A stretch of DNA of 64,000 nucleotides from Actinomycetales bacterium Actino_02 (lineage in GTDB: Bacteria; Actinomycetota; Actinomycetes; Propionibacteriales; Propionibacteriaceae). A model generated the notes under the pieces. The model saw only the letters and a program-made list of their open reading frames with translations. It had not been told where the DNA came from and ran no database searches. The stretch lies in NCBI GenBank assembly GCA_001603275.1, contig LUYM01000020.1:62001-126000 (forward strand), read 5' to 3'. The translations under genes were made by a program, and so were the position numbers. Positions within the stretch are counted from its first letter, which is position 1. Each line of letters starts with the position of its first letter. Below, piece by piece: positions 1-64,000 of this stretch.

Positions 1-84
1 AACAGGCTGTAGGGATCCATCAGGCTCCTGGCTCGGTTGCAGGAGTGAGCCTAACCTCTGCGGCGGGGCAAGCGCCCGCCCGGC

Positions 85-2175
85 TCAGTGCTTGACCGAA
101 TGGCTACTCGAGGTGGCCGAGGTCGTGGTGTAGCCGGACTTGCTGGCGGTGATCTTCACCGAGATCTTCTTGCCGCGATCCCGCCAGGTCAGCTTGTACT
201 TGTACTTGGTGGCGCCGCTGATCGACTTGCCGTTACGCAGCCAGCGATAGCTGTAGCTGGACGGGCTCGGCGACCAGGTGCCCTTGTACGCACGAAGAGT
301 GCGACCGGACTTGTAGGTACCGCTGATGCTCGGGGTGCCCTTGGCGAACACGCCGGCGGCGACCGACGAGGTCTCGGTGCTGAACCGGATCGAACGTTGG
401 TCGCCGAGGCTCGCGGTCACCTTGACCAGCATGTTCTTGCCCTTGTCGCTGGAAGTCAGCAGGTAGGACATCCCGGTGGCTCCGCTGATCTTCGACCCAC
501 TGCGGTACCACTGGTAGCTCAACGTCGCCTCGCTGCCGGCAGTCGTCTCGGCGGTGAGGCTCTGGCCCACTCGCACGGTCCCGCTGATCTGTGGTGCTGC
601 TGCCTGCAGGCCGGCCGCACTGGGGGTGACAGTCAGATTGCCGGCCAGGGCACGTACCGCGGCTGCGGCGTTCAGGCGTCCAGCCCCGCAGCGCGTGCAG
701 GAAGGCGTCGCGTCGGCCGACTGGGTCAGCAGGTACTTGACGTCGCTGTAAGTGAGACTCGGATCGATCGACTTGAGCAAGGCGGCGGCGCCGGCCACAT
801 GGGGAGCGGCCATCGAGGTGCCGGCCATGTAGGCGTATCCGGGGCTGCTGGGCTTGGTGTTGCCCAGGTTGATGGTGGAGAGGATGTCGTCTGCGGCGGA
901 GATCGAGTTCGCGCCACCTGGGGCCGACAAGGTGACTTGCCGTGTGGAGTCGCCGTAATTGCTGTAGCCGGCCAGGGTTCCGCTCGGTCCGGTGGCGGCC
1001 ACCGAGATGACGTTGTTGCAGTTCGCCGGGCTGGAGGTGGACACAGGCCGAGCGCTGTTGCCGGCGGCGACGACGACCACGACCCCCTTCGCGGTGGCCG
1101 CGTTGATGGCGGACTGCATTGCCACCCCGCACGCCTCGGTTGTGCCCAGGGACATGTTGATCACATCGACGGGCTGGGAGTTCGTCGGCAGATTCGCGAC
1201 CGGGATGCCGGCGGCCCAGAGGATGGCCGTGATGACGTCCTGCTCGTCGCCGCCATCGTGGCCCAGGACCCGCAGCGGCTCGATCTTCGTGTCCGGAGCA
1301 ACCCCAGCAACGCCGAGGTGGTTGTTCGCGATGGCTGCGATGATCCCGGCCACGTGGGTGCCGTGCCAAGACGAGTATTCCCGGCTCGTGTAGTCGCCGG
1401 GATCACTCGGGTTGGAGTCCGGGCCGCCTCCGTCGCCGGCAACCGTCGGATCGGTGATGAAGTCGTAGCCGTCGATGATGTTGCCGCCGATGATCCGCGC
1501 GCTCGAGCCGGTCAGGTCGGGATGGGCGGTGATGCCGGTGTCGATCACGCCGACCACGGCGTTCGCGCCGGTTGAGGTGGGCCAGGCATCTTCTGCGTGA
1601 GTGCCGTAGGTGCCGCTGCTCGACAGGTTCCACAGCAGGTTGTAGTAGGCGTCATCGGTCGTTGTCGGACGGAACCAGCCCGCACCCTCGGCGGCCTTCA
1701 CGCCCTTGAGGTCTGTGACCTGATCCTCGACCTTCGTGGTCTCAGAGTCGGTCAACGGTGCGTCCAGCGTGACCGCGGCCATCGAGTCGGTGATCGGGAC
1801 GACCTTGGCGACCTGTGCGTCAGCGACCTGGTCTGCCACCTTCGCCACCGCGGCCTCTGCGGCCTTGGCCGGGTCGGACTGCGCCTTGTCGAAGGTCACG
1901 ATGAGAGTCTGCGTCGCCGGATCGGACGACGCGTCCGTCGTCGGGTCGGAGGCTGTCGACTCCGTCGGTGAGGGACTGCTGCTGGCAGTCGGCGCGGGAG
2001 TCTCGCCGGCCGAGGAAGTCTCGCCGGCTGAGGGAGTCGCGGTGGTGGTGGGAGTGCTCGGCGTTGCCGAAGGTGCCTCGGATGGAGTGTCGTCGGCATT
2101 GGCCGGGGTCAGGCTGAGCGGCAGAATCACCAGGCTCAGCGCCGCAACCGCAGCCGTGCCAAAGCGCCAGGACAT
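85..2175 (-). CDS. Secreted subtilisin-like serine protease (S8) with C-terminal Ig-like repeats
   Basis: A 696-residue exported peptidase. Residues 1-28 form a signal peptide. Residues 29-88 are a Ser/Thr/Pro/Ala-rich linker and about 89-165 resemble an I9-type propeptide. The S8 catalytic domain spans about 180-510. The triad is visible: Asp212 in GVIDTG, His271 in WHGTHVAG and Ser454 in GTSMAAPHVAG, with the oxyanion Asn373 in AAGN. After residue 525 there are two repeats of the actinobacterial YQWYRSG/YRWLRNG type ending in KVTAS-like strands, probably surface or carbohydrate contact modules. The protein should cleave extracellular proteins after self-processing. It stands alone on the minus strand, with a GGGAGCC-like ribosome site before the ATG. 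Family assignment is secure; the substrate is unknown. Confidence 0.93.
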   Translation of the reverse strand: MSWRFGTAAVAALSLVILPLSLTPANADDTPSEAPSATPSTPTTTATPSAGETSSAGETPAPTASSSPSPTESTASDPTTDASSDPATQTLIVTFDKAQSDPAKAAEAAVAKVADQVADAQVAKVVPITDSMAAVTLDAPLTDSETTKVEDQVTDLKGVKAAEGAGWFRPTTTDDAYYNLLWNLSSSGTYGTHAEDAWPTSTGANAVVGVIDTGITAHPDLTGSSARIIGGNIIDGYDFITDPTVAGDGGGPDSNPSDPGDYTSREYSSWHGTHVAGIIAAIANNHLGVAGVAPDTKIEPLRVLGHDGGDEQDVITAILWAAGIPVANLPTNSQPVDVINMSLGTTEACGVAMQSAINAATAKGVVVVVAAGNSARPVSTSSPANCNNVISVAATGPSGTLAGYSNYGDSTRQVTLSAPGGANSISAADDILSTINLGNTKPSSPGYAYMAGTSMAAPHVAGAAALLKSIDPSLTYSDVKYLLTQSADATPSCTRCGAGRLNAAAAVRALAGNLTVTPSAAGLQAAAPQISGTVRVGQSLTAETTAGSEATLSYQWYRSGSKISGATGMSYLLTSSDKGKNMLVKVTASLGDQRSIRFSTETSSVAAGVFAKGTPSISGTYKSGRTLRAYKGTWSPSPSSYSYRWLRNGKSISGATKYKYKLTWRDRGKKISVKITASKSGYTTTSATSSSHSVKH

Positions 2176-2308
2176 CGGGGGGCTCCCTTCTTGAGGCAGG
2201 CTGATCGTCGCATGCCCACCTATGAGGAGCCTGAAAAGAGTGTGGCTGTCCGCAGTGAGTCTGCGGGGCAGCTTGAGCCTTCGGCCTACTCAGCGGCGCA
2301 ACAGAGGC

Positions 2309-3250
2309 TCAGTCCTCGGCCCATTCCCAGCCGATCCCGTAGGCCAAGCCGGGGTAGGGACGACTGAACGAGGCGCCGACTCGGCTCGACTCTTCGAGGC
2401 TGAGTTCGCGGACCTCGTCGCCGATGCCGGCCATGTCGGAGGCGATCACGCCGTCCATCACCCAGGCGCGACGCGCCACCGGGGGCGTGCCGAAGTCGAT
2501 GCTGACCTTCAGTGTGTGGGCCGGACGCAACGGCGCCAGGGCCAGAAAGGGGTTCATGGCGTGTGCCCGTGGCACATGGACCTGCAGCTTGGTCTGCCGG
2601 ATCTCGCCACGAGCCAGATCCTTGGGAAGCTCAAGGGCCACGCGCCACAGGGTCTTCGAGGGCCGCAGCACCTCGACCACTTCGAGTCCCTCGAGGGCAG
2701 TGAAGGTGAGGTCTGTGTTCGGCTCCAGTCGGCCAGGAATGCCGAATGCCTCGTGGATCTGTTTGGGTCGATCGGTCAGCGAGCGGACGGTCCGAGTCAG
2801 GGTCAAGGTCGCATCCTCGGCCAGGACGAGATCCAGTTCGTGATCTTCCCAGCGCCAGCCGTGGTCGTTGAATGGGCCGCGAGTGTCGGCATGGGCGACC
2901 GCGAGAGCCTCGCCGAGAAGCTGCTCGGCGGTCCGGAGGCGGCGCCGCAGGACTCGTGGGCTGCGGTCGAGAACTCGCTCGGCGACGGCCAGGCGCTGTT
3001 CCAGGAACGGCTCGTCGGAACTCACCCCTGAGGCCATCAGGATCAGATACCGAAGATCCCGCGGGAAAGCCTGGGTGTTCTCGTCCAGCAGTTTGGTGAG
3101 TGCGGCACGAGCTTCATCGTCATTTGTGGATGGGTCGATTCCGAGGATTCGCTGCAACTCGGCTCCCAGCCACCGCTGGATATTCGGACGCCTGATCCCA
3201 CGGCCACGATGTAACTCGCGCAGTTCTGCGCTGATCGCAACCTCGTCCAT
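2309..3250 (-). CDS. Hypothetical protein, 313 aa, helical N-terminal half
   Basis: I do not recognise a named family. The first ~110 residues look all-helical and charged, with a segment reading RDLRYLILMASGV followed by Arg/Leu-rich helices (RSPRVLRRRLRTAEQLL). A similar arrangement occurs at the N-termini of uncharacterised actinobacterial proteins. The C-terminal ~190 residues look like mixed alpha/beta and end in GIGWEWAED. There is no signal peptide or membrane segment, so it is probably cytoplasmic. It lies between the protease gene and the ior operon on the minus strand and is not coupled to either. Coding is supported by length, strand bias and codon use typical of the genome. Confidence 0.7.
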   Translation of the reverse strand: MDEVAISAELRELHRGRGIRRPNIQRWLGAELQRILGIDPSTNDDEARAALTKLLDENTQAFPRDLRYLILMASGVSSDEPFLEQRLAVAERVLDRSPRVLRRRLRTAEQLLGEALAVAHADTRGPFNDHGWRWEDHELDLVLAEDATLTLTRTVRSLTDRPKQIHEAFGIPGRLEPNTDLTFTALEGLEVVEVLRPSKTLWRVALELPKDLARGEIRQTKLQVHVPRAHAMNPFLALAPLRPAHTLKVSIDFGTPPVARRAWVMDGVIASDMAGIGDEVRELSLEESSRVGASFSRPYPGLAYGIGWEWAED

Positions 3251-3552
3251 AGCTCGAATTGTGCCCTGAAAAGGCCCTCCAGCGCGACCGAGCGCGCCAG
3301 AGAGGCAAGAACCGCGGTGTGAAGGCCGGTCAGATCATTGTCATTTTGGTCTCTCGGCTGCGATGCGCCCGCAATGATCGACATGATCACCATAGGCGAA
3401 GGCGCCCGGATGTCGGTGCGACGGCTCGGAGAGTCGGTTCCTTTCGCCGGCCATTGCGAAGCGGAGGAGGACCGATGCTCATCATCACAATTCGCTCCGC
3501 GGACGGCGTGGTTGTCCTCCCAATCATGGAGAGGCTGTCCCCATAGGGGGGT

Positions 3553-3574
3553 TGACCGCAGGCCGCAGCGGTCA
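3553..3574. repeat. Inverted repeat TGACCGC-N8-GCGGTCA
   Basis: Perfect 7-bp arms (3553-3559 and 3568-3574) with an 8-bp spacer, about 140 bp upstream of iorA. The geometry fits a dimeric regulator site. No regulator gene is adjacent. Confidence 0.4.
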
Positions 3575-3594
3575 GTTCGGGGATGGAGCACTGC

Positions 3595-3635
3595 CGGTTT
3601 GTGGGGCTGAGTCGCGAGACGGGCCCCACAAACCG
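3595..3635 (+). repeat. 13-bp-stem hairpin upstream of iorA
   Basis: CGGTTTGTGGGGC (3595-3607) and GCCCCACAAACCG (3623-3635) are perfect complements around a 15-nt loop. There is no U-tract. It sits 80 bp before iorA with no plus-strand gene upstream, so it is either in the operon leader (attenuator-like) or marks an insulator. Function is inferred only. Confidence 0.5.
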
Positions 3636-3682
3636 CGTCCATAGGCAGGACCTCCGCTGAGACACTCGTCCCACTCTGCGAA

Positions 3683-3697
3683 ACTACGCAACGTAGT
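3683..3697. promoter_or_regulatory. Candidate operator ACTACG-CAA-CGTAGT at the iorA promoter
   Basis: Perfect 6-bp inverted repeat with a 3-bp centre, ending 18 bp before the iorA start codon and just upstream of its SD (GAGAGG, about 3702-3707). Position and symmetry suggest a TetR/MarR-class repressor site. The cognate regulator is not in this window as far as can be seen. Confidence 0.4.
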
Positions 3698-3715
3698 AGT
3701 AGAGAGGACGCAACG

Positions 3716-5398
3716 GTGCGGACGCGACTGCTTTCCGGCAATGAAGCGGTGGCCCTCGGTGCATGGGAGGCCGGGGTCGTCGTCGGCTGCGGCTATCCGG
3801 GGACGCCATCCACGGAGATCCTTGAGGCGTTGGCCGGCAAGCCCGGGGTGTACACCGAGTGGTCGGTGAACGAGAAAGTCGCCCTCGAAGTGGGCGTCGG
3901 AGCCGCTCTGGCGGGCGGACGGACGCTGGTCACCATGAAGCACGTCGGCGTCAACGTCGCTGCGGACCCGCTCTTCACGGCTAGCTACACCGGGGTGCGT
4001 GCCGGTCTGGTGATCGTCACTGCCGACGACCCGGAGCTGCACTCGTCCCAGAATGAGCAGGACAACCGCAACTACGCGATCGCCGCGAAGGTGCCGATGC
4101 TCGAACCGGCCGACTCGCAAGAGGCTCGGGAGTTCACCCGGATGGCTTTCGAGCTCTCCGAGGAGTTCGACACCCCGGTCTTTCTACGGCTGACCACCCG
4201 GCTGTCCCATTCCAAGAGCCTGATCACCGTCTCCGCTGACGGACCGCAGCGCACCGAGGCGCCGCTGGCGGCCGGCTTCGAGCCGAACCCGCGCAAGTAC
4301 GTGATGATCCCCGGGCACGCGCGGGCCAGGAGGGTGGCGGTCGAGGAGCGGACGCTCCGGCTGCGCTCCGCGGTCGAGACGCATCCGGCGAATCGGATCG
4401 AGTGGCCCGAAGGGCTGGCCACCGACGCCGTGGCCGAGTTCGGCGTGATCACCTCGGGCATCCCCTACAGCTACGTCGCCGAAGTGGCCGCCGGGGCGCC
4501 GGTGCTGAAGCTGGGCGTGGTCCATCCGCTGCCGCGCAGCTTGGTCACCGAGTTCGCGGCCCGGGTGAAGCGGCTGTACGTGGTCGAGGAGCTCGATCCG
4601 GTGATCGAGACCCAGCTCAAGGCCTGGGGCGTCGACTGCATTGGTCGGGAGGCGTTCCCCGGGATCGGTGAGTTCACCCCGACCATCGTGGCCGACGGGC
4701 TGGGGCTGCCGCTCCCGAAGCCCACCGTGGCGCCGCAACTGGAAGTGGCGGTGCGACGCCCGGGGCTTTGCCCCGGCTGCCCGCACGACCACGTGTTCAC
4801 CGAACTGAACCGGCTGGGCTTCATCGTGTCCGGCGACATCGGCTGCTACTCACTGGGAGTGCTGCCGCCGTACAACGCCATGGACACCCTGCTCGACATG
4901 GGCGCCTCGCTGACCATGGCCCAGGGGATGGATCTGGTCGTCCCCGAAGCCCAGCGTGGGCGGATTGCGGCCGTCATCGGGGACTCGACCTTCGCGCATT
5001 CGGGGATCACCGGGCTGCTGAATGCCGTCTGGAACGGGCGGGACGGGCTCTACATCGTTCTCGACAACGGCACCACCGCAATGACCGGGATGCAGCCCAA
5101 CCCGCTCAGCGGCGAGCGGATGGGGCGTGCCGATGCTCCGGCGCTGGACTACGAATCGCTGGCCAAGGCGATCCACCTTCCCGACGGTCACCTGGCCATG
5201 GTGGACGCCTACGACACCACGGCCATCTCGGAGGCGATCGAGCACCTCAGTGAGCTGACCGGGGTCCGGTTGTTGGTGGTGCTGGGCCTGTGCCTGATCG
5301 AGGGCCAGAAGCTCAAACGGATCGAGAAGCTCGACCTGAAGAAGACCGTCCGTCGTGAACTGGTTCGCAACCACCCGGTGGGAGGTGCCCATGTCTGA
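3716..5398 (+). CDS. iorA: Indolepyruvate (arylpyruvate) ferredoxin oxidoreductase, alpha subunit
   Basis: With IorB it converts indole-, phenyl- or hydroxyphenyl-pyruvate plus CoA to the arylacetyl-CoA and CO2, reducing a low-potential acceptor. The N-terminal pyrimidine-binding domain has GYPGTPSTEI (27-36). The TPP-binding half has CPGCPH (352-357), GDIGCYSLG (373-381) and GDSTFAHSG (422-430). The protein stops at residue 560, directly after the TPP domain. The C-terminal two-cluster ferredoxin domain of classical IorA is absent. Cys352, Cys355, Cys377 and possibly Cys526 could still hold one cluster, as in two-subunit 2-oxoacid oxidoreductases. The GTG start is set by GAGAGG. It overlaps iorB by 8 nt. 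Confidence 0.92.
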   Translation: MRTRLLSGNEAVALGAWEAGVVVGCGYPGTPSTEILEALAGKPGVYTEWSVNEKVALEVGVGAALAGGRTLVTMKHVGVNVAADPLFTASYTGVRAGLVIVTADDPELHSSQNEQDNRNYAIAAKVPMLEPADSQEAREFTRMAFELSEEFDTPVFLRLTTRLSHSKSLITVSADGPQRTEAPLAAGFEPNPRKYVMIPGHARARRVAVEERTLRLRSAVETHPANRIEWPEGLATDAVAEFGVITSGIPYSYVAEVAAGAPVLKLGVVHPLPRSLVTEFAARVKRLYVVEELDPVIETQLKAWGVDCIGREAFPGIGEFTPTIVADGLGLPLPKPTVAPQLEVAVRRPGLCPGCPHDHVFTELNRLGFIVSGDIGCYSLGVLPPYNAMDTLLDMGASLTMAQGMDLVVPEAQRGRIAAVIGDSTFAHSGITGLLNAVWNGRDGLYIVLDNGTTAMTGMQPNPLSGERMGRADAPALDYESLAKAIHLPDGHLAMVDAYDTTAISEAIEHLSELTGVRLLVVLGLCLIEGQKLKRIEKLDLKKTVRRELVRNHPVGGAHV

Positions 5399-5987
5399 GG
5401 TGTTCAACGTGCTGCTGGTCGGTGTCGGCGGCCAGGGGATCGTGTTGTCCAGCGACATCCTGGCCGAGGCTGCCGCGCTGAGCGGTCTGGATGTGAAGAA
5501 GTCTGAGATCCACGGCATGTCCCGACGCGGTGGGCCGGTGTTCAGCCACGTCCGGTTCGGTACTCGAGTGCACTCGCCGGTGATCCCGAACGGTGCGGTC
5601 GATGTGATCTTGGCGATGGAACCGATGGAGTTGCTGCGCTGGGCGTCCTGGGCGCGTCCGGGGGCTGCGGCCTGCTACCTGGACGCCCCGATTCTTCCGG
5701 TTGGCGTCGACGGCTATCCCGAGGGGCTGGACGACGAACTTGGCCGGCTGTTCCCCCGGCTGGTCCGGATCCGGCTGGCCGAGATCCGGCGCAGTGTCCC
5801 GCTCAAGGTGCGCAATACCGCCCTGCTGGGTGCGGCGTCGGTGTTCCTGCCGCTGGCTGGGGAGAGCTTCGCCGCGGCGATCTCCGCTCTCGCGCCGCGG
5901 GGAAGCGCGCAGGCCAACCAGGAAGCCTTCGACACCGGCCGCGCCCGGGCCGAGGCTCAGCTGAAGGAGTCGACCAATGTGGAGTGA
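5391..5987 (+). CDS. iorB: Indolepyruvate ferredoxin oxidoreductase, beta subunit
   Basis: A 198-residue gamma/beta-type subunit of 2-oxoacid oxidoreductases. It opens with VLLVGVGGQGIVLSSDILAEAA, whose GxGGQG loop (11-16) is the family hallmark, followed by EIHGMSRRGG (about 39-48), also conserved in IorB. The start is the ATG at 5391, with SD GGGAGG seven bases upstream, rather than any upstream codon inside iorA. The 8-nt overlap with iorA and 11-nt overlap with the ligase gene indicate tight translational coupling and a stoichiometric complex. Cytoplasmic. Confidence 0.92.
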   Translation: MSEVFNVLLVGVGGQGIVLSSDILAEAAALSGLDVKKSEIHGMSRRGGPVFSHVRFGTRVHSPVIPNGAVDVILAMEPMELLRWASWARPGAAACYLDAPILPVGVDGYPEGLDDELGRLFPRLVRIRLAEIRRSVPLKVRNTALLGAASVFLPLAGESFAAAISALAPRGSAQANQEAFDTGRARAEAQLKESTNVE

Positions 5988-7284
5988 AGCCGTTCAGACG
6001 ATGCCGGTCGGGCAACTGCGGGCGCTCCAGCTGCACCGGCTGAAGGCCCTGCTGGCGTTGGTCCACGACCGCGTCGAGTTCTACCGCAATCGGCTCGACC
6101 AGGCAGGGGTGGTGCCGTCGGCGGTGACCAGCCTGGGCGACCTGGAGCGGGTTCCGCTCACTTCCAAATACGACATGCGCGAGGTGTTCCCGTTCGGGCT
6201 GTTCGCGGTGCCGGCCAGCGAGATCGTCGAGGTGCACATGTCCTCGGGTACCACCGGCAAGCCGGTGGTCGGTGGCTACACCCGCGACGATCTGGAGCTG
6301 TGGCAGGAGGTGATGGCCCGTACCCTGGACGCCGGCGGCCTGCACTGCGGCGACATCATCCAGGTTGCCTACGGCTACGGCCTGTTCACCGGCGGCCTGG
6401 GTGGTCACTACGGCGGAACTCGGTTGGGGGCCATGACGCTGCCAATGTCCTCGGGCAACACCTTCCGACAGCTGAACACCATGGCCGACTTCGGTACCAC
6501 CGCGCTGCTGTGCACCCCCTCCTACGCGCTGTTCATCGCCGAGCAGGCGCGAGAACAGGGGATCGATCTGGCCTCCGGACCGCTCCGGGCGGGCTTCTTC
6601 GGCGCCGAGCCGTGGTCTTGCGAGATGCGCAGCGACATCGAGGCCAAGTTGGGCATCAAGGCCTACGACATCTACGGGCTCACCGAGCTGATCGGCCCCG
6701 GCGTGGCCGCCGAGTGCAGCGAGCAGAACGGGCTGCACGTCTTCGAAGATCACTTCTATCCCGAGATCATCGACTCCGAGACCGGTGCGGTGCTGCCCCC
6801 GGGAGAGAAGGGTGAGCTTGTCCTCACCACGCTGACCAGGACCGGGACGCCGGTGCTGCGCTACCGGACCCGCGACATCACCTACCTGATCGACGAGCCC
6901 TGCCCGTGTGGGCGGACGTCTCGGCGGATCCATCGACTGATGGGACGCAACGACGACATGCTGATCATTCGGGGCGTCAACGTGTTCCCGCAGCAGGTCG
7001 AAGAGGTGCTGCTGCGCATCGAAGGCGTCGAGCCGTACTACCGGATCGTGGTGGACCGGGACGGCTCGATGGACACCCTCGAGGTGGAAGTCGAAATGAC
7101 CGAGGGTCTGTTCTCCGACGAGGTGCGCACGGTGCTGGCCCTGGAGCGGCGGATCGAGCACGAGTTGCGGTTGGCGCTGGGGATCGCGGCGGTGGTGAAG
7201 TTGGTGAATCCGAAGACCATCGAGCGTAGTGAGGGCAAGGCCAAGCGGATCGTCGACCGGCGAACCGTCACCACGAGCATCTAG
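5977..7284 (+). CDS. paaK: Phenylacetate-CoA ligase family protein (AMP-forming)
   Basis: A 435-residue adenylate-forming enzyme. The P-loop is SSGTTGKPVVGGYT (about 89-102). The adenylate core has YDIYGLTELIGPG, and YRTRDITYL leads into the Zn-like CPCGRTSRRI and the hinge GRNDDMLIIRGVNVFPQQVEE characteristic of PaaK. It joins arylacetate to CoA, or in reverse releases arylacetate with ATP formation from products of IorAB. Being third in the ior operon, the same layout as in many anaerobes, supports a role with indoleacetyl- or phenylacetyl-CoA. The start ATG overlaps iorB by 11 nt. The exact aryl substrate cannot be read from sequence. Confidence 0.9.
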   Translation: MWSEAVQTMPVGQLRALQLHRLKALLALVHDRVEFYRNRLDQAGVVPSAVTSLGDLERVPLTSKYDMREVFPFGLFAVPASEIVEVHMSSGTTGKPVVGGYTRDDLELWQEVMARTLDAGGLHCGDIIQVAYGYGLFTGGLGGHYGGTRLGAMTLPMSSGNTFRQLNTMADFGTTALLCTPSYALFIAEQAREQGIDLASGPLRAGFFGAEPWSCEMRSDIEAKLGIKAYDIYGLTELIGPGVAAECSEQNGLHVFEDHFYPEIIDSETGAVLPPGEKGELVLTTLTRTGTPVLRYRTRDITYLIDEPCPCGRTSRRIHRLMGRNDDMLIIRGVNVFPQQVEEVLLRIEGVEPYYRIVVDRDGSMDTLEVEVEMTEGLFSDEVRTVLALERRIEHELRLALGIAAVVKLVNPKTIERSEGKAKRIVDRRTVTTSI

Positions 7285-7296
7285 GCAGGAGCGGAG

Positions 7297-7698
7297 ATGA
7301 TCCTTCGACAGGTCTCGGTCTTTCTGGAGAGCGAGCAGGGCCGGCTGGCCCCGGTGGTGCGGCATCTGGCCGATCGGGGGGTGAACCTGCGGGCGTTGAT
7401 GCTGGCCGAGACGGATCGGTTCGGCATCGTCCGGTTCATCGCCGACGACGCCGATGCCGCCCTGGCTGCCGTCCAGGAGCTCGGGGTGACGGCCCGGGTC
7501 TCGGAAGTGTTCGGAGTCGAGGTTCCGGATCGTCCCGGGGGCCTGGCCGAGTTGCTCACCATGCTCGATCGGGCGCAGGTCAGCGTGGAGTACCTCTATG
7601 CCGAGCTGGCCGAGATTGAGGGACGTGCCTTGCTGGTGCTCAAGCTGACCCCCGCGGAGGTGGCCGGCCAGGTGTTGGCCGAGGCCGGCCTGGGCTGA
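7297..7698 (+). CDS. Tandem ACT-domain protein
   Basis: A 133-residue protein made of two ACT domains (about 1-65 and 68-133). Each carries a Gly-turn motif (EQGRLAPVVRHLADRGVNL; DRPGGLAELLTMLDRAQVSV). ACT domains bind amino acids, so this is probably an allosteric sensor of aromatic amino acids or related acids for the IOR/ligase pathway. Small ACT proteins are a known partner of ior-paaK operons. It begins 12 bp after paaK with SD GGAG. The ligand is inferred, not shown. Confidence 0.85.
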   Translation: MILRQVSVFLESEQGRLAPVVRHLADRGVNLRALMLAETDRFGIVRFIADDADAALAAVQELGVTARVSEVFGVEVPDRPGGLAELLTMLDRAQVSVEYLYAELAEIEGRALLVLKLTPAEVAGQVLAEAGLG

Positions 7699-7744
7699 GT
7701 GGTTCGACTCGCTCCCATCCGGCTCGGCTGCCAGGATGGAAGCC

Positions 7745-9127
7745 ATGATCGCTGACGAACTCGAGACCCGACTGCGAGCCGCTGTTGCTGCAGCCATGCC
7801 GCAGGCCATTGCCGAACTCACCGAGTTGGTGGCCATCCCATCGATCTCCTGGCCGGCCTTCGATCAGGCGCCGATGCGGGTCAGCGCCGAGGCGATCCGC
7901 GAGCTGGCCGACCAGACCGGCGTCTTTGATGAGGTCGCGATTCGGACTGCTCGGATCCCGGGCACCGATGCCGACGGCCAACCGGCCGTCCTCGGTACTC
8001 GGGATGTCGCCGGTCGACGAGTCCTGCTCTATGCCCACCACGACGTCCAGCCGGTGGGGGAGGAGAGCCTGTGGCTCACCCCGCCGTTCGTGGCCACCGA
8101 GCGGGATGGACGCTTGTACGGCCGTGGCACCGCCGATGACAAGGCCGGGGTACTCACCCATCTGACCGCCGTGAAGGTGGTCCGTGAGGTGCTCGGAGAC
8201 AGCTTCGGTCTCGGGGTGAGCTTGTTCGTCGAAGGCGAGGAGGAGTACGGCTCGCGCTCCTTCGGGCAGTTCTTGGCCGATCACCGCGACACCTTGGCCG
8301 CCGACCTGATCGTGGTGGCCGACTCCGGGAACTGGGACGCCGACACTCCGGGGCTCACCGTTGCATTGCGCGGCAACGCCCGGTTCACGCTGCGGGTGCG
8401 GACGCTCGCGCACGCTCTGCATTCCGGCATGTTCGGCGGTGCCGTGCCCGACGCCATGCTGGCCACGATCAAGCTGCTCAACACGCTGTGGGACGAGAAC
8501 GGTGAGGTCGCCGTGCCCGGTCTGGCCGTCCGGGACGGGGAGGTGCCCGCCTATGACGAGCAGCGGCTCCGCGAAGAGACCGACTTGCCGGCCACCAGCA
8601 CGCCGATCGGCACCGGGCCGATCCTGGAGCGGATCTGGAACCGTCCCTCGATCACGGTGACCGGGATCGACCACGCCAGCGTGGCTGCCGCGTCCAACAC
8701 GCTCAGCCCGGAGGTCACTGTGGTGATCAGTGCCCGGGTTGCCCCGGGCCAAGACGCGGTCGAGGCCTACCAGGCGATCAAGGCCCACCTGGAGGCCCAT
8801 GCGCCGTTCGGTGCGCAGCTGGAGTTCAGCGAGGTCGATTGCGGCCAGGGCTTCGAAGCCAAGCCGGGTTGGGCCACCGAACTCGGCCTCGTCGCGCTCG
8901 AGAAGGGCTACGGCGTCGCGCCCGTAGAACTCGGGGTCGGAGGCTCGATTCCGTTCATCTCCGAGTTGGCCGCCGAGTTCCCGGATGCCGGGATCCTGGT
9001 CACGGCAGTTCTCGATCCGCTGGCATCACCGCACAGCCCCAATGAGTCGCTGCACCTGGCCACCTTCGAGCATGCGGTACTGGCTGAGGCGATTCTCCTG
9101 GCGGCGCTGGCCACCTCTGCCGCCTAG
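7745..9127 (+). CDS. M20-family dipeptidase/metallopeptidase
   Basis: About 460 residues, cytoplasmic zinc peptidase of the CNDP/PepV-like M20 group. Metal and catalytic motifs are present: LLYAHHDVQPVG (His and catalytic Asp), GRGTADDKAG (bridging Asp), VEGEEEYGS (catalytic Glu pair), and a lid/dimerisation domain containing LHSGMFGGAVPD. It probably hydrolyses dipeptides or N-acyl amino acids. Of two in-frame ATGs (7736, 7745), the second has AGGA eight bases upstream and is preferred. It lies 46 bp after the ACT gene on the same strand and may be cotranscribed, but no overlap supports a functional link. Confidence 0.88.
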   Translation: MIADELETRLRAAVAAAMPQAIAELTELVAIPSISWPAFDQAPMRVSAEAIRELADQTGVFDEVAIRTARIPGTDADGQPAVLGTRDVAGRRVLLYAHHDVQPVGEESLWLTPPFVATERDGRLYGRGTADDKAGVLTHLTAVKVVREVLGDSFGLGVSLFVEGEEEYGSRSFGQFLADHRDTLAADLIVVADSGNWDADTPGLTVALRGNARFTLRVRTLAHALHSGMFGGAVPDAMLATIKLLNTLWDENGEVAVPGLAVRDGEVPAYDEQRLREETDLPATSTPIGTGPILERIWNRPSITVTGIDHASVAAASNTLSPEVTVVISARVAPGQDAVEAYQAIKAHLEAHAPFGAQLEFSEVDCGQGFEAKPGWATELGLVALEKGYGVAPVELGVGGSIPFISELAAEFPDAGILVTAVLDPLASPHSPNESLHLATFEHAVLAEAILLAALATSAA

Positions 9128-9188
9128 CCGGGCTAAGTACATCGACCCGAACCCCGGGCTCACCCGAGGTCGCTGAGGGATCGCCGGG

Positions 9189-9194
9189 TACAAT
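9189..9194 (+). promoter_or_regulatory. Candidate -10 element TACAAT upstream of the desaturase gene
   Basis: A good -10 hexamer in the 137-bp gap, 71 bp before the desaturase GTG. The -35 is not recognisable. Low confidence. Confidence 0.3.
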
Positions 9195-9264
9195 CGAATT
9201 AGCAATCGGCAACCGCCCTTGGCTTCCAGGCCCACTAACGGGCCATCCAGCGAGTGGGTGCCCA

Positions 9265-10368
9265 GTGGCCGTGCTTTCCTCAACCGCATTCAGTCCCGAA
9301 CGACCCGCGCCCGGCTACCAGGACCAGACCTCATTCCCTGTTCTGGCGAGGGCCTTCATCGAAGTGTCCGACCAAGCGAAGAGCCAAGGCCTGCTCGGCC
9401 GGGCCCGCTGGTTCTACCTTCTTGTCGGCGGAGCGGTCGGAGCCGGCCTCCTGGGATCCTTGACCGGTCTGGTGTTGCTGGGCGATAGCTGGTGGCAGCT
9501 GCTGATCGCCGCCGCCCTGGGAGTCGTGCTGACCCAGGTCGCCTTCCTTGCTCACGAGGCCGCGCACCGTCAGATTCTGATGACTGGTCCGGGCAACGAC
9601 CGTCTGGCCCGGCTGCTGGCCGCAGGAGTGGTCGGGATCAGCTACTCCTGGTGGGACTCCAAACACTCCCGGCATCACGCCAACCCGAACCGGGTGGGAC
9701 GCGATCCCGACATCGAGGCTGACACCATCTCGTTCCTCGACGAAGAGGCGGCCACCACCACAGGCTTTCGTCGGCTGCTGGTCCGCCGACAGGGCTGGCT
9801 GTTCTTCCCGCTGCTCACCCTTGAGGGGCTCAACCTGCACTATCAGGGACTCAAGCACCTGATGCAACGCGGTGAAGTGCGCGGGCGATGGCTGGAACTG
9901 GGTCTGATCGCCGGGCGCTTCGCGATTCTGTTGGGGCTGGTGTTTTGGCTGCTGCCGCTCGGGATCGCCTTCGCGTTCCTGGGCGTCCAACTGGCGGTGT
10001 TCGGCGTCTACATGGGCGCCTCGTTCGCACCCAATCACAAGGGGATGCCGGTGATCGACCGAGCCGCGAAACTCGACTTCTTCACCAAACAGGTGCGCAC
10101 CTCGCGCAACATCGCCGGCGGCTGGTGGGCCACCTGGCTGATGGGCGGCCTGAACTACCAGATCGAGCATCACCTGTTCCCGAACATGCCCCGACCGCAT
10201 CTGGCGCGCGCCCGGGTGATCGTCAAGGCCCAATGCGAGCGGCTCGACGTTCCCTACACCGAGACCAGCCTGTGGCGCTCGTATGCGATCGTCATCGGCT
10301 ATCTGAACCGGGTCGGGCTCGCTGCACGAGACCCGTTCGAGTGCCCGATGCACTCCTTGCGCCGCTAG
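9265..10368 (+). CDS. Membrane fatty-acid desaturase (acyl-lipid/acyl-CoA type)
   Basis: A 367-residue integral membrane di-iron enzyme with three histidine boxes: HEAAH (97-101), HSRHH (134-138) and QIEHH (299-303, followed by LFPNMPRPHL). Hydrophobic pairs lie around 51-95 and 190-255. The QIEHH box is typical of front-end-type acyl-lipid desaturases, also found in actinobacterial homologues. It introduces a double bond into fatty acyl chains using O2 and reduced ferredoxin or cytochrome, adjusting membrane fluidity. No fused cytochrome b5 domain is present. GTG at 9265 is used; a second GTG at 9271 is possible. Confidence 0.9.
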   Translation: MAVLSSTAFSPERPAPGYQDQTSFPVLARAFIEVSDQAKSQGLLGRARWFYLLVGGAVGAGLLGSLTGLVLLGDSWWQLLIAAALGVVLTQVAFLAHEAAHRQILMTGPGNDRLARLLAAGVVGISYSWWDSKHSRHHANPNRVGRDPDIEADTISFLDEEAATTTGFRRLLVRRQGWLFFPLLTLEGLNLHYQGLKHLMQRGEVRGRWLELGLIAGRFAILLGLVFWLLPLGIAFAFLGVQLAVFGVYMGASFAPNHKGMPVIDRAAKLDFFTKQVRTSRNIAGGWWATWLMGGLNYQIEHHLFPNMPRPHLARARVIVKAQCERLDVPYTETSLWRSYAIVIGYLNRVGLAARDPFECPMHSLRR

Positions 10369-10396
10369 CGCCTCCCGCCGGCCCCGCCCGGTCGGG

Positions 10397-11857
10397 TCAG
10401 CGCCACCGCATGGCGGCCAGGAGAGCGTCCACCTCGACCCAGGCGACCCTGATCCGGTCGTCGGCGATCCCGTACGGCAGCCACAGGACGCCGTCATGGA
10501 CGATTCCGCCGCAGCTGTAGGCCACATTCGGCACGTAGCCGTTGCGGCGCTCACCTTCGGTCTGGATGAGTGGCTGGGGCAACGTCGCCAGCACACGGCG
10601 CGGATCGTCAAGGTCGAGCAGGATCGCGCCGATGCAGTAGGTCCGCATCGGTCCCACGCCGTGGGTCAGCACCAGCCAGCCGCGCTCGGTCTCGATCGGC
10701 GAGCCGCAGTTGCCGCTCTGCACGGCGTCCCACAGGTACTCCGGACGGTAGACCGGCTCCTCGGCCGACCAGTCCAGGCCATCCTCCGAGCTGGTCAGGC
10801 TGACGGTCTCGCCGTCGCTGCGGCCCAGGGCGAGCAGCCGCCCGCCGACCGGTCGCGGGAACAGGGCCATTCCCTTGGCTTGGACCGCAGGTCCGGTCAA
10901 TCGGCGAATGTCGAAGGTGCGGAAGTCGGTGGTCACGATCAGCCGGGTGGCGATCGCCTGGCCGTTGTAGGCGGTGTAGGTACCGCGGAACTCGGTGCGT
11001 CCGGCGTCGTCACTGAACTGGACGAAACGGGCATCCTCGATGCCGTGGCTCTCCTCGTCGGCCACCGGCAGGAGAACGCGCTGGCTGAGACCGCTCTGTT
11101 CGCTGAAGCATGCCTGATAGCCGGAGCCGGCGATCATCCGGATCATCCCTAGCTGGGCGTGGGCGTCTGGCTGCCGCAGCAATGGCTCCCGCAGTTGCTG
11201 GATGGCCTCCTCGATGGCGCTACTGCCGAATGTCTCCGGCAGCGCCTGACTGATCGCGTGGGCCAGCTCATCGGTATGGCCGGAGCTTCCCACGGCGCGA
11301 AGCAGATGGCCCTTGGTCCACTGGCCTTCGCTGATCTGCGGCAGCTCAAGGGGCTGGTGACGCTTGCTGAACTCCCAGGTGTGCCCGGGGCCGACGATCG
11401 CTTCGGCGAACTGGATCGAGGACAGGTGGAACTCCCCGATCGAGCGCAGCGAGAGGACAAGGCGCAGTTGGCCCTTCTTGAGGCCGGTCTGGTCGGGGTG
11501 AGGCACCGCACTGGGGTTGCACAAGGCGGTTCCCTCAACGCCGAACTCGGCAGTGAACGCCGAGCCGACAAGCAGGGAAAGATCGTCGCTGAGTGCGGGG
11601 GCCTCAATGGAACGGACCATTTCGGCGTTGCGTCTCAGGATCGCGGCGAGCCCTGTGTGGCGAGCGCCGAATCGCTCCAGTACCGCGGACGCCTCGGCCG
11701 CCAGCTCCGCGGCCGGCGTGGCTAGGACCCGCTCCAGCACAGCCTCGGTACGTGAGCTGCCGCCGGGGGTGCTGCCACCGGGCAGGAACAGCCGGGCAAC
11801 GACTCGGGACGGATCCGGATCCAGCTGTGCACCAGAGTCCTGCGCGAGGGCCTTCAT
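10397..11857 (-). CDS. GH130-family glycoside phosphorylase-like protein
   Basis: 486 residues from the ATG at 11857. The C-terminal ~330 residues show the five-bladed propeller signatures of GH130: GIEDARFVQF, GTYTAYNG, MALFPRPVGG, LTHGVGPMRTYCIGAILLDLDDP and YVPNVAYSCG. GH130 enzymes phosphorolyse or hydrolyse beta-mannosides, giving mannose-1-phosphate. The N-terminal ~150 residues match the longer actinobacterial type. The ATGA overlap with the preceding gene fixes the start and makes the three-gene carbohydrate operon translationally coupled. The specific linkage cut is unknown. Confidence 0.85.
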   Translation of the reverse strand: MKALAQDSGAQLDPDPSRVVARLFLPGGSTPGGSSRTEAVLERVLATPAAELAAEASAVLERFGARHTGLAAILRRNAEMVRSIEAPALSDDLSLLVGSAFTAEFGVEGTALCNPSAVPHPDQTGLKKGQLRLVLSLRSIGEFHLSSIQFAEAIVGPGHTWEFSKRHQPLELPQISEGQWTKGHLLRAVGSSGHTDELAHAISQALPETFGSSAIEEAIQQLREPLLRQPDAHAQLGMIRMIAGSGYQACFSEQSGLSQRVLLPVADEESHGIEDARFVQFSDDAGRTEFRGTYTAYNGQAIATRLIVTTDFRTFDIRRLTGPAVQAKGMALFPRPVGGRLLALGRSDGETVSLTSSEDGLDWSAEEPVYRPEYLWDAVQSGNCGSPIETERGWLVLTHGVGPMRTYCIGAILLDLDDPRRVLATLPQPLIQTEGERRNGYVPNVAYSCGGIVHDGVLWLPYGIADDRIRVAWVEVDALLAAMRWR

Positions 11858-12885
11858 CGACGCACTGCGGTGATCGAGATGGCGCACTGCAGCGTGCTCA
11901 AGGCGGCAAGGGTGGACTCGGCTCCGCAGTTGCTGTTTCGGCCGAAGTGCTCCAGGCCGTCATGGCCGGCCCCGACCGCAGCGTCGTACATCATGGCGCG
12001 GGAGTCGTTCTCGCCGATGAACCAGCCCCAGGCTCGTCGCACACCGTGCACCCAGGACAGGTCGCCGGTGACTTCGAAGGCGTGCAGACACGCCTGGGCG
12101 ATGGCGGCGGCCTCGATTGGCTGCTGGTCCCACAGTGGATGTGGGTCGTCCGGACCTCGGCCGGAGGTGCCGGCCAGGGAGAGCCAACCCTGCGCCCCCG
12201 TCTCCAGTTCGAGCAGAGTCTGCAGCATCGCCAATCCATGACGCACCGTCACCGGTTGGCGCAAGGTGATGCCGCCGACGATCAGGGCATCGCACAAGCT
12301 CGCGTTCGCATACCGCAGGCGCGGCTCGGGCCAGTTCCATTGCGATCCCGGCCGGCGGGGGATGAGGTCCAGACAGTCGCTCAGCAGCACGCGCACCGGG
12401 TCGGCCTCGGGGCGCACCCGCAGGAGGTCGCAGGCGCCGAGAGCGGCGAACGCGGCCGAACGGATATGCGGTGTCCGGGTCTTGGCCGCCCTGGCGAACG
12501 CCCGGATGGCCCTGGTCTGGTAGCCGGCCGTGGGAGCGAAGCGTGCCGCCGAGCCGAGGCCGCCGAGGGTACGTCCCCACCAGTCGCCGACGCCGGGCTC
12601 GTCGGTCCACTTTCCGTCGCTCGACATTCGGTTGTGCACCATGCCGTCTGCAGTTACCGCACGGTCGAGGAAGCCGAGGTAGACGCCGGTCAGCCGGTCG
12701 AGGCGAGCATCGGTGGATGCGTGCCGAATCACCACGCTGAGCGCTCGACCTACGTCGTCGCTGCAGTAGCCGTGCTCAATGCGTGGCTCTTTGCCCTTGG
12801 CATGCTCGAACATCCCGTGTCGATCCGACATGGCGATGACGTGCTCGAAGCAGGGGGTGGGAAGGCGATGTGACGACGTTGTCAT
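11854..12885 (-). CDS. Glycosidase-like (alpha/alpha)-toroid protein of the GT4-GH130 operon
   Basis: 343 residues, no signal peptide. It has a repeated helical pattern with aromatic/acidic loops: HGYCSDDVGRAL (~34-45), DWWGRTLGGLG, NWPEPRLRYANA, HPLWDQQPIEAAAIAQAC, FGRNSNCGAESTLAAL. These recall six-hairpin toroid glycoside-active enzymes such as epimerase/mannosidase folds, but I cannot assign a family. The start is the ATG at 12885, inside an ATGA overlap with the glycosyltransferase stop; the longer upstream frame overlaps that gene and is rejected. Its place between GT4 and GH130 suggests that it processes the same glycan, probably mannose-containing. Confidence 0.75.
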   Translation of the reverse strand: MTTSSHRLPTPCFEHVIAMSDRHGMFEHAKGKEPRIEHGYCSDDVGRALSVVIRHASTDARLDRLTGVYLGFLDRAVTADGMVHNRMSSDGKWTDEPGVGDWWGRTLGGLGSAARFAPTAGYQTRAIRAFARAAKTRTPHIRSAAFAALGACDLLRVRPEADPVRVLLSDCLDLIPRRPGSQWNWPEPRLRYANASLCDALIVGGITLRQPVTVRHGLAMLQTLLELETGAQGWLSLAGTSGRGPDDPHPLWDQQPIEAAAIAQACLHAFEVTGDLSWVHGVRRAWGWFIGENDSRAMMYDAAVGAGHDGLEHFGRNSNCGAESTLAALSTLQCAISITAVRR

Positions 12886-14018
12886 GCCGAGAGGCTCTTT
12901 TGGAGGGTGGCCGGCACGAGCGCACGGTAGCGGACGGCAACCTTGGCCCAGCTGTTCTTGCTGGCGTCCTTGCGCGCGCGGGCCAGCGCTGAAGCGGCCT
13001 GGCTCGGATCGCTCAGCGCGGCCCGGATGGCTTTCGCAATATCGGACGGACTCTGCCGCTCCACCAAGTAACCGCGGTTGTCGGAGAGAAGCTCGACGGC
13101 GTGCGGGAAGCGGGTTGCGATCACGATCTTGCCGGCCGCAACGGCCTCGGCCAGCACACCCGAAGTGGACTGGTCTGCGGAATCGTAGGGCAGCAGGACG
13201 ATGTCGGCGCCAGCAACACGTGCGGCCAACCGGCTGGTCTCCTGATAGCGGCCGTCGATCTGAATGTCGCCGGCAATACCCAGTTCTCGGGCCAGCGCGA
13301 TCAGGGAGGTACGGTAGCTCTCGCCATGCTCGCGCAGGACCTTTGGGTGGGTCTGGCCGAGTACCTGGTAACGGGCTCTGGGCTCGAGGTCGGTCAGGTC
13401 GGCCATCGCTCGGATTCCCCACTCGATTCCCTTGCCGGGCCCCAGGAGTCCCCAGGTGAGCACCGTCGGACCCTCTGATGCCTCGGCGTTGGGCGCATCT
13501 ACCCAGGGATCCACCCCGTGTGGGATCAGGTGAACCTTGTCGGCGTTGATCGCATACGCCGAGGCCAGCACCTCCTGCCCTCGGCGGGTCATCACCACGA
13601 CGGCATCGGCGAAGCCACAAGCGACGTTGAGCACCTCGCGCTGATGGGCGGTCGGCTCGGCCAGCACCGTGTGGAGCACGATGATGATCGGCTTGCGTAC
13701 CCGGGCCAGGACGTCGAGCACCTCATCGCCGTCGGGGCCGCCGTAGATCCCGTACTCGTGCTGAACGATTACCACGTCGCACTGATTCAGCTGAACAGCC
13801 GCCTCCCGGATGCTCTGTGGGTTGTCGGGATGCAGCATGCCGGCTAGGCGGATGCGAGGCTCGGGCAGGGAAGGTCCGGCCGGGACCAGGTCGTCCACTC
13901 GGACCACGACGCAGTTGTCCGGGCCACCTGAGCAGATGGCTCGCGCCAGCGCAGCAGTGAAGGTGGCTAGACCGCAACGGGTCGGGGGGAAGGTGCTCAG
14001 AAATCCATAGGTTGTCAT
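12882..14018 (-). CDS. GT4-family glycosyltransferase
   Basis: 378-residue GT-B enzyme. The N-terminal domain starts YGFLSTFPPTRCGLATFT, with the glycine-rich acceptor loop. It also has VIVQHEYGIYGG (~93-104), HTVLAEPT, HLIPHGVDP, and a C-terminal donor-binding domain with TWGLLGPGKGIEW (~184-196) and the PYDSADQSTSGVLAEAVAAG nucleotide-sugar site containing the ExxxxG region. It probably transfers mannose or another hexose from a nucleotide donor in the cytoplasm. First gene of the minus-strand operon; its stop overlaps the next start. Confidence 0.9.
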   Translation of the reverse strand: MTTYGFLSTFPPTRCGLATFTAALARAICSGGPDNCVVVRVDDLVPAGPSLPEPRIRLAGMLHPDNPQSIREAAVQLNQCDVVIVQHEYGIYGGPDGDEVLDVLARVRKPIIIVLHTVLAEPTAHQREVLNVACGFADAVVVMTRRGQEVLASAYAINADKVHLIPHGVDPWVDAPNAEASEGPTVLTWGLLGPGKGIEWGIRAMADLTDLEPRARYQVLGQTHPKVLREHGESYRTSLIALARELGIAGDIQIDGRYQETSRLAARVAGADIVLLPYDSADQSTSGVLAEAVAAGKIVIATRFPHAVELLSDNRGYLVERQSPSDIAKAIRAALSDPSQAASALARARKDASKNSWAKVAVRYRALVPATLQKSLSA

Positions 14019-14456
14019 GACCGGGGGTCCGTCCGTCCTGGATCAACGACGCGCCGCGCCATCAATCAGCGCCGGAACGTCTGCCAGCCGGCACCTCCCG
14101 GGAGACCGCGGTCAGCGATCCGGTGGGTGCAACGGCGACCATCTCGCGACGCGCTGCTTGCGCCCTTCATTCGAGTATAGCTGGCGGCCTCAAGGCGGAG
14201 CCTGCCGTGGTCGGCCGCGATGAGGCAGGCTGGGTGCGCCAGGGCCCGGCCGTCACGGGCCGACGGAGTTCTCCACGGAGTCGGGTCCCCCGTTCGAAGG
14301 ACGGCCTCGCCATCATCCGAATGGGGGACAGAATTCCTCGTCCGGGTTGGCTATCGTGGCTTGCAGACAGATTGATCCGCTGCCCGCTGGCCCGCTGAGG
14401 CCGGGAGGGCGGTCTGGGTCGTCGTGATCAATGTCCAGGGGGAGGACAGCATTTTC
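14019..14456. other. 438-bp intergenic region between divergent GT4 and pilin-like genes
   Basis: No coding potential that I trust. The only clear structure is a long-loop inverted repeat at 14285-14329. I saw no riboswitch signature. It presumably holds both divergent promoters. Confidence 0.5.
14285..14329. repeat. Inverted repeat GTCCCCCGTTC / GAATGGGGGAC
   Basis: 11-bp arms (14285-14295, 14319-14329) with one G.U pair and a 23-nt loop. It lies 128 bp upstream of the pilin-like start. Possible leader hairpin or regulator site. Confidence 0.35.
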
Positions 14457-15224
14457 ATGTTTGGCTTTCGCGCGCGCTCGCAGCGTGGGGTGACCACCGT
14501 CGAATACCTGATCATCGTGGCCGGCATCGCCTTGGTGGCGGTGGTGGGGGCAGGCAAGATCGGGCTGGGGGTGTCGTCCAATCTGTGTCAGACCAGCAAC
14601 TCTTTGGGTGCGAACAGTGACTGCAGCAACCCGCTCACGCCCGCCTCGCCGTCCGCTTCAGAGTCGACCTCGACTGCAGCGGTGCCCGGCGGCACGGGAG
14701 GTTCGGGCGGATCGTCCGGCACGTCCACTGCGTCCAGCACGCCGACTGCGTCCAGCACGTCTGCTCCGGTCACCGATGCCGGGACCGGCTCGGTGAGCTC
14801 GCCGAGCGCGACTCCGACGCCGACGAACTCGCCGGGCTCAATGACCTACAACACCGCCATCATCGACCAGGACGGGAAGCTCTCCGATCTTTCGGTGCGG
14901 TTCAACCTCGGCTGGTTCCCGAGCAACTGGAACCAGGTCAGCTACCCGACCACGATGACCATGGACGTCACCTGGAGCCCTGCGCTCGCGGTGGATCAGG
15001 TGATTACTGGTTCGGACGGCACCTGGACCTACACCCTGATCGAGCCGGGCAAGATGCGGTTGACCCGGACGGGCAACTTCGACACCAGCGGTTTCCAGCC
15101 TGAGCCGGAGATCCTGCTGGTCAAGCCGAGTACTCGGCAGGACGTCCAGGTGTCGTTCAGTGCCTCCGCGCCGAACAGCCCGACGCTGACCCGGACCGCC
15201 TCCACGACCTCGATCCCGTACTGA
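14457..15224 (+). CDS. Orphan Flp/type IV pilin-like protein with Ser/Thr linker
   Basis: 255 residues. The N-terminus FGFRARSQRGVTTVEYLIIVAGIALVAVV... matches a class-III prepilin: basic leader, Gly before the cleavage point, Glu at +5 of the mature chain, then a ~20-residue hydrophobic helix. Residues ~55-130 are a Ser/Thr/Pro-rich linker. The C-terminal ~125 residues look like a beta-domain (FNLGWFPSNW, WTYTLIEPG). The ATG at 14457 is chosen because GGGGAGGAC lies ten bases upstream. No tad/pil assembly genes are nearby, so export and cleavage would depend on a distant locus. Probably a surface-displayed pseudopilin or anchored exoprotein. Confidence 0.7.
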   Translation: MFGFRARSQRGVTTVEYLIIVAGIALVAVVGAGKIGLGVSSNLCQTSNSLGANSDCSNPLTPASPSASESTSTAAVPGGTGGSGGSSGTSTASSTPTASSTSAPVTDAGTGSVSSPSATPTPTNSPGSMTYNTAIIDQDGKLSDLSVRFNLGWFPSNWNQVSYPTTMTMDVTWSPALAVDQVITGSDGTWTYTLIEPGKMRLTRTGNFDTSGFQPEPEILLVKPSTRQDVQVSFSASAPNSPTLTRTASTTSIPY

Positions 15225-15227
15225 GCC

Positions 15228-16697
15228 CTACTTCTTCCAGAACTGGTGGTACAGCTCCTTCGACGGTGAGTTGAGCAGGGCGGCATAGTCGAACTTCGAC
15301 AGCGACAGCATGCTGCCCTCGAGGTGGCGATCGCCGATCAGGGATACGCCCAGGCCGGCTCGCCCGTCGGGAGTGCCGAGGCCGATCAGCTCGAGCGTGG
15401 TCGGCAGCAGGCTCAGCTGGTCGGCGCGCTCCCGGTTGAAGCCGGTGATGCCGTCCGGGCTCCACACCCGGCAGATGATCGTCCGATCCTTTTGGGCGTC
15501 GAGCTCGGCCTTGAAGAAGCCGCCCTCGGAGGTCGCCTTGAGGTGGTCGCCCATGACGACGACCACGGTGTCGTCGAGGAAGTCGTTGTCGCGCAGGTAG
15601 TTCAGGACGCGTCCGGTGGCGCGCATCGAGCACTGGATCGCGGTTGCCATCGCCACATCGTCATTGGTGGTGCAGGTCGGGTAGACCCCGCCCGGCTCGT
15701 GGGTGTCCAGGGTGAGCATGGTCAGGTTGAAGGGACGCCCCGACTCCCGCAGCCGGCGCAGCTGATCGATTGCATAGGTGGCCAGCTGATGATCCGAGAG
15801 CCCCCACACCGACACGTTCTGCCGCGGCTCGTTGGCGGCCTCCCAATCTTCGAGGCCGTAGACGAAGTCGTAGCCGTGATCGTGGAGGAAAGTGCCCTTG
15901 CCGGCGAACTTGGTGTTGGCACCACCGACGAAGACGCTGGTGTAGCCGGAGTCGTGCAGCACATCGCCGAGGCAGCGGGCGCCCGGTAGGTAGTGCTCGA
16001 CTTCCTCGCCGAACACGTTGTGGTTGACCTCAGGGGTGAGCAGCTCGCTCTTGACTGGGATCCCGCACTCGGTCCCGATCAGCCCAGCCATCGTCCAGCC
16101 ACCGCCGGGGAACTGCTCCAGGCCGTCGTAGCGATACCAGCCGGTGGTGGCCTGATCGAGATCTGCCAGCAGGTTCTCACCGAACAGGTCGGTCCGGTCG
16201 TAGGTGTTCTCGCCGGACTCCAGATAGATGGTGACCAGATTACGAGGCTGGGACACGCTGCGCTGGGCCTGCGGGACGACGTAGTAGGACGCAAAACTCG
16301 CATCGCCGAGCAGGGCTGCGGCGTACTGCGGTACTCCGGTCACGGTGAACAGGATCGCCAGAGCTACGCCGAGGCTGGCCGCCCCGAGAAGCATCGGATG
16401 GCGACGTGGCCGAGCATTCGTTGCTGAGTGGGTGGCCCGGCGCGACTGCAACAGGCCGGCCAGGACTGTCAGAACGGCGAGCGGGGCCACGATGCAGACC
16501 AGAATGGCTTCGGTGGCCAGCGAGGAGTTACCTGCACTCTCTCCCCGGAGATTCAGCAGCATCTGATCGAAGGTGATCTCACCGAAGCGGTAGCGAATCC
16601 AGCCGGCCAAGCACAGCATCACCGAGGCCGCACCGAACAGCACCCAGCGGACGATCACGGCCCACCGGGGCAGTCGCCCACCATCACGAGTTCTCAT
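15228..16697 (-). CDS. Membrane sulfatase-like phosphoglycerol transferase (OpgB/LTA-synthase type)
   Basis: 489 residues from the ATG at 16697. Membrane segments lie near 12-33, 62-82 and 102-122. They are followed by an extracytoplasmic sulfatase-fold domain with TIYLESGENTYDR (157-168; Glu160 metal ligand, Thr165 likely nucleophile), GGGWTMAGLIGTECG, VFVGGANTKFAG and VVMGDHLKA. The short hydrophobic N-terminus with RFGEITFDQMLLNLRG resembles OpgB/MdoB rather than full LtaS. It should transfer phosphoglycerol to a periplasmic-side glycan or lipid anchor. It ends 3 bp from the convergent pilin-like gene. A TTG at 16718 is an alternative start. Acceptor unknown. Confidence 0.85.
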   Translation of the reverse strand: MRTRDGGRLPRWAVIVRWVLFGAASVMLCLAGWIRYRFGEITFDQMLLNLRGESAGNSSLATEAILVCIVAPLAVLTVLAGLLQSRRATHSATNARPRRHPMLLGAASLGVALAILFTVTGVPQYAAALLGDASFASYYVVPQAQRSVSQPRNLVTIYLESGENTYDRTDLFGENLLADLDQATTGWYRYDGLEQFPGGGWTMAGLIGTECGIPVKSELLTPEVNHNVFGEEVEHYLPGARCLGDVLHDSGYTSVFVGGANTKFAGKGTFLHDHGYDFVYGLEDWEAANEPRQNVSVWGLSDHQLATYAIDQLRRLRESGRPFNLTMLTLDTHEPGGVYPTCTTNDDVAMATAIQCSMRATGRVLNYLRDNDFLDDTVVVVMGDHLKATSEGGFFKAELDAQKDRTIICRVWSPDGITGFNRERADQLSLLPTTLELIGLGTPDGRAGLGVSLIGDRHLEGSMLSLSKFDYAALLNSPSKELYHQFWKK

Positions 16698-16911
16698 TGC
16701 GGCCAACAAGGCTACCAACCTTGTCGTGGTCGGCCCTATCCGGCGGGCCGACCACGGACCATCGCGTCTTCACCGAACCGATTGCCAACGTTCACCTAGC
16801 GGCAGCCGAGTGTTGTCAGGGCCTGGATAGGTTGCGGCCGAGATGGCTTGCGTCTTCTCCCCAGGTGGCGGTCCCCGCCGCCTGCGTCGATCGAGAATCG
16901 AAAGGTCTTCC

Positions 16912-18087
16912 ATGATCCAGAACCTGACTTCGCGCAGGTTTGTCGGCATCTCCGCCGTCGCTGTGGCAGCCGCCCTCGCGCTGAGCGGCTGCGCCTCCGC
17001 CGCCGCTCCGGCAGCCCCGGCCGCCTCGGGCGCCTCGGGCGGCTCCTCTGCGTCGGCCGCGCCGTCGACGAATGCGTCCACCGCGGCCAGCCTCACCGAC
17101 TTTGGCAGCCTGGCCAACCTCGAAGCAGCCGCCAAGGCCGAAGGTGCACTGAATGTGATCGCCCTGCCGCGTGACTGGGCCAACTACGGCGAGATCATCG
17201 ACGCCTTCAAGGCCAAGTACCCCGAGATCACCGTCAACGAGCAGTCCCCGGACGTTTCCAGCGCCGAGGAGATCCAGGCTGCCAAGACCAATGAGGGCCT
17301 GGACACCGCCCCCGACGTCTTCGACATCGGCTTGGCCGTCGCCCTGCAGAACAAGGACCTGTTCGCTCCCTACAAGGTGGCGACCTGGGCCGACATTCCC
17401 GATGCGCTCAAGGACGCCGACGGCAAGTTCTACGGCGACTACGGCGGCTACATGTCGGTGGGCTACGACTCGGCGAAGTTCCCGGCCCCGACCACCATCG
17501 AGGACCTGCTGAAGCCGGAGTACAAGGGTGCGGTTGCCATCAACGGTGACCCGACCCAGGCCGGCGCGGCCTTCGCGGCCGTGGGCCTGGCCACCGTCCA
17601 GACCGGCGGCACCTTGGACGACTTCAGCGCCGGCATCGACTTCTTCTCCAAGTTGGCCAAGGCGGGCAACCTGCTGAAGGTGGACGTCACCACGGCCACC
17701 GTCGCCAGTGGCGAGACCCCGGTCGTGTTCGACTGGGACTACCTGAACGCCTCGCACAAGAAGGACAAGCCGAGCTGGAAGGTCGTCGTGTTCCCGGGCA
17801 AGGGCTACGCCGGCTACTACAACCAGGCGATCAACGCCAAGGCTGCACACCCGGCCGCGGCTCGGCTCTGGGAGGAGTTCCTGTACTCCGACCAGGTGCA
17901 GAACCTGTGGCTGGCCGGCGGGGCTCGTCCGATTCGGATGGAGGCCATGACCAAGGCCGGAACGATCGATGCCAAGCTGGCTGCCGCGCTTCCGGCGGCT
18001 CCGTCGGAGACCCTGGTGGCCTCGGAGGCGCAGAGCTCGGCGGCAGGCAAGCTGCTCGGCGAGAAGTGGGCGGCGGCGGTCAAGTGA
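16912..18087 (+). CDS. ABC transporter substrate-binding lipoprotein
   Basis: 391 residues. Lipoprotein signal with lipobox ALSGC (~24-28), followed by an Ala/Ser-rich linker and a family-1 bacterial solute-binding fold (EGALNVIALPRDWANYGEIIDAF; APDVFDIGLAVALQN; YGGYMSVGYDSAKFP; TTIEDLLKPEYKGAVAINGDP). The motif set is that of polyamine/iron/phosphonate-type binding proteins. The ATG at 16912 has AAAGG before it and directly precedes the signal. It is first in a four-gene importer operon with two permeases and an ATPase. Substrate not decidable from sequence. Confidence 0.88.
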   Translation: MIQNLTSRRFVGISAVAVAAALALSGCASAAAPAAPAASGASGGSSASAAPSTNASTAASLTDFGSLANLEAAAKAEGALNVIALPRDWANYGEIIDAFKAKYPEITVNEQSPDVSSAEEIQAAKTNEGLDTAPDVFDIGLAVALQNKDLFAPYKVATWADIPDALKDADGKFYGDYGGYMSVGYDSAKFPAPTTIEDLLKPEYKGAVAINGDPTQAGAAFAAVGLATVQTGGTLDDFSAGIDFFSKLAKAGNLLKVDVTTATVASGETPVVFDWDYLNASHKKDKPSWKVVVFPGKGYAGYYNQAINAKAAHPAAARLWEEFLYSDQVQNLWLAGGARPIRMEAMTKAGTIDAKLAAALPAAPSETLVASEAQSSAAGKLLGEKWAAAVK

Positions 18088-18115
18088 GCCTGATCGCTCT
18101 CGCAGCGAGGCACGC

Positions 18116-19033
18116 ATGACCACCTTCAGCCAGCGAATGCCGTTGGTGGCCGAGTCCGTGGGCGGGGATTCCCCTCGTCCGCGGGCTCGGCGCCTGCCGG
18201 CGGCGCATTTGGGGCTGGTGCCGTTCGCCGGCTACGTCGCCATCTTCCTTGTCCTTCCGACGGTGTTGGCGGTGATCACCGGGTTGTTCGACAAGGCTGG
18301 CCATCTGACGATCGACAACTTCACCGCGCTCGGTGACCCGGTGATTCTGGAGACGTTCTGGAACAGCACCTGGCTGTCGGCCCTGACCGCGGCCGTCGGC
18401 GCCGTGGCCGGGGCAGCGGTCTGCTACGCGCTGCTCGGAATCCCAGCCCAACACCCCATTCGCAGCACGGTGGACGCTCTGGCCGGCGTCCTGGCCCAAT
18501 TTGGTGGCGTTATGCTGGCGTTCGTCTTCATCGCGGCTATGGGTCGCAGCTCGGTGCTGGTGCACTGGCTGTCCGGCCTGGGGATCGACCTCTATGCGTC
18601 CAGCAACTGGCTCTACGAGCTTCCCGGGTTGATCCTGCCCTACGTCTACTTCCAGCTGCCGCTGATGGTGATCACCTTCGCCCCGGCGCTGGAGGCGATC
18701 AAACCGCAGTGGGCCGAGGCGAATCTGACCCTCGGCGGCAATCGCTGGACGTTCTGGCGCCGGATCGCGCTGCCGGTCCTGGCACCGTCGTTCGCGGCGA
18801 GCTTCCTGCTGCTGTTCGCGAACTCCTTCTCCGCCTACGCCACGGCCGCCGCCCTGGCCAGCCAAGGTTCGCAGATCGTCCCGCTGCAGATCCGGGCGGC
18901 TCTGACCAGCGAGACCGTCCTGGGTCGGGAGAATCTGGCCGGCGCGCTGGCCTTCGGAATGATCGCGGTGATGGCACTGGTGATGACCTGTTATGCGCTC
19001 ATCCAGCGCCGAGCTGAACGGTGGCGAGCATGA
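18116..19033 (+). CDS. ABC importer permease 1 (PotB/FbpB-like)
   Basis: 305 residues with about six membrane helices. The start is the ATG at 18116, with GCGAGG upstream; the long Arg-rich extension before it is read through the intergenic spacer and is rejected. The EAA-type coupling loop is visible as ANLTLGGNRWTFWRRIALPVLAPS (~200-223). It carries substrate across the membrane together with the second permease. Its stop overlaps the next start (ATGA), so the two permeases are translationally coupled. Confidence 0.9.
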   Translation: MTTFSQRMPLVAESVGGDSPRPRARRLPAAHLGLVPFAGYVAIFLVLPTVLAVITGLFDKAGHLTIDNFTALGDPVILETFWNSTWLSALTAAVGAVAGAAVCYALLGIPAQHPIRSTVDALAGVLAQFGGVMLAFVFIAAMGRSSVLVHWLSGLGIDLYASSNWLYELPGLILPYVYFQLPLMVITFAPALEAIKPQWAEANLTLGGNRWTFWRRIALPVLAPSFAASFLLLFANSFSAYATAAALASQGSQIVPLQIRAALTSETVLGRENLAGALAFGMIAVMALVMTCYALIQRRAERWRA

Positions 19034-19833
19034 GCCAGGCATCCTTCTACCCGCACCCGGCGGTCCGGACTGCGATCGCTGTGGTGGTCGGTGCCTTTGT
19101 GCTGCTGCCGCTGGCGGCCACCGTCGAGTTCACCCTGCGTGACGGCGACACCGGCCACTCCTTCGTCCACTGGGCGGCGATCTTCGACCCGACCAAGGCC
19201 GCGGCCTACAAGCCGATTTGGGTCGGCCTGACCAACTCGCTGACGCTGATGCTGGTCACGGTGGCTGTCGTGCTGTTCCTGCTGGCGCCGACGATGATCC
19301 TGGTCAACCTGAGGTTCCCCAAGCTGCGCCGGACCTTCGAGTTCGTCGCGCTGCTTCCGGTGTCACTGCCGGCGATCGTGCTGGTGGTGGGGCTCACCCC
19401 GATCTATCTGGTGATCGGACGGACGGTGGGCACTGGCGCCTGGACGTTGGCCTTCGCCTACGGGATCACCGTGCTGCCCTTCGCCTATCGCTCGATCCAG
19501 GCGTCCATCGATGCGGTGAACCTGGTGACGCTGGCTGAGGCGGCGCGCTCGCTGGGGGCCGGCTGGCTGACCGTCGTCCGCCGGGTGTTGGCGCCGAACC
19601 TGCGCGGCGGCCTGATGGCGGCCTCGCTGATCGCGGTCGCCGTTGTGCTGGGGGAGTTCACCATCGCGTCCCTGCTGAACCGGCAGAACCTGCAGACGGC
19701 GCTGGTTCTGGTGAACCGGCAGGACTCCTACGTCTCGGTGATCTTCTCGCTGATGGCGCTGCTGTTCTGCTTCGTACTGCTGTTGCTGATCGGACGTACC
19801 GGCTCGATCGGTGCCCGCGGAAAGGACCGTTGA
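19030..19833 (+). CDS. ABC importer permease 2 (PotC/FbpB-like)
   Basis: 267 residues, six predicted helices. The EAA loop reads LAEAARSLGAGWLTVVRRVLAPNLRGG (~172-198). The ATG at 19030 within ATGA is taken as the start; a GTG at 19021 is possible. It pairs with permease 1 and the ATPase to form an importer of the polyamine/iron(III)/2-aminoethylphosphonate class. Confidence 0.9.
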   Translation: MSQASFYPHPAVRTAIAVVVGAFVLLPLAATVEFTLRDGDTGHSFVHWAAIFDPTKAAAYKPIWVGLTNSLTLMLVTVAVVLFLLAPTMILVNLRFPKLRRTFEFVALLPVSLPAIVLVVGLTPIYLVIGRTVGTGAWTLAFAYGITVLPFAYRSIQASIDAVNLVTLAEAARSLGAGWLTVVRRVLAPNLRGGLMAASLIAVAVVLGEFTIASLLNRQNLQTALVLVNRQDSYVSVIFSLMALLFCFVLLLLIGRTGSIGARGKDR

Positions 19834-19834
19834 G

Positions 19835-20893
19835 ATGACTGCTGTGCTGACCCGTTCGGCGACGTCGGTTGCGTTGGACGGCGTGGTGAAGGACTTCGGC
19901 AAGACCCGAGTGCTGCACGAGCTGTCGCTGGAGATCCGAGCCGGTGAGTTCGTGTCGCTGCTCGGCCCGTCCGGCTGTGGCAAGACCACGGCGCTGCGGC
20001 TGATCGCGGGACTGGAGGATCCCACTGCCGGTGCTATCCGGATGAACGGTGAGGATGTCACTCATCTGCCGACCAACCGTCGCGACATCGGCATGGTGTT
20101 TCAGTCGTACTCGCTGTTCCCGCATCTGAATGCCCTTGATAACACCCGGTTCGGCCTGGACATGCGCAAGGTCGCCAAGGAGCAGGCCAAGGCCATGGCG
20201 CTGGAGAGCTTGGAGCTGGTCGGCCTCGGCGGGCTCGCTGAGCGTTATCCGCACGAACTGTCCGGTGGACAGCAGCAGCGGGTCGCGCTGGCGCGGGCGC
20301 TGGTCACCTCGCCGAAAGTGCTGCTCCTGGACGAGCCGCTCTCGGCACTGGACGCGCGGGTGCGGGTGCAACTGCGTGAGGAGATCGGCCGGATTCAGAA
20401 GGAACTCGGCATCACCACGATCTTCGTCACTCACGATCAGGAAGAGGCGTTGGCCATCTCGGATCGGGTCGCGGTGATGCACGCCGGCCGGATCGAGCAG
20501 ATCGGCACTCCTGAGGAGCTCTACCTGACTCCGGCCACCCCGGAGGTGGCCGCCTTCGTCGGCATGTCCAGCATGGTGCCCGCCATTGTTCATAGCGGGA
20601 CGGCCACGATCTGGGGTCAGCTGGTTCCGGTCGTCGGGGGCTCCCCGGACGGGGAGTACCGTGCGTTCGTGCGCCCGGAGAACGTCCACATCGCCGGTCC
20701 GGGTCAGGCCGGGGCGGCGGCCACGATCGAGACCAGCGTGTTCCTCGGCTCGTTCCGGCGCACCGAAGCCCGCCTGGAGTCCGGGGAGGTCGTCTCGCTG
20801 CAGCATCCGGCAGACCTGCGCTTGGAGCGCGGCGCGTCCGTCCGCCTGGTGATCGAGCCGATGCCAGTGGTGGTCACTTCAGCGCGGGGCTGA
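19835..20893 (+). CDS. ABC importer ATPase (PotA/FbpC-like)
   Basis: 352 residues. Walker A GPSGCGKTT (~43-51), Q-loop MVFQSYSLFPHL, signature LSGGQQQRVALARAL, Walker B VLLLDEPLSALD, H-loop FVTHDQEEAL. A C-terminal TOBE-like regulatory domain (~240-350) is typical of the CUT1/PotA/FbpC subfamily. SD AAAGGA supports the ATG at 19835, one base after the permease stop. Energises uptake by the preceding permeases. Confidence 0.93.
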   Translation: MTAVLTRSATSVALDGVVKDFGKTRVLHELSLEIRAGEFVSLLGPSGCGKTTALRLIAGLEDPTAGAIRMNGEDVTHLPTNRRDIGMVFQSYSLFPHLNALDNTRFGLDMRKVAKEQAKAMALESLELVGLGGLAERYPHELSGGQQQRVALARALVTSPKVLLLDEPLSALDARVRVQLREEIGRIQKELGITTIFVTHDQEEALAISDRVAVMHAGRIEQIGTPEELYLTPATPEVAAFVGMSSMVPAIVHSGTATIWGQLVPVVGGSPDGEYRAFVRPENVHIAGPGQAGAAATIETSVFLGSFRRTEARLESGEVVSLQHPADLRLERGASVRLVIEPMPVVVTSARG

Positions 20894-20915
20894 GGTCGGA
20901 CGTCGCCGCGGCATA

Positions 20916-20946
20916 AGGGGACGGTTCCTGATTCGTACCGACCCCT
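20916..20946 (+). repeat. Left terminal repeat of the cassette
   Basis: Imperfect palindrome beginning AGGGGACGGTTCC and ending CGTACCGACCCCT. It can fold into a hairpin, and is homologous to the repeat at 21424-21454 in inverted orientation. Confidence 0.7.
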
Positions 20947-21025
20947 CGTCGGAACGCCGGGGGACGGTTCCCGTTCGATCGGAGCGCGGTCTCGCGAGCG
21001 AGGCCGCGCGATCAACGCGTGGCCG

Positions 21026-21253
21026 TCAGGCTCGCTTCCAGTGCCAGGTTCCGCTGGCGTACCGGACGCACTTGAGCTTCCCGTACTTCTTGGTCTTGGT
21101 CCAGTCGCCGTGGTCCTTCTTGGCGCAGAACTGGCCGGGCTTTGCGGTCGGCTTGTGAACCTGCGCGGCCTGGGCGACTGGTGCCGGGCCGGTGCTGACG
21201 AACCCCAGCGACAGCACTGTGCCGGTGATGACGGACGCGATGAGCTTCTTCAT
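21026..21253 (-). CDS. Small secreted protein inside the inverted-repeat cassette
   Basis: 75 residues. MKKLIASVITGTVLSLGFVST... is a clear signal peptide, cleaved after about AQAA (30). The mature ~45 residues are basic and contain two cysteines (GQFCAKKDHGDW, YGKLKCVRY), consistent with one disulfide, and end in GTWHWKRA. Small exported proteins with the pattern FC-KKD-G...YG-LKC...W-W recur in actinobacteria without known function. The ATG has GGAG eight bases upstream. An overlapping frame (21012-21287) lacks a ribosome site. It is cargo of the repeat-bounded cassette. Confidence 0.75.
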   Translation of the reverse strand: MKKLIASVITGTVLSLGFVSTGPAPVAQAAQVHKPTAKPGQFCAKKDHGDWTKTKKYGKLKCVRYASGTWHWKRA

Positions 21254-21423
21254 CGAAGCGACTCCATTCGATTGGCGGTGCCACCATCCTGGCGCAGATC
21301 GCGTCTCAACCCCTTGTCAACGCAGGATTCTGGCCGCGAACTGGCCAGGCAGCGTGCTGCTGGGAGAGACCGGGTGCGCTGCGGCCTGGTACGGAATAGG
21401 AACCGTCCCCGAGTGCTCTGGCT

Positions 21424-21454
21424 AGGGGACGGTACGAAATCGGAACCGTCCCCT
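21424..21454 (-). repeat. Right terminal repeat of the cassette
   Basis: AGGGGACGGTAC, six bases, then GGAACCGTCCCCT: a near-perfect 31-bp palindrome, inverted copy of the left end (27/31). Confidence 0.7.
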
Positions 21455-21548
21455 GCATTCGGGGTGGGGGTTGCGGAGTTCTGCCTACTGGGCTCGCCAG
21501 GAGGGGTGACCGAGCGGTTTCCTAGCGGTGCCGACGTCAGGAGAGTGC

Positions 21549-22526
21549 ATGCCCAAGGTCCCGCTGATCATCGATACCGACACCGCGCAGGACGACTGCA
21601 TCGCCATTCTGGCCGGGCTGCTCGACCCGTCCGCCGAGCTGCGGGCGATCACGATGGTGGCCGGCAATGTCGGCTTCGAGCAGCAGGTGGCCAACGCGCA
21701 CCTCACCCTCAACGTGGCCGGCCGGTTGGGCTCGGTGCCCATCCATCGCGGCTGCACCCAGCCGATCCTGCGGCATTGGGAGTCGGCTGAGGACGTCCAT
21801 GGCGACGGCTCGGGCGGGCTGTCGATGGCCTCGGACGCACTGAGCGAATCCGACGAGCATGCCGTGAACGCGTTGCTGCGGCTGACCGCGGAGGCCCCCG
21901 GCGAGCTGAGCATCGTCGCGATCGGCCCGCTGACCAACCTGGCCACCGCTGTGATCCTCGACCGCAGCTTCGCCCAGCGGGTGAAGACGCTGGTCATCAT
22001 GGGCGGCTCGAACAACGCCCGCGGCAACATCACCGCCAGCGCTGAGTTCAACTTCTACGTCGACCCCGAGGCGGCTCAGATCGTCCTGCAGGCCGGCTTC
22101 GAGGATCTGCGGATCGTCCCCTGGGCGCCGCTGACCCTGCTGGACGCCACCTTCCCGCGGGCCGACTACGACCGCCTCGGGGCACTCGGGACGCCGCTGG
22201 CCGGCTTCTATCACCGGATGTGCGCGGCCACCATCGACTATGACGAGTCGGTCGGCATCGACGGCTCCACGCACCCCGATTCGCTGTCGGTGGCGGTGCT
22301 GCTGCATCCCGAACTGGTCACCGAGCAGTCCGGCTACCGGGTGGACGTCGAGACGTCGTCGGAACTCACCCGAGGCATGTCGGTGATGGCCTGGGAGAAG
22401 TTCGAGCAGCCCACCAACGCCCAGGTGATCGAGGCGGTGGACGGCGCGGCGTTCTATGACTATCTGCGCGGGATTCTGGCCACCGAGACGGTCCCGAACC
22501 TGCCGGTGGCAGGGCTCAGCGACTGA
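21549..22526 (+). CDS. Nucleoside hydrolase family protein (inosine/uridine-preferring type)
   Basis: 325 residues. The calcium-binding N-terminal motif is present as IIDTDTAQDDC (the usual DTDxGxDD with Ala for Gly), with a later ligand region FNFYVDPEAAQIVL and the conserved GSNNARGNITASAE segment. The enzyme hydrolyses the N-glycosidic bond of ribonucleosides for salvage. The ATG at 21549 is chosen over an upstream GTG because AGGAGA lies six bases before it. Cytoplasmic. Alone on its transcription unit, with a hairpin 14 bp after the stop. Confidence 0.88.
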   Translation: MPKVPLIIDTDTAQDDCIAILAGLLDPSAELRAITMVAGNVGFEQQVANAHLTLNVAGRLGSVPIHRGCTQPILRHWESAEDVHGDGSGGLSMASDALSESDEHAVNALLRLTAEAPGELSIVAIGPLTNLATAVILDRSFAQRVKTLVIMGGSNNARGNITASAEFNFYVDPEAAQIVLQAGFEDLRIVPWAPLTLLDATFPRADYDRLGALGTPLAGFYHRMCAATIDYDESVGIDGSTHPDSLSVAVLLHPELVTEQSGYRVDVETSSELTRGMSVMAWEKFEQPTNAQVIEAVDGAAFYDYLRGILATETVPNLPVAGLSD

Positions 22527-22540
22527 GAGAAGTGTGGGGG

Positions 22541-22557
22541 AGTGCCGTCCTGGCACT
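22541..22557 (+). terminator. Hairpin downstream of the nucleoside hydrolase gene
   Basis: AGTGCC-GTCCT-GGCACT, a perfect 6-bp stem with a 5-nt loop 14 bp after the stop codon. No U-tract, so termination is only plausible. Confidence 0.4.
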
Positions 22558-22578
22558 TCCAATCTATAGCGCACCCCC

Positions 22579-22595
22579 GGTCTTGCCGCAAGGCC
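22579..22595. promoter_or_regulatory. Rifamycin-associated-element-like palindrome upstream of helR
   Basis: GGTCTTGC-C-GCAAGGCC is a 17-bp inverted repeat with one mismatched pair, centred on CTTGC-C-GCAAG and flanked by C-rich runs. It lies 92 bp before helR. As I recall it, the rifamycin-associated element found upstream of rifamycin-inactivating genes and helR is a 19-bp inverted repeat with a CTTGC-N-GCAAG core and GC arms; this matches in core, arms and location. It would make helR rifamycin-inducible. Confidence 0.65.
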
Positions 22596-22687
22596 CCCTC
22601 CCTGCCTCACAATGGTCCGCCTGAGCGGCGTCACCCCTAGCCAATGCGGCTTGGCTGGTGACAGCCAGGGGAGCGAGGGTGACGGTG

Positions 22688-24838
22688 ATGGACGCAGCCG
22701 CGGACGTGTTCGAGGTGCCAGCACGGCTGGCCGACAAGGCAGACCAGCGCCTGATCGGGGACGATCGGACGCACTTCGCTGCTGTCGCGCAGTGCATTGA
22801 TCGGCGGATCGCCCAGACCTCTGCTCAACTGACTGAGCTGCTGGCACAGGCCGCCCGGCGCGGACGCGGAGCGCTCGATCGCGACCTGGAGATCCATCGG
22901 CTCAGTGCGCAGCTGCGCACGCTGCGCCGCTATGGCCTCGACATCTGTCTGGGTCGGATGGTCGCCGGCGACGGCACGGTGACCTACATCGGACGCATCG
23001 GCCTGCTCGGCACCGACGACCAGGTCCTCCTGGTCGACTGGCGGGCCCCGGCCGCCGAGCCCTTCTTCGCTGCTACCGCCGCCGAGCCACTCGGTCTGGT
23101 CAGCCGCCGCCGCTATCGCTGGGTGGACGGCCGCGTCCGCGACTACTGGGACGAGCTGCTCGATGCGGGCGGCCACGGCCAGCTGGCCTTGGATCAGGAT
23201 TCGGCCTTCATCGCCAGCCTTGCCGCCGGCCGCTCGGCCCGGATGCGCGATGTGTTGAGCACCATTCAGGCCGATCAGGATGCGATCATCCGTGCCGGAT
23301 CGTCCGGCGCGCTTGTTGTGGAGGGTGGCCCCGGTACCGGCAAGACGGTGGTTGCGCTGCATCGGGCGGCCTACCTGCTCTATGCCGACCCGCGGCTGAA
23401 GGGCCACCGTGGCGGCGTCCTGGTGGTCGGCCCCCATCAGCCCTACCTGGCCTATGTCGCCGATGTGCTGCCGAGTCTGGGCGAGGACGGCGTGCGCACC
23501 TGCACCGTCCGCGATCTGGTGGACGAGGGTGCGGGCGTCGCCGACGAACCCGACCCGCGGGTGGCTGCGCTGAAGGGTGATCGGCGCATGCTGGCCGCGA
23601 TCGAGCCGGCCGTCCGGCTGTACGAAGAGCCGCCGACCTCGACCCTGCTTCTTGAGAACGACTGGTTCGACGTGGCGGTGACCGCGGCCGACTGGGCCGA
23701 AGCCTTCGACAGCGCCGAGCCGGGTGCCCCCCACAACCAGGCCCGCGACGAAGTGTGGGCGGCGCTGATCGAGATTCTCGCCGACAAGGTCGAGGCGGAC
23801 GATCTTGAACCCGAGGCTGTCCAGCGGCTGATTCGGGGTGATGAGGACCTGCGTGATGCGTTTGGACGGGCCTGGCCGATCCTCGACGGTGCCGAGCTGG
23901 TCGGCGACCTGTGGTCGGTGAAGGCCTACCTGCGTCGCTGCGCGCCGTGGCTCACCGACGAGCAGGTGCAGCCTCTCCACCGCACGCCCGCCGATTCCTG
24001 GACCAGCGCAGACCTGCCGTTGCTGGATCTGGCTCGGCGTCGGGTCGGTGACCCGAAGGAGTCGGCTAGAGCGCGGCAGCGGGAGCGGATCCTTGCCGAG
24101 CAGCGTCAATACCGAGATGACTTGGTCGAATACCTGCTGGCCAATGACGACGATCCGGAGAGTCCGCTCCCGCTGCTGCGCCGCGAGAGCCTCCGCGACG
24201 CACTCGTGGATGAGGATGCGGCACCGTCGGTTGCCGCCGACGCCCTCGCCGGCCCGTTCGCGCACATCATCGTCGACGAGGCCCAAGAGCTCACCGACGC
24301 CGAATGGACGATGTTGATTGACCGCTGCCCGTCGCGCAGCTTCACGATCGTCGGGGATCGCGCCCAGGCCCGGCACGGCTTTACCGGCACCTGGCCGCAG
24401 CGGCTGACCGAGCTGGGCTTCACCGAGATCCAGCAGGCCGAACTGCACATCAATTACCGGACCCCGGCAGAGGTGATGGACGTCGCCGAGCCGGTGATCC
24501 GGGCGGTGATGGCGGACGCGAACGTGCCGGACTCGATCCGGACCTCCGGAATTCCGGTGCGTCACGGACGGCCCGACGAGGCCTCCGAGATCGTATCGGC
24601 GTGGCTTGAGGCTCACGTCGAGGGTGTCGTCTGTGTGATCGGCGAGACCGACGTCGCCGAGACGGATCGAGTGCGGGTGCTCACCCCGGCCACGGCCAAG
24701 GGCCTGGAGTTCGATCTGGTGGTGCTGATCGGTGCTCAAGAACCTGGCGTGACCGGGGCGGTGGACCGCTACGTGGCGATGACAAGGGCGACCAGCGAGC
24801 TGGTGATCCTCGATCTGCCGGAGGGTGGCCGAGCCTAG
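22688..24838 (+). CDS. helR: RNA polymerase-recycling ATPase HelR (HelD-like superfamily 1 motor)
   Basis: About 716 residues. The N-terminal part has LRTLRRYGLDICLGRMV, YIGRIGLLG, VDWRAPAAEPFF and RRRYRWVDGRVRDYWDELL, diagnostic of actinobacterial HelR rather than UvrD/PcrA. The SF1 motor has Walker A GGPGTGKT (~213-220), ADPRLKGHRGGVLVVGPHQPYL, HIIVDEAQELTDAEW, GDRAQARHG, and C-terminal TPATAKGLEFDLVVL. HelR displaces stalled or rifamycin-bound RNA polymerase from DNA and supports rifamycin tolerance. The ATG follows GAGGG; a GTG at 22679 with AGGGGAG is nearly as good. Confidence 0.88.
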   Translation: MDAAADVFEVPARLADKADQRLIGDDRTHFAAVAQCIDRRIAQTSAQLTELLAQAARRGRGALDRDLEIHRLSAQLRTLRRYGLDICLGRMVAGDGTVTYIGRIGLLGTDDQVLLVDWRAPAAEPFFAATAAEPLGLVSRRRYRWVDGRVRDYWDELLDAGGHGQLALDQDSAFIASLAAGRSARMRDVLSTIQADQDAIIRAGSSGALVVEGGPGTGKTVVALHRAAYLLYADPRLKGHRGGVLVVGPHQPYLAYVADVLPSLGEDGVRTCTVRDLVDEGAGVADEPDPRVAALKGDRRMLAAIEPAVRLYEEPPTSTLLLENDWFDVAVTAADWAEAFDSAEPGAPHNQARDEVWAALIEILADKVEADDLEPEAVQRLIRGDEDLRDAFGRAWPILDGAELVGDLWSVKAYLRRCAPWLTDEQVQPLHRTPADSWTSADLPLLDLARRRVGDPKESARARQRERILAEQRQYRDDLVEYLLANDDDPESPLPLLRRESLRDALVDEDAAPSVAADALAGPFAHIIVDEAQELTDAEWTMLIDRCPSRSFTIVGDRAQARHGFTGTWPQRLTELGFTEIQQAELHINYRTPAEVMDVAEPVIRAVMADANVPDSIRTSGIPVRHGRPDEASEIVSAWLEAHVEGVVCVIGETDVAETDRVRVLTPATAKGLEFDLVVLIGAQEPGVTGAVDRYVAMTRATSELVILDLPEGGRA

Positions 24839-24841
24839 GGC

Positions 24842-25258
24842 TCAGGCCAGGGAGAGGGTGACTTCGATGTTGCCGCGGGTGGCGTTGGAATAGGGGCAAA
24901 CCTGATGGGCCTTCTCCATCAGCTCCTGCGCCTGGGACGGATCGACGTTGGGCAGGTTCACCTCGAGGGCGACGGCCAGACCGAAGCCTCCGGTCTCCAG
25001 CGAGCCGATCGAGACGTCGGCGACCACCTCGGAGTCGGTGACGTCCGCGCCGGTGCCGCGAGCGACGCTGCGCAGTGCGGAGTGGAAACAGGCCGCATAG
25101 CCGACGGCGAAGAGCAGTTCGGGGTTCGGCGCGCCGCCGGGGCCGCCGAGTTCGGGCGGCATCCGGACGTCGAAGTCGAGCTGTCCGTCCTGGGTGGCGA
25201 CGTGGCCGTTACGTCCGTCGCCGGTGGCTACTGCTGATGCGGTGTACAGAGGCTTCAT
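24842..25258 (-). CDS. ohr: Organic hydroperoxide resistance protein (Ohr, OsmC family)
   Basis: 138 residues, thiol peroxidase of the OsmC/Ohr family. The first reactive cysteine is in FAVGYAACFHSAL (~60) and the second in HQVCPYSNATRGN (~124), the conserved VCPYS motif. It reduces organic hydroperoxides using lipoylated partners. It is divergent from the MarR-type regulator with a palindromic operator between them. It ends 3 bp from the convergent helR stop. Start set by the ATG at 25258, 8 nt after its predicted -10. Confidence 0.92.
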   Translation of the reverse strand: MKPLYTASAVATGDGRNGHVATQDGQLDFDVRMPPELGGPGGAPNPELLFAVGYAACFHSALRSVARGTGADVTDSEVVADVSIGSLETGGFGLAVALEVNLPNVDPSQAQELMEKAHQVCPYSNATRGNIEVTLSLA

Positions 25259-25265
25259 GTCAGCC

Positions 25266-25294
25266 ACTGTATGTGGCACAATCGTATTGTGCAA
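25266..25294 (-). promoter_or_regulatory. ohr promoter with embedded OhrR operator
   Basis: On the minus strand: -35 TTGCAC (25294-25289), 17-bp spacer, -10 TACAGT (25271-25266). The perfect palindrome GCACAAT-CGT-ATTGTGC (25276-25292) fills the spacer and overlaps the -35. It has the AT-rich inverted-repeat form of OhrR/MarR operators. Oxidised OhrR would release it and open ohr. Confidence 0.8.
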
Positions 25295-25753
25295 AAGGTA
25301 AATGCCGGGACGACGTCCGCTACAGACCAGCTCTTGCTCGATCGTCAGCTGTGTTTCCCCTTGTATGCGGCCAGTCGTGCAGTCACGGCCCGCTACGCAC
25401 CACTGCTGGCTGACCTCGGGCTGACCTACCCGCAGTACCTGGTGATGCTGGTGCTGTGGGAGCAGAGCCCGGTGAGTGTGGGTGAGCTGGGGCACCGCCT
25501 TCGCCTGGATTCGGGCACGCTCAGCCCGCTGCTGAAGCGGCTGCAGGCGGCCGGTCTCCTCGATCGGCGCCGCGACCAGGCCGATGAGCGACGCGTCCTG
25601 ATCGCCCTGACCGATGCCGGGGAGCAGCTGCGGACGAAGGCCCGCCACGTCCCGGCTGCCATCGCCCAGGCGCTCGGGTTGGACGAGGCGACCTACCGCC
25701 AGCTGCAAGCCCAACTCTCCGAGCTTCTCTGCCGCCTCGACGCCGGATTGTAG
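25289..25753 (+). CDS. ohrR: MarR-family peroxide-sensing repressor OhrR
   Basis: 154 residues from a GTG inside the operator. The OhrR signature LCFPLYAASRAV holds the peroxide-sensing cysteine (~21), followed by YPQYLVMLVLWE, the winged helix LGHRLRLDSGTLSPLLKRLQAAGLL and the wing DRRRDQADERRVLIALT. No SD precedes the GTG, suggesting leaderless translation; an ATG at 25271 is the only other in-frame start. It represses ohr and itself until the cysteine is oxidised by organic hydroperoxides. Confidence 0.9.
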   Translation: MQKVNAGTTSATDQLLLDRQLCFPLYAASRAVTARYAPLLADLGLTYPQYLVMLVLWEQSPVSVGELGHRLRLDSGTLSPLLKRLQAAGLLDRRRDQADERRVLIALTDAGEQLRTKARHVPAAIAQALGLDEATYRQLQAQLSELLCRLDAGL

Positions 25754-25877
25754 GCGCCTTCGTCCCATCGCCGGCGAGCGGTGAGTCGTCGGTCAGGGTG
25801 TCCCTATTTCGTAGTTCGGGCATAACTCGGCGGCTGATGAGGCTAGGCCTGAGGTAAGGACGTCCGAGAGAAGGATC

Positions 25878-27599
25878 ATGACCACAGTTGCCAAGAACAT
25901 CGTCGACACCCTCGTCGCCGCCGGAGTCAAGCGCGTCTACGGAATCCCCGGGGATTCTCTGAACGGCTTCACCGACGCGCTACGAGGGTCAGGGATCGAA
26001 TGGGTCCACGTTCGCCACGAGGAGGCTGCAGCGTTCGCAGCCAGCGCCGAAGCCGCCCTGACCGGTGAGCTGGCGGTGTGTGTGGGCAGTTGTGGCCCCG
26101 GCAATCTGCACCTGATCAACGGCCTGTTCGACGCCCAGCGCTCCCGGGTGCCGGTGCTGGCGATCGCCGCCCACATTCCCACCTCCGAGATTGGCAGCGA
26201 CTACTTCCAGGAGACCCACCCCCAAGAGCTGTTCCGCGAGTGCTCGGTGTACTCCGAATACGCGGCTTCCCCGATTCAGATGCCGCGGATGCTGCGCACG
26301 GCCATGCAGGCCGCGCTCGAGCAGCGCGGGGTCGGCGTCCTGGTCATTCCTGGGGACGTCGCCCTAGCCGATGCCGTCGACACGACCGTGACGCCGGTGC
26401 GGGCCAGCCGTCCGCGGGTGCTGCCGGCCGAGGACGAGCTGCGTGAGGCCGCCGAGCTGCTGGCTGCGGCCAAGAAGGTGACCATCCTGGCCGGAGCCGG
26501 GGTCGAGGGTGCCCACGCCCAGCTGATCCAGCTGGCCGACACCCTAGGCGCTCCGATCGTCCACACGCTGCGCAGCAAGCAGTTCGTCGAGTACGACAAC
26601 CCGTTCGATGTCGGCATGACCGGCCTGCTCGGCTTCGCCTCCGGCTACCGGGCGCTGGCCAACTGCGACACCTTGCTGATGCTCGGCACCGACTTCCCGT
26701 ACCGTCCGTTCCTGCCCGATAACGCCACGGTGATTCAGGTGGACCTGCGCGGCGAGCATCTGGGACGCCGCGTCCCGCTGAAGCTGGGCATGGTCGGCGA
26801 CGTCGGCGACACGCTCAGCGCGCTGCTGCCGCTGCTGGAGCGCAAGGCCGACCGCAGCCATCTGAACGATTCGCTGGCCCACTACCGCAAGACCCGCACC
26901 AAGCTGGACGACCTGGCCACCCCGCGCAAGGGTTCGGCACCGCTGCACCCGCAGTACATCGCCAAGGTGATCGACGAAGTGGCCAGCGATGACGCCGTGT
27001 TCATCCCCGATGTCGGCTCGCCGGTGATCTGGGCGGCCCGCTACCTGAAGATGAACGGCAAGCGGTCTCTGATCGGCTCGTTCCTGCACGGCTCGATGGC
27101 CAATGCGCTGCCGCAGGCGGTCGGGGTGGCCTCGGCCTTCCCTGGTCGCCAGGTGGTGGCACTGTCTGGTGACGGCGGGGTTGAGATGCTGCTCGGCGAG
27201 CTGCTGACGTTGGTCCAGAACAAGCTGCCGGTGAAGCTGGTGGTGTTCAACAACTCCTCGCTGAACTTCGTGGAGCTGGAGATGAAGGCTTCCGGGTTCG
27301 TCAGCGAGACCACCGAGCTGGCCAACCCGGATCTGGCCGCGATCGCCACTGCCGTTGGCATGAAGGGGATCTCGGTGACCCGCTCGAAGGATCTGCCCGG
27401 AGCTCTGGCCGAGGCTTTCGCCTACGACGGGCCGGCCCTGATCGACGTGGTGACCGAGCGCCAGGAGCTGACCATTCCGCCCTCGATCAAGCTCGATCAG
27501 GCCAAGGGCTTCGCCTTGTATGCGATGCGGACGCTGCTGTCGGGCCGTGGCGATGAGCTGCTCGACCTGACCAAGGCCAACCTGCGACAGGTGTTCTAG
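25878..27599 (+). CDS. poxB: Pyruvate dehydrogenase (quinone) / pyruvate oxidase
   Basis: 573-residue TPP- and FAD-dependent enzyme. The PYR domain has YGIPGDSLNGFTDAL and the catalytic Glu in VHVRHEEAAAF. The central FAD domain spans ~190-330 (AGAGVEGAHAQLIQLAD, RSKQFVEYDNPFDVGMTGLLG). The PP domain has LSGDGGVEMLLGELLTL (~430-446) and the closing Asn in VVFNNSSLNFVELEM. It decarboxylates pyruvate to acetate, passing electrons to menaquinone at the membrane. SD GAGAAGGA. A long hairpin follows the gene. It complements the pyruvate formate-lyase of this window under different oxygen conditions. Confidence 0.92.
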   Translation: MTTVAKNIVDTLVAAGVKRVYGIPGDSLNGFTDALRGSGIEWVHVRHEEAAAFAASAEAALTGELAVCVGSCGPGNLHLINGLFDAQRSRVPVLAIAAHIPTSEIGSDYFQETHPQELFRECSVYSEYAASPIQMPRMLRTAMQAALEQRGVGVLVIPGDVALADAVDTTVTPVRASRPRVLPAEDELREAAELLAAAKKVTILAGAGVEGAHAQLIQLADTLGAPIVHTLRSKQFVEYDNPFDVGMTGLLGFASGYRALANCDTLLMLGTDFPYRPFLPDNATVIQVDLRGEHLGRRVPLKLGMVGDVGDTLSALLPLLERKADRSHLNDSLAHYRKTRTKLDDLATPRKGSAPLHPQYIAKVIDEVASDDAVFIPDVGSPVIWAARYLKMNGKRSLIGSFLHGSMANALPQAVGVASAFPGRQVVALSGDGGVEMLLGELLTLVQNKLPVKLVVFNNSSLNFVELEMKASGFVSETTELANPDLAAIATAVGMKGISVTRSKDLPGALAEAFAYDGPALIDVVTERQELTIPPSIKLDQAKGFALYAMRTLLSGRGDELLDLTKANLRQVF

Positions 27600-27605
27600 G
27601 CGAAG

Positions 27606-27642
27606 GCGCGGGCGGACAATGAGGAGGCTTGTTCGCCCGCGC
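27606..27642 (+). terminator. Strong hairpin after poxB
   Basis: 14-bp stem (27606-27619 with 27629-27642, one G.U pair) and a 9-nt loop, 7 bp after the poxB stop. Very GC-rich with no U-tract, the form common in actinobacteria. Confidence 0.7.
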
Positions 27643-27657
27643 TAGAGTCGTTAGCGA

Positions 27658-27671
27658 CATATCGCAATATG
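27658..27671. promoter_or_regulatory. Candidate PadR operator CATAT-CGCA-ATATG
   Basis: Perfect 5-bp inverted repeat 17 bp upstream of the padR-type start and overlapping its likely promoter. AT-rich inverted repeats at this position are usual for autoregulated PadR repressors. Confidence 0.5.
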
Positions 27672-27688
27672 ACTCAAGGAGGTCTGCT

Positions 27689-28246
27689 ATGTCGCATCAG
27701 CACAGCAATCCGTTCGGCTCCGACCCGTCCGCTTTCCTGCGGGGGTTGGCCGACTGGGGCCGTCGCGGTGGACCGATGGGCGCCCACCTCGGCCCGCACA
27801 GCCGGGCCCGGCGCGGCGATACTCGCACCGCCATTCTGCGGGTCCTGGCCGAGAGCCCGATGCACGGCTACCAGATCATTCAGGAGCTCAAGCAGCGCAG
27901 CGGCGGGGTCTGGACGCCCAGCGCCGGCTCGATCTACCCGACCCTGCAGCTGCTCGCCGACGAAGGTCTGGTCGTGGCCGAGGAGACCAGCGGCAAGAAG
28001 GTGTTCTCGCTGACCGAGGCCGGACGCACCGCGGTGGACGAGCTGGCCGAGGAGCCGGCTCCCTGGGATGTTGCGGCCGCCATCGGCGACTGCAACGGGC
28101 TGTTCGGGCTGCGTGAGGCCGGCGGACGGCTGGCATCGGCCGTCATGCAGGTCGGACGTTCCGGGGATCGGGCCAAGATCGATCAGGCCGCCGAGATCCT
28201 CAACGCCGCCCGCAAGCAGGTCTATGCGCTGTTGGCCGAGGACTGA
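27689..28246 (+). CDS. PadR-family transcriptional regulator
   Basis: 185 residues. The winged helix spans ~43-115: ILRVLAESPMHGYQIIQELKQRSGGVWTPSAGSIYPTLQLLADEGLV, the classical PadR motif, followed by the wing SGKKVFSLTEAG. The C-terminal ~65 residues form a helical dimerisation tail. The ATG at 27689 has AAGGAGG eight bases upstream, so the 20 upstream codons are excluded. It is followed 3 bp later by a UbiB-family kinase gene, which it may regulate with itself. Confidence 0.9.
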   Translation: MSHQHSNPFGSDPSAFLRGLADWGRRGGPMGAHLGPHSRARRGDTRTAILRVLAESPMHGYQIIQELKQRSGGVWTPSAGSIYPTLQLLADEGLVVAEETSGKKVFSLTEAGRTAVDELAEEPAPWDVAAAIGDCNGLFGLREAGGRLASAVMQVGRSGDRAKIDQAAEILNAARKQVYALLAED

Positions 28247-28249
28247 TCG

Positions 28250-29926
28250 ATGACGACAGCGCAGCTGCGAGCCCGCTACCGAAGGATCGTCTGGTTCTTC
28301 GGAGTGCTCACCGCCGGGTTCATCTACTGGGAGCTGATCTTGCCCAAGCTGGGGCTCAGCTCCTTGTCAGACCGCACCCGGGCCGAGCGCAACCGCCGGG
28401 CCGCAGCGCGCTTTCGGAAGGTCGCCATCGGGATGGGCGGCCTGCTGATCAAGACCGGACAGTTCCTCTCCGCCCGGCTGGACGTGCTTCCGGTCGAAAT
28501 CACCCAGGAGCTGTCCGGGCTGCAGGACGAGGTTCCGCCGGCCCCCTACGAGCAGATCAAGGCGCTGGCCGAGACCGAGTTCGGACGTCCGCTGGATGAG
28601 GTGTTCGCCAGCTTCGAGGCCGAGCCGCTCGCAGCGGCGTCCCTGGGTCAGGCGCACCGGGCAGTCCTGAAGCCCGACGATGCGGCCGAGACCGGCTTCG
28701 CCGACGTGGTGGTGAAGGTGCAGCGTCCATCGATCGACAAGATCGTCGAGACCGACCTGGCCGCGCTGCGCCGGGTGGGGCAGTGGCTGACCCGGTACAA
28801 GCCGGTGGCCAGCCGGGTGGACGTCCCGGCTCTGGTCGAGGAGTTCGCGACCACCTCGCTGGAGGAGATCGACTACCTGGGCGAGGCCCGCAACGCCGAG
28901 CACTTCCGCGACGCCTTCGAGGCCGACGAACTGATCGTGGTGCCCGAGGTCGCCTGGGAGCGCACCACCAAGCGGGTGCTCACCTTGGAGGACGTCTCTT
29001 CGATCCGGATCGGCGCCTACGACGCGATCACCGCCGCCGGGATCGACCGGGCCAAGGTGGCCGAGAAGCTGGTGGCCAGCTATCTGCAGCAGATCTTCGA
29101 CGACGGGGTCTTCCACGCCGATCCGCACCCGGGGAACCTGTTCGTCAATCCGCTGCCCGAGCCGGGGGAGTTCCAGCTCACCTTCATCGACTTCGGGATG
29201 GTCGGACGCGTCCCCGAAGGTCTGCGCGACGCGCTGCGGGAGGCGCTGATCGGTGTGGCCACTCAGGATGCGCCGCGCCTGGTTGCCGCCTTCAAGAGCC
29301 TGGACGTCCTGCTGCCGAGTGCCGACACCAAGCTGCTCGAGCTGGCCGCCGCGCAGGTCTTCGACCGGTTCGGCGGAATGAGCATGGGCGACCTGCGTGG
29401 GATCAGCCACGAAGAGATGATGAGTTTCGGCCTGCAGTTCCGCGAGCTGATGGTGAACATGCCGTTCCAGCTGCCGGAGAACCTGCTGATGCTGGGCCGC
29501 AGCTTGGCGATCCTGTCGGGGATGTGCACCGGGCTGGACCCGTCGTTCAACCTGTGGGGGACACTGGCGCCCTACACCGCCAAACTGGTCGGTGACGAGG
29601 ATGGCGGCTTCTCCTGGCAGACGATCACCAGCGAGGGCGGCAAGCTCCTGCAGAGCCTGGTGGCGCTGCCCGGCCGTGCCGAGCGGGTGCTGACCACCGT
29701 CGAGCGTGGCGAGCTGGCCGTGCGGACGCCGATGCTGGATCTGCGGATTCGCCGGCTTGATCGGACGATGAACAAGGCCACCTATGCGGTGATCTTCGCC
29801 GCGCTGCTGCTGGCCGGTGCCCTGTTGTGGACGCCCGCGCCGGTGCTCGCCCAAGTACTCATGTGGGGCTCGACACTGCCGCTGCTGGCCGTGTTGTTCG
29901 GCGGACGGCCGCATCCGCCGGCCTGA
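28250..29926 (+). CDS. ABC1/UbiB/AarF-family atypical kinase
   Basis: 558 residues. The family-specific KTGQ (68-71) precedes an Ala-rich loop (PLAAASLGQAHRA, ~125-137) instead of a Gly-loop. Then come the catalytic VVVKVQRP, FHADPHPGNLFV and FIDFGMVG. Two hydrophobic helices close the C-terminus. UbiB-type proteins bind ATP at the membrane and support quinone or lipid homeostasis; the true substrate is unsettled in the family. It starts 3 bp after the PadR gene and is probably cotranscribed with it. Confidence 0.9.
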   Translation: MTTAQLRARYRRIVWFFGVLTAGFIYWELILPKLGLSSLSDRTRAERNRRAAARFRKVAIGMGGLLIKTGQFLSARLDVLPVEITQELSGLQDEVPPAPYEQIKALAETEFGRPLDEVFASFEAEPLAAASLGQAHRAVLKPDDAAETGFADVVVKVQRPSIDKIVETDLAALRRVGQWLTRYKPVASRVDVPALVEEFATTSLEEIDYLGEARNAEHFRDAFEADELIVVPEVAWERTTKRVLTLEDVSSIRIGAYDAITAAGIDRAKVAEKLVASYLQQIFDDGVFHADPHPGNLFVNPLPEPGEFQLTFIDFGMVGRVPEGLRDALREALIGVATQDAPRLVAAFKSLDVLLPSADTKLLELAAAQVFDRFGGMSMGDLRGISHEEMMSFGLQFRELMVNMPFQLPENLLMLGRSLAILSGMCTGLDPSFNLWGTLAPYTAKLVGDEDGGFSWQTITSEGGKLLQSLVALPGRAERVLTTVERGELAVRTPMLDLRIRRLDRTMNKATYAVIFAALLLAGALLWTPAPVLAQVLMWGSTLPLLAVLFGGRPHPPA

Positions 29927-29984
29927 GCTGCGGACGAGCCTTGGGTGCGTGCCGGAGGTGGGAGACCGATCTCCAGGTGGAGAA

Positions 29985-30014
29985 TTGACCGTTCATCCGG
30001 GGCGCTGCTAGCGT
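29985..30014 (+). promoter_or_regulatory. Promoter for the leader ORF and RIO kinase gene
   Basis: -35 TTGACC (29985-29990), 18-bp spacer, -10 TAGCGT (30009-30014). It gives a transcript starting near 30021, about 40 nt before the leader ORF. Confidence 0.55.
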
Positions 30015-30060
30015 CGATTGCGTAGTCAGCAGCATCTGCCTCATGGAAGGAGGTCGTGAA

Positions 30061-30123
30061 ATGTCACCCATTGTCGATGGGCCCTTCGCGTCCATCCATT
30101 CATTCGAGGCTCCCGCGCTCTGA
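30061..30123 (+). CDS. 20-codon leader ORF upstream of the RIO-type kinase gene
   Basis: ATG at 30061 to TGA at 30121-30123, encoding MSPIVDGPFASIHSFEAPAL. It is preceded by GGAAGGAGG (30045-30053), a near-perfect SD at 7-nt spacing and one of the strongest in the window. That argues that it is translated. It ends 42 nt before the RIO-kinase start. No similarity is claimed. Its position suggests a regulatory upstream ORF whose translation controls the downstream gene. Confidence 0.6.
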   Translation: MSPIVDGPFASIHSFEAPAL

Positions 30124-30146
30124 CCTCTACCTGTCACGGGTGCCTC

Positions 30147-30159
30147 CTCCTTGCAGGAG
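30147..30159 (+). promoter_or_regulatory. SD-sequestering hairpin of the RIO-kinase gene
   Basis: CTCCT-TGC-AGGAG masks AGGAG, the SD of the TTG start at 30166. The left strand, within CCTCCTT (30146-30152), is also complementary to AAGGAGG (30047-30053), the leader SD. Two mutually exclusive pairings are therefore possible. Confidence 0.45.
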
Positions 30160-30165
30160 AATCCC

Positions 30166-31032
30166 TTGTCAGACATCAATCCAGCCATCTCGTGGGATGA
30201 GCTTTCCTATCGCGCGCTCGGAGAGGATCTCGCCGAGCATCAACGTTGGTCCACCTGGGACACCGTCGAACGGTTGTGCCGGGGCCCGCAGCCGTGGCCG
30301 CAGTGGGTGGTCACCAGTTCAGCGGCGATCGACACCGACCTCGGCATCCTGAAGACGGGCAAGGAGGCGGACGTCTTCCTGCTGGAGCGGGCAGTTCCCG
30401 ACGATCCGGACGCCCGCTGCCTGCTGGCCGCCAAGCGCTACCGGTCAGCCGAGCATCGGCTGTTCCGCCGCGACGACGCCTACACTCAGGGCCGCCGGGT
30501 CCGAAACAGTCGCGATGCGCGGGCCATGGCCACCAAGACAGGCTTCGGACGCTCCGTCGAAGCCGATCTGTGGGCCAGATCGGAGTGGTCTGGTCTCGTC
30601 CGGCTCTACGAGGCCGGGGTGCCGGTGCCGTATCCGGTGCAGATCGATGGCCGCGAGATTCTGATGGAGTTCATCGCCGACTCCGCCTCCGGGTCCACAG
30701 TTGCCGCGCCCCGGCTGCATCAGGTGCGTCCCGAGCCGGCTGCGCTGGCGCTGCTGTTCGAGCAGTTGCGCGACGCCCTGCGGACGATGGCCGGCCTCGG
30801 TCTGGTGCACGGCGACCTGAGCCCGTACAACACCTTGGTGGCCGACGCCGACAGTGCCGAGCCGCGGCTGGTGATCATCGACGTCCCGCAGTTGGTCGAC
30901 CTGGCCGCGAACCCGCACGCTGTGGAGTTCCTGCTGCGCGACTGCACGAACATGGCCACCTGGTTCAGCGCCAAGGGCTATCCGGTGGACGCCGACGAGT
31001 TGCTCGCCGACCTGTTGGGATATGCGTGGTGA
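30166..31032 (+). CDS. RIO1-like atypical serine kinase
   Basis: 288 residues. The RIO fold shows LKTGKEADVFLLER (62-75, nucleotide-binding loop of the GKEANVY type), catalytic LAAKRYR (Lys90), LVHGDLSPYNTLV (HGDLSxYN catalytic loop) and VIIDVPQLVD (metal-binding IIDxxQ). RIO proteins act on ribosome maturation in eukaryotes and archaea; bacterial members are uncharacterised kinases or ATPases. The TTG at 30166 is chosen because AGGAG lies six bases upstream. Downstream of a leader ORF and a possible regulatory hairpin. Confidence 0.85.
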   Translation: MSDINPAISWDELSYRALGEDLAEHQRWSTWDTVERLCRGPQPWPQWVVTSSAAIDTDLGILKTGKEADVFLLERAVPDDPDARCLLAAKRYRSAEHRLFRRDDAYTQGRRVRNSRDARAMATKTGFGRSVEADLWARSEWSGLVRLYEAGVPVPYPVQIDGREILMEFIADSASGSTVAAPRLHQVRPEPAALALLFEQLRDALRTMAGLGLVHGDLSPYNTLVADADSAEPRLVIIDVPQLVDLAANPHAVEFLLRDCTNMATWFSAKGYPVDADELLADLLGYAW

Positions 31033-31108
31033 AGGATTGCCTCGGAAAAGGGTTCCGAGTCGCTGTTAGGCTCGGGACTACTTTGCTGGCCCCGACCATT
31101 GGAGTGCA

Positions 31109-31618
31109 GTGCTGGAGTTCGAGCTGACGACCGAAGACTTCGTGGCCTTCAGCATCTATGGCACCCTCAACGCCCCGGCGGTGCAGAAGCGGAGCGCTCA
31201 GCTTCGGATCGTCGCGAGTGCGGCGATGTTCGTCGGTCTCGGGTTGGCTGCTGGTCTGCAGGACGGCTGGCTCTACGGGCTGGTGGCCGGCCTGATCGCT
31301 GCCGTGGTGTTCTGGCTGATCTGGCCCCCGCTGTGGGCGTGGACGACCAAGCGCAACGTGGTGCGCCTTGCCAAGTCTGGTGGCCTCGGCAGGCCTGGGC
31401 CCTGCCGGATTTGGGTTGATCAGGACGGCGTACATGACGCCACTCTGGACGGCACCTCGACGGTCTCGTGGCGGGGTATCGAGCGCGTCGAGGAGACTGC
31501 GACGCACGCCTTCATCTTCGTCGGGCCAATCCAGGCCTACATCATTCCGAAGCGGGCTGGAGCCTCGGCTGTGGCCGACTTCCTGGCCGCAGTGAGGGCC
31601 GGCCTGGCTACGGCGTGA
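31109..31618 (+). CDS. YcxB-like membrane protein
   Basis: 169 residues from a GTG with TGGAG upstream. It starts with a short polar segment (EFELTTEDFVAFSIYG), then two membrane helices (~33-52 and ~57-75), then a cytoplasmic PH-like domain (WVDQDGVHDATLDGTSTVSWRGIERVEET...YIIPKRA) characteristic of the YcxB-like family. Function is unknown for the family. 76 bp after the RIO kinase gene, same strand. Confidence 0.8.
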   Translation: MLEFELTTEDFVAFSIYGTLNAPAVQKRSAQLRIVASAAMFVGLGLAAGLQDGWLYGLVAGLIAAVVFWLIWPPLWAWTTKRNVVRLAKSGGLGRPGPCRIWVDQDGVHDATLDGTSTVSWRGIERVEETATHAFIFVGPIQAYIIPKRAGASAVADFLAAVRAGLATA

Positions 31619-31681
31619 CAGCGGGTCGGGTCACTCGGCTCGCCTTCCGGATCTCGCGCGGATTCGGCGCGAGCCTCGGGC

Positions 31682-32680
31682 TCAGCCGCGGACGTCCACC
31701 ACGATGCGTCCATGGCTCTGTGCGGACATGAGGCGCTCCGCGGCGGCGATCGTCTCGTGCAGAGTGACGGTCTGGGTGAGCGAGTCGAGCAGCTGCGGAT
31801 TCAGGCTGGTGGCGAGCAGCTCCCAGGCGGCCTGACGTAGCGGCAGCGGCGTCTGCACCGAGTCGACCCCGGCCAAGGTGACGTTGCGCAGGATGAACGG
31901 CATCACGCTGGTCGGCAGCATCGGGGAGCCGGCCAACCCGCAGGCCGCGACCGTGCCCGAGTACAGAGTCTGGGCCAACACATTGGCCAGGACCTCGCCG
32001 CCGACGGTGTCGACCGCGCCGGCGAAGCGCGCCTTCTGCAGCGGACGGCCCTGCCCGGCGAACTCGCGGCGGTCGAGCACGTCCGAGGCGCCGAGGCCAC
32101 GCAGGTAGGCGCCGTATTGGTCCACCCGGCCTGTCATCGCGGCGACCTGGTAGCTGCGTCCGGCGAGAAGGGCGATGGCGATCGAACCCACCCCACCGGT
32201 GGCACCGGTGACCACGATTGGAGCCTCGGTGCTCACCTGAGCCTGCTCGAGTCGCAGCACGCACAGGGCTGCGGTGTAGCCGGCTGTGCCGATGGCCGCG
32301 GCGCGCGCCTGGGTGAGGCCATCCGGGAGTCGGACGAGGAAGTCGCCGGGGACTCGGGCCAGTTCACTGAAGCCGCCGTGGCGGTTCTCGGTCATGCCGG
32401 TGCCGTTGAGGATGACCTCGTCGCCGGGCTGCCAGCGCGGGTCGGCGGACTCCAGGACCGTGCCCACCAGGTCGGCCCCGCCGATCAGCGGAGTCTTGCG
32501 GACGATGCCCGGACGTCCGGTGAGGGCCATCGCGTCCTTGTAGTTGATGCCGGAGTAGTGAACCTCGACCAGCACCGGATCATCGCCCAGCCTGGCCGGA
32601 TCGATCTGCTCGACGGCAGCGGTGTTGACGGGGCCGCCTTCGGTGGGTTCGGCGGCGCGGATCACGATGGCACGGGGCAT
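31682..32680 (-). CDS. acuI: MDR-family NADPH oxidoreductase, acrylyl-CoA reductase type
   Basis: 332 residues, zinc-free medium-chain reductase of the YhdH/AcuI group. The N-terminal substrate domain has VEVHYSGINYKDAMALTGRPGIVRKTPLIGGADLVGTV, and TAGYTAALCVLRLE precedes the Rossmann VVTGATGGVGSIAIALLA (NADPH). AcuI reduces acryloyl-CoA to propionyl-CoA, which would fit a propionate-metabolising organism; YhdH homologues may act on other enoyl compounds. Its reaction is inferred from family. Single-gene unit. Confidence 0.82.
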   Translation of the reverse strand: MPRAIVIRAAEPTEGGPVNTAAVEQIDPARLGDDPVLVEVHYSGINYKDAMALTGRPGIVRKTPLIGGADLVGTVLESADPRWQPGDEVILNGTGMTENRHGGFSELARVPGDFLVRLPDGLTQARAAAIGTAGYTAALCVLRLEQAQVSTEAPIVVTGATGGVGSIAIALLAGRSYQVAAMTGRVDQYGAYLRGLGASDVLDRREFAGQGRPLQKARFAGAVDTVGGEVLANVLAQTLYSGTVAACGLAGSPMLPTSVMPFILRNVTLAGVDSVQTPLPLRQAAWELLATSLNPQLLDSLTQTVTLHETIAAAERLMSAQSHGRIVVDVRG

Positions 32681-33042
32681 GAAAGTCCTTCAGGTCGGGC
32701 TGTTCAGCCTAGCCGTGCTCGCGCTGGGCGGCTCCTCGGGGCGTCCGGGGGCCGAGCGCCATCGCTCGGTGGCGCGGACGGACCGGGGGAGTCAGCGGTG
32801 GGCGCGGACCCGGACCTGTGCGGGCTGGATCAGGCCAAGTCGGACCATCAGGACGAGCAGCTGGTAGTCCACGTAGCGACGTAGAGCCCGGAGGCTCCTG
32901 TGCACGTTGGTCGGCTGTGACGAGGTGGGGAGGGTGCTGGGTGTCTTGCTCATGCAGCGAGTGTGGTTTCGGCTGCTGTGGCGAGCATGAGTGCGGCATG
33001 TGGTTTGGGTGCGACGCGAGAGGTCTCTGCAGCCGGTCTGGC
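32681..33042. other. 362-bp region between acuI and mutY
   Basis: Apart from one possible 53-codon ORF (32792-32953) nothing clear is seen. A 120-codon frame across it (32709-33071) is Pro/His/Arg-rich and looks like GC-driven noise. Confidence 0.4.
32792..32953 (-). CDS. Possible small basic protein (53 aa) downstream of mutY
   Basis: ATG at 32953. Composition is unlike a random frame: a Ser/Thr/Pro-rich head, then SLRALRRYVDYQLLVLMVRLGLI, an amphipathic or membrane-prone helix, and a basic tail VRVRAHR. No clear SD precedes it. Included with low confidence. Confidence 0.3.
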   Translation of the reverse strand: MSKTPSTLPTSSQPTNVHRSLRALRRYVDYQLLVLMVRLGLIQPAQVRVRAHR

Positions 33043-33909
33043 TCAGCGGGGGAGTTCGAGGATGTCGCCATGGGCGCGGACCAGGCCGTCGGTGAGCAGG
33101 GTGGCGATCGCCCGTGCGCGCTGATCGGCGTCGGGCCATTCCGGGACGACGCTGTCGCGCGGCAGGGCGTTCTCGGGGGCGTGGCGCAGGGCCCGCATCA
33201 CCGCGCCGCGCGCCTGGCGGTCGCTGCCTTCGTAGGTGGCCTGGCGTCGGCGGGTGTCACCGGTGTCGGGCTTTCCGGCGGCCAGCCATTGGCACCGGTC
33301 TGCGATCGGACAGGCCTGGCAGCGCGGGTTGCGGGCGGTGCAAACGAGGGCGCCGAGTTCCATGGTGGCGGCGTTGAAGGCAGCGGCATCGTGCGGGTCG
33401 TCGGGGAGCAGGGCGTCCATCTCGACCAGGTCGCGGGGCGAGGCGGGGCCGGGCTGGCTGCGTCCGTGTTGGGCGCGGGCGATCACTCGGCGCGTGTTGA
33501 TGTCGACCACCGGCTCCCGCTGCCCGTAGGCGAAGACCGCCACTGCCCGCGCGGTGTAGCTGCCGATGCCGGTGAGGCTGAGCAGCTCGTCCACGTCGGA
33601 CGGGACTTGCCCGCCGAAGCGGTCCCGGATCTCGACCGCCGCCCGGTGCAGCCACAGCGCCCGGCGCGGATAGCCCAGGTTCGCCCACTGGGTGAGCGCC
33701 TCAGCCGCCGGCTCGTCGGCCAGCGCGGACGGGGTTGGCCACCGCTCCAGCCACGCCTGAAGGTGTGGGATCACCCGGTTCACCGGCGTCTGCTGCAGCA
33801 TGAACTCGCTGACCAGGACGCCCCACGGGCTGAACCCGTCCTGCCGCCACGGCAGCTCGCGCGCGTTGGCGGCGTACCACTCGATGAGCACCGGAGCGAG
33901 GTTGGCCAC
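33043..33909 (-). CDS. mutY: A/G-specific adenine glycosylase
   Basis: 288 residues. It removes adenine mispaired with 8-oxoguanine in base excision repair. The HhH-GPD core shows catalytic Glu35 in SEFMLQQTPV, the helix-hairpin-helix LTGIGSYTARAV (112-123) and catalytic Asp136 in VVDINTRRV. The [4Fe-4S] cluster ligands are Cys190, Cys197, Cys200 and Cys206 (Cx6Cx2Cx5C). The C-terminal NUDIX-like 8-oxoG-recognition domain of E. coli MutY is missing, as in many actinobacterial versions. Confidence 0.93.
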   Translation of the reverse strand: MANLAPVLIEWYAANARELPWRQDGFSPWGVLVSEFMLQQTPVNRVIPHLQAWLERWPTPSALADEPAAEALTQWANLGYPRRALWLHRAAVEIRDRFGGQVPSDVDELLSLTGIGSYTARAVAVFAYGQREPVVDINTRRVIARAQHGRSQPGPASPRDLVEMDALLPDDPHDAAAFNAATMELGALVCTARNPRCQACPIADRCQWLAAGKPDTGDTRRRQATYEGSDRQARGAVMRALRHAPENALPRDSVVPEWPDADQRARAIATLLTDGLVRAHGDILELPR

Positions 33910-34089
33910 CGGTGGAGTCTAGACACCCTCGCGGTGGCGGTGCGCCGTCGGTGGACGCGCCCACGCGGTGGTCGAAGTCGAGTCTGGATCGATACGGCCA
34001 GCCGGCCGGCGCCACCTTTTCGGCGGATTCCGTGTGTGGCGCGACGCGCAGGAGCATGCTGAGCGCAGGTGCACGCAAGGGAGAGTGCC

Positions 34090-36357
34090 ATGACTGGCCC
34101 ACGTCGCAGACTGCTGTCACTTCTGGTCGGGCTGGCCGTGTTCGTGTCCGGCTGCACCCCACAGACCCCGACGTCGCCATCATCATCACCGCAGCTTTCC
34201 GTGGCCCCGGCGTGGACGGGCAGTCCCGGCGAGTCCTCACCGACCTGGTCGGCAGGGCTCGATCCGAACTCCCAGTACGGCCTGCACCTGCGCAAGGGAA
34301 TCGAGCCGATCGTCCGTCCGGAGACCCGGGTGCTGTCGGCGTCCGACGCGTCGAGGATCACCGGGCTCACGATCCTCAACCCCGACCAGTGCCTCAGTGA
34401 CGCGGACGCACACCCGATGTGCACCTACCGGCTGGAGTTCTCGTCTCTTCCCGACGGTGTCGTTGTCGGCTCCGTGCTGAACAGCGGGGTCACCCTGGCC
34501 ACCCCCAACGGCCTGCTGGTGAAGGTGACCGGGATCAGCGGCACCACAGTTGAGGCCGTGCAGGGCACCTTGCAGGACGCGCTCGTTCAGGGCGAGTTCT
34601 GGATCGAGCGGACGTTCAGTCCTGACCAACTCCGCGGCCAGCCCAAGCTGGCCCCTGGGGTGGCGGTGGCAACACCCCGCAAGCACGTCAACCGTCGCCC
34701 GCTGCCGGGAGCGCCGCTGCCCTCCTTCGACCAGATCAGCCTGCCCGGCTCGCTGAGCATCGACGTCGAGCCGACCGACGGCGTCCACGTGACCGGCTTG
34801 CTCGACTTCGGCGCCGGCTGCGGCCTGGACGGGGGAGTGAACGCCAGCGACATCGCCTGGGTCGAGGTCAGCTGCCACGCGTGGGAGTCGACTGGGCTGT
34901 CGGTCGCGGCCTCGCAAACCGGCGCCCGCAAGGCTGAACGCTACTTCCTGGCCGACTTCCCGATGGCCGCTTTCCCGATCCCGATCGGCCCGGTCATCAT
35001 CGTCGTTCTGGTCGACATCATGATCACCGTCGACGTGGCGGGGAACGTCCATGCCGACATGCACTACGGCGCCAGCCAGTCGGCAGAGGTGTACGGCTCC
35101 CTGCGGTTCAGCGTCACCGACGGCCTCGACCACGACGGCGGGGTGAAGGTGTCCGGGTCGAGCCAGAAGGCAGGGCTGAAGGCGGACGCATCGGTGAGCG
35201 TCCTGGGCCGGGCGGAGCTTCGGCTCTCGGCCTACGGCTGCCTCGGCTTCTCGGTGGGCGGCGACGCGAGCGTGATCCTTTCCGGAGGCCCGAGCCAGAA
35301 CCCGCGATGGCAGATCTCAGGCAACGCCGGGATCTTCGTGAAGGTCTTCCTAGGTCTGTTCGGCGTGGCCGAGCTCAGTGCGTACATCGCCTACCACCTG
35401 AAGAAGCCATTCGTGATCGACACCTACGCCAGCGCGCCGCCGAAGATCAGCGTCACCTGGCCGATGGAGGGCACGGTGATCCGAGTGGGCGGGCTGCTGC
35501 CACCGAAGGTGGAGGCCAGCGCCACCGACGACAAGGACGAAGCGGTGCCGGTCACCTGGACCGACGAAACCGATCACGTGACCGTGACCGGCTCTCCAAT
35601 GACGCTGCCGTGGAAGGCTCTGGGGCCGCACACCCTCACGGTGACCGCGACCGATTCGGCCGGGCTGACCGCCTCGAAGACCGTGCACGTCACGGTGTCT
35701 CCGCCCACGCTCTCGATGAAGCTGCAGGTGCGGACGATCGCCGGCGACCTGGTGAAGGGACAGCCGTCCTTCGCGGTTGGAGCGACCGCACTGGTGGACG
35801 CGGTGATCGAGGGGAGCGCCCTGCAGGCGCCGCCGTGCTCAGCCCTGCAGTGGGCGGCGACCGGTGGGACGGTCACCAGTGACGGCACGTGCCGGGCCCG
35901 CCTGAAGCTGACTTCCACTGGGACGGCGAAAGTCACCGCCACGATCGTCGACTCCTACCAGACGTCCGCGCTGGCGAGCCGGACGATCACTGTGCGGCCC
36001 GCGCCGTCAGGGGTGGTTCCGCAGTTCGAAGGCATCGACGTGACCGCGGGCGGCGTCCACGTCACTGCGGAGGACTGGCTGCAAGGCCAGCAACCGATCC
36101 GACTGACGCTGACCTACCTGAACTACGACGAGGCGAAGGTGACCCCGGTCTACTCCTGGACCTCGCAGTCCGGCGGCGGATCGGTGACGGCGATGCCCGG
36201 TTCTTCCGGTGAGCTGCTCACCTCTGTCCGGGACTTCACCCCACCGTCTCAGTGGGGCTATCACGCCACCTTCACCGTGACAGTGAAGAACAAGGCCACC
36301 AACGCCGTGCTGGTGACCCGGACGTTCCTGGTGAACTGGCAGTCGAATCCGAAGTAG
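34090..36357 (+). CDS. Large secreted lipoprotein with Ig/PKD-like domains
   Basis: 755 residues. The ATG at 34090 follows GGGAGA; the signal peptide ends in the lipobox VSGC (~22-25), followed by a Thr/Ser/Pro linker. The central ~350 residues are beta-rich and unrecognised. One hydrophobic stretch (FPIPIGPVIIVVLVDIMITVDVAG) is too polar at the ends to be a sure membrane helix. Residues ~450-540 and ~545-640 look like Ig/PKD-type modules (GPHTLTVTATDSAGLTASKTVHV; GTAKVTATIVDSYQTSALASRTITV). Surface-anchored, probably binding or structural; function unknown. Confidence 0.75.
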   Translation: MTGPRRRLLSLLVGLAVFVSGCTPQTPTSPSSSPQLSVAPAWTGSPGESSPTWSAGLDPNSQYGLHLRKGIEPIVRPETRVLSASDASRITGLTILNPDQCLSDADAHPMCTYRLEFSSLPDGVVVGSVLNSGVTLATPNGLLVKVTGISGTTVEAVQGTLQDALVQGEFWIERTFSPDQLRGQPKLAPGVAVATPRKHVNRRPLPGAPLPSFDQISLPGSLSIDVEPTDGVHVTGLLDFGAGCGLDGGVNASDIAWVEVSCHAWESTGLSVAASQTGARKAERYFLADFPMAAFPIPIGPVIIVVLVDIMITVDVAGNVHADMHYGASQSAEVYGSLRFSVTDGLDHDGGVKVSGSSQKAGLKADASVSVLGRAELRLSAYGCLGFSVGGDASVILSGGPSQNPRWQISGNAGIFVKVFLGLFGVAELSAYIAYHLKKPFVIDTYASAPPKISVTWPMEGTVIRVGGLLPPKVEASATDDKDEAVPVTWTDETDHVTVTGSPMTLPWKALGPHTLTVTATDSAGLTASKTVHVTVSPPTLSMKLQVRTIAGDLVKGQPSFAVGATALVDAVIEGSALQAPPCSALQWAATGGTVTSDGTCRARLKLTSTGTAKVTATIVDSYQTSALASRTITVRPAPSGVVPQFEGIDVTAGGVHVTAEDWLQGQQPIRLTLTYLNYDEAKVTPVYSWTSQSGGGSVTAMPGSSGELLTSVRDFTPPSQWGYHATFTVTVKNKATNAVLVTRTFLVNWQSNPK

Positions 36358-36499
36358 CGCACAAGCCAGAACGGCCGACCGCATTCGACGCGGAACTCGT
36401 CCTGCATTTCCGGGGGCAGGCCGGCGTGGATAATGTTCTGATTTGGACGACGCGCTTTCTGGCTGGTCGCAACTTCTCGCGAGAACGCAGGCATTTGTG

Positions 36500-36521
36500 C
36501 CTGAAGCGTGCTTCAGGTTTT
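36500..36521 (+). terminator. Rho-independent terminator
   Basis: CCTGAAGC-GT-GCTTCAGG (36500-36517) followed by TTTT: a compact stem with U-tract on the plus strand, 143 bp after the lipoprotein stop. It can also end transcription of the minus-strand gene less well. Confidence 0.65.
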
Positions 36522-36546
36522 CGCGCATTACCGGTTGTTCGCGAGT

Positions 36547-37894
36547 CTATGCGCGCAGCGGGGTGAGGAAGCGGGCGTGGGTGCGTGGTCGTTGGGTGGG
36601 GTCGGCGCGCCGGGGCGGGATGATCTCCGCGGGGCCGTCGGGTTGTAGTCGTACTTGCCAGCGGTCGGCGGTCGGGTCGTGGCTGGGTTCGATGATGCCG
36701 TGGTGGTGGGCACAGACCAGGACGAGATTAGCCAGGGATGTGCTTCCGCCGGCCCACCAGGGGACGATGTGGTGTGCGTGGCAGTCCTGGGGTGGTTTGT
36801 CGCAGCCGGGGAACACGCATCCGCCGTCCCGCAGCTCGAGAGCTGCCCTGATCGGGGCCGGTGACGAGGCGTTGGGTGCGTCCGACGTCGAGGATCTCGG
36901 ACTGGCCGCCGAGCACTGCGGGCAGCAGGTCCGCATCGCACAGCAGCCGCCGCAGGACTCCGGCCGGTATCGGCTGGTTGCTGCCGATCAGGTGTCCGGC
37001 TAGCAGGCCGTTGTCGGTGGCGGTTTTGGCGAGTTTGTCGTAGGACATGGTGATGACGATGCGGGGCCGGTCGCCGCCGTTTGTCGGGGCGAGTGCCTGC
37101 TGGCAGTGCCGGTTGATCATCGTGACCAGTGCGTCGGCTCGGCGCATGGTGGGGGTGACAAGCTCGGCGAGGGGGTCGCGGGCTTCGAGGGTGGCGCGCT
37201 TGTCGGCGGCGGCGTAGGCGTCGATGATCCGGATGAACGGTTCGGCATCAGCTACGGGCAGGCTGCCACGGATGTGGACGCTGCCGTGTCCGTCGCCGAC
37301 GAACTCCAGATGTCGGCGGGCACGGGCGGCTCGTTCTTGCCGTTCGAGCCTGGCCGCTTCGAGAGCGTCGGCGGTGTCCGGGGCGAGTACCTCGACCAGA
37401 TGGGCGGTGAGCCGACGCAACGCGGCAGCGTCGTGGCTGGCCGCGAAACCAACCATCATTTCTTGGCCTTGCCTGATCGTGGCCTGATCAAACTCTCGTG
37501 GCAGGTCGGCGAGCACGGAGGTGATCGCCTCAGCCTGCGATGGCAGGACCTTCCCGGCAGCAGCAGCGCATCCGACGATCTGGAATTGGGCGAGTCCTTG
37601 GCCGGCTTTGACGAGTCGTCTCGCTTCGCGCGGCGTGAGCTGGGCAGCATCGGTCAGCCAGGTGGTGGTCGAGGTGCGGTACTCCCGCCAGGCCGCCTCA
37701 GAGGCCTCGATCCGGGCCGCCAACTGCTGCTGCCAAGCCTGAAGCCGGGCATCCAGCCGCAACGCCACCTGCAGATCGGCGAGCTGTTCGGCATCGGTTG
37801 GTAGCCGCAGCCGATCATCGGTGAGCGCATCGAGAGCAGCACCGATAACGGCCAACAATTGGCCATCAGTCAGTTCAGCGAAGCTCTCATCCAT
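36547..37894 (-). pseudogene. DUF222/13E12-type HNH endonuclease gene with a frameshift
   Basis: The N-terminal frame (from ATG 37894) encodes a typical DUF222 protein through SEILDVGRTQRLVT, then runs into Arg-rich nonsense. The expected continuation, IRAALELRDGGCVFPGC...CHAHHIVPWWAGG...NLVLVCAHHH, the HNH catalytic domain, is intact in another frame from about 36862 to the stop at 36547. Removing one G from the GGCCCC run near 36853-36862 would join LVT to APIRAAL. This is a recent one-base insertion, a sequencing error, or much less likely a programmed shift. Intact homologues are abundant in actinobacteria, often in several copies. Confidence 0.8.
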
Positions 37895-38118
37895 AACCCC
37901 ACACTAAATGGGGCCACTGACAGTTTATTTCCCCGTCGTGGCCCGGTAGCAGACATCTCGAAAAACTCGTGCGGATGATTACAGAAAGACGTCGCCGATG
38001 TGGGGAGATCGGTACGTGGATGTGACCGAGCACGTACTGGCCGCCTGCCACGAGAGGCCATCGTGAGCTACGACCTCGGACCGTGACCCGCCGCGCGGCG
38101 TTGGTGGGCCAGCTGCGC

Positions 38119-38157
38119 TGAGCTGGACGAAATCGCCGTGCGCATTTCGTCCAGCTC
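38119..38157 (-). terminator. 15-bp-stem hairpin after the DUF2188 gene
   Basis: TGAGCTGGACGAAAT (38119-38133) and ATTTCGTCCAGCTCA (38143-38157 region) pair perfectly around a ~9-10-nt loop, 17 bp beyond the stop of the minus-strand DUF2188 gene. A likely terminator without U-tract. Confidence 0.6.
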
Positions 38158-38173
38158 ACCTGGCATTGCTGGG

Positions 38174-38401
38174 TCAGCCCGCTATCTCACGCGGATCGTT
38201 GCCGGGCTTGATCGTGTCCTTGGCGCGGATTGCGCCGTCACGACCGTGGATGTTCAGCTCGCCGCCGCCCTGGTTGCCCAGATAGCCGCGAGCCGCATCC
38301 GCTGCCGCGGCCTGCGTGGGATGCAGGGAAGACGCGCGCGAAGCGCCGGACTTCTCCGCTGCCCACTCGCCGTCGCGTGGAACGACGTGGTAGCTGCTCA
38401 T
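38174..38401 (-). CDS. DUF2188 domain protein
   Basis: 75 residues from ATG 38401, placed eight bases after the perfect SD AAAGGAGG. The sequence SYHVVPRDGEWAAEKSGASRAS...TQAAAADAARGYL...GELNIHGRDGAIRAKDTI...GNDP is the DUF2188 pattern (HVVP-W-V, TQ-EA, IH-DG-I). Small cytoplasmic protein of unknown function, often adjacent to stress or phage genes. Followed by a long hairpin. Confidence 0.85.
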   Translation of the reverse strand: MSSYHVVPRDGEWAAEKSGASRASSLHPTQAAAADAARGYLGNQGGGELNIHGRDGAIRAKDTIKPGNDPREIAG

Positions 38402-38488
38402 GTGAATCACCTCCTTCCTTTGTCGAGTCGGTGTGGGGGAGCGGGGCCGACCCCTCTTGTTCGGCCCCGCTCCGGCTTTGGGGGTGGG

Positions 38489-39205
38489 TCAGTCGGTGCT
38501 GCCGTAGACCGAGATGGAGTCCACTTGGAAGAGGGGCACCGTGGTGTTGCCGCCGTTCTGGGTGTCGTAGGAGTAGGAGCCCAGGACAGTGACCTTGGCC
38601 TTGAAGCAGTCGCCTTCGACCAGCTTCTTGAGCGTGCCTTCCTCACCGTTAAGCATTGAGTTCTGGTCGTAGTCGACGTAGCCGTAGGAGATCCGCAGCT
38701 TCTTCGGCCCGGTGTCGGCTCGGAAGGTGTCGGTCCCGGTGGCCGCGTCGAACTGGGTGATCTCGCCGTAGATCACGTAGGTGTCGCCGATGTAGGCGTC
38801 CGGGTCCTTGGCAATCAGCTTGAAGTTGCGCGACGACAGCTCCTTGTAGCTCTTCTTCGACGGTTGCTGGGTCGCGCTCGCGGTCGGGGACTCGGACGCA
38901 GATTCACTGGGCTCGGCGGACGGTTCGTCGCTCGGCTCGCTGGGTGCCTCGTAGGTGGCGGTCTCGGTGGCCGTGACTGTCACCGTCGGTGCCGCTCCGG
39001 CGACATCGGACTTTCCGCCCGCGCCGGCCGCCCCGCCGACGGCCAGCCCGATGACTAGGGCGGCCACACCGATCACTGGCTTGGAGGTGAGCAGTCGACG
39101 AGGCGAGTTGGGGGATGGTGCATCGAAGCGGGGAGCTCCCGGTGTGGGCTGGGTGGGCTGGTATCCGTCCGGCGGCTGCGGGACGGACGGGTCTGAGTGG
39201 GTCAT
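38489..39205 (-). CDS. Membrane-anchored protein with OB-like extracytoplasmic domain
   Basis: 238 residues from the ATG at 39205 (AGGA upstream). Pro-rich cytoplasmic head (~1-35), one membrane helix (KPVIGVAALVIGLAVGGAAG, ~42-61), a Ser/Pro/Glu linker (~85-120) and a C-terminal ~115-residue domain with IAKDPDAYIGDTYVIYGEITQFD, reminiscent of OB-fold strands. Similar anchored proteins are common in actinobacteria and unnamed. Divergent from the RM operon; the palindrome at 39284-39303 may act on its promoter as well. Confidence 0.75.
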   Translation of the reverse strand: MTHSDPSVPQPPDGYQPTQPTPGAPRFDAPSPNSPRRLLTSKPVIGVAALVIGLAVGGAAGAGGKSDVAGAAPTVTVTATETATYEAPSEPSDEPSAEPSESASESPTASATQQPSKKSYKELSSRNFKLIAKDPDAYIGDTYVIYGEITQFDAATGTDTFRADTGPKKLRISYGYVDYDQNSMLNGEEGTLKKLVEGDCFKAKVTVLGSYSYDTQNGGNTTVPLFQVDSISVYGSTD

Positions 39206-39283
39206 GTGCTGTCCTGTTCGGTGTGGGCGAGTAGGTCGTCGCCTCCAGCCTGATGAGCAGCCGACATTTGGGCCAGGAACTCG

Positions 39284-39303
39284 CTGATAATGGGGGTTAT
39301 CAG
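39284..39303. promoter_or_regulatory. 20-bp palindromic operator candidate at the type I RM promoter
   Basis: CTGATAA-TGGGGG-TTATCAG, perfect 7-bp arms. Each arm contains a -10-like TGATAA(T/C), reading into the RM operon on one strand and into 38489-39205 on the other. It lies 57 bp before the HTH-containing first gene, whose product may bind it and control the operon, like a controller protein in other RM systems. Confidence 0.5.
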
Positions 39304-39360
39304 ACCACAGCGCTTGCTCGAGGCGCGCCAAGCTGCTGAGATGAGTGCCGAGGAGGCACC

Positions 39361-41269
39361 ATGCCCGAGCTGATGACGATGCGCGACATCGCCGGCTTGG
39401 CGCGCGTGCAGCGTCCGGTGGTGACCACCTGGCGCAAGCGGTCGCGAGGCAGCGCCCATCCCTTCCCGGGTGCTCGCGAGCAGCGCAACGGGCAGGAGCT
39501 GTTTCTGCGCGACGACATCGTCGAATGGCTCGAGGTGACTCAGCGAGGCAACAGCACCGATGTGCGCGCAGATGCTGCGGCCTTCTCGCTGCTCTCCGAT
39601 GGCAGCGCTCGGGCTGCCGAAGCGCTCAGCGCACTCCTCACCCTGCGCCACCTGATCGATGAGCCGCTGGCCGGGTTGAGCCCGGACGACCTGCTGGATC
39701 TGGCTGATGAGCGCGATCCCGACGACCGCTACCTTCTCCGAGAGCTCCCGCGCCCTGGAAGTGTGGGCGGACTGGCCCGGACCGCGGACGATCTGGTTGA
39801 CGCGGCCTGGGATGCCACCCAGGCTCACCGACGACTGGTGGACTCGCGTCTGCGGGCACCAGGCAGTGCTCTGGCTCAGACCGCGCTAAGCGACCCCGGA
39901 CGTCGCCTGCTCTTGGGGTTGGTCGGGCCGCTGGCCAGGGAACTCGGCGAGCCCGCCGTGATGGATGCCACCGGCTGCGCTGTGGACGTCCTCGCTGAGT
40001 TGGCCGCAAGCTTGGAGCTTGCGGCCGCGCTGATCGACGGAGACTCGCCAACTCACCGGCTCGTTCGTCGTCAGCTGCTGCTCGCTGACCGCCCATTCCG
40101 GGTCATCGAGCGGGACGGCGGCAGCTGGTCGATGGACGGCCCCGTGGTTCACATGCTCGTCCTGCCCAGCGCTGCTTCTCCCGGCGCGGACGCGCTCGCA
40201 CAGCTAGATCTGATCGAGGAGGTTGCGCTCCAGCTCGACGACCAGCAGGTCGCGCTCTGCCTGGCACCGTCGGCGACGTTGGCCGACCCACTGACCGGGC
40301 CGGCCTTGGCCCGCCGCGACCAACTGCTCCGGGGCGGCTATGTTCGCGCGGTGGTGCGGCTTCCGGCCGGGCTGCGTCCGGCCTTCCCCCGAGAGCATTC
40401 GGCACTGTGGCTGCTGGGTGCGTCCGAATCGACGGGCCCGGCCGAGCGGCGCACCCTGGTCGCGGATCTGGGGCACCTCACGCTCGCGGGCTGCGACGGT
40501 CTGGCTGATGACCTGCTCGCTGCCGGGCAAGGTGTCGACGGAGCCCGCCGGCGTGCATGGGTTCACCTGCACCCGGTACTCACCCGCGACCTGATCTCGG
40601 CAAGTGGCACGCTGACCCCAGCGCGCCCGACGCGAGCACAGGCGCGTCCGCGTAATGGTGCCGACTGGGTGGTGGATTTGCGTGCCGCTGACCGCGAAGG
40701 TTGGCTGGCCGACTATCGACTCGATGTCGCGGCTGGCTCTCCCGAGCTGATCACGGTTGGGCAGGCGCAGGAGCGCGGCTGGCTACGAGTGATCCCGGGG
40801 CGCAGGCTGCAACTTGGCGGGCTACCCGGCGGCAGCGTGCCCGTGGTCGACTCGACTACCCAGCCGTCGCGAACGGTCGATCGCCTGGCCCTGCTGGCAC
40901 GCTCTGAGGTCGAGTTCACCGAGCCTGGCGACATCATCTTCGACGTCCGATCCACCCCTCGCGCACGCCTCGACGAGGAGGGTGGCACCCTGGTGCTGTC
41001 TCCGGCGCGCGTGCTCCGAGCGCGCGACAGCGCGCCCCTGGTGGCTCGGGCGATCGTGGCCCGGATCAACGCCACCGGCGAGGGCCTGTGGCGCAACTGG
41101 ACGATCTCAGTGATCCCCGAACCCGACCGCAGCCCCCTCGGCGAGGCACTGGCCGAACTGGCCGCCGAACGGGCCAGGTTGGTCGCAGAACTCGCCGCGC
41201 TGGACGCCCTCAGCACCGACCTCACTACAGCTGTCGAGTCCCGGCAGCTCAGCATTACGAAGGAGAACC

Positions 41270-41289
<20 letters not shown>
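39361..41289 (+). CDS. HTH - degenerate N6-methyltransferase - HsdS-like fusion, first gene of the type I RM operon
   Basis: 642 residues, not a named family to me. Residues 5-58 are a MerR/AlpA-like helix-turn-helix (MRDIAGLARVQRPVVTTWRKR, then a recognition strand and DDIVEWLE). Residues ~170-355 follow the HsdM Rossmann layout: a motif-I remnant DATGCAVDVLAEL (202-214), then 283-353 aligning with the part of HsdM after NPPF (EEVALQLDDQ...LLRGGYVRAVVRLPAGLRP...ALWLLGA). Where NPPF should be, it reads LVLPSAAS, so catalysis is unlikely. Residues ~462-585 resemble an HsdS target-recognition half (FTEPGDIIFDVRS; RNWTISVIPEP), ending in a coiled coil (~592-620). SD GAGGAGG. It overlaps hsdM by 20 nt. 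Confidence 0.75.
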
Positions 41290-42836
<1,547 letters not shown>

Positions 42837-42844
<8 letters not shown>

Positions 42845-44069
42845 ATGGGTGGATCTGCGCTTTGAGGACCTAGCAGCGCCCGGCAAGAGCTCGATGGCGA
42901 CTGGGCCGTTCGGGTCCGCAGTCTCAGCCCGACACTTCCGTACCGACGGTGTCCCGATGATCAGAGGCTCGAATTTGTCGGCCGATGTGGGTGTGAGGCT
43001 AGTCGAGGATGACATCGTCTTCCTGGGGCGCGAGATCGCCGACAGGTTTCCTCGGAGCATGGTGCGAGAAGGCGATCTAGTATTCACTTGTTGGGGCACT
43101 TTGGGGCAGATTGGCTATCTTGACGGCCATCACCGATATGCGGAGTACATAGTCTCCAACAAGCAGATGAAAATGACCCCTGATCGGTCGCGCGTAGACG
43201 GGCTCTTCCTGTACTACCTCATGAGCCAGCCATCGATGCTCGACGCGGTGACTGGGCAGGCGATAGGCAGCAGCGTGCCGGGGTTCAACCTTGGGCAACT
43301 GAGACTGCTGAAGGTCCGGCTCCCGCCCCTCCCCACCCAACGCGCCATCGCCGAAGTCCTCGGCGCCCTCGACGACAAGATCGCCGCGAACCAGCGGGTT
43401 GAGACGCTGTCCGAGGCTTTGTTGGCAGCTGAGCTCACGGCACTTCAGCGCACCTCCGAAGGACGAGTGGTCGCGGCTAGCGATCTTGTGGAGTTCAATC
43501 CATGGTCTGCTGTGCCAACAAAGCCTGAGCCGGTCTATGTCGACATGCAGAAGCTCCCCACATCGGGTAGTCAGATCCTCACCTGGGGTGCGCGTCCCGC
43601 TCAAGGGGGAGCTCGGTTCGTCAACGGGGACACCCTCTTGGCGCGCATTACCCCGTGCCTTGAGAATCGGAAGGTCGGGTTCGTGGACTTCCTCGATGCC
43701 GGCGAGAGCGCACTTGGGTCGACCGAGTTCGTCGTGATGCGCGCTAGACCTGGCTTTGCGCGTCCGCTGAGCTTCTTGCTCGCAATTGACGAGGGCTTCC
43801 GCGTGCATGCCATTCGGCACATGGTCGGAAGCTCGGGTCGTCAGCGGGTGAGCGCCAGTGCTCTTGCGGCATACGAACTGCGCCTCCCTCTGGAGTCGGA
43901 GGCGTTTGCTGCCTTAGGTATGAGATCCGAGGCGATTTTCGCTCTCCTCGCGAAGCGAAGAGACGAGTCTCGTCTCCTCGCCGAACTCCGCGACACGTTG
44001 CTTCCTCACCTGATGAGCGGTCGCCTGACCGTCCGCGAAGCTGAGAAGCAGGTTGAGGAGGTGTTGTGA
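42837..44069 (+). CDS. hsdS: Type I restriction-modification specificity subunit
   Basis: 410 residues with two target-recognition domains (~1-160 and ~210-350). Each is followed by a conserved helix: RLPPLPTQRAIAEVLGALDDKIAANQRV (~170-197), then a C-terminal spacer helix ending LLAELRDTLLPHLMSGRLTV. These set the two half-sites and their spacing. The recognition domains are visibly less GC-rich than the flanking genes, as expected for horizontally exchanged specificity modules. Start at ATG 42837 within the hsdM end. The recognised DNA site cannot be read from sequence. Confidence 0.94.
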
Positions 44070-47000
44070 TGGCACTGATCAGTGAAGCCGAATGGGAGTC
44101 CACCGCGCTCGAGGTGCTCGCCGAGCAGGGCTGGGTTGCCACCACCGGTGCCGAGATCGCCGGTGAGCGCATCTCGGCGTCCGACATCTTCTTGCACGAG
44201 CGGTTCCGAGAGGCGCTGGTGCGGCTGAACCCGTCGGTGCCCGAGGTCTACCTGCGGCAGGCGGCGACCGAGATTCTCACCCCGTCCAGTCAGGACGCGA
44301 TCACCGAGAATCGGCGACTCCATGAGCTGATGGTGCACGGGTATCGCGGCGTCACCTATCTCGACAACGACAGCGTGGAACAGAACCCGACGATCCAGCT
44401 GATCGGGCGTGATCCCGGCGACAACGACTGGCTGGCCGTGCGGCAGTTGACCATCAGCAGTACCGAGCACCACCGCCGCTTCGACGTGGTCTGCTACGTC
44501 AATGGCCTGCCGGTGATCATCTGCGAGCTGAAGCAAGCCGGACTCGCCACCGCCGATCTGGCCGCCGCGCACAGCCAGTTGGGCACCTACCTGTCGGAGT
44601 TCCCGCTCGCCTTCCGCGGGTGTGTGCTGAGCGTGATCTCCGACGGGGTCACCGCCGGCTACGGCACGCCGTTTACCCCGCTGCACCACTACTCGTCCTG
44701 GAATGTCGATGACGATGGCGTCCCGCTGCCGGCGGGGGAGTCCATCGCCGACACCGACTACGACAACGCGCTCGAGGTCACCTTCTATGGGCTGGGCGAC
44801 CAAGTGCGCTTCCTCGACCTGCTGCGGCACTTCACCGCCTTCGATGCGGGCGAGTTCGGCTTGGCCAAGCGGATCGCCAAGCCGCACCAGTACTTTGCGG
44901 TGAACAAGGCGCTCGGCCGCACAGTGACCGCGGTGAAGTCCGACGGGCGTGCTGGCGTCGTCTGGCATACCCAGGGCTCGGGCAAGTCGATGGAGATGGA
45001 ACTGTTCGCCAACCTGGTGATGCGCTCCACGCATCTGCTGAACCCGACGATCGTGGTGATCACCGATCGCCGTGAACTGGACGGCCAGCTGTACCAGGGC
45101 TTCGCCGCCTCGACTCTGCTGCCGGAGAAGCCGATCCAGATCACCACCCGCTCCCAGCTGCGTACTGAGCTCACCCAGCGGTCGTCCGGCGGGATCCTGT
45201 TCACTACCTTGCAGAAGTTCAATCGGACGCTGGAAGAGCGCCAGTCGGGTGCTGATCACCCACTGCTCAGCGAGCGGCGCAACATCGTGGTCATTGTCGA
45301 CGAAGCGCATCGCTCCCACTACGACGACCTGGACGGCTACGCCCGCTTCCTGCGCGACGCCCTGCCGCACGCCACCTTGATCGCCTTCACCGGCACCCCG
45401 GTGAGCACTGTCGATCACAACACCCGCGAGGTGTTCGGCGACTACATCGACATCTACGACCTGACCAGGGCGGTCAACGACGGCGCCACCGTGTCGGTCT
45501 TCGTCGAGCCCCGGCTGGTGAAGGTGGCCTTCGCCGACGATGTCACCCCCGAAGACCTCGACCGCGCCGCCGATGAGGCGACCGTCGGGCTGGACGAGAT
45601 CGAGCGTGAGCGGTTGGAGAAGTCGGTGGCCGTGATCAACGCCGTCTACGGGGCGCCGGCCCGGCTGGCGACGCTCGCCGCCGACATCGTCGCTCACTGG
45701 GAGACCCGCCGCGAGCGGATGCGTCCGCTGATCGATGGGCCGGGCAAGGCGATGATCGTCTGCGCCACTCGTCAGATCTGCGCCGACCTGTACGCCCAGC
45801 TGGTTGAGCTGCGACCCGAGTGGCATTCCGACGCGCTCGAGGGAGGCGTTCTGAAGGTGGTCTACTCCGGCAGTGCGTCGGACAGCGGGGAGATCGCCAA
45901 GCACGTCCGCCGCGACTCGGAGAACCAGGTCATCAAGAAGCGGCTCAAGGACCCCGAAGACTCGCTGGAGCTGGTGATCGTCAAGGACATGATGCTCACC
46001 GGTTACGACTCGCCGCCGCTGCACACCTTGTACCTGGATCGTCCGATGAAGGGCGCGCTGCTGATGCAGACCCTCGCCCGGGTGAACCGCACCTTCCGTG
46101 GCAAGGACTCCGGCCTGCTGGTGGGCTACGCGCCGCTGGTGGAGAGCCTGAGTGCGGCACTGGCCGAGTACAGCCCGTCCGATCAGCAGGAGCGGCCGAT
46201 CGGGCGGACGGCCGATGAGGCTGTCGAGCTGGCCCGAACCCTGCTCGACCAGCTGCGTGCGCTCGTGGCCGGCTACGACTGGAGGGCGCAGTTGGGTGGT
46301 CCGAAGGGCTGGCTGAAGGCCGCCACCGGCCTCACCGCCTGGCTGCGGAGTCCACAGAACCCGGGCAATCAGGTCGCCGAGGGAGAGCTCGGGCTTGCCG
46401 GACGGTTCCGGCAACTGTCCGGGCAGCTCGGCCGGGCCTGGGCTCTCGCGTCGGGCTACACGAATCTGTCGGATGTGCGTGACGAGGTGCGCTTTTACGA
46501 AGAGGTGCGGGTGTGGATGGCCAAGTTCGACGCCGCCGAGCGCGTTGCCCGGGGCGAGCCTGTCCCCGAGGAAGTGGCGCGCCTGCTGCGTCAGCTGGCT
46601 TACCAGGCGACCGATTCCGACGAAGTCATCGACATCTATGCCGCCGCCGAGATCACCCCGCCCGACTTCAACGACCTGACGCCAGCAGCCCTGGCTCGGG
46701 CGCAGCAGTCGAGTAACCCCCATCTGGCGATTGAGGCCCTCCGCGATGCGATCCTGGCCGAGGCTGCGCGAGCCACCGGCGCGAGCCTGGTGCGTCAGCG
46801 GGCCTTCAGTGAGCGGCTCTCCGACGTGATGAACCGCTACACCAACAGCCAGCTGAGCGCCGCCGAAGTGCTGATCGAGTTGTTCGAGATGGCCAAAGAC
46901 CTTGCCGCAGAGGCGAAGCGCGGCGAACAGTTCGACCCGCCCTTGGCGTCGGATGAGTTGGCCACTTACGACGCGATCGCCGACAACGCCTCGGCACTCG

Positions 47001-47236
47001 ACGTGCTTGGCCAGGACGTGCTCGCCGACATCGCGCGCCAGTTGGTGGCGATGATGCGGGCCGACGTGAAGACCGACTGGACCGTCCGCGACGACGTCCG
47101 TGCGTCGCTGCGGGCCAAGATCAGGCGCCTGCTGCGAAAGTACAAGTATCCGCCGGACCACGCTGAGGGTGCCGTCAAGCAGGTGATCGAACAGATGGAA
47201 CTGCTCGCCCCGGGGGTAGGGGCAGGCATTGGCTGA
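44069..47236 (+). CDS. hsdR: Type I restriction endonuclease/translocase subunit
   Basis: 1055 residues. The N-terminal nuclease has a PD-(D/E)xK core (Asp139 in RRFDVV, Glu153-x-Lys155 in CELKQAG). The SF2 translocase has Walker A TQGSGKS (301-307), DEAH (411-414), motif III FTGTPV, and later motifs MLTGYDSPPLHTLYLDRPMKG and QTLARVNRTF. The helical C-terminus (~800-1055) docks to M2S. It pulls in unmodified DNA and cuts at a distance. AGGAGG precedes the ATG at 44069, which shares a base with the hsdS stop. Confidence 0.96.
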   Translation: MALISEAEWESTALEVLAEQGWVATTGAEIAGERISASDIFLHERFREALVRLNPSVPEVYLRQAATEILTPSSQDAITENRRLHELMVHGYRGVTYLDNDSVEQNPTIQLIGRDPGDNDWLAVRQLTISSTEHHRRFDVVCYVNGLPVIICELKQAGLATADLAAAHSQLGTYLSEFPLAFRGCVLSVISDGVTAGYGTPFTPLHHYSSWNVDDDGVPLPAGESIADTDYDNALEVTFYGLGDQVRFLDLLRHFTAFDAGEFGLAKRIAKPHQYFAVNKALGRTVTAVKSDGRAGVVWHTQGSGKSMEMELFANLVMRSTHLLNPTIVVITDRRELDGQLYQGFAASTLLPEKPIQITTRSQLRTELTQRSSGGILFTTLQKFNRTLEERQSGADHPLLSERRNIVVIVDEAHRSHYDDLDGYARFLRDALPHATLIAFTGTPVSTVDHNTREVFGDYIDIYDLTRAVNDGATVSVFVEPRLVKVAFADDVTPEDLDRAADEATVGLDEIERERLEKSVAVINAVYGAPARLATLAADIVAHWETRRERMRPLIDGPGKAMIVCATRQICADLYAQLVELRPEWHSDALEGGVLKVVYSGSASDSGEIAKHVRRDSENQVIKKRLKDPEDSLELVIVKDMMLTGYDSPPLHTLYLDRPMKGALLMQTLARVNRTFRGKDSGLLVGYAPLVESLSAALAEYSPSDQQERPIGRTADEAVELARTLLDQLRALVAGYDWRAQLGGPKGWLKAATGLTAWLRSPQNPGNQVAEGELGLAGRFRQLSGQLGRAWALASGYTNLSDVRDEVRFYEEVRVWMAKFDAAERVARGEPVPEEVARLLRQLAYQATDSDEVIDIYAAAEITPPDFNDLTPAALARAQQSSNPHLAIEALRDAILAEAARATGASLVRQRAFSERLSDVMNRYTNSQLSAAEVLIELFEMAKDLAAEAKRGEQFDPPLASDELATYDAIADNASALDVLGQDVLADIARQLVAMMRADVKTDWTVRDDVRASLRAKIRRLLRKYKYPPDHAEGAVKQVIEQMELLAPGVGAGIG

Positions 47237-47804
47237 CCGGCAGTCGGCCCCGAGCGCTCGAGCCCGGAGACCAAAGCGGTCCGCGTCGGTCACCGTTCTC
47301 CGGAGTCTGGCGGAGAGCATAGAGGCGATCGACCGGATGCTTGACCAAGGACGCCTTGCTGAGGCGGAGGTGGCCCTGGCTCGGGTCGGTGGCAAAGCGC
47401 GCCACCTGGGTCGAACGTCGCCTGCGAGCCGAGTCGTGCGGGTCCGCATCGCTGAACTTCAGAACAAGCTCAGAAGGCTGAAGGTGCGCAAGCGTGCCCA
47501 GGCTGCCCGACCGCGCAGCTCCGCGGGTGGGGCGACCGCATCGGCTCGCGAGAGTACCCAGCCGCGGGCCACGATCACGGCCTTCGTGTGTGGTCGATGC
47601 GGCAAGGAGCGTCCGGTCGCACTTCGAGTGAAGAAGCTCGGGCAGGACGCCCTCTGCGCTCCGTGCGCTACCGGTGAGATCTGCCCAAAGTGCCGTGGCT
47701 CGAAGAGCCCCGATTTCGAAGTGTGCCTCAAGTGTTCGGGGAAGCTGGAGTCCCCGAAGATCTTGTACACGGGTGCTTTCGAGTCCAACCGGCGTCGTCA
47801 CTAG
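47229..47804 (+). CDS. Double zinc-ribbon protein coupled to hsdR
   Basis: 191 residues, TTG start inside the end of hsdR (8-nt overlap) after a G-rich ribosome site (GGGGGTAGGGG). N-terminal ~90 residues: basic, helical, coiled-coil-like (LAESIEAIDRMLDQGRLAEAEVALARV... IAELQNKLRRLKVRKRAQ). After a flexible linker come two CxxC pairs each: Cys121/124 with 143/146, and Cys152/155 with 166/169, fitting two zinc ribbons. I know no standard type I RM subunit like this. Its coupling implies a role in, or control of, the restriction complex. Unassigned. Confidence 0.7.
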   Translation: MADRQSAPSARARRPKRSASVTVLRSLAESIEAIDRMLDQGRLAEAEVALARVGGKARHLGRTSPASRVVRVRIAELQNKLRRLKVRKRAQAARPRSSAGGATASARESTQPRATITAFVCGRCGKERPVALRVKKLGQDALCAPCATGEICPKCRGSKSPDFEVCLKCSGKLESPKILYTGAFESNRRRH

Positions 47805-47819
47805 CTCGCTAGACACTCT

Positions 47820-47833
47820 CGGGCGGCAGCCCG
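47820..47833. terminator. Short hairpin between convergent genes
   Basis: CGGGC-GGCA-GCCCG, 5-bp stem between the RM operon end and the convergent lipoprotein gene. Weak evidence. Confidence 0.3.
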
Positions 47834-47862
47834 CTGAAGTTGGATCGGCTCGCTGTGCTCGA

Positions 47863-48462
47863 CTACTTCTTGCAGCCCTCGAGGTTCTCCTTCGTCATCG
47901 ACCAATGCCACAAGCCACCCTCGTAGAACATGTGCGCCGTGATCGGAAGGGTGAATCCCTGCACCTTCAGCCGGGCGGTGACGAGTGTCGCCGGCTGTGT
48001 GCGGGAAGTCCCAGGAATCTTGCTCTGCACGTTCGCCTTGGTCTTGACCGTCTTCACCCACTTGAAAGAAGGATTGACCGACTTGTCCCGGCAGGCGGTG
48101 TACCGCTTCTCACTGATGACCTTGCGCTGTGCGTCGACCAGCGTGGCGTAGTGCTTGTCCCACTCTTCGGCGTTGTACTGAGCTACCCAGAGCTTGAACG
48201 CTGCAGCTGCCGCATCGCCTGTCTGAGGCTGGGCGGTGACGGACGGTGTTGGCGTCGGGGTGGGCGAAGGTGCGGCGGGCGCAGCAGGGGGTGGTGCGCT
48301 GGCTGTGGCTGCAGCGACGCTCGCTGGAGAGTTGGCGGACGGAACTGGGGTCGTCGGGCCGGATGCACCCTGGGAGCAAGCGGCGAGGGCAAGCACACCA
48401 ACTGCGGTGCAGAGCGTGGCGGCCAGGTGCCGATGTGAGATCACAGCAAGAGAGTCTTCCAT
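47863..48462 (-). CDS. Secreted lipoprotein of unknown function
   Basis: 199 residues from ATG 48462 (G-rich SD GAGGTGGGGG). Signal peptide with lipobox LAAC (~26-29), followed by a ~50-residue Ala/Pro/Thr/Ser linker. The ~110-residue C-terminal domain (AAFKLWVAQYNAEEWDKHYATLVDAQRKVISEKRYTACRDK...) has two or three cysteines and the look of an NTF2-like or SnoaL-type fold, uncertain. Outer-surface anchored. Confidence 0.7.
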   Translation of the reverse strand: MEDSLAVISHRHLAATLCTAVGVLALAACSQGASGPTTPVPSANSPASVAAATASAPPPAAPAAPSPTPTPTPSVTAQPQTGDAAAAAFKLWVAQYNAEEWDKHYATLVDAQRKVISEKRYTACRDKSVNPSFKWVKTVKTKANVQSKIPGTSRTQPATLVTARLKVQGFTLPITAHMFYEGGLWHWSMTKENLEGCKK

Positions 48463-48505
48463 GCGAACCCCCACCTCGCAGGAAGTGCGCGGTGAGCCCG
48501 CTGGT

Positions 48506-49744
48506 TCAGCGGGCCATGGTGACCGGGGTGGAGTCGTCGACGTAGATCACGGCGTCCCACGCTTGGGCGGGGACGACCTGGACGCTGTGCAGGGGCGGCA
48601 GGAACGCGTACCAGCCGACGAACTGCTCGCCTGCGCTCGCCATCAGGGTGGGGCTCTGAATGACGTCGGCATTCGGCCCCCGGGCGTCCGCCAACTCCAG
48701 GTAGCCGACCGACGTGCCGGCGAACATGCCGCGGTAGGCGGAGTCGACGGTGAACGAGAACTCCTCGCGGCGGTCGCCGTCGCCGGAGAGGAAGCGGACG
48801 TGGTGGGCGTCGGTGCCGATCACCCGGTAGCTGTCGCCGTAGGCCGCTGCGGCCAACGAGCCCAGCGTCGGGGAACCGGCGGCCGTTGCCTGGCCTGCCC
48901 GGTCTACGTGGCCATCGTGGGCGAACAGGAGGGTGTGGGACCGTCCGGTTCGGGCTCCGCGATCGACCAGCCAGCGCAGGTTGTCGAACATCAGGCGATC
49001 TCGAGCCGGGCCGCTCCAGTTGGCGGCCAGGCTCCGGTCCTGCAAGAGCACCTGCGCCGCATGCAGGGCATCGCTTGCTGCCGCGGTGCCGTCGTCAGCG
49101 GCCGTGATCGCCGCTGCCAGCTCGTTGATGGCTGCAGGTACCTCGGCGGCGACCTCGTTGCCGAGCCTAGTTTCGTCGGTCAAGCTGCTGAGGCGCTCGG
49201 CCAAGGTGCGAGCCTTGTCGGGCTCGCGGGTGGCCAGCCAGTTGATAGCCAGCGCCTTGTCTGCATCGGGACGCTGGACGTCCACCCCGACGAAATGCAC
49301 CCGCTGCTCATCGTCGCGCCCGACGTTGTAGTTGCGAGCCCAGCTCAGCAGCTCGGCCATCTCGCGGGTGCGGCTGATCGCGTAGCCGAAGCGGTACAGG
49401 GCCTCCTCGACGGTGCCCGAGCCGCCTTGCACCCACGCATCGACGGCCGCAACGCAGCCGAAGTCCTCCTCCAGAGCCACGGTGGTGAAGCCGGCACCGA
49501 CCGTGCGCTGCAGGAGGTCGAGGCGCAGGGCCTGGAACTCATGCGTCCCGTGCGTTGCCTCCCCGAGAGCGAGGACGGTGGCCGAGGTCATCCGCTCGGA
49601 CAATGTGGCCTGAGCGAACTCGACGGCCTGAGGTACGCCGACCGGACGGCTCGTCCAGGCGGACCCACCAACGACTGCGGTAGCCAGGCAGAGGCCTGCG
49701 GCTAGTGCGATGAACCAGCGCCGATGAGTGAGCGGCTTGTGCAT
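48506..49744 (-). CDS. Erythromycin-esterase-family hydrolase, exported
   Basis: 412 residues from ATG 49744 (AGGGAG upstream). An N-terminal hydrophobic segment (FIALAAGLCLATAVVGGSA) indicates export or anchoring. Core motifs of the EreA/EreB-like superfamily are present: LALGEATHGTHEF (His near 60), VALEEDFG, VHFVGVDVQ, and LLFAHDGHVDRAG. Members hydrolyse macrolide lactones or, more often, unknown esters; resistance should not be assumed. Directly upstream of an ABC-2 exporter operon on the same strand, with a 35-bp gap. Confidence 0.85.
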   Translation of the reverse strand: MHKPLTHRRWFIALAAGLCLATAVVGGSAWTSRPVGVPQAVEFAQATLSERMTSATVLALGEATHGTHEFQALRLDLLQRTVGAGFTTVALEEDFGCVAAVDAWVQGGSGTVEEALYRFGYAISRTREMAELLSWARNYNVGRDDEQRVHFVGVDVQRPDADKALAINWLATREPDKARTLAERLSSLTDETRLGNEVAAEVPAAINELAAAITAADDGTAAASDALHAAQVLLQDRSLAANWSGPARDRLMFDNLRWLVDRGARTGRSHTLLFAHDGHVDRAGQATAAGSPTLGSLAAAAYGDSYRVIGTDAHHVRFLSGDGDRREEFSFTVDSAYRGMFAGTSVGYLELADARGPNADVIQSPTLMASAGEQFVGWYAFLPPLHSVQVVPAQAWDAVIYVDDSTPVTMAR

Positions 49745-49779
49745 GGGTGTTCTCCCTTGTGGCGGTGTGGTGGACGGGT

Positions 49780-50550
49780 TCAACTGAGGTCGCCGCGGAG
49801 CAGCCGAACAGTCCCGATCACGCCGGGAACCAACACCCAGACGAGCACGGCGGTGGCCAGTTTGGCGATCGCCGGACCCATCGGTTCGACCAGCAGTGCG
49901 GCGGCCGCACCCTGATCGAGGTAGTCGAGTACTGCGGTGGACGCCGGGCTGGCCGTCGACACCATGGACGAGACCATCGGCCAGACCAGCAGGATCACCA
50001 GGGGAGCGGGCGCATTACGGACGGCCAGTCCGAAGGCCAGGCCCGCGCAGGCCATCAGTGCGCTGGTGGCCGTGAACACCGCTAGCCGAGGCAGATCCAT
50101 GGTCCAAGGCAGGTGGCGGCCGGTCATCAGCGGTGCCACTTGCATGACCAGGGTGGCCGCGATCACCGACAGGACGGTCAGCGCCAGCGTCATCACCAGG
50201 ATCACGGCGACCTTGGCGGTCAGCACCTCGCCGCGCCTCGGGTTCAGAGTGAAGGTCACGGCGGCCGTCCGGGTGGTGAACTCCGAGGTGATGAGCAGGA
50301 CGGCCATCACCATCAAGACGATTCCGCCGGGGGTGCCGGCCAGCCGGGCGATCTGGCCGAAGTCGGTGTGCGGGCCTGCGGTCAGGGCGGCCCCGCCGCC
50401 GAAGACTCCGGCCAGGACGGCGGCGGACGCGAGGAGCGCCAATGCCGCGCGGGTGTTCACAAGCTTGCGGAACTCCACAGCGAAGGTGCGCAGCATCCTC
50501 GGCAGCTGGGCGCTTCTGGACGTAGCGGTGGCGAGTGCGGGTGTGTTCAT
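49780..50550 (-). CDS. ABC-2-type exporter permease
   Basis: 256 residues, about six membrane helices (around 36-56, 75-95, 115-140, 155-175, 180-200, 230-250). A cytoplasmic start (RTFAVEFRKLVNTRAAL) and SEFTTRTAAVTFTLNPRRGEVLTAK are typical of ABC-2 permeases. It pairs with the ATPase gene 19 bp upstream. Divergent two-component genes suggest drug- or envelope-stress-responsive export. Confidence 0.88.
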   Translation of the reverse strand: MNTPALATATSRSAQLPRMLRTFAVEFRKLVNTRAALALLASAAVLAGVFGGGAALTAGPHTDFGQIARLAGTPGGIVLMVMAVLLITSEFTTRTAAVTFTLNPRRGEVLTAKVAVILVMTLALTVLSVIAATLVMQVAPLMTGRHLPWTMDLPRLAVFTATSALMACAGLAFGLAVRNAPAPLVILLVWPMVSSMVSTASPASTAVLDYLDQGAAAALLVEPMGPAIAKLATAVLVWVLVPGVIGTVRLLRGDLS

Positions 50551-50569
50551 ATCGGCTTCTTTCGGACGA

Positions 50570-51274
50570 TCAGGCAGCGCGGTCGGAGTCGGAGGTGAGG
50601 CTGAAGTAGGCCGCCTCGAGGTCGCGCTCGGAGGACCAGCTGTCCAAGGTCCCGGCGATGCGGCCGGCGCTGATCACGACAACTCGCTCGGCCAGCCGGC
50701 TGACCTCGGAGAGCAGATGGCTGCTGAGCAGGACGGTGCCGCCGCGGGCGGCCCGGGAGCGGAGCAACTCCGCGAGCCAGCGTTGGCCCTGCGGATCCAG
50801 TCCGTTGGCCGGTTCGTCGAGGATCAGAACAGGCGGATCTCCCAGCAGCGCCTGGGCCAGGCCGAGCCGCTGCCGCATGCCGAGGGAGTAGGTGCCGACT
50901 CGGCGACGTGCCTCTGCCGTCGTCAGGCCGACCTCGGCCAGGACGATGTCGATCCTGGACCTCGAGCAGCCGATCATCAGGCAGGCCATCCGCAGCGTCT
51001 CCAGGCCAGTCCGTCCGGGGTGGAAGTTGCCCGCGTCCAACAAGGCTCCAGCGACACGTCCGGGCTCGGCCAAGCTGGAGTAGGTCTGTGCGCCGATGGT
51101 GGCTTCGCCGGCGTCCGGACGAACCAGGCCGAGCAACGTCCGCAGGCTGGTCGACTTCCCGGACCCGTTCGGGCCGAGGAAGCCGGTCACCGCCCCCGGC
51201 CGGGCTTCGAAGGACACGTCGTCCAGGGCGAGGGTGGCGCCGAAGCGCTTGGTCACGTGGCTGAGGCTGATCAT
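50570..51274 (-). CDS. ABC-2-type exporter ATPase
   Basis: 234 residues from ATG 51274. Walker A GPNGSGKST (~36-44), an ABC2-type loop LDAGNFHPGRTGLETL, signature YSLGMRQRLGLAQAL, Walker B VLILDEPANGLDP, H-loop LLSSHLLSEV. Lacks the C-terminal extension of longer drug-exporter ATPases. No clear SD precedes the ATG, so an upstream ATG (51310) or leaderless translation is possible. Forms an exporter with the following permease. Confidence 0.9.
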   Translation of the reverse strand: MISLSHVTKRFGATLALDDVSFEARPGAVTGFLGPNGSGKSTSLRTLLGLVRPDAGEATIGAQTYSSLAEPGRVAGALLDAGNFHPGRTGLETLRMACLMIGCSRSRIDIVLAEVGLTTAEARRRVGTYSLGMRQRLGLAQALLGDPPVLILDEPANGLDPQGQRWLAELLRSRAARGGTVLLSSHLLSEVSRLAERVVVISAGRIAGTLDSWSSERDLEAAYFSLTSDSDRAA

Positions 51275-51398
51275 GGGTTCAGCACAACGCAGCCAGGTGG
51301 GTCGCGTCATCGGGCGATCGGCCAGCCCGGTCGTAGCCATTCGGACCGACGGCCATAGCCGAAGGTCGCTAACCAGCCCGGTCGCAGACCCATAGCCT

Positions 51399-52577
51399 GT
51401 GGAGGTGACCGATATCGCCGACCTCAGAAGTGAGGACAGCTCGCGCTCGTGGCCCGCCATCGCGTGGACAGTCGCGGTGCTGGGATGGCTGTACTACATG
51501 ACCCCGGTCTTCGCCGGACGAGTGGACGGGCCGTCCGCGCCGGCACGGATCGCGCTCATCGCGCTCCCGGGTGTCATCGCGGTGGCGGCTCTGGCCTGGC
51601 GCCATCGCCGGCCGTGGGGAGTCGCCCTGCTGATCACGCTCACGCTGCTGCTGTCGCCGGCCGGGCTGGGTGCGGCCTTGGTGATTCAGGAGCGACTCGC
51701 TCGCGGCGGCGACCGCCGATGGGCCACTCCGTTGGCCGGCGTGGGGATGGTCGTGGCCACCCTCGTCCGGCTTCTGGTGAGCCCGGACGTCGGGCCGTGG
51801 CGGATGGCCTCGACGGTGGAACTGACGCTCTGCGTCATCGGGGTGGTGCTGGCGATGCTGATCGGGTTGCTGCGCACAAGTCAGGTCGAGCTCCAAGAAC
51901 AGCGCTTGTCCGCCGAACTTGCTCGCGCCGACGCGGAGGTGGCCCGGCTGCGGGAGGCGCGGCTCGCCGAGCGAGAGCTGATCGCCCGTGAGATGCACGA
52001 CGTGGTCGCTCACCGGATCTCGCTGGTGGCGATGCATGCCGGTGCGCTCGGCTATCGCGACGATCTGCTCGGTGATGAGGCCCGCGAGGCGGTGAACCTC
52101 ATTCAGGCCAATGCGAAGGCTGCCTTGAGTGAGCTGCGGGCGATGCTGACCACGCTGCGTGGCCCGGGGGAGGCGCCCGCCGAGCCGCAGCCCACCTTGG
52201 CCGAGCTCGATGCCTTGCTGGCAGATGCCGAAGCCGCTGGCCAGAAGGTCACCCTGTCGAAGGTGGGTGACTTCGGGGCGGTTCCGCAGCGGGTCTCGCG
52301 GCACACCTTCAGGATCGTGCAGGAAGGCCTGACCAATGCCCGCAAGCATGCTCCGGGAGTGCCGGTATCGGCTGCGATCGAGGTCGGCAGCGACGCCGTC
52401 CGAGTGCGGATCAGCAACCCACTGGCCGACCTGGCCCCAACGGCTCCCGGGGCGGGGCTCGGCCTGCTCGGGGTTGCCGAGCGAGTAGCGCTGGTCGGCG
52501 GTAGCGTGAGCTACGGAGCGGTGGGCGGAGAGGGTTTCGTCCTGGAAGTCGAGCTGCCGATCAAGGAGTCGATGTGA
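51399..52577 (+). CDS. NarL-type sensor histidine kinase
   Basis: 392 residues. Four to five membrane helices (~20-38, 50-66, 72-96, 108-126, 140-158) without a large extracellular domain. They lead to a coiled coil, then the HisKA_3 box REMHDVVAHRIS with phospho-acceptor His200. The HATPase_c domain has NARKHAPG and GAGLGLLGVAERV. This intramembrane-sensing type often detects envelope stress and controls a neighbouring ABC exporter. GTG start (51399 or 51405). Its last codons overlap the regulator start. Confidence 0.9.
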   Translation: MEVTDIADLRSEDSSRSWPAIAWTVAVLGWLYYMTPVFAGRVDGPSAPARIALIALPGVIAVAALAWRHRRPWGVALLITLTLLLSPAGLGAALVIQERLARGGDRRWATPLAGVGMVVATLVRLLVSPDVGPWRMASTVELTLCVIGVVLAMLIGLLRTSQVELQEQRLSAELARADAEVARLREARLAERELIAREMHDVVAHRISLVAMHAGALGYRDDLLGDEAREAVNLIQANAKAALSELRAMLTTLRGPGEAPAEPQPTLAELDALLADAEAAGQKVTLSKVGDFGAVPQRVSRHTFRIVQEGLTNARKHAPGVPVSAAIEVGSDAVRVRISNPLADLAPTAPGAGLGLLGVAERVALVGGSVSYGAVGGEGFVLEVELPIKESM

Positions 52578-53224
52578 TCCGTGTCGCCATCGTCGACGAC
52601 GATGCCATGGTGCTCACCGGACTTCGGATGATCTTCGGCGGGCCGGCCGACATCGAGGTGGTCGGCCAGGCCGGCGACGGGGCGTCCGCGCTCGCCGTGC
52701 TCGACCAGGTTGAGGTGGACGTCCTGCTGCTCGACATCCGGATGCCCGGCATGGACGGCTTGGCCACCCTGGCCGCGCTCGCCGAGCGTCCGCGCCGCCC
52801 GAAGGTGATCGTGCTGACCACCTTCAACACCGACGACTACGTCTTGCGGGCGCTCGCCCTGGGAGCTGAGGGGTTCTTGCTGAAGGACGCCGACCCGGAG
52901 CGGCTGGTCGATGCCGTGCGCCGCGTGCATGCCGGCGAACCGATGCTGGCCCCGGAGGTCACCTCGGCCCTGATCGCTGTGGCCACGAAGGCACCGCAGG
53001 CGAACACCGTGGCCTCTACCGAGCTCGACAGCCTTACTCCGCGGGAGCGGGAGGTGGCTGTACTGGTTGCGCGAGGGATGACCAACTCGCAGATCGCCAC
53101 CCGCTTGCAGATGAGTCTGGCCACTGTGAAAGCCAATCTGACCAGGGTGTTCACCAAGCTCGGTGTGGACAACCGGGTGTCGGTGGCCATGGTGGTCCGA
53201 GACGGCGAGGCCCGCTCAGGCTGA
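52574..53224 (+). CDS. NarL/LuxR-family response regulator
   Basis: 216 residues. The receiver domain has the acidic pair DDD (8-10), phospho-acceptor Asp54 in LLLDIRMPG, Thr in VLTTF and Lys in LLKDADPE. The LuxR-type HTH (~150-210) reads LTPREREVAVLVARGMTNSQIATRLQMSLATVKANLTRVFTKLGV. GTG overlaps the kinase stop (GTGA), so the pair is coupled. The likely target is the divergent ABC-2 exporter operon. Confidence 0.93.
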   Translation: MIRVAIVDDDAMVLTGLRMIFGGPADIEVVGQAGDGASALAVLDQVEVDVLLLDIRMPGMDGLATLAALAERPRRPKVIVLTTFNTDDYVLRALALGAEGFLLKDADPERLVDAVRRVHAGEPMLAPEVTSALIAVATKAPQANTVASTELDSLTPREREVAVLVARGMTNSQIATRLQMSLATVKANLTRVFTKLGVDNRVSVAMVVRDGEARSG

Positions 53225-53240
53225 GTGAGCGGCGACGAGC

Positions 53241-53254
53241 GGCTCAGCCAGCGG
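53241..53254 (+). repeat. Dispersed repeat GGCTCAGCCAGCGG, copy 1
   Basis: Identical 14-mers occur at 53241-53254, 56674-56687 and 56691-56704, all intergenic. Copy 1 sits between convergent genes. Confidence 0.6.
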
Positions 53255-53258
53255 AGGC

Positions 53259-54134
53259 TCAGAAGGTGGTCAGCCCCCGCGCGCGAAACACCGAGCGAGC
53301 GCTCTCGACCTCGGCGGCGGTCGGGGTGCGGTTGCCCGCCAGGGCGTAGTCGAGGCCCAGTTCGTCCCACTTCGTGGTGCCGAGCTGGTGGAACGGCAGT
53401 ACCTCGACGCGGGAGACGGTGCCGAGCGATGCGGCGTGGTCGGCGACTCGCTCGATGGTGGCCGGGTCGTCGGTCAGGCCTGGAACCAGGACGAAGCGAA
53501 CCCAGATCTCGATGCCCAGCGCGGCGACCCGGCGTCCGAACTCCAGCGTGGGCTCGAGCTGCCGGCCGGTGACCTGGCGGTAGGTGTCCTCGTCGCCGGC
53601 CTTCACGTCTAGCAGGACGAGGTCGACGTCGGCCAGCATGGCGTCGTCGGCGTTGCGTCCCAGGTAGCCGGAGGTGTCGATGGCGGTGTGGACGCCGAGC
53701 TCCTTGGCCCCGGCCAGAATGCGTCGGGCGAACGCAGGCTGGGCGAGCACCTCACCTCCGGACAAGGTGATGCCGCCGCCGGTGGTGGCGAAGATGCCGC
53801 GATAGCGACCGATCCGGGCGAGCAGGTCGTCGGCGAACACGGGGACGCCGCCGCGGGCGCTCATCGTGTCGGGGTTGTGGCAGTACAGGCAGCGCAGCGG
53901 GCAGCCGGCGAGGAATGTGGTCATCCGCGTCCCCGGCCCGTCGACGGCGGTCACCAGCTCCCAGGAATGCACCGAACCCACCTCGCCGCTGCGCTGGGCG
54001 GCGAGCAACTCGCTGCGTCCCAGGTGCTGCGCGGTGGGCAACCCGGCCAGGCGTCCGGCTTCCGGCACCCGCACAGGGCGGAGCGCCGCCCCGGGCTCAT
54101 ACCCCGGGGCGACCTCCAACAGAGCCGAGGCCAC
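53259..54134 (-). CDS. pflA: Pyruvate formate-lyase activating enzyme
   Basis: 291-residue radical-SAM enzyme. The cluster motif is Cys78-x3-Cys82-x2-Cys85 (CPLRCLYC), followed by GGGITLSGGEVLAQ, HTAIDTSGY and LLDVKAGDEDTY. It generates the glycyl radical on PflB using AdoMet. A ~50-residue N-terminal extension precedes the usual start (SVHSWELVTAVDGPGTR). The GTG lies two bases after the pflB stop, so the genes form one operon. Confidence 0.92.
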   Translation of the reverse strand: MASALLEVAPGYEPGAALRPVRVPEAGRLAGLPTAQHLGRSELLAAQRSGEVGSVHSWELVTAVDGPGTRMTTFLAGCPLRCLYCHNPDTMSARGGVPVFADDLLARIGRYRGIFATTGGGITLSGGEVLAQPAFARRILAGAKELGVHTAIDTSGYLGRNADDAMLADVDLVLLDVKAGDEDTYRQVTGRQLEPTLEFGRRVAALGIEIWVRFVLVPGLTDDPATIERVADHAASLGTVSRVEVLPFHQLGTTKWDELGLDYALAGNRTPTAAEVESARSVFRARGLTTF

Positions 54135-54136
54135 GC

Positions 54137-56407
54137 TCAGACGGCCTCGTGGAACGTGCGAGACAGCACGTCGAGCTGCTGCTCGCGGGTGAGTTTGGTG
54201 AAGTTCACCGCATAGCCGGAAACCCGGATGGTGAGCTGCGGGTAGTTCTCCGGGTTCTCCATGGCGTCGAGGAGGGTCTCCCGGTTCAGCACGTTGATGT
54301 TGGCGTGGTACAGCCCCTCACCGAAGCCGGCGTCGAGGATGCCGACCAGGTTGCCGACGCGCTCCTCATCGGAGCGGCCCAGGGCGTCGGGGGTGATCGT
54401 GTTGGTCAGCGAGATGCCGTCCAGCGCGTCGTCGTAGGAGAGCTTGCCGACGCTGAGCATAGAGGCCAGCATGCCGTGGCTGTCGGCGCCGTTCTCCGGG
54501 TTGGCTCCCGGTGCGAACGGGGTGCCGGCCTTGTGCCCGCAGGGGAACGCGCCGGTCGCCTTGCCGTAGACGACATTGGACGTGATGGTCAGCACCGACT
54601 GGGTCGGGACGGCGTCCCGATACATCCGGATGCTGCGGATCTTGTCCATCACGGTCTTCACAACCAGGGACGCCAGCTCGTCGGCGCGATCGTCGTCGTT
54701 GCCGTACAGCGGGAACTCGCCCTCGGTGCGGTAGTCGACGACCAGCCCGGTCTCGTCGCGGACGGGGGTGACCCGCGCGTACTTGATCGCCGACAGCGAG
54801 TCCGCCACGATCGACAGCCCGGCGATGCCGCAGCCCATAGTGCGGACGATCTCGTCATCATGGAGGGCCATCTCCATGGCCTCGTAGGCATACTTGTCGT
54901 GGCTGTAGTGGATGATGTTCAGCGCCTCGACGTAGGTCTCGACGGCCCAGGTGAGCATCTCGTCGTACTTGGCCCACACGGTGTCGAAGTCGAGCGGTCC
55001 GTCGCCCTCGATGGCGTCCAGGCCCGGGACGATCTGCTTGCCCGACACCTCGTCACGGCCGCCGTTGATGGCGTAGAGGAAGGTCTTGGCCGCGTTCAGC
55101 CGAGCGCCGAAGAACTGCATCTGCTTGCCGATCGCCATCGGGGAGACGCAGCAGGCGATCGCGGTGTCGTCGCCCCAGTGGCCGCGGATGTCGGCGTCCG
55201 ACTCGTACTGCAGCGCCGAGGTCTCGATCGAGATCGCCGAGCAGAAGTCCTTGTAGCCGGCCGGCAGCTTGGCGTCCCAGTAGATCGTGATGTTCGGCTC
55301 GGGCGCCGGGCCGAGGTTGCGCAGGGTCTGCAGCAGCCGGAAGGAGGTCTTGGTGACCAGGGTGCGGCCGTCGTCGGCGAAGCCGCCGTCGGACCAGGTC
55401 GCCCAGTACGGGTCGCCGGAGAAGATCTGGTCGTAGTCGATGGTGCGCAGGAAGCGGACGATGCGCAGCTTGGTCACCAGCGCGTCGATGACCTCCTGGG
55501 CCTCGGACTCGGTGAGCATGCCGGCGGCGAGATCGCGCTCGGCGTAGACGTCGAAGAAGCCGGACAGGCGTCCGATGCTCATCGCGGCGCCGTCCTGGCT
55601 CTTCACCGAACCCAGGTAGGCGAAGTACGTCCACTGGACGGCCTCGACGAAGGTGGCCGCCGGACGTCCCAGGTTGAAGCCGTACTCCTCGCCGAGGTTC
55701 TTCAGCTTCTTCAGTGCCTTGATCTGCTCGGCGTGCTCCTCGCGGTAGCGGGCCCAGTTCTCGCTGAACGGCTGGTCGTTGATCGAATCCATGTCGGCCT
55801 GCTTGGCCTGGATCAGCCGATCCACGCCGTAGAGCGCGACCCGGCGGTAGTCGCCGATGATCCGGCCGCGGCCGTAGGCGTCCGGAAGGCCGGTGACCAA
55901 GTGGGCGCTGCGGGCGGCGCGGATCCGCGGGGTGTAGATCTCGAAGACGGCCTCGTTGTGGGTCTTGCGGTACTTGGTGAAGACCTCCTTGAGCCGCAGG
56001 TCGGGCTCGAGGCCCGCCTCGCGGATCGCGGTCTCGACCATCCGCCAGCCGCCGGCCGGCATCATCGGACGCTTCAGCGGAACATCGGTCTGGAGGCCGA
56101 CGACGACGTTGTCCTCGTCGCAGATGTAGCCGGCCGGGAAGGCGTCCACGTCGGCGGGGATGTGGGTCTCGACGTCGTAGACGCGCTTGGCGCGCTCGAC
56201 GGAGAGGTAGTCGCGCTGCAGGGTCTCCCAGACCGTCAGGGTGCGCTCGGTGGGCCCGGCCAGGAAGGCGGCGTCCCCGGTGTAGGGGGTGAAGTTCGTC
56301 AGGATGAAATCACGGACGTCGATTCGCTCGGTCCAGGGTCCGGTCGTGAACCCCTCCCACGCGTCGTCCCGGTACAGCGATGGGCGGGTGTCCACCTCGG
56401 CGGTCAT
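54137..56407 (-). CDS. pflB: Pyruvate formate-lyase (formate C-acetyltransferase)
   Basis: 756 residues. It converts pyruvate and CoA to acetyl-CoA and formate under anaerobiosis. The catalytic pair is Cys419-Cys420 ([13 protein letters not shown]) and the glycyl radical site is Gly731 in RVSGYAVNF. Length and both motifs match true PFL rather than other glycyl-radical enzymes. The ATG at 56407 has AAGGAGA upstream. A PdhR/FadR-type palindrome lies 134 bp before the start. Sets anaerobic mixed-acid capacity beside PoxB and IOR. Confidence 0.95.
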
Positions 56408-56540
56408 GCGTCTCCTTCTGCGCACGCGCGCGGATCACGCGCGCGAGCTGGGTTGGGGATGCCACCAGGTCGGCGGTTGGCCAACGGCGGCTAGCAGGCC
56501 AGAAGGCCTTGCGGGAGACAGTCTAGAACAATTGCGACTA

Positions 56541-56553
56541 TTGGTCGGACCAA
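56541..56553. promoter_or_regulatory. GntR/PdhR-type operator candidate upstream of pflB
   Basis: TTGGTC-G-GACCAA, perfect palindrome, in the context ATTGGTCGGACCAAAA. It matches the TTGGTnnnACCAA form of PdhR and the TGGTCnGACCA core of FadR. A pyruvate- or lactate-sensing GntR regulator acting on pflB would be metabolically sensible. The regulator is not in the window. Confidence 0.55.
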
Positions 56554-56636
56554 AAGGGTCGGGGGTGAGACGTCCACGTGAGCTTGTCGCCTCAGGCCCC
56601 TGAGCTCGGCCCCGGCCTCTGAACTCATCCCGGTCT

Positions 56637-56680
56637 CTGAGCTTGTCGATGGGATCACTCGCAGGCTTCGACAGGCTCAG
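56637..56680. repeat. Hairpin built from the actinobacterial GAGCTTGTCGA / TCGACAGGCTC repeat
   Basis: CTGAGCTTGTCGA (56637-56649) pairs with TCGACAGGCTCAG (56668-56680), 13 bp with one G.U. It lies downstream of the minus-strand tRNA and may end its transcript. Followed directly by the two GGCTCAGCCAGCGG units. Confidence 0.6.
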
Positions 56681-56733
56681 CCAGCGGGTGGGCTCAGCCA
56701 GCGGACGGACTCAGCCGTCGGATCGGCCTCGAG

Positions 56734-56807
56734 TGGGGCGGGTGGGGCTCGAACCCACGACCCAGGGATTATGAGTCCCCTGCTCTGACCTGCTGAGCTA
56801 CCGCCCC
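56734..56807 (-). tRNA. tRNA with CAU anticodon (tRNA-Met, elongator-like)
   Basis: Cloverleaf readable on the minus strand: acceptor GGGGCGG/CCGCCCC with discriminator A, D-stem GCTC/GAGC, anticodon stem GGGGA/TCCCT (one G.U) around loop CTCATAA, variable GGGTC, T-stem GTGGG/CCCAC with TTCGAGC. No encoded CCA. The anticodon context ACTCATAAT resembles elongator Met; tRNA-Ile2 (lysidine-modified CAU) is not excluded. Next to a tyrosine integrase, so probably the attachment site. Confidence 0.92.
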
Positions 56808-56862
56808 GACTGCAAAACCCCTAGTCAGAAGCCACCGGGATATCCCCGTGTAGCCCCGCATA

Positions 56863-56884
56863 GGCTAGACCATTGGCTAGACCA
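56863..56884 (+). repeat. Tandem GGCTAGACCA direct repeats between tRNA and integrase
   Basis: Identical 10-mers at 56863-56872 and 56875-56884, 12 bp apart (about one helical turn). Position in attP-derived DNA suggests arm-type integrase or excisionase binding sites. Confidence 0.5.
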
Positions 56885-56925
56885 CGCGATAGACTGGGCA
56901 CCGAGAGTCTAGGGCAGGAGAAGCC

Positions 56926-58176
56926 ATGCCTCGGAAGCGTCGCCACAAAGGCGAGGGAGCCAGTTACCGGACGTGCGCAGAGAAGTATGGCTGCCCTCCG
57001 ACCGAGCTCATCGACGGCAAGCGGGTCCGGCCCGAGCACGAGAAGAACTGCAAGGCGCCGTGGGCGATGGCGATCGACAGGGGCATGGTCGCCGGCCGTC
57101 GCGACCGCAAGGTCATCACCGCCAAGACGAAGGCCGAGCTGGCCGTCAAGGTCGCCCAACATCGCGAACGGGAAGTCCTCGGCGTGGACTCCAGTGCCTC
57201 GACGGTGGCGGACTGGCTCGACTTCTGGATCGAGCGGGTCGCGCCCGTCAAGGGAAAGAACGGCCTGCGCGAGACGACCCGGCGCGGCTACAAGTCGAAG
57301 ATCGAGCTCTACCTCAAACCGTTCCTCGGCAAGGTGAGGCTGCAGGACCTCAACGCCGACCACATCGACCGTCTGCATGAGTGGATGCGCACTCTCGACA
57401 AGTCTCGGCTCAAGGGTGCTCACGGTCCCGGCGAGTTGAGTGACACCACCATCCGTCAGGCCCACATGGTTCTGCGCTCCGCCCTCGACGATGCTGTGGC
57501 GAGGCGCAAGATCACCTACAACCCGGCGGCCGTGGTGAAGGCGCCGCAGGCCGCCCTCAATCCGCACCCGCACTTCGAGTTGGATGACGCGAAGAAGGTC
57601 ATCATGGCCGCACGGAATGAGCGCGAACTGTGCCGGCTGGTGGTGGCTCTCGGCCTCGGCATCCGCCAGGGCGAAGCGCTCGGGCTGAGGTGGACCGAAT
57701 ACCGCAAGGACGCAGACGGCTACTACCTGCTCGTCGAGGAGGCTGTTCAGCGAGTCAATGGACGCCTCGTTCGCACCGACGTCAAGAGCCGGGCCTCACA
57801 TCGGCGGGTGCCGATCCCCGAGCGGTATGTCCCGATCTTCGAGGCGTGGCGCGCCCTGGCGACCGACGCCTACATCTTCCCGGGCCCCAATGGTGGGCCG
57901 TGCGACTCGAAGCTGGACTGGAAGGTGTGGCGCGACACGGTGGCCCGGACCGGGCTGCCGCATAAGCCGCCACACGGGGCCCGTGGGTCGACGGCGTCGA
58001 TCCTCGGCGACTCCGGCGTCCCGGACTGGCTGATCGCCGAGATCCTTGGCCAGTCTCAGGTAACCACGACACGCCGGCACTACCTAAAGGGCACCGACGC
58101 CGCTCACCGCACCGCAATCGGCGGCCTGGCGGGCGGGCTGATCGAGGTCAACCCTCAACCGGCCATCGGACAATAG
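56926..58176 (+). CDS. int: Tyrosine site-specific integrase
   Basis: 416 residues. A basic N-terminal arm-binding region with a Cys-containing AP2-like segment (~1-60), a SAM-like core-binding domain (~90-195), and a catalytic domain with Arg247 (GIRQGEALGLRW), Lys287 (DVKSRASHRRVP), His350-x-x-Arg353 (PHGARGSTA) and nucleophile Tyr386 (TRRHYLKG). The usual LGH before the Tyr is LGQ. SD AGGAG. It integrates the element next to the CAU tRNA. Convergent with the repressor gene. Confidence 0.93.
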   Translation: MPRKRRHKGEGASYRTCAEKYGCPPTELIDGKRVRPEHEKNCKAPWAMAIDRGMVAGRRDRKVITAKTKAELAVKVAQHREREVLGVDSSASTVADWLDFWIERVAPVKGKNGLRETTRRGYKSKIELYLKPFLGKVRLQDLNADHIDRLHEWMRTLDKSRLKGAHGPGELSDTTIRQAHMVLRSALDDAVARRKITYNPAAVVKAPQAALNPHPHFELDDAKKVIMAARNERELCRLVVALGLGIRQGEALGLRWTEYRKDADGYYLLVEEAVQRVNGRLVRTDVKSRASHRRVPIPERYVPIFEAWRALATDAYIFPGPNGGPCDSKLDWKVWRDTVARTGLPHKPPHGARGSTASILGDSGVPDWLIAEILGQSQVTTTRRHYLKGTDAAHRTAIGGLAGGLIEVNPQPAIGQ

Positions 58177-58218
58177 CCGGACGAATCTCTCAACCCTGAA
58201 CCGGCAGCCTCGACCCAG

Positions 58219-58235
58219 CCGCGATGCTTTCGCGG
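58219..58235. terminator. Hairpin between convergent integrase and repressor genes
   Basis: CCGCGA-TGCTT-TCGCGG. A second hairpin, GGGAG-GATT-CTCCC, lies at 58278-58291. Together they probably terminate both transcripts. Confidence 0.5.
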
Positions 58236-58298
58236 CCTACTGGGACGAGGGGAGCGCAGAATGGCGCCGCCGTAGTGGGGAGGATTCTCCCTGCGAGG

Positions 58299-58616
58299 TT
58301 AGGCCTTGCGGCGGGCGCGTCGCACGGCGCGGGCCCTGAGGATGTCCAGCAGCACGAGGTCATCGACGTCCTCGATGCGGACGTCGTTCACTGTCGTCCT
58401 GGCTTCCTCGGGGGTGATGTAGCCGGCCATAACGAGTGCCTGGATCGGGTTCTCCTTGATTCCTCGGGCGAACGCGATCACCTGCTCATGGCTCGGCGCG
58501 ACACGCCCAGACAGCCAGCGGCTCAGGGTCGCGGCATTGACGCCCGACCTCTCTGAGAGTTCCTGCTGCGTCCCACGCATCTGCTTCTGGACGTAGTCAC
58601 TCCAACGCTCACTCAT
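58299..58616 (-). CDS. Phage HTH repressor (immunity-type)
   Basis: 105 residues. The HTH_3/Cro-CI domain reads QMRGTQQELSERSGVNAATLSRWLSGRVAPSHEQVIAFA (~13-52). A short helical, acidic-then-basic C-terminus (VRIEDVDDLVLLDILRARAVRRARRKA) probably dimerises. The ATG at 58616 has no SD but lies seven bases after a -10 TATATT, so the mRNA is probably leaderless. Longer upstream starts would cross the operator array. Likely holds the element quiescent by binding the GCAAG-type sites. Confidence 0.85.
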   Translation of the reverse strand: MSERWSDYVQKQMRGTQQELSERSGVNAATLSRWLSGRVAPSHEQVIAFARGIKENPIQALVMAGYITPEEARTTVNDVRIEDVDDLVLLDILRARAVRRARRKA

Positions 58617-58763
58617 GCAACGAATATAACTTGCGCGCAAGTAAGCGTGCAAGCAGGTTCGTACACTCTCTGATTTACGTCGTGCAAGGTGCTTGCATGC
58701 CGTCACCCTGAAGGGTACGGTTACAGCCGTGCAAGGGTCATGCACCGAAGAAAGGAACCCGAC
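58617..58763. promoter_or_regulatory. Divergent promoter/operator switch of the phage element
   Basis: Leftward promoter: -35 TTGCAC (58652-58647), 18-bp spacer, -10 TATATT (58628-58623). Rightward: -35 TTGCAT (58693-58698), 17 bp, -10 TACGGT (58716-58721). Repeated GCAAG sites overlap both: the perfect 14-bp palindrome ACTTGCGCGCAAGT (58629-58642) in the leftward spacer, GTGCAAGC (58647-58654) over its -35, TGCAAG-GTG-CTTGCA (58683-58697) over the rightward -35, and GTGCA-N7-TGCAC (58729-58745) near its start site. Confidence 0.75.
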
Positions 58764-58988
58764 ATGCTGAACTGGGGCACTCTCCGACCCGGACTACTTG
58801 CGGATCTCGGCTTCACCTCCGCCCAGGAGCTTGCAGACACCATCGGCTTCGTCAACGTCGACGACATCGAGCGGGCGTTGGCAGGGGAGCCGCCGACCGA
58901 TGAACTGATGAGCGCACTGCTCAGGCACTACCTCACCACTCCTTTGCTGTACTTCGTCACCAGCACCGCCGCGGAACCAGCAGCATGA
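58764..58988 (+). CDS. Cro-like/early phage regulator
   Basis: 74 residues, first gene of the rightward transcript. Helical, with a possible HTH: LGFTSAQELADTIGFVNVDDIERALAG. Ends with a hydrophobic segment TTPLLYFVTSTAAEPAA. SD AAAGGAA before ATG 58764. By position opposite the repressor it is the Cro counterpart; DNA binding is inferred. Overlaps the next gene by ATGA. Confidence 0.65.
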   Translation: MLNWGTLRPGLLADLGFTSAQELADTIGFVNVDDIERALAGEPPTDELMSALLRHYLTTPLLYFVTSTAAEPAA

Positions 58989-59305
58989 GCGCGCTGGCCG
59001 CCTACGACGGCGATCTGCTCTCGGTCGCGAAGCTCCTGCCGAACGCCGACCCCTGGTGGAAGTCTCGGGTCCGGCAGGCGATCGAGGTGCTGATCGAGTC
59101 CGGCGAGGAGTTCACCTCCGATGACGTCTTCGGCGATCGCTTCGGCATTGAGCAGCCATCCAGCCGCGCCGAGAAGAACCACGTCGGCAGCATCTTCGCC
59201 CACCTGTCCCTCTCCGGCCGCGTCCGTGAGGTTCGCCGGATCCGCAGCACCCGGCCCGAGGCGAACGGCCGCAAGATCATCGTCTGGATCGGGGTGCCGA
59301 AGTGA
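58985..59305 (+). CDS. Phage hypothetical protein, winged-helix-like
   Basis: 106 residues. Contains an N-terminal helical part and EEFTSDDVFGDRFGIEQPSSRAEKNHVGSIFAHLSLSGRVREVRRIRSTRPEANGRKIIVWI, whose helix-helix-wing pattern resembles small phage winged-helix proteins with a replication-accessory or regulatory role. Coupled by ATGA to the preceding gene and by GTGA to the next. Function unknown. Confidence 0.7.
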   Translation: MSALAAYDGDLLSVAKLLPNADPWWKSRVRQAIEVLIESGEEFTSDDVFGDRFGIEQPSSRAEKNHVGSIFAHLSLSGRVREVRRIRSTRPEANGRKIIVWIGVPK

Positions 59306-59517
59306 GCGGGCTCACCGTCTATACCGCGGCTGAGGCGGCGGCCGTGGCGAAGTGCAAGCGGACCCAGATCGACGGAGCGTGCGCCTCGGGTGCCCTCGTC
59401 GCATCCGACGCCACCCCCGACAGCACCAAGCACCGCTGGCGAATCCTCGAGCGGAACCTCGAGGACTGGATCGAGCGGGGCTATCCGGCCAATCCGGCCG
59501 ACGAGCCCGCAGCCTGA
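59302..59517 (+). CDS. MerR/Xis-like helix-turn-helix protein (candidate excisionase)
   Basis: 71 residues from a GTG overlapping the previous stop. TVYTAAEAAAVAKCKRTQIDGACASGALVASDATPDSTKHRWRILERNLEDWIERG is the pattern of excisionase-type MerR HTH proteins. Candidate recombination directionality factor for the integrase, or an early regulator. Followed by a strong hairpin. Confidence 0.65.
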   Translation: MSGLTVYTAAEAAAVAKCKRTQIDGACASGALVASDATPDSTKHRWRILERNLEDWIERGYPANPADEPAA

Positions 59518-59520
59518 CTC

Positions 59521-59553
59521 GGAGTGGGTCGCGCCGGGGGGCCGACCCACTCC
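59521..59553 (+). terminator. Terminator hairpin after the Xis-like gene
   Basis: GGAGTGGGTCG (59521-59531) pairs with CGACCCACTCC (59543-59553) around an 11-nt loop. Confidence 0.6.
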
Positions 59554-59580
59554 ACCTCAACCCGCAGAGAGAAGGAACCA

Positions 59581-59964
59581 ATGAAGAAGATCATCGCCGC
59601 AGCCGCCGCAGCCCTGCTGCTCACTGGATGCTCATCGGCGGCCGACGTCGCCAGCCAGAACGTCAGCCGCGAGGCCGACCAGTTCAAGGTCACTCGCCGC
59701 ATCATCGCCACCAACCTCATCACCGGCGACTACCTGATCGCGGTCACCGGCAAATGCTCTCTCGGTAACGGAGACGACGCGAACGAGCAGTCGATCATCT
59801 GCAAGACCGGCGAGGGTGACGAGTACCGCAAGTTCTACGTGCGCTGGTCCGCCGGCGCGAACGTCGTGATCACGACCGAGCAGATCGACTCCGTCGCTGT
59901 TGACCCGTGGCACTACGAGGTCATCTTCCGGCCCGAGACCATCCTGCCGACGATCGTTCGCTGA
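59581..59964 (+). CDS. Phage beta-sandwich lipoprotein (superinfection-exclusion-like)
   Basis: 127 residues. MKKIIAAAAAALLLTGCSS is a lipoprotein signal (lipobox LTGC). The mature part, DQFKVTRRIIATNLITGDYLIAVTGKCSL...SIICKTGEGDEYRKFYVRWSAGANVVITTEQID...WHYEVIFRPE, fits the beta-sandwich lipoproteins common in actinophages, which are thought to sit on the lysogen surface and hinder superinfection. Two cysteines may pair. SD AGAAGGA; hairpins flank the gene, so it is a separate unit, plausible for expression in the lysogen. Confidence 0.82.
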   Translation: MKKIIAAAAAALLLTGCSSAADVASQNVSREADQFKVTRRIIATNLITGDYLIAVTGKCSLGNGDDANEQSIICKTGEGDEYRKFYVRWSAGANVVITTEQIDSVAVDPWHYEVIFRPETILPTIVR

Positions 59965-59980
59965 CCTCAGAACACAGATC

Positions 59981-60019
59981 GAGGGCTCCCCACCAGCCAG
60001 CAAGCCACGGGAAGCCCTC
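59981..60019 (+). terminator. Terminator hairpin after the lipoprotein gene
   Basis: GAGGGCT (59981-59987) with AGCCCTC (60013-60019), extended by CCC/GGG with one bulged base; long loop. Confidence 0.45.
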
Positions 60020-60040
60020 AGACGAAAGGAAGCATATCCA

Positions 60041-60841
60041 ATGACCCACTTCATCGGCGCAGTTGTCGTCCCGGCCAATCTGGCGGGCCAGTACGCCACC
60101 CGTCCCACCCGATACCCGGACTTTGATGGCCCAGATGCGCTGGAGGTCGAGCCGGGCCAGGATCTCGCTGCACACCTGAGCGAGGTTCTTCATCGGTTCG
60201 ACGAGAACCGCGAGGTCGATCGGTACATCAGCGAGACCAAGGAGCAGCAGATCGCCGAGCAGCGCCGGCGGTTCGAGCAGGCGGCGGAGAACCTGAGGAA
60301 GTATCGCGCTGGCGAGCCGCCCTACGACAGGCCGACCTTGAACGATGGGCACATTCGCTGGATCACGACCGAGGCCCCCGCGCTGGCGAAGCTCGATGAT
60401 GACGCGCTGTGGGAACACATCGTCTCCGAGTACAGCGATGAGCGCGACGAGAACGGTGCGATCTGGTCCACCTACAACCCTGACTCGAAGTGGGACTGGT
60501 GGACCATCGGTGGCCGATGGGAGTCCTACTACCGTGACCGGCAGGGCGAGCCCATTGCAGCCTTCCTTGCCGGACTGCGCAAGACCAAGGAGGGTCTGGC
60601 CGCTGGCGAGAACCTGAACCCCCACAAGGGTGATCCGCTGGCCAATGGCGGAGACCTGCCCTGGTACTTCCCTCACGACCTGCTGACGAGCGACCAGACA
60701 TGGCACCGCATCGGGCGCACCGGATGGTTCGGGCTGCGCGCCGAGGACATGACTGAGGCTGAGTGGGTCGACCATGCGATCGAAGCGCTGGAGAAGGAAG
60801 ACCCCGCGTCGGTCGTCTACTACATCGACTTTCACATCTGA
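60041..60841 (+). CDS. Phage hypothetical protein with WDWWTIGGRW motif
   Basis: 266 residues from ATG 60041 (GAAAGGA upstream). N-terminal beta-like opening THFIGAVVVPANL, a charged coiled-coil stretch (EQQIAEQRRRFEQAAENLRKY, ~73-93), then SKWDWWTIGGRWESYY (~148-163), a motif seen in many phage early proteins of unknown function. No catalytic signature is recognised. Ends eight bases before the 36-codon ORF. Confidence 0.75.
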   Translation: MTHFIGAVVVPANLAGQYATRPTRYPDFDGPDALEVEPGQDLAAHLSEVLHRFDENREVDRYISETKEQQIAEQRRRFEQAAENLRKYRAGEPPYDRPTLNDGHIRWITTEAPALAKLDDDALWEHIVSEYSDERDENGAIWSTYNPDSKWDWWTIGGRWESYYRDRQGEPIAAFLAGLRKTKEGLAAGENLNPHKGDPLANGGDLPWYFPHDLLTSDQTWHRIGRTGWFGLRAEDMTEAEWVDHAIEALEKEDPASVVYYIDFHI

Positions 60842-60850
60842 GGCCCGGCG

Positions 60851-60961
60851 ATGGCAAGTATCGAGCGCATTGCGCAGATGGTCGCTTTCGGCGAGTTGGA
60901 GTTGGCTGAGCGTCTGATCGTGCTCTACGTCGACCGGACAGCGAAGGGACTCCGGCGATGA
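60851..60961 (+). CDS. 36-residue phage protein coupled to the DUF5131 gene
   Basis: ATG at 60851, stop overlapping the next ATG (ATGA). Sequence MASIERIAQMVAFGELELAERLIVLYVDRTAKGLRR, a single amphipathic helix followed by a basic end. GAGG lies about seven bases upstream, formed by the previous stop. Perfect coupling and phage-like packing support it, despite its size. Confidence 0.6.
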   Translation: MASIERIAQMVAFGELELAERLIVLYVDRTAKGLRR

Positions 60962-61914
60962 GCGACAAGACCAAGATCGAGTGGACCGACGCGACGTGGA
61001 ACCCCGTCACGGGCTGCACGAAGGTCTCCGCTGGCTGCGACCACTGCTATGCCGAGTCGATCGCGACCAGGTTCGCCGGTACGAAGGCGTACCCGAACGG
61101 CTTCGACGTGACGTTGTGGCCGGAACGGCTCGACCAGCCGTTGCGTTGGCAGCGTCCCCGCCGGGTGTTCGTCAACAGCATGTCCGATCTGTTCCACGAC
61201 CAGGTGCCGGATGAGTTCATCGCCCGGGTGTTCGCCGTCATGGCCTGCTCCTACCGCCACACGTTCCAGGTCCTGACGAAGCGGCCCGGACGGATGCGGT
61301 CACTGCTCAACTCGCCGGAGTTCGTTCGGCTGTTCGATCGAGAGTTCTGCAGCATCCCCGACTGGAATGATCGGTGGCCCGATCTGGAGTTCGCCCCCGC
61401 CGGGCACGTCTGGCACCTGGAGAACGGCCCGCTGCCGAACGTCTGGCTGGGCGTCTCGGTCGAGGACCAGAAGTGGGCGAACATCCGCATTCCGCAGCTG
61501 CTGGCCACACCGGCCGCCGTCCGGTTCCTGTCGTGCGAGCCACTTCTCGGCCCGGTCGACCTGGCTTCCTGGTTCCACACCTCGGAGTGCATTGCCAGCC
61601 AAGAGCCGCCATGGTGCACCTGCCATCTCCTTACCGGCACCTCCGTGGATTGGGTGATCGTCGGTGGCGAGTCGGGCCCGCACGCCCGGCCGATGCACCC
61701 CGACTGGGCCCGCTCGCTGCGCGACCAGTGCGTAGCCGCTGGCGTCCCGTTCCTGTTCAAGCAATGGGGCGAGTGGGCACCAGCCGTGCGCTCCACCGAC
61801 CGCCTCAAGCACTACTTCGGCGACGGCGTCATGGTCAGTCGCTGCGGTAAGCGCAACGCCGGCCGGCTTCTCGATGGCCGCACCTGGGACGAATACCCGG
61901 ACGGCCAGCCATGA
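60958..61914 (+). CDS. DUF5131 / phage Gp37-Gp68 family protein
   Basis: 318 residues. KIEWTDATWNPVTGCTKVSAGCDHCYAE (~5-32) is the family hallmark, with a Cx6Cx2C-like cluster motif resembling radical-SAM or cluster-binding proteins. Also FVNSMSDLFHD, FQVLTKRPGRM, NVWLGVSVEDQ, FLSCEPLLGP, VIVGGESGP and FKQWGEW, all conserved family motifs. Spore-photoproduct-lyase-like or DNA/RNA-modifying activity has been suggested for relatives; none is proven. Coupled to flanking genes through ATGA on both sides. Confidence 0.88.
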   Translation: MSDKTKIEWTDATWNPVTGCTKVSAGCDHCYAESIATRFAGTKAYPNGFDVTLWPERLDQPLRWQRPRRVFVNSMSDLFHDQVPDEFIARVFAVMACSYRHTFQVLTKRPGRMRSLLNSPEFVRLFDREFCSIPDWNDRWPDLEFAPAGHVWHLENGPLPNVWLGVSVEDQKWANIRIPQLLATPAAVRFLSCEPLLGPVDLASWFHTSECIASQEPPWCTCHLLTGTSVDWVIVGGESGPHARPMHPDWARSLRDQCVAAGVPFLFKQWGEWAPAVRSTDRLKHYFGDGVMVSRCGKRNAGRLLDGRTWDEYPDGQP

Positions 61915-62225
61915 GCCACTGGGGTCCGCCCAGCGCGGGCGTCCACGCAAACGAACCTGGTCCACGATCGGGGGATGCCTTCGAGGAGGCCTGCGCGCGC
62001 CGCGACTTCGGCCTGCTGCAGGACGCCCTCGCTGGCATGCCCAAGAAGGAGGCCGTCGATCACCTGTGCAACCTCTTCCCCCAGAGGACTCACCGCTGGT
62101 TCGTGCGGAACTTCCCGCGACTCATGGCCCTCACTCCGGACGACTTCGGATGGGAGCTTGGCTACGCAGACCCGACGGGCAAGACGGCCACCGACCATGT
62201 GATGGCGGACAGGATCGCGTCATGA
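61911..62225 (+). CDS. Phage hypothetical protein, 104 aa
   Basis: ATGA-coupled to the DUF5131 gene. Helical, charged, with FEEACARRDFGLLQDALAGMPKKEAVDHLCNLFP and WELGYADPTGKTATDHVMADRI. No recognised domain. Overlaps the following gene by ATGA. Confidence 0.65.
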   Translation: MSHWGPPSAGVHANEPGPRSGDAFEEACARRDFGLLQDALAGMPKKEAVDHLCNLFPQRTHRWFVRNFPRLMALTPDDFGWELGYADPTGKTATDHVMADRIAS

Positions 62226-62659
62226 TCCACTCGCTCCCGACCTTCTTCAACGGCGGCGGTCTGCTGCTGGCCTGGATCATCATCGGCGGCCTGCTCACCG
62301 TGGGCATGGCGCGCATGGTTCGCCGAGATCGACCGCCTGGCATTCCTCACGGCGTTGGGTTCTTCGGCGACCTCGAGGCCTCGCCAGATTGGATTCCGCC
62401 GCGCATGGCGATCTCGCCTGACCCCGAGCCCGACTCGGCGCCAGTCCAGCCGACACCCGGAAGATGGGAGCAGCCGCCGGCGCCGTCAAGAGATCACATC
62501 AAGGAGCGGACGGCGTTCTCGAGGATCACCGGACAGATCGACGACGAGTGCCCGATCTGCAGGCAGATCCTCGACGGCGTTGAGGTCGACCACGTCAAGC
62601 CAGTCCCCGGTCGCGTCCCACCCCGCCCGCCGAAGTACGACTCGTTCCGACCCCTCTGA
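62222..62659 (+). CDS. Phage membrane protein with CxxC...DH motif
   Basis: 145 residues. One membrane helix (LLLAWIIIGGLLTVGMARMV, ~14-33), then a Pro-rich linker and a C-terminal ECPICRQILDGVEVDHVKPVPGR. The CxxC followed by VDHVKP recalls the first half of an HNH domain, but the second zinc-cysteine pair and the final His are absent, and the protein ends soon after. It may be a truncated or repurposed HNH, or a plain zinc-binding tail. Terminated by a strong hairpin. Confidence 0.6.
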   Translation: MIHSLPTFFNGGGLLLAWIIIGGLLTVGMARMVRRDRPPGIPHGVGFFGDLEASPDWIPPRMAISPDPEPDSAPVQPTPGRWEQPPAPSRDHIKERTAFSRITGQIDDECPICRQILDGVEVDHVKPVPGRVPPRPPKYDSFRPL

Positions 62660-62693
62660 TCTACCTCTCGCCGTGGGGAAGCGGCGGAGGTTG

Positions 62694-62731
62694 CAGCAGC
62701 CCGAGCGCACGCCACTGCGCTCGGGCTGCTG
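62694..62731 (+). terminator. 16-bp-stem terminator hairpin
   Basis: CAGCAGCCCGAGCGCA (62694-62709), CGCCAC loop, TGCGCTCGGGCTGCTG (62716-62731): perfect stem followed by GCTTT. The strongest terminator in the phage region. Confidence 0.75.
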
Positions 62732-62762
62732 GCTTTCCCAACCACAACCAGAAGGAGGCCTG

Positions 62763-63143
62763 ATGGCCGACCGAACCTACATCGTCCCCGGGACGGGTGA
62801 GGTGGTGGAGGCCCAACCGCGGCCGTTCACCGAAGTGCTCGCCGAGCTTGGCGAGGGCACGACGCTCAGCGAGTTGTCTGAGGCGTTCTACGACGTGATT
62901 CAGAGGGTGCAGGAGACGGCCAAGGCCGGCTCGGTCACCTTGCACCTGGCCATCGCTTTCGACGGTCAGGGACGCCTCGTCGTCAAGGACGAGGTCAAGC
63001 AGAAGCTGCCGGAGTTCTCCCGCCCGGAGACCCGCTTCTTCGTCGACAAGACGGGCAACGCCTCCCGGCGCGACCCGAACCAGCCCGAGATCCCGGGCGT
63101 CACCAACATCAAGGACAAGAGAGGAACCGCATCCAATGAGTGA
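62763..63143 (+). CDS. Phage hypothetical protein upstream of DUF2303
   Basis: 126 residues from ATG 62763 (AAGGAGG). Contains ELGEGTTLSELSEAFYDVIQRVQETAKAGSVTLHLAIAFDGQGRLVVKDEVKQKLPE and a polar tail (TGNASRRDPNQPEIPG). This layout is typical of small phage genes placed before DUF2303. Function unknown. Overlaps the DUF2303 start by 8 nt. Confidence 0.7.
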   Translation: MADRTYIVPGTGEVVEAQPRPFTEVLAELGEGTTLSELSEAFYDVIQRVQETAKAGSVTLHLAIAFDGQGRLVVKDEVKQKLPEFSRPETRFFVDKTGNASRRDPNQPEIPGVTNIKDKRGTASNE

Positions 63144-64000
63144 TCCCAGCAACACCCGAGAGGCCGCCGCCATCTTCAGCGAGGACGCGCTTCACGATGA
63201 GAACGGGTACGCCCTACTCACCGTCACCGCGCAACAGGCAGTCCTCCCTCGCGAACTCAACGAGGGCATCTACGCCATCCTCGACAAGAACGGCGCGGTC
63301 AAGGTCATCGAGACGCCCGGCTACAAGCAGCAGCGCGAGTTCGACTGGGCCCAGGCCCGCTCCGACAAGCCCGAGTTCGTTCGCCGCGAGGTGACCCTGC
63401 TCGACGTCGACTCGTTCATCGACTACCTGCGGGAGAACACCAAGAGCGACGAGCCTGCGTCGGTCAACAGCGACGAGTACGCGCACGGCACCGGCGGTCT
63501 CGAACTGTGGGGCTCGGTGGACGACCGGCGCATCCTGGCGATCCTCGACGGCTTTGGCGGGCTGCGCAAGCACACCGCCACCCTGTCGGTGAAGACCAGC
63601 CGCGAGTGGGACGAGTGGAAGTTCATCGACGGCAAGCTGTTCGATCAGGCTGAGTTCGCCGGGTTCATCCAGGACCACATCTCGACCATCGGCGCGCCAG
63701 ACGGCGGACTGCTCGTCGATATCTGCGAGACGCTGACCGGCACGGTCGGTGTGCAGTGGAAGTCGGGGCAGCTGGACGCCAGCGGCCAGCGGAAGTTCCA
63801 GTACGAGGAGACGATCGACGGCAAGGCCGGAGCGAAGGGCGACCTCGCCATTCCGACAGAGCTGACCTTGGTGCTGCGGCCCTTCCAGGGCTCCGATCCG
63901 ATCGCCGTGACCGCCCGGTTCCGGTTCCGCATCAACAGCGGCTTCGTGCAGATGGGCGTCAAGCTCGTCGAGCCCGAGCGGATCCTCGAGAAGGCGTTCG
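63136..64000 (+). CDS. DUF2303 (YfdQ-like) phage protein, truncated by the window end
   Basis: ATG at 63136 overlaps the preceding stop; 288 codons are open to the window edge with no stop. Family motifs: FEFDW-like QREFDWAQARSDKP, DVDSFIDYL, ATLSVKTSREWDEWKFIDGKLFDQAEFAGFIQDH, and the C-terminal IPTELTLVLRPFQGSDPIAVTARFRFRI...MGVKLVEPERILEKAF. DUF2303 proteins occur in phage early/recombination regions and have no settled function. The end lies beyond position 64000. Confidence 0.85.
   Translation, partial: MSDPSNTREAAAIFSEDALHDENGYALLTVTAQQAVLPRELNEGIYAILDKNGAVKVIETPGYKQQREFDWAQARSDKPEFVRREVTLLDVDSFIDYLRENTKSDEPASVNSDEYAHGTGGLELWGSVDDRRILAILDGFGGLRKHTATLSVKTSREWDEWKFIDGKLFDQAEFAGFIQDHISTIGAPDGGLLVDICETLTGTVGVQWKSGQLDASGQRKFQYEETIDGKAGAKGDLAIPTELTLVLRPFQGSDPIAVTARFRFRINSGFVQMGVKLVEPERILEKAF

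Follow-up and report, generated by a model that had tools for sequence, protein, structure and literature searches.

X, the first gene of a type I restriction-modification (RM) operon, very probably encodes a dedicated transcription factor of that operon, built from a dead methyltransferase. The gene lies in a stretch of 64,000 nucleotides of actinobacterial DNA, hereafter the window. The support for this role is computational and comprises the fold and the decay of its motifs, the conservation and near-uniqueness of a candidate operator, its covariation with the helix-turn-helix (HTH), the placement of -10-like hexamers in most relatives, and the joint retention or loss of X with HsdR. A sequence-only reading of the window had offered three roles for the protein, i.e., a pseudo-M-S subunit adding a second specificity, a DNA-sensing scaffold, and a built-in controller. 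The last is the option that the evidence favors, on account of the dedicated palindrome, the HTH/palindrome covariation, and the divergent -10-like hexamers at matching distances.

Organization of the operon

X starts at an ATG preceded by a Shine-Dalgarno-like GAGGAGG and overlaps hsdM, which starts at 41270, by exactly 20 nt (Table 1). The identity of hsdM, hsdS, and hsdR was confirmed with Pfam and NCBIfam, and this, together with the ORF coordinates, upholds the first description of X as the head of a type I RM operon with a 20-nt overlap with hsdM. A divergent gene, Y, had no Pfam match; we infer its start at the ATG at 39205, the called ORF being longer and beginning at a TTG.

Table 1. 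Features of the X operon and its divergent neighbor in the window.
Feature	Position	Strand	Description or basis
Divergent gene Y	38489..39205	-	Proline-rich N-terminus, one hydrophobic segment, C-terminal domain without assigned function
Operator CTGATAATGGGGGTTATCAG	39284..39303	.	Perfect 7-bp inverted repeat, 6-bp spacer; predicted
Operon gene X	39361..41289	+	Winged HTH / dead N6-MTase-like / half-HsdS-like, 642 aa
X residues 4-62, winged helix-turn-helix	39370..39546	+	Conservation, predicted secondary structure, operator covariation
X residues 66-196, helical domain	39556..39948	+	AlphaFold model
X residues 198-410, degenerate N6-methyltransferase-like domain	39952..40590	+	Alignment, AlphaFold, Foldseek
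X residues 459-585, TRD-like domain	40735..41115	+	HsdS profile (C-terminal part); Foldseek BpuSI, M.BseCI, CamA folds
X residues 587-632, long C-terminal helix, like HsdS conserved coiled coil	41119..41256	+	Model, HsdS profile
hsdM	41270..42844	+	PF02384 plus HsdM_N
hsdS	42804..44069	+	Methylase_S
hsdR	44066..47236	+	HSDR_N, SWI2/SNF2, T1RH-like_C

Fold, motifs, and origin of X

The X ORF has about 24 homologues in the family, nearly all with intact frames, and dN/dS was 0.24-0.35 in seven pairs, so X is not a chance ORF. The protein matched no model of Pfam (0 families at E ≤ 10), NCBIfam, or PADLOC; in Pfam, N6_Mtase (PF02384) was absent from 21 X relatives too, and PF01420 had no match in X. 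The MADS models (mad1/mad2) did not match X and gave single weak matches to relatives. PADLOC PDC-M06B, a model of 174 positions, was considered as a relative and rejected, since X did not match it and only 2 of the 21 relatives did so, weakly; most of its matches elsewhere span only part of the model. Searching the X sequence alone against solved structures returned nothing useful.

The AlphaFold model of X has a mean pLDDT of 85.6, and the PDB entries that Foldseek ranks highest are M subunits of type I systems and M-S fusions (E values: 7eew, 7.6e-17; BpuSI 3s1s, 9.4e-14; 2okc, 1.7e-10). In sequence comparison, the A1 profile reached 2okc with an E of only 0.0093, and the X profile gave a non-significant E of 0.11 against the HsdM of the same operon type. 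Residues 519-642 matched the HsdS profile (probability 85%, E 5.8e-6) as one half-HsdS-like region only, and the two-TRD layout of HsdS, with its separating conserved helices, was not found in X. The HsdM/HsdS architecture first read from the sequence is supported by the AlphaFold model, the Foldseek matches to M subunits, and the HsdS-profile match of the C-terminus; a structure prediction devoid of a methyltransferase or TRD fold had been named as evidence against it, and such a fold is present in the X family.

In an alignment of X with 20 relatives, the HTH is strongly conserved (V-x-R-P-V-V-S-x-W-R; V16-Q-R-P-V-V-T-T-W-R25 in the recognition-helix region of X). This conservation and the secondary structure of the model agree with the N-terminal DNA-binding HTH that had been proposed, binding being predicted. 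The DPxxGxG motif I is degenerate. The earlier statement that X lacks the motif I glycines holds for the GxG glycine, which is gone in most members, and does not hold for D-x-x-G, which most members keep and which persists in X as DATGCA (from residue 202). The reported loss of motif IV NPPF is seen throughout, since NPPF/Y is missing from every aligned member and X has LPSAA in its place (about residues 266-271). An L-P-x-G-L block of the HsdM kind is conserved, as is a PGDVVF...VD..GG...P.R.LR block. In pairwise comparisons of X, mean identity is 49% in the HTH, 34% in the TRD-like part, and 20-30% in the remaining parts.

An hhalign alignment of 489 columns (probability 99.4%, E 2.9e-21) also links X to Streptomyces-like HTH-N6_Mtase-TRD proteins. 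This match to intact proteins, together with the lost motifs, indicates that X is a methyltransferase of HTH-N6_Mtase-TRD architecture whose catalytic motifs have been lost. Homologues with an intact NPPY in an unrelated context, likewise named beforehand as contrary evidence, were not found in the X family; the Streptomyces-like relatives with [NCD]PP[FYA] form a separate group.

Distribution and gene neighborhood

X is present in 27 of the 199 genomes of the window's family, covering 10 of 29 genera. A scan of named genomes gave 163 X loci, and the 80 that were kept had been recruited by the HTH pattern, so that HTH conservation is biased in that set. All but one of these (79/80) belong to records with actinobacterial titles, including Arthrobacter, Cryobacterium, Rhodococcus, Cellulomonas, and Mycobacterium gordonae, and 76 of the 80 have hsdM immediately 3′ of X; in family loci with enough contig, HsdM likewise lies directly downstream. 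With HsdM as the query, X was found in 24 of the 24 family loci examined at an HsdM identity of at least about 67%, and in none of the six at 52-54%. X forms a conserved family in actinobacteria, and its genes almost always lie immediately upstream of an hsdM from a single clade. Two scans of viral contigs found no X.

Three loci are unusual. An orphan X in a Mumia quercus record (L066:5986-8037) has no hsdM, hsdS, or hsdR in 14 kb and carries CCGATAAGGGCCCTTATCAG upstream. At L103:5791-9178, a deletion appears to have removed hsdM and hsdS, leaving the 5′ half of X fused with a 3′ portion of hsdR. A record titled Sporosarcina beigongshangi (L090; Bacillota by name) contains an actinobacterial X operon, and this genome is probably mislabeled or contaminated.

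A candidate operator upstream of X

At a distance of 57 nt, the start codon of X is preceded by a perfect palindrome, CTGATAA-N6-TTATCAG. The site, CTGATAATGGGGGTTATCAG, is the sole match in the window at ≤2 mismatches (0.12 expected), and in exact form it occurs once in the 3.05-Mb genome. Exact TGATAA-N6-TTATCA precedes X in 70 of 102 loci, the spacer always being N6. In 83 non-redundant loci, chosen by the presence of the core GATAA-N6-TTATC upstream of X, the flanking T and A are conserved as well. Across 281 loci, the palindrome was found at most once per locus and in X loci only.

In whole genomes, the exact site was detected in 21 of 23 X genomes, as a single copy in 20 of them, and in none of seven X-less genomes. 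Genome G880 has two X operons and two exact sites, and in G823 the exact site is at an accessory ATPase gene, X itself having a one-base variant. Family-wide, the exact site occurs in 15 of 27 genomes with X and in 5 of the roughly 171 remaining ones; some of the X genomes that the exact pattern does not pick up have variants, e.g., CGATAA-N6-TTATC. The five X-less genomes have no X, hsdM, or hsdR near the site, which may be due to chance or belong to another factor. At G862:C1:1673951-1674674, in an X-less genome, GATAAGACGGGTTATC occurs three times at intervals of exactly 354 nt, which looks like a tandem repeat. Operator matches in viral contigs (at least 120 stretches) are uninformative, because a very large collection whose contigs are often AT-rich should contain the palindrome by chance.

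In one locus (L256:12203-12222) the palindrome recurs downstream of hsdR, ahead of a gene for an SMC/AAA-like ATPase. Relatives of this ATPase are encoded at the divergent position in L248, L250, and L257. The recurrence suggests that X controls accessory genes too.

Operator variants and the HTH

In loci recruited through the whole X or HsdM, HTH residue 17 is S or G only with non-GATAA operators, and in the GATAA loci on the tree it is always Q, R, K, or E. The non-GATAA palindromes are GTTAA in L247 and L249, GTTTA in L242, and GAAAA-like in L226 and L240. The X tree has four changes each of residue 17 and of the operator, with three supported independent pairs, all concordant (sign test p 0.25). 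The operator and the recognition helix of the HTH thus appear to change together, the independent changes being too few for significance.

Promoter geometry and divergent genes

In 75 of the 83 loci, a TANNNT hexamer begins 48-51 bp from where the operator core starts, against a median of 1 at other positions. The mirror side shows TANNNT on the opposite strand, roughly equally far away, in 44 of the 83 (median 0). No conserved -35 was seen in these loci. In the window itself, neither side of the operator has a perfect TANNNT where one would be expected, and a scan of the promoter for the sigma-70 consensus found none. Because -10-like hexamers flank the operator at matching distances in most relatives, it is probably shared by X and the divergent gene, the window's own promoter being a weak case.

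If the TANNNT hexamers are -10 boxes, the center of the operator would lie at about -53 of two divergent promoters, a placement that we take to be commoner for activators than for repressors. X would then be an activator somewhat sooner than a repressor.

The divergent gene most often encodes a small protein with one hydrophobic segment. Several families occupy this position, one of them in 43 loci and another, which includes the window's Y, in 13. As a neighbor conserved by sequence, Y was rejected, being common only to close relatives.

Retention and loss of X with HsdR

Larger stretches around about 70 loci were examined for X, HsdM, HsdS, and HsdR. In a tree of HsdM, the X-type sequences group into a single supported clade (52 rows), with an X-less sister clade of 15. 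Within the X clade, 36 loci have both an intact X and an intact hsdR, 13 are without both (i.e., absent, fragmentary, or broken, the absence of HsdR being judged in a stretch of up to about 10 kb downstream), none is discordant, and three X loci run into a contig edge. Of the conserved co-occurrence with hsdMSR that had been proposed as a check, that with HsdM and hsdR is seen in these 36 loci, and HsdM also lies downstream of X in most of the named-genome loci. Among the losers, L241 has a broken X and no hsdR in about 10 kb, and L215 retains an X remnant of 62 residues (ORF 9879-10220, minus strand).

There are six supported independent losses of X or HsdR, all of them joint (sign test p 0.031, six events), and most losers of X and hsdR retain hsdM and hsdS. 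Because X and HsdR share one fate, and HsdM, usually with HsdS, stays behind when they go, X appears to be tied to restriction and not to methylation. In the X clade, as judged from gene content, X goes with restriction and is dispensable for keeping the methyltransferase, general operon decay being an alternative cause. In the X-less sister clade, hsdR is intact in 14 of 14 testable loci.

Three restriction-less hsdM/hsdS loci of one genus (L215, L217, and L221; f5 g33) lie beside genes that read by eye as thyX, dapA, rnj, dfrA, or thyA, the subset differing per locus, in a gene order that we take to match the Mycobacterium tuberculosis hsdM (MamC) locus. In five of the restriction-less loci of this genus, HsdM is without residues 57-99, approximately. 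The M. tuberculosis HsdM/HsdS locus has been renamed MamC/MamS (PMC7591249). Restriction-less mycobacterial HsdM/HsdS loci may descend from X-controlled restriction operons that have lost both X and HsdR.

Proposed mechanism and alternatives

We propose that the winged HTH of X binds CTGATAA-N6-TTATCAG, presumably as a dimer, between the divergent X-hsdM-hsdS-hsdR operon and Y, and that this binding would set the expression of the restriction island. The C-terminal N6-MTase-like/half-HsdS-like part would be inherited from an HTH-N6-MTase-TRD ancestor and would now serve as a dimerization or signal-sensing module; no part in setting methylation specificity is ascribed to X. A more specific version is tentative, and we regard it as possible but doubtful: the dead methyltransferase/TRD module would monitor the state of the system, i.e., free HsdM or HsdS, SAM, or unmethylated or foreign DNA, and the HTH would switch on the restriction operon and the divergent, usually membrane-anchored, partner. 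If true, restriction would be expressed only when safe or needed.

It is unlikely that X is instead a structural or targeting pseudo-M-S arm on HsdM/HsdR, needed for DNA cleavage and not for methylation, with an operator that serves autoregulation only or belongs to another factor. Such an arm would fit the M-S-like fold, the overlap with hsdM, the joint retention or loss of X and HsdR, and the pairwise identities of X, which over 24 loci follow those of HsdR best (Spearman rho 0.56, versus 0.50 for HsdM and 0.10 for HsdS). However, the sister HsdM clade has, by gene content, intact hsdR without X in all 14 loci, and the HTH is the most strongly conserved part of X and changes together with the operator, which a purely structural role would not need.

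We consider it very improbable that the palindrome is the site of some unrelated global regulator and that X plays no part in regulation. The matching sites in five X-less genomes could be read in this way, but there is usually one site per genome, at X; the operator and the X HTH co-vary; and the sole relocated site found (L256) adjoins an accessory gene of the same island.

To the proposal that X is a pseudo-M-S subunit lending the methyltransferase a second DNA specificity we give scarcely any weight. The C-terminal TRD-like domain and coiled coil do resemble half an HsdS, but the catalytic motifs are degenerate in all aligned members, variation in X is not tied to that in HsdS (rho 0.10; L226 and L240 share 95% identity in X and 27% in HsdS), and HsdM, usually with HsdS, has repeatedly been retained without X. 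Within X, moreover, the TRD-like part is second only to the HTH in conservation, which also argues against this role. The conserved operator, the HTH/operator covariation, and the joint retention or loss of X and HsdR favor a controller over a second specificity subunit. The conservation of the TRD-like part exceeds what would be expected of an idle remnant and leaves room for a second role of X; the DNA-sensing scaffold may be such an added role.

That X is a decaying relic of an HTH-N6-methyltransferase, as the loss of motifs I and IV and the homology to intact HTH-N6_Mtase proteins might suggest, can practically be dismissed in view of frames intact across many genera, the dN/dS values, and the conserved operator and gene order.

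Comparison with known systems

No published description of X was found in the literature searched, and the transcriptional regulation of type I systems is, according to a 2025 review, surprisingly little understood (PMC12707154). The X operons represent a widespread actinobacterial subclass of type I systems with a probable dedicated regulator and a defined 20-bp candidate operator that genomes with X usually contain just once. X would have a clear origin in the conversion of an enzyme into a regulator, and as a one-site, one-factor system it would be directly testable.

The closest relatives in architecture that we compared, the Streptomyces-like HTH-N6_Mtase-TRD proteins (L145, L146, L148, L153, L159, and L162), share full-length homology and domain order with X but, unlike X, keep DPACG and mostly [NCD]PP[FYA], and the three that were scanned match PF02384. 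No GATAA operator was found within 300 nt upstream of their genes. A palindrome like GTGAACCG-AGTCAACA-CGGTTCAC is common to the upstream regions of the Streptomyces-like HTH-N6_Mtase genes in L148, L149, and L151, and because it is shared, the wider HTH-N6_Mtase family may autoregulate too.

Type I HsdM has the fold of the middle domain of X (7eew, 2okc), whereas X is without motifs I and IV and PF02384 and has an extra HTH; type I HsdS resembles the C-terminus of X, which amounts to only half an HsdS and is without PF01420.

M.SsoII, M.Ecl18kI, and M.EcoRII are C5-cytosine methyltransferases. Like X, these type II enzymes have an N-terminal HTH fused to a methyltransferase (PMC12707154), and in Ecl18kI, and probably in SsoII, RM gene expression is controlled through an HTH site placed between competing promoters (PMC12707154). 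X shares with them the N-terminal HTH and, as predicted, an operator in the RM promoter region. They differ in being active type II enzymes, whereas X has an N6-type fold with its motifs lost, a TRD-like domain, and a place in a type I operon. By analogy, these regulatory methyltransferases would be the closest in mechanism to X. The C proteins of type II systems are dedicated autoregulatory HTH factors linked to the restriction gene, and X would resemble them in this, its operator being predicted; they are, however, small, lambda-cI-like, and without a methyltransferase domain, whereas X is a multidomain protein of 642 aa.

The closest type I precedent would be RptR, a repressor of type I RM islands in Gammaproteobacteria that is encoded by the first ORF and is an autoregulator (PMC12255303). 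X too is the first ORF of its island, but RptR is a small alpha-helical dimer on TAGCTA repeats with no methyltransferase fold, neither of which applies to X. In the E. coli RptR island, DarTG lies between hsdS and hsdR, and likewise in X islands L232 and L236: DarT (PF14487) and a macro-domain protein are found at L236:9119-10852 and in the matching region of L232. Other X islands have Schlafen/AlbA-like genes in this gap or, by eye, AbiE-like or ImmA-like ones. Taken by analogy, X would work like the regulatory type II methyltransferases and RptR and yet belong to neither, being N6-type, catalytically dead, and part of a type I system.
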